Source: Polytrichum commune (lineage: Eukaryota > Streptophyta > Polytrichopsida > Polytrichales > Polytrichaceae). Taken from it: a DNA stretch of 64,000 nucleotides. A model generated the notes under the pieces. The model was not told the origin of the DNA. It saw nothing but the letters and a program-made list of their open reading frames with translations, and ran no database searches. The stretch lies in the NCBI GenBank assembly GCA_950295325.1, contig OX485806.1, positions 29,388,001-29,452,000 on the forward strand. Direction: 5' to 3'. Below, piece by piece: positions 1 through 64,000 of this stretch (within the stretch, counting starts at the first letter, position 1; every line of letters begins with the position of its first letter). A program made the position numbers and the translations under genes.

Positions 1-406
1 AACTCACCAAGACCAATCATTTTTTAGTAGCTTCAAGCTTAAAATAAGACAAAGAGAATTCATCATGGCTTGCAGTCCACTGGAACAATTTGCATAATTC
101 CATTGGTTCCTAAGCAAGGATCTGCACTAGGAAGAATGGCACGACCTCTTTCACTAGCCTCACATGCTATCTTGAGCTCAGAAGACTTCCAAAAAAAAAG
201 AAGCTCAGTGGTAGAGAGAAACTGCACCTTGCGAACAGAGCATGAACAGCACCAATTGAACAATATCGAAAGCAAATTTTCCATTTGAATCATCTGGATC
301 GGTTCTATTTGACTGATCTGCTCCTGTCCCTTAACCCTAAGACCACACACACTTGTCTACAAAGTACAAGGATGAATTGAGGAATCAAATGTAGATTGCT
401 TTGTAC
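1..406 (-). other. Downstream of TBL exon 3; last exon not found
   Basis: The minus strand is open from 350 to 63 and ends at TGA. The last 40 codons (SSELKIACEASERGRAILP...) follow a T-rich tract and an AG at about 193, so this could be a short terminal exon. It does not match the DxxH C-terminus expected of TBL proteins. It may be an alternative end, a decayed exon or non-coding sequence. Confidence 0.3.
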
Positions 407-2288
407 CTGAGTGTTATTCAGAAGCAAGGAGCCACTACAGGTTCCGTTCTGACTCCATCCGCCGCCCTGAAAATGGCGCGGACTTTGCAAACGCCATACC
501 TTCAAACTTTTGGCAGGAGCATTATTTTCTATATAGTCCAGTGTACTTCGGACAACTGCTGCGAGTCCTTCCTTCATGCTTAAGGGTGGCAGCAAAGGTT
601 GCCCTTCCATGTAGAATAGCAAAGGTGTTTCTCTAGGGAATTTGTCATGACCCCACCTGTGAACAACATGGTGTTCATCAATTATACATAAACTCGGTTG
701 GTTCTGCCCAAAATTAGAAGATGGATTGGATGAAGCAGGAGATGTTGTGTGTCAAACCCTGGCATCCAATCATACAATTCTGCAAATATGTATGTAAAAT
801 GGTCGAGCTGGGTAAGTGAGAGAGCACAGTAGATCTTTACCAATGGCCGGTGTTGAGCACAATTACATCATAGAACTGTGTGGCATTGATCCAATTGTCA
901 GCCGGAACGTCAATGTCCACACGGAACCCTGACCTGAAGCCAAGCTTCTTCAGTGGCTCCTCCAGAATCACGTCCTGCCTGCAATTCATCTTACCCTAAA
1001 CTGTTAGCTCTCAGATGCTCTTCCTCGGTGTTCCCGTGTCTGGTTGTACTTGTGTTTCTTAGTGCAATCGCAACGTCTACTTTCGGAGAAGGACACCCAT
1101 CGTACATTGCAAATCTAATTTACAGCAGTGGCTCCCCTTCGACGAACATTTCTGCAACAATAATTTCATAGCCTCAATGTTCAGTATGCATGTGCTATGC
1201 GATAACATGAGCTGAGGATCCTCGCTAACTCAACGTGACTTTTGGTTGGGAGTTGGTTGTTTTGCATACAACAATTTCCATGTTCGGTAAGTTCTCGGTG
1301 CATGCTCGGAGGTAGTAGTGTGGAGGTTTGAACACAGAAGAACATTCTATGTCGGTTCCTATCAACTCATTCAGGGTCAATCTCATTTTGGCATGCCAAA
1401 AAGGTGCTAAAACGAGTTTGTCCAGACTCAATGAACCTCACCTCAAGACATAGTTTGCTCTTCATTCAAATTCAAACACTACCTCCGAGCATGCACCATC
1501 ACAAGTGGAAAGAAGATCGTTGATATGGCATGCAAAACAACCAATGGAAAATAAAATCATAGGGGAAACAACCAGCTCCCGACGACTCGAAGTCCCATTG
1601 AGGTGAAGGTTAACTCTCTTAAGCAGCGATGGAAGTCCACTCACTTGCTGAACTTGGAAAGAAGAACTGCCCTATGATACCCGACCGTCAAATTCACCGA
1701 TGGGAAGAAACCCCCTCTCCCCGCACCTCTCTTCTTCCACTTACGCGCATTGCCATCCACGCTACTCAAAATACACAGAAGTGACACCACCAGGTTTTCA
1801 TTCACCGAGTCTCCAATGAACCCTACCCGCATGCCTCGCATGGCGCCAAGGAACGCTTGGGGTTCCATCACCATGCCTACTATTCCATTTCCTAGTCCTC
1901 CTCTTCTCATTGAACTGCAGTTCGTCTCCCATGTCCATTGACCGATCTTCTCCGCTCCAGGTCTTCCATTTCTGCCGCAATTCCATGCTGTTCGGTGGAA
2001 CGGACAGTCTTTTGTGTAGAGTGGCTTCCTGGCCTTGTCCAGCACCCATGTCCCAGCACCATCGCAGAATGTGCCAACATTTCCTTGAAGCTGAATCTTT
2101 GAGAGGTTTTGGGAGCTGGAGAGATTCTTTGTGGATTTTGTTTTGAGTGGGGTGTCTGTGTGAATTAGCCATATGTTGGATGTGACATATTGGCGTAGGA
2201 AGCTTGCGCACGAGATCATGACGAGCACCGAGAGCAGCATCAAACTCGGCCATGACCTTGACATGCTCGACCGGGAGATCGAGTCCAC
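407..2288 (-). CDS. Trichome birefringence-like (TBL/PMR5-domain) protein, 3' end not resolved
   Basis: Members of the TBL family are Golgi membrane proteins that O-acetylate cell-wall polysaccharides. Three exons join in phase: 2288-1645, 978-841 and 656-407, all with GT-AG borders. Exon 1 holds an N-terminal membrane anchor (about residues 10-30), the Cys-rich PMR5N region ending in WTWETN, and the catalytic GDS motif in GFIGDSVNEN. The exon 2/3 junction creates the diagnostic NTGHWW. Exon 3 carries SPRHFQGGGW and a following Cys. About 342 residues are recovered, while family members usually have 350-450. A donor follows 407, but the expected C-terminal DxxH block is not visible in the remaining 400 bases, so the last exon lies beyond the left edge or has been lost. 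Family assignment is firm; intactness and sugar substrate are not known. Confidence 0.85.
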
Positions 2289-2310
2289 ACCTTTGGTCAG
2301 GAGTGATCAC

Positions 2311-5159
2311 CGAGATCTCTTGGAGATGGATGCTTCTTAGCTCACTTGTTTGGAATTTGGGTTGATTGTAAGAGCTTCTTGTTCATCTCTTTTGGAGGAT
2401 TTGTGTGTCACAAGCAATGTGAGCTACTGTGACATGATGCTTAGCTACTTACAATCGTCTTTCTTAGGCGGCTGGGGTGGTTCCGAATTGGCCTGCTGCC
2501 AGATTGCGATGAGTTTACGTCATGAGCTTCTTCAAAAGTGTGTGTGTTGGGATTGACCTACAGATTTACGTATGCTATAGTCCCAGTTTGCAATTGCAAA
2601 ACATCACTTCGCTGAGCTTGAACGTTTCCGTCTGGTTCGAATCGTGACATTGCTCGGGATTATGTTGAGAAATAGATGTTGGTCCATCATTTTTCACACT
2701 ATTACAGCTGGACATGCCAACAGATGGTGCCAATAAGTCAATGGCCGCCAATGTGTATTTTTGACAAAGTTTTTGTAAGTTTTTGATATTTGACAAGCAA
2801 AATCTCGCACAAAAACAAAATGCATGTCAATTGACACGCACAATGTAGATTTTGACATGTAGTGTGACTTGTGAAGAAAAAAAACCACACGTCAATTGAC
2901 ACTTTACAAATTGAAATGACACATGCTACTCGGCATATGACATTGAGGTAACATTTTAGAAGAAAATGTAGATGTCAATTGACATTCATTTTTGTTTCTG
3001 AAAACGTCACGTGAGACTTTGCATTTGAAGTTGAACGTCAAATGAAATTTGTCAAACATAGACACTGGTGGCCGTTGTGATCAACCCCTCATGTTAGCAA
3101 GTCCCAACTTTTGAGCCTCAAGAAATCATTAGAATATGACTTATATTCATTAAATCCAAATCTTCATTATTTTATGCAAAAAAACTTGCGGGACTTGTGT
3201 TGAGAGTTGGGTATGGGTTTTTGTTTGACCCAACTCTCAACACAGGTCCCAAGCCTCTCCTCCAAAAAGTGTTGCCATGCAACCTTCCATGTCATACGTG
3301 GGACCTAGGACTTGGGACCCCGTGTGAAGTGGTAAGTCCCAACTTCCATGCTCTCAACGGTTGAGATTGCTTGGACTCACCTCAAGTGACTCGGGACCCC
3401 ATGTGCACTGGCCTTATTGCATCCCACAACCCATCCCTCTCCTCTCCTCTCCTCTTTGTCCTCTATTTCCTTGGGTGGTAGCCTCTTGCAACCTTCTAAG
3501 GTATGTGGGTGTTATATGGTTAGTTTTTTTGATGTTCTCCGATTTCTATTGATTAGGTTTACACAACAAAACTCATGTTGCATTGGCAAATCTACGGTGA
3601 AACATCTGCAAAATAAACGGATTGAAAATCAGACCTCCCCTAAATTAGTTATGGTTATCACAAGTGTATGTTTGTTGATTTTTAAACCGGATACATATTG
3701 TAGGTCCTCCCAATTGTGTTCATTGTTGAGTGTAGAGTAGTTATTGATATTTGAAGACGTAGTCCGATCTCTTTTAAACATGTATCTTTATGGCATTTGC
3801 TCTTTGAACCTCACCAAACCACATACCAGTCAAATGTAGGGATTCGATTAAGGAAACGAGCCACTTAAGATCCATCTACCTTATGTTCACCTACACAATT
3901 TAGTTCAATTATTGGCTATGTCCAAAACTCTAGAGGCATTGTGGGAAGACCACTTGAGCGGGTATGCAGGGAGTGGAGAATGAAATGTAGGGTGAATGCA
4001 AAAGAGTAGAGTAGAATAAAGTAGGAAGTGAAATTTAGACTAGAGGATAGAGACATTGAATAGGACAAGCCTTGACGTTGTTTGTTCAATTAGTGTACGT
4101 GGACCACACTAAGGGAGAATTTTACAAGAGAATCAAAGTCCAAGAGATTTGGTCCAAATTACCTTTGGTTAATGGATCTTACTCTTGGATTCAAGAAATA
4201 GATCCAAGCTTGAAAAACAATTTCTAAAAGTACTAGGGGTTGGGTCGGGAGTGACAAAAAATGGTAGGAAAATGGTGCCAAATCAATATTTCTTCATACT
4301 TTGGGCTTGGACCCTACCTTAAACCCTCCTACTTGGTCCAAAAAGTTGCTTTAGGCCAATACAATTGCTCGATTTTAGAGTTTCTTTGGTGGGGGTTGAT
4401 TCTAATTCAACTAATAATTTGAAGCATTCATAGTGTAAATTAATGTCAACTACTTTTATATGAAATCAACATTGATTTCTTCTATCATTTAAAAAAAAAA
4501 GGTTACATGTGTATCCAACATGAAACATATTGGTGTTAGAATAGGGTGAATTATGGATTCAATGGATGTAAATAACATTGTGTGTTGTGCCATGTGACAT
4601 CATCACTGTCATCAATGTCCATCACACCAAATCCCTTGATTTGAGATTTTTGTGTTCATAGTAAATTGTAGCATGAAGTCAATGAATGTGGATATATTGT
4701 CCATAAGCTTTCTCATGTGCATGCTCATGTGGCACTATTGGTGGCATTGGTGTGCATCACACCATGTCACTTGTCTTGGTTTATTTCATTTTAAAACAAG
4801 TATTAGGGAGAGCCCCCTAAGTTTGTGGGTGACTCTGAACCCAACTTTAAAGAGAAAGCAATCCAAAATCCAAGAAACTAAAAGGGTGTGTTTGATTTAG
4901 AAACATGAAACTACACATCATATGTCACCTTGGTACCACCTTCTCCAAGTAGATTATGCATACTTAAGGACTTTATATCTGAACCTTTAGCTTTTCGCTT
5001 TGTGAAATCCATATTGCAAGGTGAAAGAAATGGAAAGTCTATATGAAATCGGTATTCACCAAGGAATAAAAAGTGTCATAAGTAAGATTCTTGGTGGCAT
5101 CAAATTATGTATCCACTTCCCAACCAAAATGTACCCTAAGTCAAGGTAGATGGGCCTTA
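2311..5159. other. Intergenic, AT-rich, with short inverted repeats and repeat fragments
   Basis: No gene is supported here. Several copies of the palindrome GTCAATTGAC lie at 2.82-2.98 kb. Sequence at about 3775-3870 (ending near a TCGATTAAGGAAACGAG) resembles the end of the dispersed repeat described at 5160-5478. The ORFs here are short and lack recognisable motifs. Confidence 0.5.
3190..3250. repeat. Perfect-arm hairpin, 23-bp arms
   Basis: The arm beginning GGGACTTGTGTTGAGAGTTG at 3190-3212 is repeated in reverse complement at 3228-3250 with a single mismatch, leaving a 15-base loop. It is probably a fragment of a small foldback element. No TSD was identified. Confidence 0.8.
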
Positions 5160-5478
5160 AATGGCTACTTTTTCCGACTAGTCCACTTCTCCTAGGATAC
5201 GAAACACGTGATCAGTGCAAGATGGTTATTGAAATCCAAATCAAGGTTGTTGCCACTGTCCACATCATTTTGGAGCTCATATGAATATCTTATTCATTAT
5301 CAAAGTGAAGACTCTCGTGCTCATTAAATGATCCCCTATCTATGTCAACTATTGAACCTAGAATAGTTAACACATTTCGAGCACAAACTACAATCTCTTT
5401 CGAACACATGTCTCTTTGTATCTGTTCTTGGAACCACACCTAATCACACACCACTCAAATTATAAGTGTTCAATTAAG
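5160..5478 (+). repeat. Dispersed repeat, left half of a copy interrupted by the LINE
   Basis: This sequence has relatives at 39640-40021, at 40026-40375 (inverted) and at about 28380-28620. Shared landmarks are GGGCCTTAAATGG, CACTTCT...AGGAT, a stretch near TATGAATATCTTAT, TGCTCATTAA and CACACCTAATCACA. It stops at TGTTCAATTAAG, exactly where the LINE begins. Similarity to the 28.5-kb copy resumes after the LINE at 19217. Confidence 0.75.
5467..5478 (+). repeat. Left target-site duplication of the LINE
   Basis: TGTTCAATTAAG here is repeated exactly at 19205-19216. The two copies bracket a 13.7-kb segment containing every LINE feature. Confidence 0.75.
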
Positions 5479-7441
5479 GATTAGATGACGCCGTGAAGCT
5501 CCTACGCCCGGTGAGAGAGCTCGGTGCCGCCGAAACACAAAGGAGATCGGGTTGCTGGAGATGTGGCAACGGGAAGTAGTACAACGGATCTACAAGGGAT
5601 GAAGTATGCATAACCGCTCCTAAAAGTGTTGGCAATGCGGAGACCTGAATCTGATGCAGCTGGAGGCTCGCATTAGGAGCGTACATCTCTCTGATCCGAG
5701 TACAACTGATCGCTGCCACCCACCAGCTATTCGATCTCCGAAGTGCAGAAGCGCACACGAGCTCCTCCTCACCGAGCTTCCACTCAGCTGATTATAGTAC
5801 CACCGCCGCATGAAGGACGAACTCACAGGAGAAGCAACAAGCCACACCACCGCCGCATGAAGGACTAACTCACCGCAGACTCAACAAGCCACACACGGGA
5901 GCACAGAAACCGACCACCCAACATCAACAAAACACTCAAATCTGGATCTTGGAGACGCCCATATCAGAGCTCGAAGGAGAGCGGCACTACCACCCTCCGT
6001 CGCCCAGATCTCGGCTACACGAAAGTCCATCTCAACACCGCTACCCGATAAACAACCACAGTACCACGATCGGCCAGCAGCCCGAAATTCTACCCCTCCC
6101 CAGTACCGAAATACCACCGTCGGCAACAAACATCGCGTCAAAAAACTACACCGAGATCTCCAAAAACACAAAGGCCCTCCACAAGTATCAAACTATCTCC
6201 CCCATACTTTGTTCCAGTTTTGTGAAACCATCGTTGCGTAATAGCTGTGATAGTATTTAGTGAAGTTGCTCATCGGTGTGGAATGCTTCGGGAATAATTG
6301 TAGACAGTTTCCGAAGTCCATACACTCTGTCCATACACTCGAGTCCATACACTCTGTCTGCGAGTTCTACACTTGAACCCAGCTTATCAGGGGCCTCACG
6401 AGGATATATCTTAAGGGTCAATTAATCCCTCTACGTGTCTGTTTCAGATCTTAGGACCTTCCGTTTTATGCATGCTTAATTCATACCTTAGGAACTTCCG
6501 TTTTCTGCATATCTGATTAAGATTCTAAGAACTTCCGTTGAAGCTGTGCTGGTAGTCCGAGGAGTTGCCTATCTGCAGGATCTTCAAACCAACACCGAAC
6601 TCCTAAGCGTTGCTCTACTCCACCAAAGAGTGCTCTCCCACCGAGGAAACCACCGAGATCTCCATTCGAACCCCGCCCTGCCTTCGCCGATACCCACACA
6701 ATGACCTGCAAGCTACAGCGAAGTACTAATCCACCCAACACAGAGATCTCGCCAACATCAGCAACACCGAGATCTTCACTCGGACCCCGCCATAACCTCG
6801 AAGATATCAACAAAGTGACCTTCACGACTGCACCGAAGTCCTACTCCAATCAACACCGAGATCCCACCTCCGCCAACAACACCGAGATTGCTGCCCGAAC
6901 CCAGTAACGCGTCACAAATCGAGGTCTCCACTACGAAACATCCACCTCAAACTCAATATTGCAGCCTCCGGCACCCAGCATGGAGCGGTCACACTACGAC
7001 TTCACCGAAAATCTCCGCTCCGAACTCACAACGACATCAGAGTGAGTGAACAAAGCCACCGAAACCATACTCCGAGAATCACACTCCCGGTCACCGCAAT
7101 CACTGGTCTGTCACCGAAGTTCGACTGTCCTACACCAAGATCTCACCCTCGCAAACAGCACCGGACTCTCAACTTCGAAACCAGTACCAGAGGTCTACAT
7201 TCGAAACTGAACCACACCGAACCTAAGCATCGAAGCAACCAGATCGACACCGAGACCAGCTCCTGACCCCAGAACAATTGCTCCGACGGCATTCGACTAC
7301 AAACCCAGCATTACAGGTAAGTTCTCTAAACCATACCACCACTCCACAAACACAAAAAATAGGAACATTGTCTTATGTGCTTTAGCTCAACAACATGGCA
7401 TAACTCATAACAAGGCAATACACAAACTTAAACACCTCCTT
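5479..7441 (+). repeat. LINE 5' leader with degenerate tandem motifs
   Basis: The region repeats a core close to CAACACCGAGATCTC many times at irregular 40-70 base spacing (for example near 6148, 6652, 6740, 6766, 6856, 6880). It also has three nearby copies of CCATACACTC (6321-6356) and three of TTAGGAACTTCCGTT or close variants (about 6450-6540). No ORF here is convincing. Tandem motifs in 5' UTRs are common in LINEs and often act as promoters; that role is inferred. Confidence 0.65.
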
Positions 7442-9373
7442 ATGAGAAACTACATATTGTGTAAAATCCATAACCAAACACAAGAAAGCTTGAATCTCCT
7501 CTACAAAGCCCGATTGCACGCGCAAGAAGGAGGAGGAGACAAAAGTACCACCCTAAAAAACCACCTAACCACTAACAAACGTTGTAGTCAACAGATGGCG
7601 AATAGAGGCAAAGCGGTACACGACGCCATCATGAAGAGCCCCATCGATACCAACATGGAAGACACGGAAGACACAATGGTGATTGAATCCATTCAAACTA
7701 AGAGAGCACAAGAGTCCAAGAAAGGAAGTAGCTCAAGCAAGCGAAAGAAGAATGCGGAGCTCGAAACCGGATTGAAGGACACACCAAAAGAATTTTGGCT
7801 TGGCATTGTGGCTATGGAGAAACTTGCCATAGATGAAGGAGTGAAAGCCAAAGATTGTAGGCCATCGATGAAGAAGGAGGACCTCATCAAGACGGGCATA
7901 TCGGAGGGAGAAGCCGAAGAGATGAGCCACCTTTTTAAGATAGCATTTCCGCATGTAAGGCAATTACTCTACCCACTTGAGAGACCGGATGGGAAAGGTG
8001 GACAACACTTTAACTTGACCCAACTACCCATTGAGACGGAAGTGGATCCCGGCACCGGTCTCTCCTTCGACTACCACGTAGCTGTCCACTTTGAAAGGCC
8101 TACAACGGACTACACCCACAATATGATACTCAACATGGCAACTACTAGGTTAGCACACATGAGCATTGCATTGGGTATAGGACTAGCGGAGCCAATTTAC
8201 ATTCCATGCAAGGAAAAGGAAAAAAATAGCAAAATCAAATATTGGACGGGGACCATAAAAATCCACCTCAAAAATCCCAAGGTAGATGGCCTTGGCATGC
8301 TTAAAGGGCTACGCCCTTTCATCCTAACACTAGACAATGTCCAAACTCTAGGGAAGGTTTGCAAGTGTTATGACTCGATAGCTAGAAACACTCTACTTTC
8401 TACGAAAATCGAGAATCCTAAGCTATACCTCATCTCATCGAGTGAGCTTCAAAGGGATGTCTTACTTGAGAGTTTTAGACGAGGGTATGATTATGAAATA
8501 GCTAGCGTACAAAAAGTAAAAGAGGAAACTTGGGGATGGCTTATTTCAACTACGCCAACCCAAGCAAATAGGATCATCCAATATCTTGTACCCTATAAAC
8601 AAGAACTAATGCACGTCATCACACCACAAGCCGCCAAAGCGGAAAGAAGGAGCCGGGGAGAAGGACTCACGGAAGAAGAAATTAAAAAGAAAAATGCCAC
8701 TATGCTATGCCTCTATGGTCTCCATAAAATGAAGAAAATTGAGGATACAAAGGACTCAATCAAAGCGGTCCTAGGAGGACTAAATGTTGCATCCTTTTAT
8801 TTCCCGGGGCAAGTAAGAGACCTACACAAAGGCACGGCAAACGTTCAATGCCTTAACGCCATTGTCTATAGACAATGGGTAGGCAAAACCGTAGAGATTT
8901 TTGGCAAGCATGTGAGCTTTGCCCCTCACCCAAAAAGCTTGCAAGGAGCAATCCCACCCACAAAGGAAGAACAAGAAAAGCTTGGATTTTGCGACATAAC
9001 CACGGCCATTGCGGATACACTTGAAGCAACCCGCAATGCTCCACACCACAAAAGTAAAAATACCATGCTTACACATGACGACATCGATGCATTGGTAGAA
9101 ACCGCTTTGGACAAAAGAAGTGAAAAACTCATAATAGAGCTCAAAACCGAGCTTACAACGGAAATACACAAGGAAATAGGAGAGTTCAAAAAAGAAGTAT
9201 CATTGGAAGCCGATGTTCGCGAAGAGAGAATCACTAGAAACTTGACCTCCCACGTCAAACTACAACTCGAAGAAATCCGGAAACAACTTGCAATTACCTC
9301 ACAAGCGGTAAACATGACAACAAAGGCACTTGATTCCATTCTAACTCCAACACAACCTCAATTGGAAAACTAG
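7442..9373 (+). CDS. LINE ORF1 protein, intact
   Basis: This is an uninterrupted 643-codon frame ending in TAG. The more likely start is the ATG at 7595 (MANRGKAVHDAIMK, about 592 residues), because the first 50 codons look like leader. A basic Ser/Lys-rich patch (KKGSSSSKRKKN) near residue 95 could be a nuclear signal. A globular middle section (about 150-520) has no motif I can name. The last 90 residues are charged and heptad-like (about 560-625), suggesting a coiled coil for oligomerisation, as in many LINE ORF1 RNA-binding proteins. Base composition is far less skewed than in the following ORFs, and no stop or frameshift is present although ORF2 is broken. The ORF1 role is inferred from position and shape. 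Confidence 0.75.
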   Translation: MRNYILCKIHNQTQESLNLLYKARLHAQEGGGDKSTTLKNHLTTNKRCSQQMANRGKAVHDAIMKSPIDTNMEDTEDTMVIESIQTKRAQESKKGSSSSKRKKNAELETGLKDTPKEFWLGIVAMEKLAIDEGVKAKDCRPSMKKEDLIKTGISEGEAEEMSHLFKIAFPHVRQLLYPLERPDGKGGQHFNLTQLPIETEVDPGTGLSFDYHVAVHFERPTTDYTHNMILNMATTRLAHMSIALGIGLAEPIYIPCKEKEKNSKIKYWTGTIKIHLKNPKVDGLGMLKGLRPFILTLDNVQTLGKVCKCYDSIARNTLLSTKIENPKLYLISSSELQRDVLLESFRRGYDYEIASVQKVKEETWGWLISTTPTQANRIIQYLVPYKQELMHVITPQAAKAERRSRGEGLTEEEIKKKNATMLCLYGLHKMKKIEDTKDSIKAVLGGLNVASFYFPGQVRDLHKGTANVQCLNAIVYRQWVGKTVEIFGKHVSFAPHPKSLQGAIPPTKEEQEKLGFCDITTAIADTLEATRNAPHHKSKNTMLTHDDIDALVETALDKRSEKLIIELKTELTTEIHKEIGEFKKEVSLEADVREERITRNLTSHVKLQLEEIRKQLAITSQAVNMTTKALDSILTPTQPQLEN

Positions 9374-9408
9374 AATGGACAAACAATCATATAACCTACC
9401 CAATAAAA

Positions 9409-10440
9409 ATGTGTATTCACACAAAAACAAAAGTAAAAAACAAAAGAAAAATGAATGTAAAACCAATAGCATTTGGAAATGCTAAACAAATAATAATAAT
9501 AACCACACCAAATAAAACTAAAGCATTTCTAAATGCTCTCACACAAACCCATAAACTAAAACAAAAATACCAACAAAACCACCTCCAAAACCTAAACATA
9601 CTACACAAAGCAAAAAAACATAACCAACAAACCATAAAAACAAAAACAACACACCCAAATACACACAACACCAAAACTAACACCACAAAACCCAATCCTC
9701 ACACAAATAGATACAAAGCAAAGAAAAACACACAAGGAAAAAACAAAAATCTAAACAAAATAAATCCAAAACAAGCTCGGCCTACCGGCCTCGCCCAAAG
9801 AGAAAACAAAAACAAAAACCCAATAACAAAGATCACACAAAACACAAACCCAAGCCCAAAAACACTTAAACAAACAAATCTCAACACCATACTTACAAAG
9901 AAATATAAAACAAACACACCATACATAATTAGAACATACGCAAGTAACAAAACCAAAACAACAAAACACATAACCAAACACAAAAACACAACCATCACAC
10001 CCCCTTATAAAATATTCCAAACAAAAAGAAAGACTAAAAACTTAAACCAACTACATGCCCACAAGCATTACACACTTACACATACACTCATATACCAAAC
10101 AAATCAAAAACACCACAAAAACCTAAATAAAACAACCATCGAAAATAATAAACACACACAATGTACGCAAATAGGACCCCACCCCATAACATACCCACCA
10201 CACCCCCTACCTATGCTATATGAAGATATTAAGATAGATACAATGACCCGACAAAAACCCAAAATACTCATACAAGTAACAAACCCAAAAAGCCTAAAAC
10301 AAACAAAAACAAACAAAATCCCCCAAGCAAGGAAACACCCTTCAAAACTAACACACAAACACAACAAAACCCAAAAACAAAACAAAATCCTAAACAAACA
10401 CAAAAGTATACACACAAAAACAAAAAACATAATAATATAA
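9409..10440 (+). CDS. Low-complexity K/T/N/Q/H-rich ORF between ORF1 and ORF2
   Basis: An ATG-initiated frame of 343 codons, almost entirely Lys, Thr, Asn, Gln, His and Pro. The frame is open from 9334, so it overlaps the end of ORF1 by 40 bases in the -1 frame. It encodes ARPTGLAQ at 9775-9798, the protein reading of a GC-rich motif that recurs at 11456. Because the plus strand is very poor in G and fairly poor in T, stop codons are rare and long frames can arise by chance. Coding status is therefore doubtful. No domain is recognised. Confidence 0.35.
   Translation: MCIHTKTKVKNKRKMNVKPIAFGNAKQIIIITTPNKTKAFLNALTQTHKLKQKYQQNHLQNLNILHKAKKHNQQTIKTKTTHPNTHNTKTNTTKPNPHTNRYKAKKNTQGKNKNLNKINPKQARPTGLAQRENKNKNPITKITQNTNPSPKTLKQTNLNTILTKKYKTNTPYIIRTYASNKTKTTKHITKHKNTTITPPYKIFQTKRKTKNLNQLHAHKHYTLTHTLIYQTNQKHHKNLNKTTIENNKHTQCTQIGPHPITYPPHPLPMLYEDIKIDTMTRQKPKILIQVTNPKSLKQTKTNKIPQARKHPSKLTHKHNKTQKQNKILNKHKSIHTKTKNIII
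9774..9799 (+). repeat. 26-bp GC-rich motif, copy 1
   Basis: AGCTCGGCCTACCGGCCTCG plus CCCAAA stands out in an otherwise A/C-only background and is repeated base for base at 11456-11481. It contains GGCC-TACC-GGCC, which can pair on itself. Confidence 0.85.
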
Positions 10441-11690
10441 GAACACTTTCTAATATCTCCCGACTAACAAAAGACAAAACAACATACAAAAATCCAAACC
10501 AAGAGGCACATAACCCCAACAAATCACGAACAAAAGTAAGGAAAATATCAAATTACCCTATTAAACCCCCCAACATATACATAAAATCAAAAACGTTAAA
10601 AACACATAGATCAAAACAACAAACTCATACAACCTACACTACACCAATAATTTCCACATACCCCCATAATAGCGCATTCTCTCCAAAAAATACTCTAAAA
10701 ACAAACAAACACAAGCATCAATACCAAACACAAATAATCAACAAACACAACCAAAAAAATGCTCATCCTTCCGACCTCGCCCAAAAAACAACAACCAACA
10801 TAAGAACAAGACAAATTAGAAAAAACCCATTTAAAACCACACATGCCTACAAACAAACAAATAAAAGAGCCACAAACCAACCAAATCACACAACAACCAT
10901 AGACTATACAAAACACTGTAATAGAAAGCCACACCCAATCCACATAGAGAGGGGTAATCCTCATACAACTCAAACACTCTCCTTAAACCAACTACTAATT
11001 CTGAAACAATATATTACAAACAACAACAGAAAAAGTATACACCCTCACAACAATCACAACACATACAAAAAATCAATAAAATCACACAATAAATCCACAA
11101 CCACACATTTCCACAAACAAACATCCAAAAACATAAAAAATAATAAAGACAAACTATGTTCTAAAACCTACAAACAAACACCAACCAAAACAAAATATGC
11201 AACCACACCCACACCACACAACAACCCTACAAACAAACAACGCAAACAAATAATACCACGCACAACACGCTCCCAAAAACCTATATACAAATATAACATA
11301 CCAAAACAATATATAACAATAAAGAAACAAAAAAAGAACACCCACACCACCCCTGAAACAACATACCACAAAAGCACCCCAACATTATCAAATAACACCC
11401 CCAAACTCTACAATGACAAAACACAGCATATAAAACACAAAAACTACCTAAACCGAGCTCGGCCTACCGGCCTCGCCCAAAATCAAAATATTAATACTAA
11501 TAAGATTAAGATAAATAATCAACACAAATATACACAAACACAAAACAAAACCACTAAAAAACCAAGATTTACAACAAATTCAAACCCCAAAAAGAATAAT
11601 ATAAATATAATAAACAATAAACAAATATACTCAAACTACAAAGAGACAAAACCTCTCCTCATAACTCAACTATTCTCCCCACACATACTA
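10233..11690 (+). other. Open low-complexity frame leading without a stop into the 2A motif
   Basis: The frame of ORF2 is open upstream of its first ATG as far back as the TAA at 10230-10232. I read about 485 codons with no Met, rich in Lys, Asn, Thr, Gln and His. It lies in the -1 frame relative to the 9409-10440 ORF and overlaps it by about 200 bases. It contains HPSDLAQ near 10764 and RARPTGLAQ near 11454. Without an ATG it could only be translated by frameshifting or read-in from upstream. It could equally be composition-driven open sequence. Confidence 0.45.
11456..11481 (+). repeat. 26-bp GC-rich motif, copy 2
   Basis: Identical to 9774-9799, about 1.68 kb downstream and in a different reading phase of the element. 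A decayed third relative (CCTTCCGACCTCGCCCAAAA) is at about 10767-10786. Identity here against diverged surroundings suggests a conserved cis element or a recent copying event. Confidence 0.85.
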
Positions 11691-11729
11691 TTACTACTTA
11701 GCGGGGACATTGAAACCAACCCAGGACCC
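11691..11729 (+). other. 2A-like ribosome-skipping motif (LLLSGDIETNPGP)
   Basis: The codons read LLLSGDIETNPGP, immediately followed by the Met of ORF2. This is an exact fit to the 2A/CHYSEL core D-(V/I)-E-x-N-P-G-P, preceded by a Leu-rich run typical of active 2A peptides. Such motifs make the ribosome skip the last Gly-Pro bond and release two proteins from one frame. They are known from viruses and from some non-LTR retrotransposons (for example trypanosome L1Tc/ingi). The location, at the junction between a low-complexity leader and the enzymatic polyprotein, fits that use. Activity is inferred. Confidence 0.85.
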
Positions 11730-12365
11730 ATGCCCAATATCCTACAGACACACCCATCTGCACATAAAAACAGATGTAAAAAATACTTTATAGAATGCAC
11801 AATCAAATTACAACCTGAATACCAACATTTAGCAAAACAATTCTCTCCAATCATAAATATAACACACACACAACATCAAGACACAATTATAGACTACCCA
11901 TTTCTGTCAAGATATATATACAAAAACATACACCACCCACCTCCACGCATACTATACGCACTTATTACCACAATCAGCCCAGTTATAGAAGCATGTAACC
12001 ACATATTAAGACAAACCCCAAAACCAGATTGGACAACAACAGTCTTAGAACGTATGGCCTTACTCCAAAACCCACCCGAAAGACACATCACAACCACACA
12101 CCCCTACACAAATTTTTTACAAACAAACCAAGATATTATCAACCCCCCCAACACCATCCATAAAGAAATATACAACTTTATAAAACAAAGTAACGAACCA
12201 CTAACCATACAAATAATGACAGACAAGTTTCCTTACCTACCAATAACACTACTCACAGAAGCATTAAAATGCAAAGAACCAATACACGAATACTCCCACC
12301 CCCCACCACTACCCCCCACACCCGCAATAAACCCCCAAATAACCCATACAACAAATCACAACACA

Positions 12366-13130
12366 CACATAATCACATGGAACGCCTCATCACTAAACAC
12401 AGCCTTACCAAACCTCTACCAACTAATATCAAAAACACTACACAATCCTGCAATAATTATGATACAAGAAACCAAACTAACTGCAACAAAATCCACAAAA
12501 TACCTACAAAGATTATTTCCCACATACAAGTTAATATTTAACAACACTCATGCATTAACAAGGTGTATACAACAAAGAATACCATATACACCTGCAAGAG
12601 GTGGACTCCTTACACTCATAAACAAAACATATGCATACCCCGGCAACATTACCAAAATCCCCACTCCAGCCGCAATCTCTCCGTATCTACAAATAATTGT
12701 AATAAACAACCAGCCATTACAACCATGGCTGATAATACATATCTACATGCCATCACACGAAGAAGATATAAGACTCATACCAATAATAAAACAAAACATA
12801 ACACAACAAATTACTAACTACACAAACCATATACACATACTATGTGGAGACTTCAACAGAGACATAGCCTTAATTGGACGACAAAACGAATATACCACAA
12901 CACCACCACAGGTAGAAGATATAGAATGGCGTACATTTACGAATAACCTTCAACTCACATATATCCCAACAAATAGCTCATACTCTAGACAAGGTGGTCC
13001 AGACTATAATCAAACCAACCTGATAGATGGATATTATATTAAAACACCCAATAATACCCTATACACATCAACCACAAACAACACCCATAACCTAAACTCA
13101 GACCACTCCCCAGTAACACTCCATATACCT
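12366..13130 (+). other. APE-type (EEP) endonuclease domain of ORF2
   Basis: The domain opens with IITWNASSL and has the catalytic Glu in MIQETKL (about 12460), CGDFNRD at 12843-12863 and the terminal SDHSPV at 13098-13115. These are the standard N, E, D/N and DH positions of the exonuclease-endonuclease-phosphatase fold in LINEs. It is wholly open in this copy. Confidence 0.9.
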
Positions 13131-13949
13131 CCAAATACACTACTAGCCCGAAATATGCCACCAATAATAGATAAACCCCCAAGGATATTAAACCCTATCC
13201 CACATATAAATATTGAAAAATTCAAAACAGAATTCTTCGAAGAAAATGCACTCCAAATCAATGAACTTACACACACACTAAGCAACGACCAATGACAATC
13301 CTCTTGCACAAAACTAGACCACCTCATACAAAAAAATTCCGACAAAATCCAAGACACATGTAGCGCACCACCTCTCCCAGATCTCACAAATCGTACATCA
13401 CAACAAGGAGGTTTCCTACCAAGAAAACTCCAAAAAAAATGGAAAAACCATCTCTCCACCTACCATTTAATTAGGAAAGCCATATACACCATAAAAAACT
13501 CGCCAAACTGGCCAACACACCCTATAATTGAAGAGTTAAAAAACCATACCCAAACGGATATTCCACCCCCACCAAATCAAGACCCTACTCAATGGATAAA
13601 AACACTAGCCAATATAGCTAAAACTGCACATACGCATGCTCGGAACATTACCACGAAATACACCCAAGAATGTATCAAAAAAAACATATTAAAATATAAG
13701 TAATTATACGACAAAAGTCCAAAGAAAATAAATAATAAAGTCTTCAAAAGCCAAAAAACACCCCCATTTGACTACATCACAGACGAATACAACAATATAC
13801 TCACAAACCCTGAAGACATAGCTAATGAAATTCACAAACAACAATCAATCTGTAATAGACCCACAGTACCAACATGCTACCACCAAACAGAACACACATC
13901 CTACTGTACTTACGGAGTAAGACAATACCCATGGCATGACCTCGACAGA

Positions 13950-15200
13950 TTTGTCATAGATAAAAGAGGAAACCCACAAACCCCACTATCTGAATACTTT
14001 GACAGAGAAACATACAACACATGCCTAAAAAATCTAGCAACCAACAAAACACCCGGACCTGATAAAATTCCCAACACAATTCTAAAAAACATGCCTGAAA
14101 GCTTCCACAAATTACTATTTCTCTTATTATCTCATTGTTACAAACAAAAACAAATCCCAACATCGTGGAAAATAAGTCTAACAATATTATTATATAAAAA
14201 AGGAGACCCTTCAAAACTGACAAACCACAGATCAATCGCCCTCGCAAATACAATATATAAATTCTTTACAAGCACCCTAACATTCATACTATCAGCATAT
14301 GGTGAAAAACACCAAATCTTACACGACAGCCAAGAAAGGTTTAGAGCAGAAAGAAGCACATCTAGGCAACTCCAACTCCTCATAGCAGCACTAGAGGACG
14401 CACGATTCACAAATCAAGATATTTACCTACTATATATCGATTTCAAATACGCATTTGGCTCTCTCGACCACGCAAGACTACTTGTAATCACAAAAGATTT
14501 AGGATACCCTGAAGACGCGGTGTCCCTAATTGGCAACAATTACTCAAACTCCAAAACCATATTCACAGGAGAACACTTCGGAAAAACAAAACCCATACCA
14601 ATTCAAAGAGGTACAATACAAGGAGACACACTCAGCCCATACATCTTCTTATATTTTTGGAACCATTACTTCGATGGCTTCAAAAATGAAACAACAGCTA
14701 CACATTCGGTACATCTAAACTAACTATCAACTCAGCAGCATACGCAGACGATTTAGCAGCCATCACAAACAACCTTCAATCAATACAGACACAACTCAAC
14801 AAACTGGATAGATATTGTGACTGGGCTGGAATAGACTTGGGAGTACCCAAATGCGCCATTACTGGATGCCCAAACAAATCAAAAACAAAACCAGAAACAT
14901 TTAAAGCCAAAATACAAGCCCAAAACATCAATTACAGAAACCAACCACTACCTATTCTATACCAAAATGAACCATACGTATATCTAGGTATACAACTTGT
15001 ACCCTCACTAAAATGGAAACTACAAACACACATCACCACAACCAAAACGATAGAACAATGCAAACATCTAACAAACTGCCCAGCCACAATCAAACAAAAA
15101 ATAAGTATGGTCGATACTGTCATCAGAGCTGGTATAGCCTACAGCTTTTATGCAGTTTCATACTCACTACCAGCCATCAAAAAATTAGATAAAAAGATTA
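13950..15200 (+). other. Reverse transcriptase domain of ORF2 (broken)
   Basis: Conserved blocks in order: TPGPDKIP (about 14050), WKISLTILLYKKGDP and NHRSIAL (14165-14240), the first catalytic Asp in YIDFKYAFGSLDH (about 14435), QGDTLSP (about 14620), and YADD at 14741-14752 in the shifted frame. A one-base change near 14655 and TGA at 14687 separate the palm blocks. A thumb-like region continues in the frame 14837-15499. DFKxAFGSxDH is close to the form I associate with RandI-type elements. Confidence 0.9.
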
Positions 15201-15775
15201 TTGGAATCCAAAAAGCAATTTGCGGCTTACCTAAATGCACAGCAAACATAATAACCCAACTCCCACATGACCTATTTGGACTAGAAGCCTTCTCACTAAA
15301 GAACGCCTACCTAAGATGTATTAGCGAACAACTTAGAAACGCACTTAATGACACCGGGAGACTAGGAATAATCTACAAGGGACTCATACAACATATACTA
15401 GCAAAATACGGAGGTGCAGAAGACATACAAAGAATCAAATACCAAGACTGCATAAGATCACCCACAACACGAACATTATTCCTTATGAAAAAAGAATGAG
15501 GAACTCACCTCAAAAGTATAGAAGCAAACTTCCAACTCCACACGACAGAACTAGAACAAGAATGGAGGGCACATGTCACAAATGAACTCCCAGAATTAGA
15601 TACTGAACTATCTCTCAAACTACTACACAAACTCCTAACCCATAACATACAAAAGATAAAACATATTTCCCTTCCTAATGGCATGAACCTAATGTCGCCA
15701 AAAGACTTCCAAATCTACTACAAAACTCCGACAAAACTAGAAAAAAATGCACTGCGCATAGCAGAACAACTTTTC

Positions 15776-16190
15776 TGCCTTCAAAGTTGTAACAAAAACT
15801 GCCCAACCCCATGCAACAGACACCCACAAGCCCGCACACTCAAAACAAAATACATATCAGAAAATAGAGAAATAACACCTAGAATACCAACACACCCCCC
15901 ATCCCCACCAGAACAACCCCAACAACCCACCCCACCCTCACATATAAAAAACAATCCAATCAGATTCCCCATCCACACTATAGTAAATCACAAAACCAAA
16001 GACACAAAAGATCAATATAAAATAACAAAAACATATAACACATACTTATGCCAATGGACACTTCAAAACAACACAATCTACAACAAATGGATGCCACAAA
16101 ATGAACTATTCCCACTAAACCAACCTCCAGTCATCGAACACAATACTAAATTACTCAAAGAATACTACACGAGGCAACAACACAAATACT
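15776..16190 (+). other. Cys cluster and chromodomain-like segment of ORF2
   Basis: Residues 32-47 of the frame starting at 15683 have Cys at four-residue spacing (CLQSCNKNCPTPCNRH), a possible metal-binding site. After a Pro-rich linker, residues 94-162 have the spacing of a chromodomain: hydrophobic-xx-I near IHTIVNHK, a Y/L-C-Q-W core (TYLCQWTL), KWMPQNEL in the place of the usual W-E-P-xx-N/H-L, and a final helix ending YY. In retrotransposon integrases chromodomains direct insertion to marked chromatin. The match is by eye and moderate. Confidence 0.45.
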
Positions 16191-16582
16191 ACAATAAAAT
16201 CATAAATGAACATATTACCCCCACACAAACCAAAGACCCAAGATTCATCCCCCCACCCACGAGAATGCCACATATTCAAATATCAGTAATAGAATGCAAT
16301 CCAGAAAAAGACATCACTACCGTAAAAAACACTATACAAACACAAAATGAAATAACACACATATACGAAGATACAGGAAGACATCTCATCACCATCCCAA
16401 CCACAAGGCTCAAATGGCTTTGGCAACAATACAACAAAGACACCTATAACACACACGGTCTTGTACCTCCCCCACAACCATTCGAAACAGAAATAGTATG
16501 GCTATACCAAAGATATAAAACCAAAGCATCAACAAAAAATCCACTTAACTCATCGCAATACACCCTCCCACATAACCTCCTT

Positions 16583-17000
16583 GACTCCATTATCCAAACA
16601 TTTAACATCTCACATTCATACTTCTCCCCACCAGTAACATGTTCTACACACATAACAAAATTTTACTCTCCATTCGCAAGAGACAAAATCTTTGGATCAC
16701 TAGGCACCGCCTTTCAACACAAATGGAATGGAATAGGCTACGCACATCCGCACAATGAAGAAATGGCCCAGCAAGCAATACACTGGGCAAGACTAGCTGC
16801 CAAAAACGATCCAAACACCATTACACTACTAGTCACACCAGACGTTAACTGGTACCAAAACTACTCACCACTCACCGGACCATTCCCTGACACACATGTC
16901 CTAGCCCATTTTACCGCAGACACCATTACATATGACGAACCAACGACCCCCCAAAACATAAATAAACCAAGAATAGAACCACTAGCAATACACATCTTTT
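16583..17000 (+). other. Unassigned conserved-looking domain between chromo-like segment and RNase H
   Basis: This globular stretch contains FGSLGTAF, then WNGIGYAHPH, a helix (EEMAQQAIHWARLAAKND) and the strand TLLVTPDVNW. The order resembles a Rossmann-type methyltransferase with AHPH where N6-adenine methyltransferases have NPPF/DPPY. I do not claim activity. It could be a structural remnant or an unrelated fold. Confidence 0.3.
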
Positions 17001-17244
17001 GTATCCATCATCAAAACCAAGCCATTGGCACACCCGACCAAATAAACACAATCCAAACAACAATTGAAAACCTACAAATAACACAATATCACATACAAAA
17101 TGTTCCACCCACACCTCCAAACACACCCGTGAACAAAAATACTAAATGGAACAAACTACTTTACCCACCTCATACCAACCCATCAACCCCAAACATCCCA
17201 CCGTTACCAAACTATGAAATTTACACCACACTCAAATTCCCACC

Positions 17245-17700
17245 ACAATACAGTTACTACACAGACGGTTCGTTTATCCCACCTATAAAAGCTAATGATG
17301 GACACTGGAAGAAAGAAAAAGCTGGATACGGAATTTATAACCCAATAAAAGCAGACATACGTAAATCAAAAAGACTACCTGGTCTACAAACTTGCTTTAG
17401 GGCCGAACTAATGGCCATACATAAAACACTTAGACTAATTACCACCAGATACCCAAATGAACCTGCACATATATTCACGGACTGTCTCAATTGTATATAC
17501 GTACTCAACACACAAATAAAACACCCTACACACCATAACAACCATGCTGACAAAACCATATTAACATCTATGGTAGAAATGCTAAAAAGCCGAACACAAC
17601 TCACTACGATACACAAGGTGAAAGCACACACCAACATTGAAGGAAATGAACAAGCAGACCGACTAGCCAAACAAGGCACCAAAAAGAGATATAGATTTGC
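17245..17700 (+). other. RNase H domain of ORF2
   Basis: The acidic residues appear in the canonical order: Asp in YYTDGSF, Glu in CFRAELMAIH, Asp in FTDCLN and the late Asp in NEQADRLAKQG, with the conserved His of VKAHTNIEGN before it. This is a complete RNase HI set. RNase H next to the RT is known in R1, I, RandI/Dualen and some plant L1 elements. The segment is open in this copy. Confidence 0.9.
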
Positions 17701-18039
17701 AGTCAAATCATATGAATTCGCACACACCACACCATACTACTACCAAAAAGACACATGGCCAGGTCCAAATAAACGACCCGACAAAGGCCCCGTTAGATGC
17801 CTTCAAACATACATAACCAAACATGACCGAGATAACAACCTAAAAACACTATCGGAACAATTCCCCAACATTAATAAATGGACAATGAACCCTGATATAG
17901 ATAATGAACTATCCAACAACTTCTGGTCAAACCCTGCGATAACATACTCACAAAAAACATGCATACTTAAATTCCGAACGGGACAATATATGGGCAATGC
18001 CAGAAAATAACTATTATTTGGTATAGAAAGATTCCCATC

Positions 18040-18709
18040 AATCACATGTCCAATCTGTAACTCCTCCGATGTAGACACATGGCTACATGTATTATTAAAA
18101 TGCAATCAACACCATATACATGCCCTTAGAACCAAAAGACATAATAAAGCAGTATGGGAACTAAGAAAACTAATCTTATCATCACAAAAATCAAGATGCT
18201 ACATCCTCATGAACGCAGGGACATTCAACAATAACCCACAAGAGAATACAGTCCCCACATGGCTCCTACCATGTACATGTGCACAACAAAGATGCCACTG
18301 CAACGCTAGATTCAAACCTGACCTTCTATGTATTAAAGAATTTCCACACCAAAATACCCCACCAACACACCCAATAGACAACCTCACGATACAATTCATT
18401 GAATTCACATATACAAATGACAGATTCCCACAAGACACAATTAACAACAAAATCCAAAAATACCAACCACTAATCAATAACATCACGCGGCAAGGTTGGA
18501 AAATTGAACCACTTATTGTCACCACGGCTGGAGCCAGAGGAACCACACACGCCCCGTCAATGAAACAACTAGAACAAACATTTAAAATACCCGAAAATCT
18601 TACAAAAAATGCATTTAAAGAAATAAACACTATTGCCATACAATATGCTAGCTCAATCCTCCTACATAAAAGGCGTCTTGAAAACAACCAAACTGTACCA
18701 ATAGAATAA
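18040..18709 (+). other. Zinc knuckle and restriction-like endonuclease (RLE) domain of ORF2
   Basis: CPIC (about 18046) followed by WLHVLLKC gives a CCHC knuckle, as found just before the RLE of R2-like and Dualen elements. It is followed by FKPDLLCI, then IEFTYTND, then KIQKYQPL, the R/KPD...D/E...KxxKY series of PD-(D/E)xK endonucleases. A G-W-K-I-E-P-L-I strand, a Gly-rich turn (TAGARGTTH) and a terminal HKRRLE helix also fit RLE. With the APE domain upstream this gives two endonucleases on one polyprotein. The 18209-18709 part is uninterrupted. Confidence 0.75.
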
Positions 18710-18869
18710 TGATAAGTATAATACTAATAATGAAAGGATCCAATCTTATAAAACTATTTATTAATATGAACACCATAGCTCAGGAAGATGGGAAGGAGCC
18801 GGTTGGTTGGTAACAATTTTCCTGCCTTTAAATCACAGCAGCACCAAGTTATGTATAACACATTAAACG

Positions 18870-18985
18870 CTACGACGGACTCAACGGGAATCGAACCCGG
18901 ACCATCTAAAGTGTAAGTACAAACATCCTCCCGCAACCAACCGAGGAAACATGACTTGGCGACCACCAAACACACCAAACCACAT
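18870..18985 (-). repeat. tRNA-like / SINE-like segment in the LINE 3' tail
   Basis: On the minus strand, CCTCGGTTGGTTGCGGGAGG resembles the D arm/A box. About 50 bases later comes GGTTCGAATCCC, a perfect B box (T arm). The rest does not fold into a full cloverleaf that I can confirm, and there is no acceptor-stem pairing, so I do not call a tRNA gene. It is most simply a tRNA-derived SINE inserted in, or forming part of, the LINE tail. Confidence 0.5.
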
Positions 18986-19204
18986 CTTATACCTTAAACA
19001 CAACGAAACCTCTTACTAATAGCTACGGTGGGCTACTTTTACTTGTTCTCTAGTCACTATAGTGTCCATCCCCGAAAGGGGAGAGTAGTATTGTCTCAAT
19101 TTCCCATTGTCTGGTAGGCAGTGGGTCATTTGACAATACGAACGGACACTTCATTCACGCCGGCCCCTCTCAGGGACCGGAGTTTCTATCAATCTTTCTA
19201 TCTA

Positions 19205-19216
19205 TGTTCAATTAAG
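19205..19216 (+). repeat. Right target-site duplication of the LINE
   Basis: This is an exact 12-base copy of 5467-5478. The bases that follow (AGAAGTAACCGAATTAGG) align with AAGAAGTAACTGAAATAGG at about 28584-28602, inside an uninterrupted copy of the same host repeat. This is the right half of the split target. Confidence 0.75.
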
Positions 19217-20150
19217 AGAAGTAACCGAATTAGGCACGTCCGCCTTACTCCTTGTCCGGGTTTTGAAAACCTGAAATTGGTTTGCTCTAGGTGTTCCTAT
19301 GTGTCCAACACAAAACCTGGGTTTTATGCAATAACCCGGGTTTCCGTCCATGGGGTTTTACGTTTGAAACCCCTCCGATTATTGTTGACTAGCGGGAGCT
19401 AAGTTGCTTTCGGTGGTGCGAGATGGAGGGAAATGGCGTTCGAGGACACTTGTATCCGCTGCTATGAATGCATGAAGGTATATATTTCTTGTCTTTCATA
19501 GATCAAGTAAAACTCTGTTTCTCAATTTCTCTTGTTCTCACATCGACCTATGCTCAATTGCAAGTAACGTGGGCCACATGTTTTGAATTGATTGTGCAAC
19601 GATGTTGCTCCGGTTACGCTGTTTTCGTGCATCGAAGATCACGTCCTCAGAAATGTTGCAGAGAATGTTGCACTCGGGTGGTGTGCAATCAGGGGTTTTG
19701 GGTTTGGTGGAGTTTTTAGGGTTTAGAGTCGTGCATTCGAATGATCGTGTGTTGGATCGAAATCAAACGTATTAGACTCTTCGATGCAATCAGTCCCTTG
19801 TTATAATTTATGGACGCTCGAACTTGCAAGGGGGACATGAGGGGAATCAAAGTCTTGAGTGGGCTCAGAAATTCTGACATGGATTGGGTGCTCCTATTGA
19901 CTCATCTCTTTGTACTCGTCTGAGACTTCTAAATCATAGTTCTAAATTCCACATTGGTGCACCCATGTTCTGCGTACTTGTACATATTAGCGCAGCTCAC
20001 CAGAAGTGGTGCATGTTTTGTGGGCAAGACCACTGGATACCTCGTCATATGTCAATAGCAAGAAACTTGGTCATGTATGGTCACCAGCAGGATGACAAAG
20101 TATTCAATGGAGAAAATCAATGTCTTTCTGATAAATAAGTAGTGTAGTTT
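19217..20150. other. Right flank of LINE and probable COMMD3 5' region
   Basis: The left end continues the dispersed repeat split by the LINE. Around 19710 is TTTTTAGGGTTTAG, a telo-box-like motif common in plant 5' leaders of housekeeping genes. Short ORFs (19121-19402, 19468-19719, 19884-20138) show no family. A leader exon of COMMD3 may lie near 19430-19760. Confidence 0.35.
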
Positions 20151-20199
20151 TCGGGACAAGACTAGTATCATGTATTTATTACTTCTTTACATAAGCACT

Positions 20200-21396
20200 T
20201 GTTTCCTGTCATCAGCAATTATCGTTGCAGATGCTTCTACAGAGATATTATCATAACAAAGGCTCGAGTATACCCATGAGCATCATCCCCTTAAAATTAC
20301 ATGAGAGTTTGTAGTTCAGCGGGATAGCGACTGCCCTGGGAACTGGGGAAGAATGTGTACAATTGTCAAGTTGCCTCGGGGACTGACAATAATGAGTGGA
20401 GAAAGTCACACTGTATTGATAACATGGGGCAGATCATGTCATCCTGACTTGAATTGTATTATATATCCCCTGTGGCTGGTATTGCTACAATGCCTCAACG
20501 GTTTGGTTGCTACCGGTTGACTAATGACTTCTGTGCATAACCACTTGTTTTCTTTCATCGGCAAATTTCATTGCAGATGCTCCTACTGAGAGATAATCAT
20601 ACAACGCCTCAAGTAGACCCATGAGCATACCTTCAATGTTCGTTGAATTCCATGATTGCCCGTAATTCAGCGGCACAGTGATAGGTCTAGAAATTGGGGA
20701 AGGCTCTGTACAATCATTGGGTTGCCTTGGTGATCAAAAACATATAGTGGGGAAAAATCACTCTGTTTTGATGACAGGGGGCAGACTATCATCATGTTAT
20801 TCTAGTTTTAACTGCAATATAGAGCACCTTCTGCCTAGTAATGCTCACAATGCCGCAATGACTGGTTGGTACCTGTTGATTACTTTTGTGCATAACCACA
20901 TGTGTTCTGTTTTTGGCTATTTTTTATTGCAGATGTGACTACTGAGACAAAATCATACAAGGGCTCAAGGAGTTGCATAAGCATTCCATTGATATTTGTT
21001 TGAATTTCATGTGTGCCTATGATTCAGTGGCACAGTGATAGCCTAAGAAATTGGGAAGCATGTGTATAATAATTGTGGGGTTGTCTTGGGGATTAATAAC
21101 GTTTAGTGGAGAAAATCACTCCGTTATGATGACATGTGGCAGACTATTATGATGTCATTCTAGAAAAAATTGTATCATATAGAACCTGGTGCCTGGTAAT
21201 GCTTACAATGCCTCAATGATTGGTTGCTACCGGTTGATTAATGACTTCTGAGCATAACCTCATGTATTTTGTTAACGGCAAATGTTGTTGCAGTTGCAAC
21301 TACTGCGGGATTATCATACAAAGGCTGGAAGAGACCCATGAGCATCAATTTAATGCTTTTGAATTTTATGAGTGTCTGTAATTCAGCAGCATAGTG
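20200..21396 (+). repeat. Three degenerate tandem copies of the COMMD3 5' exon edge
   Basis: A unit of about 355 bases occurs three times ahead of the gene. Anchors close to AAATTGGGGAAG sit at 20341, 20691 and 21048, and in the real gene at 21407. Each unit contains a TTGCAG acceptor-like end, the leader, the first roughly 20 codons of COMMD3, then intron-like sequence. The start codon is lost in every extra copy (ACT, ATA, ATA) and kept only in the gene, so the copies are non-coding. Confidence 0.75.
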
Positions 21397-22017
21397 ATGG
21401 CCCTGGAAATTGGGGAAGAATGTGTACAGTCGTTGGGATGCCTCGGGGACCGAAGCGACAGTGAGCTTGAAGCCCTCGCACGAGCAGTGAACTCGGTCCT
21501 GGTGGACTCGCAACGTGAAGATGTTGCCCTAAATTCTCCAGTTCTGGAGAAAATGGATGTGGATTTGATCAAGACAGCCTATTCTGCCCTCATCTGCCTC
21601 TTTGTAGAAGCAGCCAAGAACAACGTGTCCGAGAAATCAGTGGTGATGTTCTTGCGGAGCGAGTGTGGCGTGCCAGAACCTCAGGGGAAGCTGGTGGCGG
21701 AGGTTTTTGAGAGCAAGAAGGAGGCTCTACGAAGAGTGATGTCTCGAACCGGGAATTGGAGCTCGATTCCACGACTTGTGGGAGTGGATTGGCGCCTGGA
21801 ATATCGTGTTTTATCAAGCACGGAAATCCAGGACCACCCGCCACGAGAGCTTCTTTACCACTGTGCCATGAAGACGGCTGAGAAACAGATGGTAACATTG
21901 GATGGGGAAACAGATGGAAAGATTGATTTCGTTTGTAGTGTGGAGCAGCTCCAGGATCTGGTGTCCACCTTGAAAGATGCTTGCAAGGCGGTTGAAAGGG
22001 TTGTTCATCAAGGGTGA
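21397..22017 (+). CDS. COMMD3: COMM domain-containing protein 3
   Basis: A 206-residue single-exon coding region, close to the roughly 195 residues of animal COMMD3. The N-terminal HN half runs from ECVQSLGCL through LNSPVLEKMDVDLIKTAYSA. The C-terminal COMM domain begins near VGVDWRLEYRV (Trp-Arg-Leu-x-Tyr is diagnostic) and ends with IDFVCSVEQLQDLVSTLKDA, very like the animal protein's end. COMMD proteins form a hetero-decameric ring in the Commander complex, which recycles membrane cargo from endosomes. The ATG at 21397 is preferred over the GTG at 21394. The TTGCAG just upstream suggests a leader intron. Confidence 0.85.
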   Translation: MALEIGEECVQSLGCLGDRSDSELEALARAVNSVLVDSQREDVALNSPVLEKMDVDLIKTAYSALICLFVEAAKNNVSEKSVVMFLRSECGVPEPQGKLVAEVFESKKEALRRVMSRTGNWSSIPRLVGVDWRLEYRVLSSTEIQDHPPRELLYHCAMKTAEKQMVTLDGETDGKIDFVCSVEQLQDLVSTLKDACKAVERVVHQG

Positions 22018-22189
22018 CAAATACGATTGAGATTTGTGCTTTGTCAAGCTTCATTGAGGTGAAGATCTTAGGTTGAAGGGTGCTGATCGTTATGTTGGAT
22101 TGTAAGAAGAGGTGGACAAAGCTCATCCGAAAGGCAATCTTGTTGAAGCTTTTGTACCATAACTAGCCTGTGTGAAGATGGATGTTCTT

Positions 22190-23110
22190 GCACAAAGAAG
22201 CAGATTGCAAGCACTGAATTTGCAGAGCACCCACCACAGGAGCTCCATTACCATTGCGCCGAGAAGATGGTCGAGAAACAGATAGAAACATCGGATGGGA
22301 AACTGATGGAACGATTGATTTCATGTGGATCAGCTCCAGGATGTGGTGTTGACCTTGAAAGATGCTTGCAAGGCTGTCAAAAGGGTTGTTTATCAAGGGT
22401 GACAAATATGATAGAGAAGTGGAAAGGTTGAGCTTCCTTGAGGTGGAGATTTTAGGTTGAAGGGCTCTGATTCTTGTGTAGTGTATAAGAAGAGGTGGAC
22501 AATGCTTAATATCCGAAAATCAATCTTGTTGAAGTTTTGTACCATAACTGGCCTGTGAAAAGATAAACTTTCTTGCACACAGAAACAGATGGCAAACACC
22601 GAGTAGGAGGACCACCGGTCACTGGAGCTTCTTTACCATTGAACTGCACGCCTCAAAAATAGTTAGTGCCTGAACTGCACACGTTTTCAAGAAAAGAATA
22701 GCACACCTTAGTTAGGAATATGTAAGTTCTTGCATACCATTCTTGAAGTGTCTGTTTATGCTTTGAGCTTATCGCTAACAATGCCTATTCTAAGCCTACA
22801 TACCTTAAAAAATATTGCAATTTACTGAGAATTGGAATAATATATTTGACAATTTTCTTGGTATTTATTTAAAAACATTTAGCACATTGGTGGCGTTGCT
22901 TTTATGAAAGTTAAATTTCTCAGACTCCTGTCTCCACCGCATTGGTCATAGATAAATTGAAAGAGGACAGGGAAACAGATAGAAAGATTAAATTCATGTG
23001 TAGTGTGGAGCAGCTACAGGATCTGGTGTTGCCCTTCAAATATGTTTGCAAAGTTGTTGAAAAAATTGTCCATCAAGGATGACAGATATGATTAAGATGT
23101 GCATTGTCAA
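22190..23110 (+). pseudogene. Partial decayed copies of the COMMD3 3' end
   Basis: Sequence 22200-22410 repeats the last third of COMMD3 and its 3' flank (CAGCTCCAGGATGTGGTG at 22331 against the gene at about 21946). A shorter piece follows at 22490-22640, and a third copy at 22965-23110 (GAGCAGCTACAGGATCTGGTG at about 23008). All carry frameshifts or stops, and none has the N-terminal half. Confidence 0.7.
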
Positions 23111-24278
23111 GCTTTGCCGCCAAGGTGGAGATATTAGATTGAAAGGTGTTGATTCTTATGGACTAGGTAATGGGTGCAAGGAGCTCTGCCATGAACTGTA
23201 GTAAGCCTATTGAGTTGTGGTAGCAACCAAGGTAGGTACTGGGTTGTACATTATAGATGTTGGTAGATTGACGTGTGCTCATTGTGCTCATTGGTGAATG
23301 TAGTGGTCAGGTGATGAAAAGGTCATCAATAACAAGTGATAATGTGTCTCCTTGTATCCAATCAATAAAAGACATGTCAACAAAATTGCTCGGTCTTACC
23401 ATTACATAGTAAAAAAGGTGGACAAAGCTTATTCAAAAGTCATTATTGTTGAAGCTTTGTTTCTACACTGATATGAGCAATTTGGTTGACCCATGCTAAT
23501 TTATTGAAATCTCATACTATATCGAATACGTATTATCATAGTAACAAAATGCAAGAATGTTGTATTCCTGTGGATGTGTAAACAAAGTTTTGCAATCTGA
23601 TTTTCACATAAGGTAATTTGTATAAGTAAAAAGGCGAACCTGTGCACATGTCAGTGTAGCTAGCCTGTGTGATGAAGGGCTTTCTTGCACATAAACAAAA
23701 ATGGCCTCTCACACTATCATTCCTTATAACTCTTGTAGAATAAAGTGACACTGTTCTGTGAAGGTTCCAGGTGCTGACCAATTTGTGATAAAATTCAGAC
23801 ATATGCAAATGATAGAATATTGTAGACTATTGTGTTTCTCAGGCTGTCACCCTACTATCTCTGGGAACTGAGTTATACTAAACAAGAGAAGCAATTGAAT
23901 GCATGAAGGGTGTGAAAATACATCGAGGGGTAAAATCACACATATCCAATTCCACAACAGTGGATATCCCATAATTAAGATCATGTTCTGCTCAGGAATG
24001 TTACTTCACAAGGACATGCTGAAATGGTTGTCCAGGTATCAAGCATTTCAGTGCAGGTTACACATCAGAAATACTGCCTTAACGTTGGAACAAATGACAT
24101 GGTCATTTAATGGAACTCACTCTCCTGCTCAAGAGCATACATCATGCTGTTCAGAGAAAACAGTTTCGTTCCACTGCTCTTCCTCTTTCATGTTGAAGCT
24201 TTCAAGATCTATGTGCTTTCTACTTTTTAAATCAAAGTAAAAGAACCTCAAAAGTCATCATTCATTGGAGATGCAGAA
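23111..24278. other. Intergenic between COMMD3 copies and CPI1
   Basis: Contains further faint echoes of the COMMD3 3' flank (AGGTGGACAAAGCTTATTC near 23416). Nothing else is supported. Confidence 0.4.
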
Positions 24279-27200
24279 CTATAGCTCATTATGGTGCACA
24301 GAAGATTTAGAATGCATGTATGACTCCTGAGAAACACCAGTATATTTCCAAGTGTACGAATCCTTGACACCTTTCGTCTCCGATGTAGGCTTCAACCATG
24401 GAGGCCCATACTGTAGGCAATCCCTTTGAGACGCTGCCCATGGGATGTCAACAATTGGACCAATGATGATCCGCCATAGGTCAAGAATGATGGTCACAAG
24501 CATTGATGCCCCTAATGCATCAACAGTGACTTGTGGCAAGGTCCATAGGGCATTTGGATCCTCGTCCATCCTGCAAGTTATTTTGTTTATACATCAGATC
24601 AAAGCTCTGCAAGAACATTATATAAATTTCTGATCTTGACCTAATCTGATGATGTTGCTGTTCATAATACAAGTAACCAATAGGAGTTTCCAGCTGACTC
24701 CACATCTTCTATTTGGACTAGCTAGGTAATTAATTGCTCACTTCGGGAGTTACATCCTTCAAATGAATTCTAGATCCTTTCCCCAAGTTTATAGGTGAAT
24801 AGGATCAGAACAGATTTGACAAATATCACATAAACTGAGGTAGTTTACTATATTATTGACCACATGAGATCATTGCATAAGGAAAGAAAATTATAATATC
24901 TAAGACCATAACCACACCCAAAACCAACAGCCTAACTCTTGCACTGTAAGTACAAATTGATTCTGAGAATCGCCACCATGAGGCTCCCATGTTGGTTTTG
25001 GGCCATCTACCGAAAAAACCTTTGAACCCTTATAACTTTTGCATGTGGAATTTAAATGAGACAGACTTTGGTGCTTGGAATCCTATGCCAATTGGCTACG
25101 AAAATCACTTTAGCAACTCAAACTGCTATAATTATATACTCAGCGCGTAAAGTGAGGGTCTTAGCATCATCTACTTTAGTTATTCTATCTCATGAAGCTA
25201 CAAAAGGCTTCAGAAGAAGGCTTACCTTTTGAACATTGGGAAGCTGACAATAAAGTAGCAGGCATAGAACATTGACCCCACCTTATAAAAGGCCATTCTG
25301 TCAACCATTTCATAGTAAGGGAACTGCCATGCACACCCAAGATGTTAACCCAAGATGTTAACCCAACATGCAAAATTGATTATAAAATATATTTCTTCAT
25401 CCATTTATACGACACACAAAGCTTAAGTGGGACATGGTTCCAAGAGTTCTAGAGTAGTGCAAATTGAGAATTTTATCTCTAGTCAAGAAACTCTATAGAA
25501 CCCTTATTTCATGAAAGATAAGAACAACACGTACTTGGGAGATGGTGAGAGCTTCTGTCAAAGCAGTGATATAAGACAACACCAAGATCCAGCAAGCTTG
25601 TACCAACCATCTTGTACGTCTGTCTGATATATCCTGGAGCACATACAACAACAGAGAATCATTAGGAAGAGTCTTTAAGAATTAAGCGGAGTTCAACATA
25701 TTTTTCACAAGATTGCAGCCCAATCACTCATCCAAAGATCTATTAACTACTTACAAAACGATTAAGAGATAAGAAATTACTTTAATTGCATGGCCCAGCC
25801 TTCGAAGAGTCATATTCGAAATGGTGTGATACAAGAGGAAGTAGGGCTGGGTTAACAAAAATGTCGTGATCGGGACCTGAAAAGATGCATGGTCATTATC
25901 AGAAAATTTGAGTTGGCCCTTGTCAACCTTCAACGCCCATAAAGCATAATTCATCTTAGCTAATCATCCTTCGTTTGCATTCACACCAACTAGAAAATCA
26001 ATCAATTACTGTGGTGTTTGGCAGCCACCAATTAGTTGATTGATTCCAAATTTGCAATCACATTGGGCTCCACGAAACATGCAGTCTGCGTTGGGAGGGT
26101 TGGATTCTGAAAGACATAGAAACACCTGCATGCCCAAGTGCAGGAAACCATCAATTTAAAAAAATCTGAAGATAGCCATTCTTGATTTAACCTCGGGTGT
26201 TTGATTACACTTACATGATTGATTTTGTATGAGGGAAAGGTGTAGATAGCCCCCAGGACAACAAAGAAGTAGTGAGTCCAAAAGTAATTTCCTACATAGC
26301 CAAAAATAGCAACCCAGACATTCGCCTGCACACCGAACCACCAAGGAAAAAAGGTCAGACACAAAGTGCTAACTAAGAGTTTTAATAAACACCGAGGTTA
26401 TGGAGGGAGTGCAACCTAGAAAGTAACTTGTACCCCACAATCAAGTGTCTCTATGTCAATAATAAGTTGAACAAATCCCTGACAACTGCCATCTTGAATA
26501 TAATTGTTTGAAACATGAGGCACTCATCACCAGCCTTATTCAAGGACAGAGATGCCAAAAAAAAGAATTTTAGCAACCCATGGATTTAAGAGAAAATACC
26601 ACTTCTGAGAGTGTGTAGGACAAGTACCTTGAACCAGTACCGCATATACCATGGTTTCTTTGAGTCTTCCTGCACATGACAATCAAGGCAAAGAAGTGCT
26701 CCATCAAGCCTGGAAATAATGTGGAGCACATAAGACAGTAGTTCAGAAAGACATCCTGTCACACAGACAGGATGTCAAGATGTCTCATCCATAATTAGAT
26801 GTAAAAATATAGAATCGCAAATAAAGATCTCTGTAGGATTTTATGACAATCACAGAGTCAACGGTTGAGAGTTGGAGAAATTTACCGCAGAAACGATGAA
26901 AAATGGGAATACAACACAGGGGGCAGCTGTAAGAAGACCGAGAACCAGATACTCAAACTCTTGAAACCTCTGTATTGAATTTCACAAACAAATCAATGAT
27001 GCCCACCAAGTCATCAGCCTTTGCAACATGTAATAATGCCAATTTCAAAATGCAAGTGACCCGCATTTAATGTTGAGTCAGTGATGATATCTTCAGGGTT
27101 TAATATTTTCTCAGTGCTAATTCAACATGTAGCTAATGATTCATTCAACACTTTTTAAACTCATAATTCAACCTTTTAGGTCTTGCAACTATTGCTTATA

Positions 27201-27977
27201 GAAACAAAAGAGTAGAAATGCAACCCTATTTCTGGTAGGCACTGATCCAATGTTGCAGGTGGATGTGATTGAATCGATGTGAAATTAGTGTCTATCTATG
27301 AATTTAGAGGCTTGTGATGTTACAAAGGATGACAAGCACATATGACTATCAGCCCCAACTTCAATCACTATACGCAACCTAGAAGAAAAACACTACTCTC
27401 AACATATTATGTCTGCTGGGGAGTTATGCCTCCCATTCAAACCCATAAGGTGGAAGCGACAATATGCAATTTGCAATATATAATCCCTGCATTTATCTCT
27501 GCTGGGAAGCATGCGTGTCACATAAAACGCATAAGGTGGAAGTGACAATATGCAATAAGAGGAACCTAGAGTGGCATGGTCTACATAGCTTTTCCTAAGC
27601 TCTGGATCAGCATAACTCATCAAATTAGGATTGATGTGGAGCTGTCTCCGACGAGGGGTTAACTCTTAATATCCAGAAATTCCTAAACTTTGTTCCGCCA
27701 AAAAACAATGCTCTGATTTCCCAAAATGAGGGAGTTCTTCAAGCGGTGTAATGATCCAACATGCCTCATAGAGACGAAGAGGGACGACGACACCGAGCAA
27801 TGTAATGATCCAGAAGGGACTGTACGCAAGGAAAAAAATCTCCCCCCATCTCTTGCTTGGATTTTCAGCCAGCCACAAGCTTTTAATCGCAGGCTCTGCG
27901 CACAATTTCACATCCATCCCCACTGTCACATCAAAAACTGCCCAACCCACCCAAAATCCAAAACCTCCACAATGCAT
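24279..27977 (-). CDS. CPI1: Cycloeucalenol cycloisomerase (cyclopropyl sterol isomerase)
   Basis: Opens the cyclopropane ring of cycloeucalenol to give obtusifoliol in plant sterol synthesis in the ER. Eight exons join in phase: 27977-27765, 26969-26886, 26669-26628, 26325-26215, 25876-25781, 25633-25535, 25323-25226 and 24570-24279. Diagnostic stretches are NPSKRWGEIFFLAYSPFW, FGYVGNYFWTHYFFVVLGA, LLYHTISNMTLRRL, WILVLSYITALTEA, FPYYEMVDRMAFYKVGSMFY and VDALGASMLVTIILDLWR, with several hydrophobic membrane spans. The start is the ATG at 27977 (344 residues) or, more in keeping with the family, at 27917 (324 residues). Intron 1 has a GC donor (GAG|GCATGT). The C-terminus runs about 35 residues past the usual end near GPPWL. 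No lesion seen. Confidence 0.93.
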
Positions 27978-30640
27978 TCCGACAGCAAATCACCAACGCC
28001 ACCGCGAACTAAGCAAACTTCGTACCAAGCGACGTTTTTTTGGCCATGTCTCGAAAACCGGGCAACGATGTCTGACTTGTATTGAACGATGTCAAGAACG
28101 ATGTCTGACTTATGTTGAATCCTAAACTCTCTCCTATCTGGACGATCCCTTTTAGTCATCGACCCACAGGTTCGATCACACATAGAACAATGGCTTTGAA
28201 GTCTTGTATGATATGATCGCAACAACGCACACACCGCACGTGATAGAATATTGCTCCAATGGATGAAGATAGCATTTGTCCGAATCTTCGGAGCATAAGA
28301 GATGCCCACAAATAGCTGCGCTTCGCGGAAGCGAGGTTATGGAGTGACGGGCAGTGACGGGATGTGGCGGCTTATGATTTGTGGAGCTCACATGAACATC
28401 TTATTCATTACCAAATTGAAGTTTCTCGTGTTCATTAAATGGTCATGTAGATCCACCAACTATGATGATTATTGGGTTTGGAATGGTTTATTATACTGAG
28501 CACATAGTCCAATTTTTTAAAAATATTTGTTCTTGTAACTACACCTAATTACATACTGCTCAAATATAGGTGTCTGATTGAAAGAAGTAACTGAAATAGG
28601 TATTTCTACTTTACATATCAATGTTGGACTAGTGTGTAGGTAAATGCATGGCACGAACACACAATATCCATATGGTATAAGAAAACTTGCCCTGTGACAT
28701 GCATCAAAATTGTAGTACCAATTAAATATCGTTATTTGGTGGGTATCACTAGATGAGAGGATCTTTGTATGCCCGAGTCATTATCTGGGTCAATAGCATC
28801 CCAATGCCATATTGATTTTGGAATTTTATGCAAGTATGAAAGTTCAAACTTTCAAATATTAGTATGCTACTGATATCGACAAAACATAAAATCCTAATTG
28901 TACATACTCGAGTGGCATAAAATCAGAGGTGATATCAGTCCAACTTTGGTACATACCACCAATGTTGGTGGGGTACTAAGTTTTAATACCAAGACAAGTG
29001 GGCCTTAAACAAACACTTTCAGCTTTGCACCCACTTCTTGTAGAATATGAAACACTCCACCACTTTAAGTCACTTATATCAATGCTTTATTCAAAAAAAA
29101 ATTCTATGTGGTTGATGCATCAATACATGGTTGGTTATTCAAATTTTTTGAAACTTCCCAAGGATATCTATAGTCTTGTAACAACCTCTAATAATTGAGT
29201 ACATTGTGTATAATTGACCAACATAAGTACATACCCTAGACACTTGACCAAAAATTAACTTAAAGTATTTAATTTTTTTTGGTATAGTCACATGTTGTAC
29301 ACACATAAGGTAGAAGTGCCTATAATGGATGCTTTGAGCACTTGATTGAATATGTTCACAAAAAAATTTAAAATTTTAACAAACTCATAAGAAGGTTACA
29401 TTTATTTCATAAAATTTCGACTTGATGTGACTTAGATATAATTGATGAAAGTTATGATTTACTACAATATAAAGCGAATAGATAGCCCCCCCCCCCCCCG
29501 GCCTTCTTTCTAAGTAGAAGTGCAGAGATATCCAAAATTATTCTTTCTCTCTCGCTCTTTCTCATTGAGTTACAAGGGTGGGTTACATTAGGGTCTGAAT
29601 CCAAGAAACGTGTGTCCAAAGTGGGCCTTTCTTGACCTTATTTTTGGACAAGGTTTAGACTCAATATTGGTTTTTTAAAATAACACCCGCTTCAAAGTAT
29701 TTGCATCTTACAACATTCTCCAATATCTGTGTGATTTTATCCATGTTCTTATATTTGTAAATATCTCAAAATGCCGAAAAAGTCCCAAATTAACGAATAT
29801 AGTGATAGTTGGAAGAGTAAATTCTTGAATAAGGACTGTTGAGAATTTCTAGGACAATGATGTCTTAGCGACAATAAAGCAACCACTTCATTATTTCATA
29901 CCTTTGGCCTTGACTTTAGTGTAAACTCCTTGGGTCCACATTTTTGCTCTCAACTGATAGGATCGCTAGATTTTAGGGCTTGTTGAACTTGACCCTAGTC
30001 TAAAACCCGCCCTAAATGTTAGTTCAAATAATATGAAATTGAACTAATCATATAGATGATCAAACTTTCACATAGTTCTCCATCGGATGTTATTTTAAAA
30101 AGTAAAAGTCAAAACACCACAAAATAAAAAGAACCACTTTACTTTTAGGTTAATAAGAAAACTACTTCTACTCTTGTTAGAAATTAAAAGAAACTTGACG
30201 TGTATAAAAGTATTTTAGAAGTCATTATCAATGTGTATTAACTAGTCTCATGTTATTCTAAGAGTCCTTGAAGTCATAGAGATTGTTAAATCAACCACAC
30301 ATTGGTTAAAATGACTGTAGTCAATGTGTAAGGTGTTGACTGGGCTATGACTTGTCATCCAAGTTGGTCAAGTTTATTAATCCTAACACAAAGCTAATAA
30401 CTTGCTCCTCTTTCATGTGTGTGATGAAGAATCAATGACAGGTCATGTGACTGCGTAATACATCTTTGTGGTTGTTTTCACAAACTACATGATCGATTTA
30501 TCAATTCCTAAAATTATATGTTGTATTTTGTGAACCAAATGTTGGGTTCATTATTATGTAGAAGGTGCATGTCAACCTAAGTTTTATGTTGTGTGAGGAC
30601 ACTTAAGTTATACATTGGTGAATTTATACCAGCAATTGAT
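27978..30640. other. Intergenic; upstream of CPI1, with dispersed-repeat copies
   Basis: 28066-28120 has a short direct duplication (AACGATGTCTGACTT twice). 28380-28620 is an uninterrupted but diverged copy of the dispersed repeat that hosts the LINE at 5.5/19.2 kb. A further fragment lies near 28990-29060 (GTGGGCCTTAAAC...CTTCTTGTAGAATATGAAAC). A 14-base C run is at 29486-29499. No gene is supported. Confidence 0.5.
28380..28620 (+). repeat. Uninterrupted copy of the dispersed repeat (empty-site paralogue)
   Basis: GTTCTTGTAACTACACCTAA and CTGCTCAAATATAGG match the left LINE flank. GAAAGAAGTAACTGAAATAGG matches the right flank. The two matches are contiguous here, with TGTCTGATTGAA standing where the LINE's TSD lies. 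Confidence 0.65.
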
Positions 30641-30648
30641 AGCTAGTT

Positions 30649-31836
30649 GTGTGGATCTGCAATATAAAAGCCTCCTCGACTACAATGCCACCATCACACA
30701 ACACACGAATGGACATGCGTGACGATGACGATGCTCATGATGAACATGAGAGATCCGACAATTTTCGGTACAAGGAGCCGCGGAAATATTTGGAAGGTGC
30801 AGGAATTCACGGTAATTGCAACCGATTTCAAGATCCAAATGGTTACTACACCAAGAAAAGAAAGTCAGAAGATCATAACCAAGATCAACGGTGTGATTAT
30901 ATTTCAAGTAACCGGAAGTTAATGAATGGTCATCTTGGTCATGGTCATGATCATCACAAGAGATCCAATTCCAGAATCATTATATCAAGACATCATGTGG
31001 ATGTTCATGGTTGTGATCGTCATGACAGATCTGATTCTAGATCAAGATATTATGCGGATGTTCGTGTTCACGATCATCATGAGAGATCTGATTGCAAAAA
31101 TGGTAGCTCAAGACATTATGCTAGGATAGATGTTCATGGTCGTGATCGTCATGGCAGATCCGATTCTAGATTAAGGCATCATGAGGATGTTCATGTTCGT
31201 GATCATCATGAGAGATCCAATTGCAAAAATGGCAGGTCAAGGCATGATCCTATAGATGTTCATGGTCGCGATTGTCATGAGAGATCCAATTCTACGAAGA
31301 GTATGTCAAGAAATCATATGGAAGTTCGAAGAACTCGCCAATTCAATAACTATCACCACCCTCGAAAGGTTGACATTGATCTCCAAAAGCAGCTTGCCAG
31401 TGGAAGAGAGCAGCATGACCTACGTGATGAGATTATGAAAATTAGATTGAAGAAGGTGGAGGATTCCATGAGAATAAAGGACCTTGTCAATTCTTCTCAA
31501 CAATATCGATATGAGCATTTGACGGCTCGTGCATGGGGAAGTAGACATGAGTGGGAGGAACTGCAATGCAGGTGGACGGAAGAGAACCAAGCAGAAATCA
31601 ACAGAGATTATCGGCACAAGAAACTGGCTAGTGTTATACATAAGCGTGAATCATCTCCAGAGGAAGGAGAATTTTTTGTGAACAAGGATGTGCAACCTCA
31701 ACCATCAAATTTCATAACAGGAGATCCGGCTACGTCGGAAGATGAGAACGGTGACCTCTTGACCACGGATTCAGATGATGAACTCTGTGACATCCTCATG
31801 AAGTGCTATCCAAGGAGTTGTAGGCAACATCCTTGA
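30649..31836 (+). CDS. His/Arg/Asp-rich repeat protein, function unknown
   Basis: A 395-codon frame with no introns, family not recognised. Plausible starts are the ATG at 30649, 30685 or 30709 (MDMRDDDDAHDEHE). Residues about 100-225 hold six variants of a unit with core H-D-H/R-H-E/D-R-S-N/D-S/C (anchors near 30952, 31018, 31075, 31147, 31204 and 31273), spaced 57-72 bases and always in frame. The second half has a charged helical region (about 245-330: LRDEIMKIRLKKVEDSMRIK and RHEWEELQCRW), an SPEEGEFF motif and an acidic tail. The composition recalls RS/RD-like nuclear RNA-processing proteins. No introns in an intron-rich neighbourhood could mean a retrocopy. TATAAAAG at 30664-30671 may be chance. 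Confidence 0.6.
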   Translation: MWICNIKASSTTMPPSHNTRMDMRDDDDAHDEHERSDNFRYKEPRKYLEGAGIHGNCNRFQDPNGYYTKKRKSEDHNQDQRCDYISSNRKLMNGHLGHGHDHHKRSNSRIIISRHHVDVHGCDRHDRSDSRSRYYADVRVHDHHERSDCKNGSSRHYARIDVHGRDRHGRSDSRLRHHEDVHVRDHHERSNCKNGRSRHDPIDVHGRDCHERSNSTKSMSRNHMEVRRTRQFNNYHHPRKVDIDLQKQLASGREQHDLRDEIMKIRLKKVEDSMRIKDLVNSSQQYRYEHLTARAWGSRHEWEELQCRWTEENQAEINRDYRHKKLASVIHKRESSPEEGEFFVNKDVQPQPSNFITGDPATSEDENGDLLTTDSDDELCDILMKCYPRSCRQHP

Positions 31837-31839
31837 CTT

Positions 31840-32364
31840 CTCTCCTTTAAAAACTTCAACTTTTTCTTGACAACAAGAAATATGGGTGCCTTAGGGTTTA
31901 GGATTAGGTTGATGACCCTTCGATGATAATCTTATATTTGATGATGCGGATGCTTAAGTGTTTGACATATAAGCTCTGAAAGAGTCTCCTCCAATAGAGT
32001 TTTCATCACCAGCTACATCAGATAATTAAGAAGATCACTCACTGTCCAGAGTCTGCCTGTTCAATTCGCCTTTTACTACATGAAATATGACTGTAGGATG
32101 AGGATGGGGATAATGACTTGTAAATAGAATTTATAGTGCATGAATGCTATTGTGAATAGTCATTGCAGGATGACACTATGAAGGAGTGGTTCTCCTTTTG
32201 GATTTAAAAATTGAACACAAAATTAACTGGACTTTATAGATTTTGTTGGACCACATTCAGTTTCTAATGTGCTAAGACTTCCACAATAAGACAACAAGGC
32301 TTATTAGTTCAATGACATTCATATGAAAAATGGCACATGCAACACTCGCAACACTAGACAGACA

Positions 32365-32417
<53 letters not shown>

Positions 32418-33260
32418 TCAGTATATGTGTATCAGTATTCAATATCAAATTCATTCAATGAATTTGACAATTTATTGAGTGAAAGGCATGAAGGATGCAC
32501 CTACAGAGTGGCACAATGTGAAAATTTGGTTTCATTGCCTGGACTAGACGTATAACACACTGATATCAATCTAAAAGGAGTGGTTCCTAGCTAATACCAC
32601 CCACTACGCAAATTTTGTTGAAGCACATACGAGATCTTGTCTCTGCTTTTGTACTCGCTGGAATGAACCTATGTAAATTTGCAGGTCACATATGATCAAT
32701 TTATCGATTTACAGAGTTTCAGCATTAACAAACAGTCTTTATACAACTTCGAATTCTAGTGCACGAAATCCACCCAACTGCAGCTAGAGAAGCCTTCCTA
32801 TGTACAAATTTTGTGTACAGACCTGCGTCTGGATTGGTGGGATTTCCGTCTCTAGCTTGCCATCTAGAAACATGATTTACCTGGATGTAAGAAGTTGATT
32901 GAATTGCAATTTGCTCCAAAACCCTGCAAACTGCCCCAGGGTTTACCTACTTCCAAATCTGACGTTGTCCAAATTATATTTGACAAGTTAACTTCCTGCT
33001 CACCTTCTCCCCCAGACTATACTGCAAATCCTTATATGGAATTAAGATCTTCATGTTGAACACTGGGTCGATTATCCACAAGTCTTTCCAGCATCCAACT
33101 TGGTCGCACATCCCATTCGAGATCAACACTTTCAATAATTCTCTTGTGCTTTTCTATCCACATGGAGAACATTTCATTCATGACCTTCAGTTTATGTGCA
33201 TGAGCGGACCAGTCCACATCACATCCATTTGTACATCCATGGATATGCAGTCTTTGAAAA
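31840..33260. other. Intergenic and MGL 3' flank
   Basis: Apart from the microsatellite at 32.37 kb nothing is recognised. The part nearest 33.26 kb is expected to hold the 3' UTR of the methionine gamma-lyase gene. Confidence 0.4.
32367..32418 (+). repeat. (CA)n then (TA)n microsatellite
   Basis: An uninterrupted CA run of about 38 bases (32367-32404) passes directly into a TA run of about 14 bases, preceded by GACAGACAGA. Confidence 0.95.
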
Positions 33261-36200
33261 TTAGTCTTGCCATTTCGCACCCTCGCGCACGAGCTTCAAT
33301 GTTGTGAGTGCATCGAGCAACTGAGCCCACCTCCTGTCGACGGAACCCGTGAACCCAATCGACATGCGCACGAGCCCGGCCGAAATGCCAGCTACCTCTC
33401 GCTCCTCCTTGCTCAGCTCACTGCTAGTACTTGACCCTGAGCATGACATAAGTGTATCGTGGTACCCGAGGCTGACAGCCATTAAACCAAATTGAGACAC
33501 ATTCTGCAAGTGCTTCATCAAATCATACGCGCGATCTGTCGTCTCGAGGTCCACACACAGCATCCCACCATAACCGTAACCCTCATTGCTCAACTCCTGC
33601 ATTAATTTGTGTTGCGGGTGGTCCTTTAAACCCGGGTAAATGACCTTCAACCCTAGCCTTTTCAACCGTTGGGCGTAGGTCAGAGCTCTGTGGCAGTGCT
33701 CTTTCATGCGTATACCTAAATGGGGCAGGCGCAACGAAATTTGAAATGCAATTTGGGGATTCATGGTTGGACCGAGAAGCATTAGGGCACCTTGGTGTAA
33801 ACCCATCATGGAGGCCACCAGATCAGCCGATCCACAGACCGCACCGGCAATAATGTCACTTGCACCGCTGACAAATTTGGATAAACTGTGAAGAACTACG
33901 TCTGCTCCAAGTCGAGCTGGAGATATAAGTAATGGTGAGAATGTGTTGTCCACCACCACCTTCAGATTTTTCTCATGCGCTATGTCTGTACAGACATACA
34001 GGAAAACCGTAAACCCCGTAGCATACTAATTAAGCATGTATAAGGACGTTATCTTTCTCACACTACATAGCTTCAAGAATAAACTTTCAAGAATCAAGGT
34101 CCCTGAGTACATGCATGAATGCCAAGGACAGTGAAGTGGCAAGCTCTCATTTAATCGACACCTCGTTGTTGCCAATCTTCGGACACAAAGCCTTCTTCCA
34201 TCTACCAAGATTCAATTGGAAAGGTGCACCTCTAATGGAATAGTTCTTAGGTTATCCGAAATACCTAAGAATCATTCCATTTGCATTGAAACCTAAACAG
34301 GCTACATAAGAATGACACATGAGTTACAGCCCTTGAGGGCCTGAGGGTTGGAGCATTTTCTAAAATGTGTTATAAAACTACATTTCGAAGGGTTTTTGAA
34401 AACTAGGTATCAGTAAAGAGAAACCGTTAGAAACTATTAAAGGATCGCCTCCATGTGGTTAAAATTACAGAGAATACTTCTGGTCCTCCCACAATGAATC
34501 TAAAAGTAAATCCTTTGAGAAACTTGATATGCTCAGCTAAAGATACTCTACTAGACTGGTGGTTAAGTTGCGAGCAACATGATGATATGATCTTGAAGTT
34601 AAAAAAACTGTCAGAATGTATATTCAAGAGTTGCGTGCACTTTATGAGGCACAAAGGATAACTATTCATGGACTTGTATAAGTCAGCTTTCGAAAGTGAT
34701 AAGTTTGAAAAACTTATTCGTTAACAAGATCTGAACATTTGAAATTGAGAGTCCGATAATTGGAGAATTTTGAGCAATCGGCATACCTGCAAGAAGTGGG
34801 ATATTTGCCACACTTAGTTGTGGATTCGACATAGATTCAAAGTACAACACCTTTGTGGATGGTTTGATGGCCTTCTGCACAGAGCTCAAATCTTCGACAT
34901 CAACAAAAGTGGTGGTGACGTTGCTTGATCGAGGAAGGAAATGAGCCAGAAATGCATGTGTGCCGCCATACAGGCGGTTTGAAGCGACAATGTGATCACC
35001 AGAGCTGCACAGTTGCATCAAAACAGCGGCTATGGCGGACATCCCACTTGCAGTGCAATACGCCGCCTCTGTTCCCTCCATCGCTGCCATTTGACGTGAC
35101 AGGCTTAGCACTGTAGGGTTATAATGTCTGCATCAAACAAGTAATAATTTCTAGTAGATGAGAAATTCTGAAACATAATTATGGTTGATGATTTGCCCAA
35201 CGAATCACTGTAGGGTTCAAATGTCTGTACCAATCATTGATACAAGTGAATGAGAAATTCTGAAACATAAGTATGGTTGATAAATTGCCCAAGATATCAC
35301 TGTGAGGATAAAACATCTGTATCAAGCATCGCTTCAAGTGAATGACAAATCTTGAAACATAAGTATGGTTAATGAATTGCCCAACAAATCACTCTAAGGT
35401 TAAAACATCTGTATCAAACATTGATACAACTGAATGAGACAACCTGAAATGTAAGTACGGTTGATGAATTGCCCAACATTTTCCGGAGTTGCAGAATAAG
35501 CCCAAATTTTTCATTCAGTTAAACTATTAAGTGTGCAAAGGTGTAGGCTTAAAACTATGAATATGACCCAATCAATGTACATTCTCTGAAGCTACACAAA
35601 TGTTGTAAAAGGATAGCGATTCCTACACAGAAGTTGTCATATCTCTGGATCCTCTGTTGAAAGTTGATGCATGAGCCCTAGTACCTTCCCCTCTTTCATG
35701 TCGATAGGATTTAGCGAAAGGAAAAAAGAGAAGAGGGATCCACGTCATGACAAAAAGTAGAGTGTTTCCAGGCGACATGGTTCAAGTCCAACCTTATGAT
35801 GATTACACTACATATTGCAAAAAAGTCCTCTCGAAGAAGGTTACGCTCTTTATTTGTCTGTACACAACCATGTTCCGTTTCTCATGCATCAAAGTGTTGT
35901 GGTGACTAACCTAGATGGGAGTCACAAAAAATTCCATACTCGTTACTCACAACTATCCTCATATCGGCCCAAGTTCACCAGCAAGCGGCGCTTCTTCCCC
36001 ATGGTTCACATGGTTTAGAAAAAACCCCTCACATTGGAATCCATAAGAACTCAACTATCAGAACAGTGCAAAAAATTTAAAGTATGTTCTCACCTGCTGT
36101 AGATGTAGAAATCGCGGTCTGGACCCAGCTTCCCTTCAAACAACTTGCCCATGGTCTCTGGTTCCATCACCGTGAAAGTGGTCGAAGCTTCAATGGACAT

Positions 36201-36389
36201 GTTCACTCCACCATGTTCTCCAAATTCATGGCGCACACTGGCTAACCCTTGCACCGGATCCATCCATTTCTTCAACACTTGACTATTAATTTGGAGGTCA
36301 TCATCTTCTTTCTCATCTCGGATCCGCTTATGTCCAACCACCGACACTACTCCATGAGTGTCACCATTAAGTGTCTTTGCGCTATCCAT
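33261..36389 (-). CDS. MGL: Methionine gamma-lyase (PLP-dependent, cystathionine gamma-synthase fold)
   Basis: Cleaves methionine to methanethiol, 2-oxobutanoate and ammonia in the cytosol, feeding isoleucine synthesis. Exons 36389-36094, 35127-34787 and 33985-33261 join in phase to 453 residues with GT-AG borders. Plant-MGL landmarks: RHEFGEHGGVNMSIEAS and FYIYSRHYNPTV near the first junction, AAYCTASGMSAI, the PLP-phosphate/ring region with VVDNTFSPLL, the Schiff-base Lys in VLHSLSKFVSG, GPTMNPQIAFQ and SLGYHDTLMSCSGSSTSSE. The long N-terminal extension before RHEFGEHGG and the SGSSTSSE end separate it from plant cystathionine gamma-synthase, and no plastid transit peptide is obvious. No lesion seen. 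Intron 1 carries a tandem repeat of its own acceptor region. Confidence 0.95.
35109..35485. repeat. Tandem copies of the MGL intron 1 acceptor region
   Basis: About 92-base units begin at 35109 (the real exon 2 edge), 35206, 35298 and 35390. Each starts with a version of CACTGTAGGGTT...TGTCTG, the reverse complement of the acceptor and first codons of exon 2, followed by GAAATTCTGAAACATAAGTA and TTGCCCAA. The second copy still reads TACAG|ACATTTGAACCCTACAG, a usable-looking acceptor. Confidence 0.8.
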
Positions 36390-36574
36390 GACTCGATCTC
36401 TCTATCTTGTCCCAAGCAAGAATGTTGATGAGCTGGAATATGTCAAGCGCCATCAAGAAAATATTAACAACAACGTACTTACAACAAGGCTAATTGCTCT
36501 GATTCTCATACCTCAACAGAGTTATACACATACAAATATCAAAGCTTAGTAAGAGAGGAAGGTATAGCATAACA

Positions 36575-36870
36575 TAAAAGTTCTCCCTCGATTTGATTTT
36601 CTTTTCTCGTGCTTCTCGATCGGTCATGATTCCTTGAGATGTTGAGAGAATCATATCTCCTACTACACTTAAAACATTGGGAATTACGTTATGAACAGAA
36701 TACATTCTTGAACCTGGTTCACCGGGCCTCCCCCAGCAGACAGTCACACACACACAGATATTGAAGTTACAACGTATAACATGACATGAAATTTCTCCCC
36801 CAATTTTCTTTTCTTGTGCTTCCCAATCTATCATGACTCCATGAGTTGTTGATAGAATCGTATTTCCCAT
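36575..36870. repeat. Direct duplication upstream of MGL
   Basis: 36601-36662 and 36807-36869 are diverged copies (CTTTTCTCGTGCTTCTCGAT against CTTTTCTTGTGCTTCCCAAT), about 206 bases apart. On the minus strand both read MGxxILSTxxGxMxDxEAxEKKI, so a small duplicated coding exon is possible, but no family is recognised. Confidence 0.6.
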
Positions 36871-39639
36871 GCCACCTAGAAACTTAGGAATTCCTTTATG
36901 TTTACTGAGCCTCCCATGATAACCTCATATAAAGAAAACTAGTGTAAAATGACTAATGATTTGTATGAATTTGTATGGCATCGGTTTCACGCAACTAAGT
37001 GAAGGGATATCCAGCATTGTGGTCACCACCGACTTTCTGGTTTGCACTTCTTCACAGACAACAATTTGCAATAAGTACATTGCCTACCCACTTTCTTGAT
37101 CTCGCTAATTTCCTGGGGGTGACTGAACATCCAGAATTCCCCACATGCAAAATCAGTGGTAGGAAGTGATGCCAACAACAACAACAACATGATGGAGTCA
37201 TGCTTAATCACTGCCTCTCACACATTAGATTGGAAGTCCAAGTCCACATTGGATAAGACATTAAATTCACCAGCACAAAGTTAGACTCCTCCCAGAGTCT
37301 CTTCCGCTTAGAAATTCGAGATTCCGATAGGCCAATTTGCTGTAGAATGTGAATATCTCGAAACAAGTCTTGAAGCCTTCAACTCAGACACAAGTACACA
37401 AAGTGACTAAATTCGAGGGTACCCAGTATTCTTCCGCCCAGATGAAGGAATGGAGAATTAAGCTAGCAATGCAGATCGAGTCTCGACATCAGACGCACAT
37501 ACCATCATGTTCTCAATTCTTCTGTCAAGAAACCATCAACAACACAAAGAAAAGCATCATCTCACTTCCCCTGCCTTGCAAGCCTCTCCCCAAACCTAAC
37601 CTTGCATGTGAAAACTTTAGCACCACCCACACGAATTAAAGAAACATACCGATTCCCAAGCCACCTCTGATCTCCCGCCCAAGTAAGCAACTCCAAACCA
37701 AATCTCTGCAAACTCTGCCGTAGTACCCTTGCCTTAACTTGCAGTTTTCGAGTGACAGCCGAGTGCACTCTCCTACCGGATGCCAAATGTCCAAGACGGC
37801 GGGTCCCAGACCTTACGGTGGCAAATCCGAGGTTTAATCCTCATGAGCTTCGAGACAGCCTTAGGTTGATCCTCTTAATAGCTAAAACTATGCATTCTTA
37901 CTACGGGATCTCTGAATTCTCCCTGGAGAAGGAGGGTATATATGATCTCCGACGGCATGGGCGTTTCACGTTGTGCTGATATTGCATCATGAGGATCATG
38001 CATGTCCTCCATGGGTAGCTTCCTTCCAACTTTTGCAAAAGAGGCATGTCAAATATCATCATCCCATTCCAGCTGCCGTTTACCAAATGATATTCCCACC
38101 CCTAATTAACCTCCTCCACATGCGGCATCATCGATCAACAATATATTTTAATCTCGTTCACTTTATACCTACGTACACTTCGTACTACTACCTTGACCGA
38201 GTGACCTAACCTATCTATCCCCATGAATTTGACCTGACCCAAATTCTTCAGCAACCGAATTTCACCTGCAACTTCGCAAGAACCCTTAGAATCATTAAAC
38301 GCATATTCTCCATGCTCCTGGACACTTTTGGCATCCGCCAAGGCCAAGACACGTGCGAATTACTAACAGCAACTTTATATTCTCTCTGAGATCTTACTAT
38401 TTTGTAGACTTGTGGGATTTGCGCATGACTGTCTCACAGCCACATCACCATGGACTCATGAGTCGTGGCATCCTCACTTTTGCAATGAGTATAAAGTTAG
38501 ATTGAAGGAGTTCGGAGACCCATCACGGGGAAAAAGGTTCAACTTCAATTACATCATTTTTGCTTGCAGGTAGCTTCGGAGGAGGATGCCAAATGCATCA
38601 TCACCGCTGCTCTGAAGATTCTTCTTTTTTAATTTTCATTCTTCTATTTCCTAATTCTTTCTCCACTGCCTCATAGCATTATTCAGCCATTCCATTCTAG
38701 TTGGTAAGATAACTTCATCAAAAGTGCAAATTCAAATTTCATCAAGGTTCCAAGCTAGTTCATGAATCTTTCAACCAATGTTACTTGAGTGTTCTACCAA
38801 GTTCATGCATCTTTTGAATTAGTTCACGATTCTTCTAAAGCAAGGCACATCTCAAATCCATGACAATGGACCTTTACCTCCAACAACTTCATGAATCTTC
38901 CAGACCAATTTCATAAATATTCTTGCACTTTGTGGTGGCTTTCGTATTCTCAACTTCTCGCCTCCTCGTTTCCCATTCTTTGCCTTCTTGTTGCTCTTGG
39001 GTTCCTCTTTGGTTTGTGTTTACCCGGAAGCCTCTAGCTTTCACATCAATTTTTCTCTAGTCTTTCATTACAATTCCTCAAAGCCAGAATAAAGCAATGC
39101 CAATTCAGTCATTCTTTGGTCTTTGATTTTTGTACATCGAAGCAATCAACACAGACCCAATCGGTGGTTGGAATGCGCAATCTCGTGGATTTGAGAGTGT
39201 AGTTATTAGGAGTTATACATGATGTACCAATCTTTGTGAACTAAAGTTACAAAGTTCATGAAATTGATTCTATGAAGTTGTGAATATGGACACCAAATCA
39301 TGAATTTGTTTACAACATATAGTGAAATTGGTTGAAAATTCAAGTTTAAATTGGTTGTCTACATAGTGAACTTGGTCCATGATTCCCATGAAATTGGTAG
39401 AACCTATTGCTAAATTGGTTTGTAAAATCATGAAATTAAGTTTGCGCTCCTGTAAATTCATCTTACCAAAGGAGTAATATATTCAATGATAATGCTTCAC
39501 CCGATTTTATCAAGCCAAATTTGCTTAGACAAGCATCCATACATATAATTCTAGCACCTTACATGACATATTCCTGGCCCCACCCAACGTGGTCACCCAG
39601 TTAGATAATGTTAGGTTGTTGTACATAATACTCTTAAGT
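36871..39639. other. Intergenic, no confident gene
   Basis: Minus-strand frames at 37562-37786 and 38135-38347 are richer in coding-like composition than the surroundings but match nothing I know. They could be parts of a decayed gene. The rest is AT-rich. Confidence 0.35.
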
Positions 39640-39679
39640 GGATAAGGTAAATGGGTCTTAAATGGTTACTTTACTTTTG

Positions 39680-40375
39680 ACTGGCCCATTTCTTATAGGA
39701 TTTGAACCATGTGATTAGTACAAGATGATTAGGAAATCCAAATGGACACAATAGCCTCTTTCCTCATAAATTTTGGAGGTCGTATGAATATCTTATCCAT
39801 TATTAAAGTGAAGATTTGTGTGCTCATTAAGTGGTCATATAGGTCCCTCTCAATCATGTTGACTATTGGAACCTAGAATGGTGAACTTATTTGAGCACAT
39901 AGTCCAATCTCTATTGAACACGTGTCTTTATGGTGCCAGTTCTTTTCATTACTCATATTTAGCCACAAATTCAAATACAAGTATCCAGATTATTGTTGTG
40001 TTTGATTTAGCCATGTCTACCTTTCGGTAGACATGCTTAAATTGAACATAGCAATAATTTGGACACCTATATTTGAGTGGTATGTGGTTAGGCAAAGATG
40101 TAAAAACAAACACCAAATAGACATGTGTTACAAAGAGAATGGACTACATGCTCAAAATGTGCTAACCATTTTAGCTTCAATAGTCAACATAATTGGGGCA
40201 CCTATACGACCACTTAATGAGCATGAGAATATTTGTGTTGATAATGAACAAGATATTCTCATAGGAGCATAAGCTTCAAAAATAATGAGGCAAATGGTTA
40301 CAGGCCTGATTTGGATTTGCTAGTCATCTTGTATTGATTGCATATTTCATATCTTATTAGAAGTAGGTGCAAAAT
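39680..40375. repeat. Foldback (palindromic) element of the dispersed repeat family
   Basis: Two arms of about 340 bases face each other around a perfect hairpin, CATGTCTACC-TTTC-GGTAGACATG, at 40012-40035. The arms pair with scattered mismatches (for example CAAATCCAAAT, the TCATTAAGTGGTC region and ATTATTG near the centre). The single-arm copies at 5.2 and 28.4 kb belong to the same family. This is likely a non-autonomous DNA transposon or an inverted duplication of one. Confidence 0.75.
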
Positions 40376-43300
40376 GAAAAATATCTGAATTAGTCAAATA
40401 ACATGTGCGCAAAATATAGATACCATTTTGGGCTCCATACTTATGAGCAAAATTGGGAGGCTATGCGATTGTTTAGTGAAAAAGAGAATCTTCACTTTAA
40501 TCTTGAATAATCTTTGAATCTCAACTCTGAGTTTGAAACTTGTGATGACAATCTTTGTTAGTCACAATAGCTAACCGGATGAGACAAATTCCAATCCAAT
40601 TCAACAATCATAATTGTCTATGAAGTTACATCAGGAATTGCCTCTTCTGGTTTAGATGTACAAATCACAACAATTATTGTTTCAAGTTTCAAAATTTGAA
40701 TGGAGATGTGGAAGTTGTACGAGGTCAAAGTGGAGATTCTCTTTGTTTTAATTGTGTTCAATGTTCAATCTTAGAATTGTCTCATGTTAAGAAAATATAT
40801 TTGTGCAATCTTACTGCTTGGTCATGCCATACCAGCCATGCCAAATACCTCTCAAACATGTGCATGTAATTATTGCATAACATTACTCAACTAATGAGCT
40901 TGTGTTCAACTGCCCTAACTTCATATTCATGGATCTGGAGATTGAAACACTAAGATTTTGGCATCTGGAGGTTTATTCTCAAATCTATTGTAGGGCCCAT
41001 GAACACAACTCATTAACTGAGTAATGTTACGTGACTTGTACATACTATGGGCATAAAGTATATGGCCTTATTTGTGGACACTTACATCTCCACGGTCAGT
41101 TTTGACTATTGGAGTTCATCGGGAATGGTCTCTTCCAGTTAGCAATTACAAATCATAAAGATTATTCTTTCAATTTTTAGAATCCTAAGTTTGAGCAAAT
41201 AGTGCAATCTCGTAATTCATTCCAACATGCATTTTCCACATATAGACATTTGATTAAGAAGAGTAAACACATAAGGCCCGTCAACCATATACCTTATATT
41301 ACGTGATGAAAAGCACACATCAACTTCAAACAAGCATACATCAACTGAACCAACAATATCTCTACATGAACATTTTCTCAACCCAGGAAAATTCCTTTGA
41401 AATGGAATTAGGGTAGAAGCATATTTTATGCATTTTAAGCAATTGATCATAGGCATAATATTACTAAGCAGCTAGAGTAGAGGCTCCCGTAACCAATCAC
41501 TTAAGAGATTCTATGCCAAATTTTGAGAAGTATAAGGTGGTGTAAATTTTTCCCGTGTAGGAAGACAAAAGTAAGGAGGAATGTAATTTTCAGTAATTTT
41601 ATTCTTCGAATTGAAACTATTATGAATTTTTGAAACCAAAAGTTGGCCTAAACACATTACCAGTGCCTAGAGTTTGTCATAACCGCTCATTTTGAGACAA
41701 AGTCCTCCTCACTTTAGCACTCAAAACCGAGGACATGTGTCATGACACTAACAATTCCCTAATGATACCATAACCGAAGTTGAAGACTTAGGGTTAGTTT
41801 CGATGTAGGCCGTTGCACCCACCACATGTTGGTGGAAATGTAGATTCCACTAGAATCTAGTGGGCGAGCAGCCTACATGGACATTGACCCTTAGAAAGCA
41901 TGAAACGTGAAACCTTATATTAAACACCCATGAAAAGAAATTACAAAAATCAATCCTAGCCTAATCAAAATCATGGCACCCTATAGATTTCCTATGGGGT
42001 CCTGATCGGGAATGGGCACTTCTACTCTAGATGATGGTTTTATTCCCAAAAAAAAGGAGGTCTTAATTATAAAACTTTGATGAATTACAGATTCTTGTTG
42101 AAAACCTCACAATACATAGCTTGAGTGCTCCCCATAAACGGGAAATCCCATAATTAAAGGAGGATTATGCTCGTCCGATACCCGATCCCACGGATGGCAA
42201 CCAAGGAGCTAAGTGACGTTATGTGCATAACATTGTTAACCTTTTTGGTGAAATGGGAAGCCTAGGTAGGCTGCTAGATTTGGGAGAACCAGAAAGTCAG
42301 TAAGTTAGATCCAGTCTTAATGCGTATTGAATCGATTCATTATTCTTAAGGATGGAAGGAGTTGCCAAATAAGTTATGTTAGCCACCACAACATTTTTCA
42401 GCACTTAGATGCTTGAGAACCAGAGACAGTTATGTGCACACATATTAGAGAGCAACCTACTTTAAGAAGATTATTCTTTTGTAATTATCCAATTACAAAT
42501 TTGCATTTGAGTCGTGTGACCATGGAATACATTACATTTGTCATGACATGGACCCCTTGTTTTGGCATGAGATAGGGGCAGGCACATACTACCTAGTGCT
42601 AATGAAACAAGTTTCGATAGGGGAGCCACCAAACACACCACGTGACAAAAGCACACACTAACTTCACAGATTCCCAAGCAACTTACATCAATTGTACCAA
42701 CATCATCTCTTCATGACTACATTACCCAAGAAATACCCTTTGAAAAGTATAGAAGTATATTGGTAGGAGCATCTATTTGTGGCACTTTGAGGGCTCCCTA
42801 TTTCATCTTTTCATGTGCCAAAATGTAGTCTCCATGTGGGATACAACTGAGTTGTGGCGAATGTGAGGGTGACACGTGGCAACTTTTGAGGGAGGGAATA
42901 ATTATTTTGTGTCGGAATAGAGAGCCCTTTACAGTAGTAAGCAAATATGGAATCAACATAGAATCATTCATCTACGTAAGACAAATACATTAGGAATCCA
43001 TAGTTGTTTTTTGGACGTTACAAATTGAAGTAGAGAAGTACAAGAATTAACATTGTGACATAAATGCCTCCAAAATTACTATCACCCTCAAGATTCCAAC
43101 ATTTGAAAGTGGTGTCACATGCTCGTTGGGTTATTTCGAGTCGCTAGTGACATATTTAGATTTCTCATGTACTAAAAATGGGTGCATTTATTGGGGATGG
43201 AAGAAGGTGCCTAACAATTATAAGTGTTATTGTGACCATACATGAGGGAACAACCCAAAGATGTGGTGAAAGTTAAGAAAGATGGTGAACACATGACTGA

Positions 43301-46057
43301 TTTCTAAGGCACCCATTTTTAGATGAGATTGGTTTAAGTGTGAAACAATTATATCTAGATACAAGGTTTGTTCATATTCAATAATGCATATGAAATTATC
43401 AAATGCGTTGTCAATACATGCACAATCAAAATGATTATTTTGCGAAGAAATCTAAGAGCATATCATGGCAACCTTAATTATACATACTTTAAGAAGCAAT
43501 TTGGTCAAAAGATCTCTCTAGATGCGTAGTCACTCTCACATATAACACAGTGTACATGCAATTGGTTTTTTTAAGAATGAAAAAAAAGGTACTAGATAAG
43601 TTTAGTAGTCATTGGGTGGACAAAAGGTTGTAAGCCAGGTCCATCCCGTGGCCATTATCTAACGTAATTTTCATTAGGAATAGATTATGCACATTACTGA
43701 AGAAACTTTGTAAAAGATTTGTTTGACATTTTTTAAATGAGGTGAATGAGATTTAACATGTGGTTTCACTTAAAAAACTTTTGTTGGAGGGCACAATCTC
43801 TTGCCAATAAGAATTACATGCTTACAATAAGAGATGCAGTCTACACCCAAGGCTCGTTCTTGCCAATTCTATCATGAAGGACCCACCAACAAAAGTACAT
43901 GTTCTCTCGAGTCACTAGAATAATGCTTGTTCATTACAACCATCCTTTTGCAACTTGGCCATTGCAAATGATGACATACAAAATGCATACATAAATTGTT
44001 TTGGTTGTCACCCGGAGGTTTTGATTGCGATTTTTGGACAAATGACAACCAAAAACTTTCAGTTGACAACCCAAAGTGACTTATTTATGCATTTTCTTGC
44101 CATTAGTTGTAATGGCCAAGTTGCAAAGGATGGTCGTAATGGACAGAGTTTCTCCTAGTAGAAATCACGGTGCCCAAAAATCATGCATAAGTCTAGATTT
44201 ACTTAATAACCAATTAACTATATGCTCAAAAGATCAACGTCGAGAGTTAAAACTGTTGAAAGAGTCCATGCGATTGTTTAAGAAAAAAGAAGTTCTTTGC
44301 TTTGACTTCTCACAATTCCAATTCCAAAACTTGAAACGATAATCTTCATGCTTAGCAAGTGCTTCCCAATCCCATTCGACATCCAAGATTTTATGCGGAG
44401 TTTTAGGGCCACACACGTTACCGTGCTTTAAAAAATAAAGTTGACATATCCCATAAATATTGTCACACGTCACAATGCATGTCCGGTGAAACATAGAATC
44501 CACATGGGAAGGAATGTTGACTTGGAGACTACTTCAATACGTACAAGGTGACGTTAGATAATTCCGTTAGAATTGTCCCCATGTACGAATTTACCCTTTC
44601 ATTTTATTCAAAGCCTAAAAAGGTCCTATGAAGCTCCTAGACCTTTTCCCCCCAAAATAGAACACATGCGGTAAATGCACCGGCCCGACACTAGCATTTT
44701 AAACACATGCACGCGGTGACTCCCAAAGGGTGGAGCTGCACTAAATAGTCTTGTTAGTGTGGTTTGTCATTTGTAGTTACGCATTGTTATAATATTTTAT
44801 CGAGGGTATCATATTTTTAACCCAAATAACATAGATAGTTAGTATGTACATCAAAGAACATGATATAACTTAATTGGTTAAAAAGGACAATGTCAGTATA
44901 GAGTTATAGCAACTGAAAAAATGACAAATGTAATTCCAAATGACAACTGATAAAATTGGACTCTTTAGTGTAGTTGGGGCTCTTACATGTGGAATTATAC
45001 AACAAGGTGGGTGCATTGCATGGTATAATGTGTTTGGTACATCTTGTGATGCATTGCTACATCTCATTGATATGCATGTGTATATTATGTATGAGGTAAC
45101 TACCGTTAAGCACAATGTTTCGCCAAATAATATGATGTCTCATTTTAGTTAGTGGCAGTATCCACAAGTTAGCAAGTGGTTTAGATTATTTTGCATAACA
45201 TTGGGCACTTGTCACATAGCCCTACTTTGTAAACCCGTTTTAGGGTTCGCATTTGAGCTTGCACCTATGATCAAGATGAAGCGTCCCTCATTCACACCAA
45301 CACAAGTGGTTGACATCGTCTCTCTCTCACACTCTCTCTTGCAAAACATTGTGACCAACAACAATAACCTGCAATCAGGTGGAGACAAGGTTATATGTGA
45401 AATGACGTTGAGGGGGGAGGGTTTACAAAATTAAATAAATCAATGAAGGCAAGAATATGAGCAAGACTTTGTGGAATAATATAACTCCCTAAAAAGCTCA
45501 TAACACCAAGCCCCAACTAACTTCATGCCATAACGCAGACAGACATATTTCCATAAGTTGTAAGCAATTTTGCATAAATGTAGTACAAATATGATACTAG
45601 AGTGATTTTCCATAAGTTCAGAAATTGATATCACAACATTTAACAAAAATAAATCACAATTTGTTTTCAAGTTTTGAATCACTGTAAATCTTCAAAGGCA
45701 AGATTTTCTCCCAACCCATATTCATAGCATAGGTCAGCTTATTTCCGATAACTGGTAAACAAAAACTTGAGTACATTCAATGGCCTTTTCAAGGAACCCA
45801 AAATTTGTGTTGTTTTAACTTCTTCTTTTTCCATCGCTCTGAATGTGACAACAACATGTCTGAAATTTCACGGTTTTTTCCATCACATTAGAAAATGATG
45901 GCTACATGTGTGGAACTTCACGGCTTTAAAGGACTCTATGTATTAAGTTTGAGGGGGTGGGGGGTATTGGAAGTGGGTTTGTCTACCATAGTTTGTGGAG
46001 CCCACGATCGGAAGCCAGAGTGACTTGGTCTTTTCACCAACCTTCCCTTATTTGTTG
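40376..46057. other. Long intergenic stretch without recognisable genes
   Basis: All ORFs are under 90 codons and without family signals. A short inverted repeat pairs CATTACTCAACTAATGAG near 40882 with its complement ending near 41027. The stretch looks like old repeat remnants. Confidence 0.45.
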
Positions 46058-46141
46058 CTCCCTCCGTCCCAAAATGATTGTCCTACCCTTTTGGGATATA
46101 AAACTTTGGAGGGTAGGACAATCATTTTGGGACGGAGGGAG
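46058..46141. mobile_element. Stowaway-type MITE, 84 bp
   Basis: Begins CTCCCTCCGTCCCAAAATGA and ends with the exact complement, GACGGAGGGAG, followed by TA. CTCCCTCCGTCCC is the hallmark end of Stowaway (Tc1/mariner) MITEs. The inverted arms are about 32 bases, leaving only some 20 bases between them. The TA duplication is intact on the right; the left dinucleotide is TG. Confidence 0.9.
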
Positions 46142-48940
46142 TAAAATCTTAGCTATGAGAATGAGTACTAGAGGGGTCCAATTCAGATGCACAAGTTAAC
46201 TAGAGCAAGGTGACACATCTTATTAGACAACTCAAAACCTGCGCTTTTTGATGCTTTTGATGCTCAAAGATTTTGAGCAAGTGTAAAGTGACCATGCTCA
46301 AAGTAAGATATCAAGGAAATATAATCTAGACAATGAAGAGTAAACACGACACACCAAAGAATGCTTGAAAGCCCATGGGCTTGGGACCCACATCACGAAG
46401 AGTTCATTTTCATGACAAATCATCACAAGCAACCTCCACGAGGTAGTCTTGGTTTCGACAAAAGGTTTTGTGATGAACAACCCACTTGGGCTATATATCA
46501 AGGTAAAAACTTCAAGCTCTTTAACTAAAAAGCTCAAGTGTACAATCGACTGAAGGGAATGAGTGCAATGTAAGAGGCTCCCCACCAACGAGAATGTTCC
46601 TTTCTTCAAGCCCCTTAACCTCTCTAGTGTAAAGGAGCCTTTAGAACACACATGATACATGCCGTAGGGACTCCGTACCTAGCAACACTTCACCTCTACA
46701 TATACTCTAAACTTTGTAATATCGCGCTAGTGGCAACCAAAGTGCATGTGGATTTAAAAGATTTTGTAGTGTTAACATGAATGTGTGAAAGAAAAAAAGA
46801 ATCGGTGTAGCATGTGATATTATGGAATAACACAAAATCGACAATGTAATAATGACAGCAATTACAATGATGGCAATGTGATGTGTGCGAGCGTATGGTT
46901 TGGAATCTTTGGTGGATTACTCCAATGTCAAACCCCATGATATATAGAAGGGAAACACGACAACAAGGAGTGAGATTTAAACTGAGAACCTCCGTTTTCT
47001 AAGGTTTCATGATATAAGAGAGGGAATGGCATCAAAGAGGTTGATATTACAAAGTTTAGAGTGCTTATGCAAAGGGACTTGAGCACTACTATTTAAAATT
47101 TTATTGACCCCAAGCAAGCGAGTTTGAAATGACAACTTTGAGAATGCAGGCTCCAAACCACTTGTGATGCTACATAAACATAATGTGGGAAGTCCTCATT
47201 TGGTCTCACTTTCAAAGCTTTTAGACGCCATGTCATATGTCGGTCTCTCAAAAGGTGAGAGGAAATTGTTGCATACAACCATGCCTCTCATCCATCCATG
47301 TTAAAAATGTATCTCTTGTAGGCTTGTGATTAACTCTTTCCAAATGTGTTCTACTACACAAATCCATGGACTCTTTGGATAAACGTCTTCCTCTCAATGA
47401 AATTAGTACTACTATGCTCGCATGTGCAATATCTAGGCAAATCGTATTTTAGGGCCATTTTACACATGGCCAAGTGTGGTCACGACCATGGCATTGTGCG
47501 GGTCCTTGAAAATCATCCGAAGGCAATACCATGGGTAATTGAAATTGAATTATGTGTTGTCATAGGCCTTCCCATGGGGTGGACTCTTCATATTCCATGT
47601 GAACTAACATGAATATAAGAAGGGGTATTATTCATGGTATTAGCATATATGGCATACATAAGGGAGAGGTATTGTTTTTCTTTGACGTGTAGATTTTAAA
47701 AAAGATGTTAAGAATTTTGAGGTAAAGGCAGATGTACAAAAGGGGAACCTGCCACATTTACAAAACCCGTAAATGGTGATGCCACATGGAGTTCCAAAAA
47801 TTCTAAGAGCTACAAAAAAAGGGCATCCCAAATCACGACCGCCCAAAGTGTTACCCAAAATAATGAGGAACTTGCGTTTAAAATGATGAGAACGGTTACA
47901 AGGCTTGGCATGGCTCGGCCTTGGAGGGTTAACTCTTAAAGGACGTGGGGTCTCAATGAATTGCCAAATACACAATCTATACATGCATCACCAAGTTCAT
48001 AAATCGTATTTTTTTTATTTATGTGTTTGAAACCTTACTATATACATTATCTTATGTCAAGGAAAATATAAAAAGCATACTCGTAGTAGACATAGATGAT
48101 CAAAATACAATGTTTGTATTTGCATCCAAGGGCATCCAAGCTGCGTATTTGAACTTAAATTTTAGTAGCATCAAAGTGGTGAACGCATTCAAATGGTGCA
48201 CTTGAAGAATAAGGTAGCGCATTTTAGATAGGGTTAGTTTTGACATGGTTAGCTAAAAAGAAAAGTATGCAGCTCAAATATGTTTTTTTTTGCTTGGTGA
48301 GGCCTAATCTAGACCTCTTAGATGGTAAGTCAGGTGGAAATATCACCAAATTTGTAATGCCAATTGAAATCCTCACTTGACTATCTCAAATCATGCTTTT
48401 AACTCCGCCACTCCAGGATATTAGCAGGTGTGACCAATGAATGGGGAGTACCGAACTTTAGTTACGAGCTAGCCGAAATTTTTTGGAGATTTCCGAATGA
48501 GTTTGCAATGATTTGGACAAGGTACTGACTTAAAATTGTTAAGGTCGGAAATTGACCGGTTCAAATGAGAAAAGATCGGCAATATAGCCGGTTGAGGCAT
48601 CATATTTTAGGATATTTACTGAGCCAATTTTAAAATTTTAGGCAAGTAGCCGAAGGGACTAGGGATAGGGCGGAAATTTCTACGAGGGTAATACTAGAGT
48701 CATGACTCATAAGGTCAAGAACCATGGAGGCTAATTAATTTAGGGTAGGTTCCATTCACTGGGCCGATTAGGATTTTGAGGCTCTAAGCACCCAAGGACC
48801 CTCTCTCACGAGTATAAGGAGTTTGAGTCCCTTGTGCAAAGTATCTCACTCCTCTATTGGGATTTCTCTCTGTGCTCTTTCGCAACTGCTCTTCCGCTTC
48901 TGTTTGTTTCTGCATCCACCTGCGATCCAGTTGGTGAAAT
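46142..48940. other. Intergenic, no confident gene
   Basis: Minus-strand frames 46298-46660 and 47640-47984 exceed 110 codons but have no recognisable motif. Nothing else seen. Confidence 0.4.
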
Positions 48941-49153
48941 CTGTTTTGGAGGTCTAGGGTGAAGGTCCACTTTGGAGGTCCAGTTTGGTGCGGCGATCCA
49001 CTGCGATCCAGTTGGAGACATCTGTTTCGGAGGTCCAGGGTGAAGGTCCAGTTCGGTGCGGCGATCCAGTCGGAGACATCTGTTTCGGAGGTCCAGGGTG
49101 AAGGTCCAGTTCGGTGCGGCGATCCAGTCGGAGACATCTGTTTCGGAGGTCAT
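48941..49153 (+). repeat. 58-bp tandem repeat array
   Basis: Units start CTGTTTCGGAGGTCCAGGGT. Copy 1 (48941-49021) carries an insertion of about 23 bases. Copies 2 (49022-49079) and 3 (49080-49137) are identical, and a partial fourth ends at 49153. The unit length is not a multiple of three, so the long ORFs across it are by-products. Confidence 0.9.
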
Positions 49154-49355
49154 GAATCTATTGAAATCTTGTAGATAAGTCTTGAAGAGTAAGAAACAAA
49201 CTTGTGCGGAACCAATGCTTGTCTCCTGGATCTCTTGAATCTCTCACATCGATTCTTGAATCTCCTGGATTTCTCACAGCGATTTTGAGACTTCATAGTG
49301 ACATCACACTGCAGTTTTGTGCATGGCGCCGTGAAGTACAGAGCGTGGGATGAAG

Positions 49356-49376
49356 TTTAGGGTTTAGGGTTTAGGA
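49356..49376 (+). repeat. Interstitial telomere-like run
   Basis: TTTAGGGTTTAGGGTTTAGG matches the plant telomere unit TTTAGGG in three steps. In plant leaders such telo-boxes often mark expressed genes; a true telomere scar is less likely at this length. Confidence 0.7.
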
Positions 49377-49406
49377 TTTAGTGTCCAAAATTTAATAAAA
49401 ACACGA

Positions 49407-49637
49407 GTGAGAAACAAACTTGGGAGTAAAAATTTAGAAGCTATGCTTAGAATTGCTTTAGAGGGACCAAATGAAAACTTTGATAATATTATTGAAGAGG
49501 CAATTCCTTTGTGGAAAACGGGAACCAAATACCGGTTTTTATATGCTAATCCTTCACGTTATGTGTCTTCTGCAAGTGATGCATCTTGTTTAGTAAGTTC
49601 AACTATGTTTTCTAATTATGAGGATACGGATGTTTAA
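49407..49637 (+). pseudogene. Short frame resembling the C-terminus of a transposase-like protein
   Basis: The reading NLEAMLRIALEGPNENFDNI followed by EEAIPLWKTGTKYRFLY resembles the end of zinc-finger/hAT-type transposase-derived proteins (LxxxLRIxxEGPxxxFD...A..W). Only about 76 codons exist and no catalytic region is nearby, so this is a fragment. Family assignment is tentative. Confidence 0.35.
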
Positions 49638-49639
49638 AA

Positions 49640-52528
49640 GTTGCATGTATTGTTGTACTAACTAGCCTCTAAATAATGTATGAATCCTTTTTAGATTTAT
49701 AGATATTTTTAAAGGCTAAATCCTTGGCCCCAAGTTGGTGGGGGCTTGGCAAGGTTCAAATCCTTCCAAGGATACTTGGATTTTCTATCAACACAAATTC
49801 ACCCCTTTAAAAGCATAACACCAATTTTTTTTTACAATATTTAAAAAAGCAAATCCGACATACAATACAAATCTTCGGAAACATACCGAAATAAAATTCA
49901 GAAAGTCGGAAAATTACCGAATGGTAAAGTTAGATATCGGTTTTTAACCAGGAATAAAGATTGGATTTAGGTAGCTTCCGAGAAAAAAAATAAAAATCCG
50001 AATGTCTTTATAAAAGATCGAAAATGTACTGATTTTTGTATAAAACTCCCCGGACTGTGGGTGTGACACCAGCGTGATGTACTTTTAGTCCCACGAGCCT
50101 TTTGGCTTCCCGGACTCCAAAATCAATTTCATTTCAACTAATAACCCCCCCCCCCCCCCACCCCAATGACAGGTGGCATGGAGATGTCCATGTTGTACAA
50201 TTTGCTGACGTGGAATAAAACATGGGTCCAACATGCAGAGTGTGCTGCTGCCTCGTCAGCAGACATGTCACAACCCACATCCAGCCATGTCAGCAGTGGA
50301 CCTTTTCAGATCAGCTCCTTCGTGTGTACCTCCAGAGGCATTTTCTTGCCACATGTAGCCTTTGCCAAATTAAAAGTTGCCTAAAAGTTGCATTAAGCAG
50401 ATGGTGCTAAAACAGTCGCGTTTAGGTTTGAATGATTCTCTTTAGCAATTCACGGGGCATTCTAACGCATCGAAGCATGTCTTATTTGGATTCTGTATGC
50501 AAAAGTTAAAAGTGTTAAAAGTTTTATTGGGTAGATGACCCACATAACTAACACAGGAGCATGATGTAAAGCTGGTGAATATCCTTCACATTTGTAAGTA
50601 TTTACTGTGTAGAGTTTTAGGGTGTTGGTTTAAGCATCGTACATTCTCGGACTCTTTAGTAAATTAGGTTCAGTTACATCGGTGCATCATAGTTGGCCCA
50701 ACCCCGACATGAATGGGTGAATGTTCTTTCCTACCTCGATCATCATGTTTCACCAGTTGCCAATGTAGGTGTACTTCCGTCCTTCAAGAGATTGTTCACC
50801 ATCTCGTTGCCAGTTAAGTTTTGGTGGACATGTTGTTGTTAGGTTGGTGGTGTTAGGGTGGGTGTACTGGGGATTGTTTGTTGTCTAGTTTTTTATTATT
50901 ATAATTTTATGGTTGAGCACCAAATACATGAGGCATTTGATGGCTATCTTTGTGTATTTGTTTCATTCGATGTTTGGTTTTTGGTACGTGTATTTATTCA
51001 AGTGTCATTCTAGAGTGTTCATGAACTACCCCTCTGGGACCCTTTAATAGCAACTTCACCTCCATACTCTATCATCACATGAGTCCTAAAAGCACAAGTC
51101 ATGGGCAACTAAGAACAATTCCAAATCTACTACCACCCTGATATATTTGCAATAATATAAGTGGAGCATGATGCGTGCTTTTGGAACTTGTATGCCAGTA
51201 GTGATGGTAGTGACAAGGTGAGTCATAGTAGGTCATGGTGGCCATTACTTTCAATGACCCCCAATGCTTAAAAAAAGCTAATATGTTTCACTCAATCTCA
51301 TGCAATGTGCAAAGGTTGCTGCTAAGTTTTCCCTTGCACCCCGTTTTCAAAATTATTTAATATATGTAAGCTCAATTTTTTGGCTATAGCCTAGCATGTA
51401 GGCTAGATTTCATAAATTAGTGAGAATCAACATGCAATAGGCAGTTCGAAGTTCATCCCAAGTGGATTTAGGGGGCTATTACCACTTCAAGACAGTTCAA
51501 GACCTTCTCCTCCCCCTCAATAAGGAGGAGATTGGCCACTAAAGAATCATGTTATTTTTCATTTGTGGAATCTTGCATAGTCTCATAGTAGTAGAGCAAT
51601 AGACTTTACCAAGTGGTAGGAACTCAGTGATTGAGTCTAGAGATAGGCATTCTCCAAAGTGAGATACTTGAGAGGAATAGCAGTAGGCTGATGTGGAACG
51701 ATTGATTCGGATTCTCGAATCTCTGAACTTTGATATGAAGGACAAATACCTTTCATGTGCAATGGTCTTGATGCCTTTGAAATAGAATTTTGATTGTTGA
51801 TTATGTTACTAAATGGAATCAATGTCTTGTGTGATTTTTGCTAATGGCCATGAGTGTTGAAATAGATAGATAAACCGCCAAAAGGGCGAGGAAGATTAAT
51901 GGTGAAGTCTGAGAACCAGTGAGGATGACCCCCAAACTATGGCCATAAACATGAGAGATGTTTCACTCAATTTGGGATAAAGAGTGAGGGCTAATTGCCG
52001 AGGGAAAAGGGCAATAGCCTTGCAAAGGATGAAGAGCTAAAAGCATGTGAGGCAAATGTGTGATTGAAGGCTATGAGAGCATGAGTTTAGCAAGGACGGA
52101 TAGTCTTTGACAAGAGGCCAGTGATTGGCAAAGTCAAGTTGCCTGAGAGAGGACTTGGAAGTTGAGAGGAGCTTGAGCGAAAGAAGTTTTGAAATTAAGC
52201 AATTAGGCAATAATCTTAGGGTAAGACACCTAGCCTGAGAGGGGTAAGTGTAGGCAATTAGCCAAGAACATGAAAGTGAGAGAAAGCCAAGGCGCTCAAG
52301 AAAGGCCATAGCTTGTAAAGCAAGGAAATCACTGAGTGTGAAGCGAGAGAGGAAGAGCCTGAGATGGGCAGTGAGAAGTTGAGGAGTCGATAGAGGCTGA
52401 GAAAGGTGATTAACCTGAGTAAGAGAGAAAACGATGCATGGACTTGATGGGAGAGGTAGAGTCGCGAGAGGAAGAACCGGCTAGGCCACAGGCTTCACAT
52501 GTTTCTCCACCATGAGAGAGAGTGCAGA
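49640..52528. other. Intergenic flank of the CACTA element
   Basis: A C run lies at about 50147-50160. From 52490 down to 51850 the minus strand has Leu-rich broken frames that could be a decayed leucine-rich-repeat gene, but I cannot place a clear LRR consensus. Confidence 0.35.
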
Positions 52529-53420
52529 CACTACAAGAAAACCAGCCCAATGTGACTAGGTTTTATGACTACAATACAACATAAACCAAAATGTGACTAG
52601 CACTGTTTGTAGTCATTTTGAGTTAGTCGCTTCGGACAATCTGACTAGGGGTCATATCAGACACTTCTTGTTCCCAATGTTGCGTTCCCACAGTGTTTTG
52701 GGACCTCAAAACGGGACCTGCAGTGAGACTTGGACCATATGACTCTATATAGTCATACCTCTATGACTATATGTAGTCATCTATATGCAAATAGGGTCTG
52801 TTTGGCATGACTATGTGTAGTGAGGTATGTGTCAATACATGACTAGTTCCATCACTACGCATAGTAGTAAAATGGTGACTGTTTGTAGTCATACATTGAG
52901 TTGGGAGCATACGACTCTTTGAAGTCACATCTATTTGACACCCCATAGTCACAAATGTTGAAATAGCTTCGTGGTGATATGACAAATTGTAGTGAGGTAT
53001 CAGTCAATACATGACTGGTTTTATCACTACGAACAGTAGTGAGATGATGACTGAAATACGTCATAAATTGAGTTGGGATAATAAGACTCTTTGAAGTCGC
53101 ATCTATTGGACTACACATAGTCACGAATACTGAAATGACTTCTGAATGCTATGACTAATTGTAGTGAGATATTGGTCTCCAGTACTGAAATCATGAGATG
53201 GGCATGACTAATTATAGTGAGGGTTTAGAGAATATAGCAATGGTTTGATCACTATGCATAGTGATTTGATTGTGGCTGTATTACATCATACACACCTGAG
53301 AGAATACGACACTGTAAAGTCAAATGTGCGTCACTACACATAGTCACCCATATCATCTGATGACTGCATGGAGTCCTTGTATACTCGTTTCTTTCACTAC
53401 TGGGAGTCAAAGTTCAATAT
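52529..53420. repeat. CACTA subterminal repeats
   Basis: Roughly 190-base units in tandem (landmarks TTGTAGTGAGGTATCAGTCA, GACTCTTTGAAGTC, CATAGTCAC, GTAGTCAT) with dense short palindromes such as ATGACTATATGTAGTCAT. Repeats of this kind next to the terminal repeat are the TnpA-binding region in En/Spm elements. Confidence 0.75.
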
Positions 53421-56400
53421 TAAATCGGAAGCATCTGTCTAGGACTTGATTGTCCTTAGTTTAGTGCAAACGTATGCCATGCAGTCGAATCTGCCATTCT
53501 TACGGTGCATAGTCATAGATTTTAGTTTCAGATTAGTGGGATAATGAGACATCAAGACTATTACAAGTCAACCGTGCGGTTGTGAGCATTGCGTCAGGTC
53601 ATGCAAATGATTTGAACACATTTCATTGAAAGAGAAAATTTCATAGCTGAAACATGATGCTCTGCAACTGGAACTCCATCACTCTAAACTGCTTGGGAAA
53701 AGGACATATCAATGTCCATGAACTCTGTGGGCCACATTATAAAGTGCCCTACTGCTTGTCCTACCAAGGTCACGGGTGGATCATCTAGATCTATGGGTGC
53801 AAACAAACTGTAGTCGTCATCTAGGCTTTTCAACACTTCTACAGACACACATCCTGCAATTATGGTTCTCCCGTGTAGAGAAGCACCAGCTACATTCTGC
53901 ACTTTCCCGAGTGCCACAACTTTATCCTCCTCCCCTTCTTGAATTCCCTTGAGTCTCACATGGTCACCCTTCTTGAACTCCGGGTCCTCACCTTCTTGTG
54001 CAACCTATAATAATAATAACAACACAAAACATGCATCAGTTGGGACTCAATTGTTGCTTTTATACAACGATGTACATCTCCAAGGCTCATGGGAATTATT
54101 CAAATGCTATGACTGTGAGAAGACACATATGCTAACGTCATTACTAATATCAGTCACGTATTCTAACTTCATGACTGAATCTAATCAAGCCTGGTCGCTC
54201 GTTCCATACTACAAGTCTACAAACAGTCACGAACTTGCCATACTGAATTTCTAAAGACCTAAGGCACAACATTCCAGGAAGTGGCACATGGCACTTACAT
54301 GTTCACTTATCTGTACGTTCAAGTTTTTGGAAAGGATCACAGGGTCACCCTTCTTTAAATCCGGGCCCTCGGTTTCTTGTACAACCTATAAAAAAAAACA
54401 CACACAAAACATGGATCAGTTGGGATTGAATCACTGAATAGGTGCTTTCAGAAAAAAAAAACCTGTGAAAATACATGGCATGTGTGCACTTACATCTTCA
54501 CTTACCGCTGCGTTCATGTTTCTCTTCCTCTTCCCTTTCGCGTTTTGCTGACTGTCAATGTTGGCCTCCTTGCTCTTCTCGGGTTGAGCTTTGCTCCCCC
54601 GGACTGCCCTTTGCTTCTTTGTGTCATCGGGATCTTTCTTCAGCTTCTCAACCTCTGTCAATCGCATTCTCTTCTGGGTGCGAGTGTCCTCTTTTGCAGG
54701 CTTCGAAGCCCTCAAATTCCGAGTTGAGTACACAATTGGGGCACGTCCTCCTGACTCTGCCACGGTCACTGTACCACAATCCGGAGTGCCTCCTGTAGGG
54801 TTGCTCGAAGTTCCCGACGGATGTGAGTCCTTCACGTCACCTACTGCAGGAATCTCCTCTGCCTTCTCCGGATCTGCCGGCTGCGATTCGCACTCCCCTA
54901 CTTGCTGCAAACCCAGTTGATTACAAAGTATAAGGATCCACTCAGTCATTGCTTTTGATCAAGAGCAATGTTTGTAAATGGGTTCAACAAAGCCTCACCT
55001 TCTTGTGAATTCCAATCACTTATTTGAATTCAATGACAATGGATAGTAATACATATTAAACTGATGACTGTGAGAAGTCACATATTCTAGCTTCATTACT
55101 ATTATCCATCACGAATTTGATGTTCATGACTGCATCTAGTAAAGCCTGGTCACTGTTTCCATATCAATGACTACAAACAGTAACGAACTTGGCATGGTGA
55201 ATTCTTCTAGAACTAAGGCACAAGATTTTAAGAAGTGCCCAAGCAGGAGCTGTAACAACAGGAGCTGGACAACACACATGAAGTCATGTTTGTACCTGCA
55301 GTGGCATCAAGCTTTCTTGGACCTGATCTGGCTTTCGTGAAGTGTCGGTGCCGGTAGACTCTGAGCTGGAGCTGCCTTTTGCACTTGCTGCCTTCATGGG
55401 GGTGACAATGGGAATTTGCAGGTGCTGCATGATGCGTTCAATGTTCTTCTCCATCGCTCTCCGCCAATCACTGTCCTGCTCTGGCTTTGCATCAGACACT
55501 CGGCTACTCGGGGAGGTTTCACTTCTGGGAATGAGTCTTCAAGGGGCATCTTTGTCGCGTGCAAGCTCCCTTTCAATTTCAACCCTAGTTGGGCTTCTCT
55601 CCAGCTTAATGGCCTGCACAAAGATCTTACATCTTATAGTTAGTGCTGCATGATTACAAAATCTTAGATTCTCTATGACCCAAAAAAGTCACGCAAACTC
55701 TGGTGATGACTGATGACAGTCACATACTCTAATTTGATGACTGCACCTAGCCACATCATGACCTGGTTTTCGCATTGGAACAGTTGTACAGCCTTTGAGA
55801 TCATCTTCAACCTTATCTGCCTATTGCAAATATTTCTAATAGGGTAGTTGTATTGTGGCAATTGCCATTGAGTACTCAAAGAGTATTGCTTATATTACGA
55901 GGCTTCATTCATAAGAGGAGGTTGTTTCTATTCCCAGGTTGAAAGTTATCATATATTATGTTGCATGTGGATCTCCAATATAGAGTGGATACGGATGTTT
56001 TGCAAGTTGTGAGGTTGGAGCTGTAATGGACTGAAGACTTACCAATTGAGCTCGAACATATTCTTCGTTGCGCCCGGCTGAAGATGGCCTCCTCACTTGG
56101 GCTCGGCTGTATCGCAACTTCTCTACTTCCTGTTGTTTTTTCTCCTCCAAGATGAGTTTTGACAACTTCACCCAATGGTCATGCCGAATGTGCTTTGGCT
56201 TGTCCTTCCCTTCTTGCATTCTTTTCTTCAACTGATATCTCTTCACCTTCAGTTGGCCCTTCAATATGTTGTGGAAAGCCTCCTCTGTCACCTTGCCAAG
56301 GCCCCCATGGTACTCAAAAGTGTTGTCCACTCGTTCATTGACAGCGAGCAGCATCGAAGTGTTGAGATTCTTGTAGTTGTCTTCGCTGAAATCTATATCC

Positions 56401-57036
56401 TGCGCATGACCTCGAAGACATGTTAGCCACAGCGGACGATTCTGTCCTTGTGGATGTCCCCTCAGATCAACCTCCACAAGGTGTTTTCTGGGCCCTCCAG
56501 CATCTCGAAAAATGACCTCCTGAGCCTGTTGTTGCTTCAAAGCGACCCGTCGTCTGGACTTCTGGTCTCTGGAATATGAGGGTTTACCTAAGCTCTCAGT
56601 CATCTCCGATGGGGAATACGTGGACGAGTTCACCACAGGCTCCTGCATCTCCATCGCTCGCCTCCATTGCAGTAGTTGGAGTTGTTTTTCTGCAATTTGA
56701 AGGTCCAAGCTGCTAATGGGGCCGTGGCGGGGGAGGCCTCGGCCACGCGAAGGAGGTGTGTTGCCTCCCTGAACACGAGGAAGCTCGGGTACTACGTCAT
56801 TGCAGTAATCGAAGGGCTCCCCTGTTAGTGAATCCTCTGACATCTTAAGGGGTTTGTCGTGTTGGGGTCGGTCTCTTTGCGGCGGACGGAGGCTCGTTGA
56901 CGTGGGTTTTGGAATTCCACAACCTCCAGGACCTCGCTTGCGCACCTCCCAAACAGTTGGCTCGGTTGTCTGAGCTCTGGCCTGCACAGTGCATACAGAG
57001 GTCATCAATCTCAATGTCAAGGTTAGTCGTTCTCTC

Positions 57037-57250
57037 AGTTCATGTGACTAGAACCAGTCACATGAGCTCAACGCATACGAAGTTTGTTAGTCAACTATTT
57101 AGTTCATGTGACTAGAACCAGTCACATGAGCTCAACGCATACGAAGTTTGTTAGTCAACTATTTAGTTCATGTGACTAGAACCAGTCACATGAGCTCAAC
57201 GCATACGAAGTTTGTTAGTCAACTATTTAGTTCATGTGACTAGAACCAGC
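57037..57250 (+). repeat. 64-bp perfect tandem array in a TnpA intron
   Basis: Units start AGTTCATGTGACTAGAACCA at 57037, 57101 and 57165, with a partial fourth at 57229. The full copies appear identical. Each contains CATGTGACT-AGAACC-AGTCACATG, a perfect 9-bp-arm hairpin sharing the GTGACT/AGTCAC core of the left subterminal repeats. Confidence 0.9.
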
Positions 57251-57262
57251 GAGAGAACATCA

Positions 57263-59383
57263 CGAGCGACAACCCCAACATTTCCTTCGGAGATGTCGGG
57301 AGGATACTGGGCTCACAATGGCAAAACATGAGCGAAAAATATAAGAAGGTCCCCACTCAAAACCCTCATAAATGTGTACCTATCATGCCTTTTGTCTTCC
57401 TTCCATTATTGCTTGACAAAATCATTAATTCTTCAATGCGATTTGAGATATATTTACAAACACTGTGATAGCAGCTAGACTAAAACTTTACATTAAGGAA
57501 TGCAGCATACATAACCATAATATAGTGATCAGTGACTAGTTCCAGATGAAGTCATTATGGGAAGAATAAACAGGTCTGAATTTGTCGACAGCCTTGGGCA
57601 ATCAAAACCAATGAAAATATTCTTTTCAACAAAAAGACTTCTAAGAAATTCTTTCCAGTGGACTCATAACATGGTGTCAACATGGAAAGGGAGCTTATGG
57701 AAATTGTTTAATTGCATTCACCTGTAAATGAATCCAGCCATATATAAGGAAGGCAGAGGCAGACAAGAAACGATACCAGAGAGAGCTGAAGCGCTGCAAG
57801 AAATGTTAGTGCTCAATACAAGATGCGGCTGACCAAGTGACCTTCTCCAAGCCCATGGAATTACACATCTTGATTTAGTTGTGATATAGACAAACCTTCC
57901 AAATACATTGATTGACAATCTTATTTTGCTACCCTAACCCCTCGATTGAGCTGTGTATTCAAAGGATGCCAAAAAAATTTACTAAAAAAACCTTACCTGG
58001 TGATTGCACAACGCTACTTGTAAGTTGTTAGACCGGCCACAAAGAGAGTAGAATCATGTGGACTGTCCAAGACTGCCAATGACAGGCTTCATGAGAATTT
58101 CAGAAATGGTATCTTTTGACCCATCGCAAAAAAAATCAAGCATTAAACCCCTCTGTATGACACCTTCAGGCCCATAACGGGCCTTTCGAACCTATAAGGG
58201 TTAACAGTTGGAAGGCACTAAGAGAGGTTAGCTTTTCCAATTACTTCGCATCTCAAGTATACTAAACAAGCTGATGAAGATAATCAATAGCTCGCTGGGC
58301 AGGCTGCCTACAAATCGGGAAGTGCAAGTGTGCAGGGGCTTGGTAATTTGAGAAATGAAATAAATTGAAAAAATATTAAAAAAAATTTGAATAAGGTTGT
58401 GCTCTTGCAGGTTATTGGTAGTCTATATAGAGATGGCAAGCTTGGCCTTGCAGGATGCAGGCTCCACATCATGGTCCGGGGAGAACTGACAGCTAGTTAC
58501 AGATGAACTACTTGAGTTTGATAAATAATTGGTTTAATTGACAGGCTTCATGAGAATTACCGTTTGTTTTAGAGGAATCTCAGGCATCCTTCATTGAATC
58601 TACTTAGAAACCTGTGCTTTCACTGAAACTATGACAAATACAATTGCAAAATCCACCCACTCTTCTTTCAAACTGACCTAGTTCATCACAAGATGTGAGG
58701 GCTTGATTGATAAGAGAAGCCTGTGCACTTGAAAAGAAAATTCAACATTCATGAGGCAAGTTCGCCTTCTGCCTGCTCACAGATTCTAAAACGGAATAAA
58801 GATGAGCCAGAAATAGTCGGACATTCAAAAAGATAAGTGTGCATATTGAAAATGGACACTTGTGATCTGGACAGGACAGAAACCATACTACGGCGCATGA
58901 AGGCTGGGATATACCTTTCCATTTTCCTTTTGAATACTGTCAAAAGTGAGTTGAGGAGTAAATATACAAAGAAAAATATTGACATACAGAAATCGAAAGA
59001 TGGTCTACACCTGAAAAAGAAGTTGCTTCAAAAATGAACACTTCAAAGCATATACATTGCCCTTCCTAAACCTGTTGGTGCTCATTAAACTGGAAGTTTG
59101 TTTTGAACTTGAACCTTAAGCCTTCCACCAAGAATTATTAGAAATTCAGTAGGGATTCCACTCTCACAGAGCACGTTGTAGCCAGCGTAGGACATCCATC
59201 AGGAAGGACTGAAGATTTTGTTTTCTGATGCACCTAAACTGGAGAATTTTATGTAGCTCACACAAGGTTCCCCTTACCCTCATGCAAACTATTGTGAGCA
59301 ACAAGTAGCACACCAGGGAGTAGAAACTCATCCATGCACCTCTTCTGCTCACCTCTAACCAAACATCCTTGTCTTTACACCCA
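57263..59383. other. Interior of the CACTA region, no complete gene
   Basis: A minus-strand exon-like piece at 57718-57800 ends in GTGAAT and encodes a hydrophobic stretch (WYRFLSASAFLIYGWI). Its origin is not recognised. The rest shows nothing supportable. Confidence 0.3.
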
Positions 59384-59632
59384 TCAGGCCAGGTATCGAT
59401 ACAACTTTCTGTCTACCCTATCCCTTTCCAGAAATTCTCTTTCAATCAAGGATTCAATGCGCTTTTTAATCACAGCAGGGTTCGGTAAAAAGCGAGCTTG
59501 GAGCTGCTTGGTCACCTCACTGATGATATTGTTGTGGTCCAAAAGTCGTCTTGACTTCGTGATTCTCACAATAGCAGCCTCTATTTGCGGTTTCCTATCT
59601 TGATCGACTATGCCCAAAAACTGCCCAGACAT
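59384..59632 (-). pseudogene. CUL3: Captured Cullin-3 C-terminal fragment
   Basis: About 75 codons matching the cullin C-terminal winged-helix/neddylation end, ending at a natural TGA (59384-59386): [40 protein letters not shown] and [12 protein letters not shown], the normal cullin terminus. The [21 protein letters not shown] version is the CUL3 type. The Lys of IVRITKSR is the NEDD8 acceptor position. No other cullin exon is nearby, and the piece sits on the TnpA strand between its exons 2 and 3. This is gene-fragment capture by a CACTA element. Near-perfect conservation means capture was recent or the piece is spliced into transcripts. Confidence 0.85.
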
Positions 59633-60559
59633 TGCTCCACCTTAAATCTAACTCAGTGTAACGACACATCGTTGCTACACTTGACGATTACCCACCCCAA
59701 ATGAATGCTTACAGCATGTGAAGAAATCCCAACAGTGAGTTAGTACACTCACCTGAGGATTTTGCTTGCTTTGATGTGGCTTTCCCACTCCTACTGGCAA
59801 GGTGTCATCATCGCCATTGCCATGCTCGTCTTCAAGGCAGATGTCAGCTTCGCTGTCCGTGTTCTCCTCTTCGTTGTGCCACTCCTTGGAACTGCTATTC
59901 ACGCTCCGCCCGCCCTCCTTCGATTCCTTCGATTCCGCGTCCTTGTGCTTCTTCCTTGCACTCCGCAACGTTGTGCCAAATCTTGGTGGGTTTTTGTTTA
60001 GTCGCTTACTCCGATGCACGAGCTCCAAACCCCCACTGTAATCCTCTCTGCAGGTCAAGCAAACCTGAAGTTAGTGAGGTCGAAACCAAACTCAGTGAAG
60101 GAGTTATGCTCACATTAAATAGAGGAGGCCAGGAGGATGACCTTAGGAGCTACGGTTTAGGGTTTCCTTACCCTAAACGTGGGTTTTCGAGGCTGCTGGC
60201 GCCGGCGCGGCGGGTGCTCTTCACAGTCGCGTGATTCCCCTCTCCTGTTGCCGCTTCGGTCGTGCATGTGATTGTTGACTCTTTCAACGATGCTGCCAGA
60301 ATGGGGACTCCAAGCTCCTGTAGCTTGAGGGCGTTCTTCCGTAAGTTCGCCTGCCGCAGCCTCTCGTACTCGGGCACTTCGGCGTCCTCGTCTCTCCCAA
60401 ACCCTTCCTCCGATGCCTAGTCCTCAGATCCTTCCGAACCCCGGTCCTTGGAGTTGGTGTCGTCCTCTTCAGTTGCCGAAGGCGCTGCAACGGCGTTCGT
60501 GGGCGTCTCCATCGCCAGAGCAAGCAGGAGCACTGAGGCGTGGGAAGCATTCAAGCGCC

Positions 60560-62556
60560 CTTGCCATCGCCATTTTGAAAATCAGGTGAGAGCCGTTGCC
60601 AGCGTCAATTTGTGAACTTAATGCTGCTTAGATCAGAGAGTAGCACCACTACGTTTGAACGCCGCCAGTAAGTAGGCCACTTTTAGGGTTTAGGGATCTG
60701 TAAAGAAAGTGAAATGCAAAGATTCAGGTTTAGGGTTTCTAGTCACATTAAGGTACAGATCTAATTGCTACTGTCTAGGCTGCTTTAGGGGTTTAGGGTT
60801 TAGCTATGGTGTTCGAGAATTTCAATCCACTGGGGTGATGGTATTATAAGGGTAAATGGTTCAAATGGTTGTTACTCTGCTCTGGGCTTCTTTTGGCTTG
60901 CATGCTGGAAGGAACCGTTAAAGAGCTCAGGGAGGTATGGATGTATCTACTACAATGAGTAATTGATGTCTGTTAAGAGTTGACGCGTATTTGTGTTTCA
61001 TTGCAACTGCTCACAAATTAGTCACTTCCAGCTATGAACCCGCATTTGCTGATTCTTGTATGTTCTGTACATGTGATGACAGTGGCAGCATTAAAGAAGG
61101 CCCTGGATCTGGCATTGAAGGTGGAGAAGGTAACGAAGTTCAAGCAAGTAGAGAGGCACTTGCAGAATCCTTGCAGGTGAACAACTGATTGAATTTCTAA
61201 ACTCACTTTGGAGAAGTGTCATTATAGATGCCATTTATTACTTGTACCTGTAAATGTTGTTCCTTCACTGCAAGATTTTGCATCTTAAATGAAAGTTCTT
61301 CATGTGTCATCCTTCTCATTTATATACTTTCCCTGATGGCCATGGCTGCCTAATTAACAGATTTTTTTTCAGGAAATGCAAGTGTCACCTTGAAAGAGTA
61401 AACTTCAATCAAGGTCCATGCGAATTCTATGGAGAAGGCTTATGTTGTTTTATTGTGAGTATCATATTTTCCTACAGCTGGTTGCTTTGGGAGATGACAC
61501 ATGCATAATTAGTTCATGGTGGAGGTCATTGCAATGATGTGCTGGATATGCAACCTTTGTTCAGGATTACCAACTAAATTTTGTTGTGGTAGTCTAACCT
61601 GCACCTGAGCTCTTTGTATCACAATAGACTTTGTAGATGTAGTTAATTTTTGTCTGTCATGCCTGAATGTTGACCTTTTTCCTGAACGTACTCGCAGAAT
61701 CCAGTCTCTAGTGCATGACTGTGTTTGTCTTCAGCATCATTTTCTGTTCCCACCAGGTGAATGTTATGTCCTGGACTTCACCTTTGTTGTTGGGTTAAGA
61801 GGGGACAATGCTGCAGAATATCCAATAGCAACTGCAATGCATTCGATAAATTTTGAGGTTTTGCACTCCCTCTAAGGGCATGCTGACTCTTTCTGAAAAC
61901 AATCTTGATGAAATTCTTAGTCTATTTTCAAGTTCACTTGCAATCACCAGTGCTGGCTCATAGCATAAGCTTATTGAAAACCTAGGTATACCCTCAGATA
62001 ACTTGCACCTCTCAATTTGCACTTCTGCATTCATTTGTATCTTGTGGTCCTGTCTGTAAGTGGAGCTTCATTTTATTCCTAACTCAATGTATGTACACAT
62101 CCTTTATGTAACCCTTTATATCTGCTCCTAAACTAGCCTTCGGCTCTGATTAACTTGTCCCGGCTCTGATTAACTTGTCTACCAGGTTCGATTAATTGCC
62201 TCAATCCCAGGCTACCATGAAGGTCGACATTTGGCCAAATGGGGACACATGAAGCCTCGCTTCATCCAGGTTTGTGAATCTTTCCAAAATTGATTTTGCT
62301 TTTTTCATCTTTTCTGCTTTACCGACCCTAGGCATTTTGGACTCTCTGTACTTTTGGGAATTTTCCATCTCATCACCATGGTTCCTTTTCACTTGATGCC
62401 TTCAAATGCTGATTTTTAGTGTTGGTTGTATTGACTTAGTGTAGCACGAGTCAATGCTGCTTCACACTCTTAAGGTAGAGGTTGGAGTCTTGTTTTGGAA
62501 AACTAAGAATCTAGTTTATGAATCTTGAGTGTGTGATTTGTTTCTGAAATCCTCAG
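60560..62556. other. Region between the CACTA gene and PA200; leader and possible exons
   Basis: Telo-box runs (TTTAGGGTTTAGGG and variants) at about 60685-60700, 60730 and 60795 suggest promoter or leader DNA. Exon-like pieces bounded by AG/GT are 61085-61177 (ALKKALDLALKVEKVTKF), 61374-61455 and 62189-62269 (VRLIASIPGYHEGRHLAKWG). None matches the PA200 N-terminus, so their gene is unknown. Confidence 0.35.
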
Positions 62557-63879
62557 ACGGTAACCCTATGAAGGACTTGGATTAAAGATGCACCACTTGG
62601 ACTCTATTACTACACTTGTACGCTGCTGTCGTCACTACTTCCAACCTGATTCAACAATTGAAATTTGGTCTGAATTCCGGTATGTTCTCTATGTAGAAAG
62701 AATGAACCACATTCTGCCCTCAAACAAAGTGAGATGTTGCTATCATGCGAACAACTTAGATTGTTGTGGTCTTGTAGATGGGTGCCAAATACCTAATTAA
62801 TCACATCTCCATACTAACGGATGCCACCCATTGCTTTACAGATTGTACGTTAAGGCTTTTATTGAATTTGATGTGACAACATTCATTACCATTCTGGTTG
62901 TTGTGGGATGTACTAGTTCTGCAACATGAAAAATCTCATTCAAAACTGTATGCCATCCGTACATTTTCATGGCGGTGATTATATCTTGAACTGATGTTGC
63001 TACAGATAGTGGGATTGTTGGTTGAGACCAGTCACTATTGTGTTTGTTGTTCTTGTTAGATCCTTGCTTAATCCTAGACAGCATCTATCATCAACGCAAC
63101 ATATTTCCACAAACTCCAAGAGCCTGTGTTTTCTTATTTATTGAATATTTTTTCAGACGTAAAAAGAGCCTCTTTAGGTTATTGAAATGTCATTGAGCAT
63201 TGATTTGGATGCCTTTATTTGTAACTATTGTCTTTTTCAAGGACAAATCAAATTCAGATAGTGCATTGCAACATCTATTTCTTGCCTAGACCATTTTGTG
63301 GTTTGTGGTTTGCGTTATCCCTTTAGAAGTAGAGAAGAATATCTCATTTGTAGGTTGTTCCTTTCTGCAGACCTGCCCTTGATGACGTGGTACATAACTC
63401 ATCTTTGGAAGCTATGGGTTTCATCACACTCTTCATGCCTCCAACTGTGATGGAGGCAGTAGAACATGGACTAAATAAATCCCCAAGGTATGCAGAGAGC
63501 CACTTGTAGCTTACAGGCTTTTGAGTGTTAGGAGTGGGAGGTTTTACCCAGATCCCCCCTGGATTAGTCCTAGTGTGGATGAAATTGTACAATCCTTAGA
63601 TGCTCAGGAGTACCCTGAAAGATGTTGTTTAGGAGGACAAGTTTTTGGTGACATAACATCTCTGGGTATGCAACATCTTATAATCTGCTTGGGTTTATGA
63701 CTGTCTACAGTGCTTGGATATCTGAGTGCTTTAGCCTCTGGGCAGCACTTCCCAATTGTCGGTATTGGAATCTACAGTGGGCTTCTCTTATTGCACGCTG
63801 CATCAAGCACTCAAGAAGCTCTTTTGATTGGGAGCCTTTCTTGCCCACTCTCTTCACGAATTTTGTGCGCTCCTTTGAG
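62557..63879 (+). CDS. PA200: Proteasome activator PA200/Blm10, N-terminal exons (partial)
   Basis: PA200 caps the 20S proteasome in the nucleus and aids degradation of acetylated histones. Exons 62557-62679, 63371-63487 and 63711-63879 join in phase with GT-AG borders. They read ITTLVRCCRHYF...EIWSEF, then DVVHNSSLEAMGFITLF, then WISECFSLWAALPNCRYWN and IARCIKHSRSSFDWEPFLP, a collinear match to residues about 150-290 of plant PA200 as I know it. The last donor (GAG|GTAATT) shows that the gene continues past the right edge. An in-frame TAA at 62561-62563 lies just inside the first exon if CAG at 62554-62556 is the acceptor; an alternative AG at 62572-62573 avoids it. The first roughly 150 residues were not found upstream. 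Confidence 0.8.
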
Positions 63880-64000
63880 GTAATTCACATCCAGAGAAGG
63901 TATTCCTGATGACATCAATATTGTGTTTCTCTTTTGACATGGCACTTGTGATGATATATGCACAGGTCAGCAGATGCTTCTGTAAGGTTGTTTGATCACC

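Follow-up and report, generated by a model that had tools for sequence, protein, structure and literature searches.

A Two-Nuclease LINE Resembling Dualen/RandI, Full in Length but with a Broken ORF2, in a Likely Land Plant Host

Introduction

LINEs divide by nuclease, into those with an R2-type restriction-like endonuclease (RLE) and those with an APE-type endonuclease (APE), and elements with both are a natural test of the roles of the two enzymes and of the replacement of one by the other. R2, which targets 28S genes, is not known to carry APE or RNase H, Dualen has a cysteine protease domain, and we know of no L1 element with an RLE. APE-type LINEs of animals and trypanosomes reportedly bear a 2A signal close to the start of the APE-RT polypeptide.

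Dualen/RandI elements unite APE and RLE in a single element with a reverse transcriptase (RT) and RNase H, as described in passages of two sources that do not give a cysteine protease as a defining feature (PMC4640811; PMC3636483), and they end in a microsatellite-like repeat, with no poly(A) (from a section of PMC3747384). They are listed there for green algae, the only hosts named in the relevant part of a 2015 survey; excerpts of a repeat annotation place LINE/Dualen in cryptophytes too. Among the papers listed in our searches on Dualen and RandI, none reports a land plant Dualen. Our analysis of a 64,000-nucleotide stretch of DNA (the window) indicates, with a probability of about 0.85, that it holds a two-gene LINE of the kind seen in Dualen/RandI, complete in length although this copy is broken. 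Its ORF2 encodes APE, RT, and an R2-type RLE, and it likely resides in a land plant.

Borders, Copies, and Host

5479..19204, + strand: whole element, 13,726 bp, bounded by target-site duplications; layout matches other copies
5467..5478 (5') and 19205..19216 (3'), + strand: target-site duplication TGTTCAATTAAG, an exact 12-bp repeat
5479..7594, + strand: 5' untranslated region, mostly not common to six other copies
19060..19204, + strand: 3' end, a conserved foldable RNA with a terminal GGCC hairpin and a (CTAT)n-type tail

The borders proposed in the initial annotation, 5479 and 19204, proved exact, with TGTTCAATTAAG flanking both ends; at 200 control positions the best match was 10 at the 95% point and 12 at the maximum. 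Clear target duplications, all different and about 10-13 bp long, accompany four of seven copies. In five copies blastn matches of more than 150 bases start no earlier than about base 1968 of the element, and in a sixth (C1:40.94 Mb) the sole such match starts at element base 6193. The 3' end could be aligned in 13 of 30 loci (window counted), giving a consensus fold of 36 pairs, three with both sides changed, and (CTAT)n-type tails were present in all seven copies read. Scans of the element gave no Rfam match up to E 0.1 and no tRNA (ARAGORN). By eye, a tRNA B-box-like stretch seems present near 18900 on the - strand.

The lineage is high-copy, and several relatives in the same genome have an unbroken long ORF2. 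A land plant is the likely host, because the window contains a gene with PMR5N and PC-Esterase domains. Those close relatives for which an organism is named come from Haematococcus, as would fit a window of green-algal or contaminant origin, but such an origin is very improbable in view of this gene and of an assembly in which seven chromosome-size contigs account for about 406 Mb out of 408 Mb, every one of them carrying element copies.

ORF1 and the ORF2 Enzyme

7595..9373, + strand: ORF1, an open frame of 592 codons from a conserved MANRGKAVH, with a predicted C-terminal coiled coil
12372..13115, + strand: APE-type endonuclease domain (PF03372, E 3.7e-7; PF14529, 1.3e-5, under its curated cut-off)
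12846 and 13098, + strand: APE motifs GDFNRD and SDHSPV; the domain as a whole has WNASS, QETK, YMPS, GDFN, and SDH
14199..14752, + strand: RT core (PF00078, 5.6e-14), with YADD at 14741
16475..16828, + strand: PCIF1-like methyltransferase domain (PF12237, 8e-9)
17249..17680, + strand: RNase H domain (PF00075, 1.2e-14; RNase H1 structures, 1.7e-5)
17258, 17396, 17477, and 17654, + strand: RNase H motifs YTDGS, FRAEL, TDC, and ADRLAK
18011..18706, + strand: RLE module, a CCHC knuckle, RHN, and PD-(D/E)xK restriction-like endonuclease
18047, 18314, 18398, and 18449, + strand: RLE-module motifs CPIC, KPD, IEF, and KIQKY
13293 and 13701, + strand: in-frame TGA and TAA, defects of ORF2 in the window copy
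near 14690, + strand: frameshift in the window copy, within the RT core
15497..15499, + strand: in-frame TGA in the window copy
18008..18010, + strand: in-frame TAA in the window copy, immediately upstream of the RLE module

An alternative ATG at 7442 would extend ORF1 to 643 codons. Its homologues (n = 60) fall at 76-93% identity (46) or 35-51% (14), and its own genome holds at least 70 listed matches; the structure model is of low confidence (pLDDT 52) and too poor for a structure search. In ORF2 the APE lies N-terminal and the RLE C-terminal of an RT of the non-LTR type; the activities of the nucleases, RT, and other domains are predicted from their sequences. The ORF2 motifs first quoted for this locus were all found, on the + strand, and the domain set drawn from them stands, although ORF1, the 2A signal, and the PCIF1-like domain had gone unmentioned, as had the disruption of ORF2. 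By eye there is a chromodomain-like stretch near 15965-16180, where Pfam gives no match.

The RLE fold was detected in the C-terminal region, with fold and sequence matching R2 well above other matches, and 18 of the 21 close relatives have the module as well. The profile search performed better than a PDB sequence search with the window's RLE piece alone, which returned one unrelated match at 0.73; the same kind of search with the APE piece gave no match at 0.01. Weak Pfam matches of the RLE piece to capSnatchArena (0.026-0.051) were read as a shared PD-(D/E)xK fold, with no kinship.

Could the element be an ordinary plant L1, its CPxC and KPD arising by chance or from the zinc-binding tail usual in such elements? 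No Pfam RLE model is matched by the RLE piece of the window alone, zf-RVT is weakly matched in three of the 15 members of RLE alignment A1 (best 0.021), and plant L1 also carries APE and RNase H (the latter according to part of PMC4640811). The R2-like RLE stands against this, as does the RT: its profile against the PDB finds R2 best (1.7e-50) and L1 next (1.8e-35), and in a tree whose rows include R2, a single L1 reference (8c8j), no plant L1, and no row labelled Dualen, it falls in a 22-row clade (support 99/99) with algal (Haematococcus) and metagenomic relatives of like domain set, apart from both R2 and 8c8j. The (CTAT)n tail also contrasts with flowering plants, where 224 of the 233 L1 families tabulated in PMC3747384 end in (A)n; green-algal L1 in that table often end otherwise. 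The plant L1 reading is thus largely refuted and hardly credible. The initial annotation's dual-endonuclease LINE of the Dualen/RandI type is the reading supported, with the RLE fold detected and the RT outside R2 and the one L1 reference.

A Dualen-type LINE might also have one working nuclease, the RLE or the APE being a relic as in an RLE-to-APE transition. We consider this quite unlikely: both domains retain their motifs, the RLE module persists in relatives as counted above, and mean omega is 0.19 for APE and 0.12 for RLE, resembling the 0.12 of RT (pairs are not independent, and some are saturated, with dS > 1). The highest values for single pairs were 0.60 for the RT, 1.12 for RNase H, and 1.29 for the PCIF1-like domain.

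PCIF1 is a cap m6Am methyltransferase. The element's domain is homologous to it (the profile of alignment A5 matches PCIF1 structures 6irv and 6irx at E 1e-11) and differs at the NPPF position, which reads HPHN in the window and HPHN or HPHS across the window and relative P0001; among five distant relatives aligned, four have NPEY and one HPTY. The domain appears to be under selection although its catalytic motif is altered, and a role in binding is more likely for it than one in methylation. No work joining PCIF1, retrotransposons, and algae was found in the literature searched.

The Region Upstream of APE and a Candidate 2A Signal

9409..10437, + strand: first part of the ORF2 pre-2A region, K/N/T/Q-rich, in a frame that differs from the second part in the window copy
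10233..11702, + strand: second part of the pre-2A region, with no in-frame ATG
11703..11729, + strand: 2A (StopGo) core GDIETNPGP, directly preceding ATG 11730

The spacer between ORF1 and ATG 11730 (9374-11729) was considered as non-coding, an idea dropped because its open runs exceed those of all shuffles: 354 codons in the first part against a maximum of 211 in 500 dinucleotide shuffles of 9374-10440, and 499 codons in the second against 188 in 500 of the whole spacer. The C1:40.94-Mb copy has the region as one continuous frame. A RARPTGLAQ-type motif (repeat D3) recurs at 9755, 10741, and 11437, in open frame at all three, the latter two within the second part. The region is low in complexity and variable; Pfam matches neither part, and hence no protease, in the window or the C1:40.94-Mb copy. 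Three of eight close relatives scanned have Josephin (P0015; P0003 below cut-off) or C48 (P0008). An OTU-like stretch was seen by eye in relative P0002.

The genome has 43 exact occurrences of GDIETNPGP, against none for the control, its nine residues encoded by 26 DNA versions. One of the seven copies read lacks the 2A, and a motif search found a 2A core in three of 21 close relatives, the three from Haematococcus (several relatives are truncated). DIETNPGP agrees with the functional 2A consensus (D/G/C/N)(V/I)ExNPGP given in part of PMC12846837. It is likely a ribosome-skipping signal that splits the ORF2 product. A motif that does not work, leaving one long ORF2 protein or a start at ATG 11730, is unlikely; it would suit the variable, low-complexity sequence upstream and the ATG that follows each of the 43 listed occurrences, though the search pattern demanded that ATG. 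Against it stand the consensus core and its retention across so many DNA versions, an upstream frame kept open for 1.5 kb and unbroken in the C1:40.94-Mb copy, and the similar core in Haematococcus.

Proposed Mechanism

A single RNA likely bears both genes, in the order observed, and ORF2 is probably reached by ribosome reinitiation after the ORF1 stop; the first in-frame ORF2 ATG follows that stop by 35 nt in the window and 104 nt in the C1:40.94-Mb copy. Skipping of one peptide bond at the conserved GDIETNPGP would then separate an APE-RT-PCIF1-like-RNase H-RLE enzyme from the N-terminal product, a protein rich in lysine and some 500-800 residues long. The conserved 3' end, which is predicted to fold, would be recognised by the RT together with its (CTAT)n tail. 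Lying downstream of the RT, as it does in R2, the RLE may make the first nick and prime reverse transcription (the order of nicks is a guess), and the APE probably cuts the second strand, a division of labour that would leave the observed duplications; RNase H would strip the RNA, and the PCIF1-like domain would more probably bind than methylate.

The broader proposal is tentative, and we put it at somewhat below even odds: that land plants hold a large, recently active Dualen lineage, in which natural 2A skipping yields two products from ORF2, a RARPTGLAQ protein built of repeats and an enzyme of five domains, the R2-type nuclease cuts the first strand and the APE the second, and a captured PCIF1-type cap-methyltransferase fold has become a binding module. 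If each nuclease does cut one strand, that would be why both ancestral LINE nucleases are retained. The lineage, with its high copy number, several intact ORF2 frames, and likely land plant host, would let the two-nuclease question be tested in a different type of host. It further provides a PCIF1-like domain captured by a retrotransposon and, in what is likely a plant gene, a 2A of natural origin; the consulted part of a 2026 survey records no 2A use by plant viruses (PMC12846837).

Comparison with Known Systems

The element shares with Dualen/RandI the paired nucleases, RT, RNase H, and repeat tail. It differs in its likely land plant host, its own ORF1 family, its G-poor coding strand, a 2A within ORF2 (common to the Haematococcus relatives), and a PCIF1-like domain with HPHN, a domain that relatives carry too; unlike several relatives, the window's N-terminal region has no Josephin or C48 protease that we could find. 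R2 is set apart by the RT tree, and the copies read have four different target duplications. L1 has APE and RT in common with it, and plant L1 also RNase H, whereas the RLE, the (CTAT)n tail, and an RT apart from the one L1 reference distinguish the element. The 2A-bearing LINEs of animals and trypanosomes belong to another LINE group, and the element has about 500-800 residues ahead of its 2A.

Element Organization

The element lies on the forward strand and is bounded on both flanks by TGTTCAATTAAG; it carries two genes, the second (ORF2) coding for two different predicted nucleases (APE and RLE).

5479-19204, + strand: entire element, 13,726 bp
7442-9373, + strand: ORF1, open frame (conserved from 7595)
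11703-11729, + strand: core GDIETNPGP of a predicted 2A ribosome-skipping signal, immediately 5′ of ATG 11730

Pfam matches of ORF2 in the window
APE: PF03372, E 3.7e-7
Reverse transcriptase (RT): PF00078, E 5.6e-14
PCIF1-type domain: PF12237, E 8e-9
RNase H: PF00075, E 1.2e-14

Every motif quoted in the initial annotation, which proposed a dual-endonuclease LINE of the RandI/Dualen type, is present in the element. ORF2 of the window copy is disrupted by four in-frame stops (TGA 13293, TAA 13701, TGA 15497, and TAA 18008) and by a frameshift near 14690. Another copy in the same genome (C1:40.94 Mb) holds the N-terminal region, 2A, APE, YADD, TDGS, RHN, and PD within one 2,919-codon frame, the first 2,139 codons of which match APE (1.1e-5) and RT (2.1e-27) in Pfam.

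The ORF2 coding strand (9374-18700) is strongly depleted in G, with 5% G in 9374-11729 and a GC skew as low as -0.67 per 2 kb, a composition bias without known reason. A conserved stretch upstream of the ORF1 start (7480-7545 in the window) has the form LLYKAxLHAQxGGGD in several ORF1 homologs, with one further similar occurrence upstream in the homolog P0057 and also upstream in the homolog P0059; it may be a functional part of the RNA, or ORF1 may begin further upstream.

Copies and Target Duplications

The assembly (407.8 Mb in 64 contigs, seven of them chromosome-sized) contains at least 70 matches to ORF1 and at least 150 to the RLE piece (69-100% identity, from 5,283 first-look candidates). 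Six of the 150 RLE matches listed lie inside open frames of 2,625-2,924 codons, and one of these six is among the seven copies that were compared (the window and six others). Clear target duplications are found in four of the seven, the window included (12, 12, 12, and 13 bp; two include 2 bases and one includes 1 base also present in the tail), against 200 control positions per copy, where the best match measured 10-11 at the 95% level and never exceeded 12-15. In the remaining copies, an 11-bp match lies 5 bp away from the tail in one, a second has matches of chance length only, and the third has no match, its 5′ end possibly falling outside the stretch examined.

Over the 21 pairs from these copies, which are non-independent and include some saturated dS values, mean dN/dS is 0.19 for APE, 0.12 for RT, 0.23 for the PCIF1-type domain, 0.16 for RNase H, and 0.12 for CCHC-RLE; the highest single-pair values are 0.44 (APE), 0.28 (RLE), and 1.29 (PCIF1-type). 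Despite the non-independence and saturation, these ratios are not those of a relic for either nuclease.

The Predicted 2A Signal and Preceding Region

The core GDIETNPGP is found in six of the seven copies and at 43 exact sites in the genome (reversed control, 0); synonymous differences distinguish 26 versions of its DNA, the residues being fixed by the search pattern itself. It agrees with the published core (D/G/C/N)(V/I)ExNPGP in a paper whose account of 2A describes it as functional in plants, with no natural use by plant viruses found (PMC12846837). The 2A lies within a coding frame: 9374-11729 contains two open stretches, of 354 and 499 codons, each longer than any in the 500 shuffles of its test. 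The region ahead of the 2A is variable, with a high content of K, N, T, and Q; in the window it has no Pfam match.

A RARPTGLAQ-type motif is repeated three times in the variable low-complexity sequence of this region in the window (9755, 10741, and 11437) and is more frequent in a copy at C1:0.74 Mb. That copy also has a decayed second 2A-like stretch (SKDTETNLGPM), apparently derived from duplication of a repeat module, upstream of its intact 2A.

Protein Relatives

Residues 660-2280 of the read-through ORF2 matched 50 proteins, 21 of them distinct at E 1.3e-65 or better; Haematococcus lacustris is the source of three and the sole organism named among the 21. A similar 2A core is present in all three Haematococcus proteins, and the same pattern found none in the remaining 18, some of which are truncated. 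The C-terminal query matched 86 proteins and the ORF1 query 60 (46 at 76-93% identity). PF12237 is annotated (precomputed) in 11 of the 21, and Pfam scans of six relatives gave the order APE, RT, PCIF1-type, RNase H, some without certain parts. A protease precedes the other domains in three of these six (Josephin in P0015, C48 in P0008, and a Josephin match under the cut-off in P0003); the scanned close relatives P0012 and P0018 have neither a protease nor a PCIF1-type domain.

P0011 and P0019, of the same RT clade, combine a C5 cytosine DNA methylase domain (PF00145, precomputed; confirmed in P0011) with a PCIF1-type domain, and P0019 additionally has a PHD finger (precomputed). P0132, a fragment 69% identical to the element, is filed in an archaeal metagenome bin (Candidatus Nitrosocosmicus), most likely because a eukaryotic contig strayed into it.

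A profile built from the window sequence and those of six relatives matches PCIF1 structures at 1e-11. The position aligned with PCIF1 NPPF reads NPEY in four of five distant relatives and HPTY in the fifth, HPHS in the relative P0001, and HPHN in the window; across 196 proteins the spot reads YAHPHN 24 times, YAHPHT four times, four other YAHPxx forms once each, and YAAPSS once. These substitutions suggest that catalysis by the domain may be altered or lost.

RT Placement and Proposed Mechanism

The RT tree comprised 55 rows, namely the window together with a second copy from the genome, the proteins P0002-P0021 and P0022-P0050, and three R2 and one L1 sequences from PDB (P0001 was excluded because it lacks most of the RT). 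The window RT groups with the other copy and P0002-P0021 on one side of a branch with 99/99 support, outside R2 and the single L1 reference; the R2 rows fall elsewhere, accompanied by P0027, and L1 at yet another place. In PDB profile comparison the RT is closer to R2 (1.7e-50) than to L1 (1.8e-35).

Gene order, domain content, the match of the RLE fold to R2, target duplications, and sequence conservation are direct observations. In the mechanism we propose, ORF1 and ORF2 would share one RNA, ORF2 would be translated by reinitiation after ORF1, and ribosomes would skip at the 2A; each nuclease would act on one strand, and the PCIF1-type domain may have a role in the element.

Genomic Setting and Comparison with Known Elements

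The PMR5N/PC-Esterase gene in the window and the genome build point to a land-plant host; a set of seven chromosomes would be in keeping with a Polytrichum-type moss. Behind the element, direct repeats (20256-21453) consist of 136-nt, 92-nt, and 30-nt units at spacings of about 350 and 717, and one copy is overlapped by an exon:

21382-22017, + strand: exon of a COMM-domain protein (PF07258, PF21672)

The final 140 bases are alignable in 13 of 30 loci. RNAalifold predicts 36 pairs, of which three are changed on both sides and several are disrupted in one to three rows; support for the fold is therefore only moderate. An inverted repeat (ccggttggttg/caaccaaccg) was seen by eye in the 3′ UTR around a tRNA B-box-like stretch (18780-18960, - strand), where ARAGORN found no tRNA.

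Literature searches for Dualen and RandI gave no report from land plants among the matches listed. A 2015 survey assigns Dualen/RandI to green algae only (PMC4438587), cryptophytes carry sequences annotated as LINE/Dualen in a paper from 2025 (PMC12747079), and a table of tails places RandI under green algae only (PMC3747384). The RandI tails in that table are (ATT)n and (CTATTT)n; those of the Polytrichum element are (CTAT)n-like.
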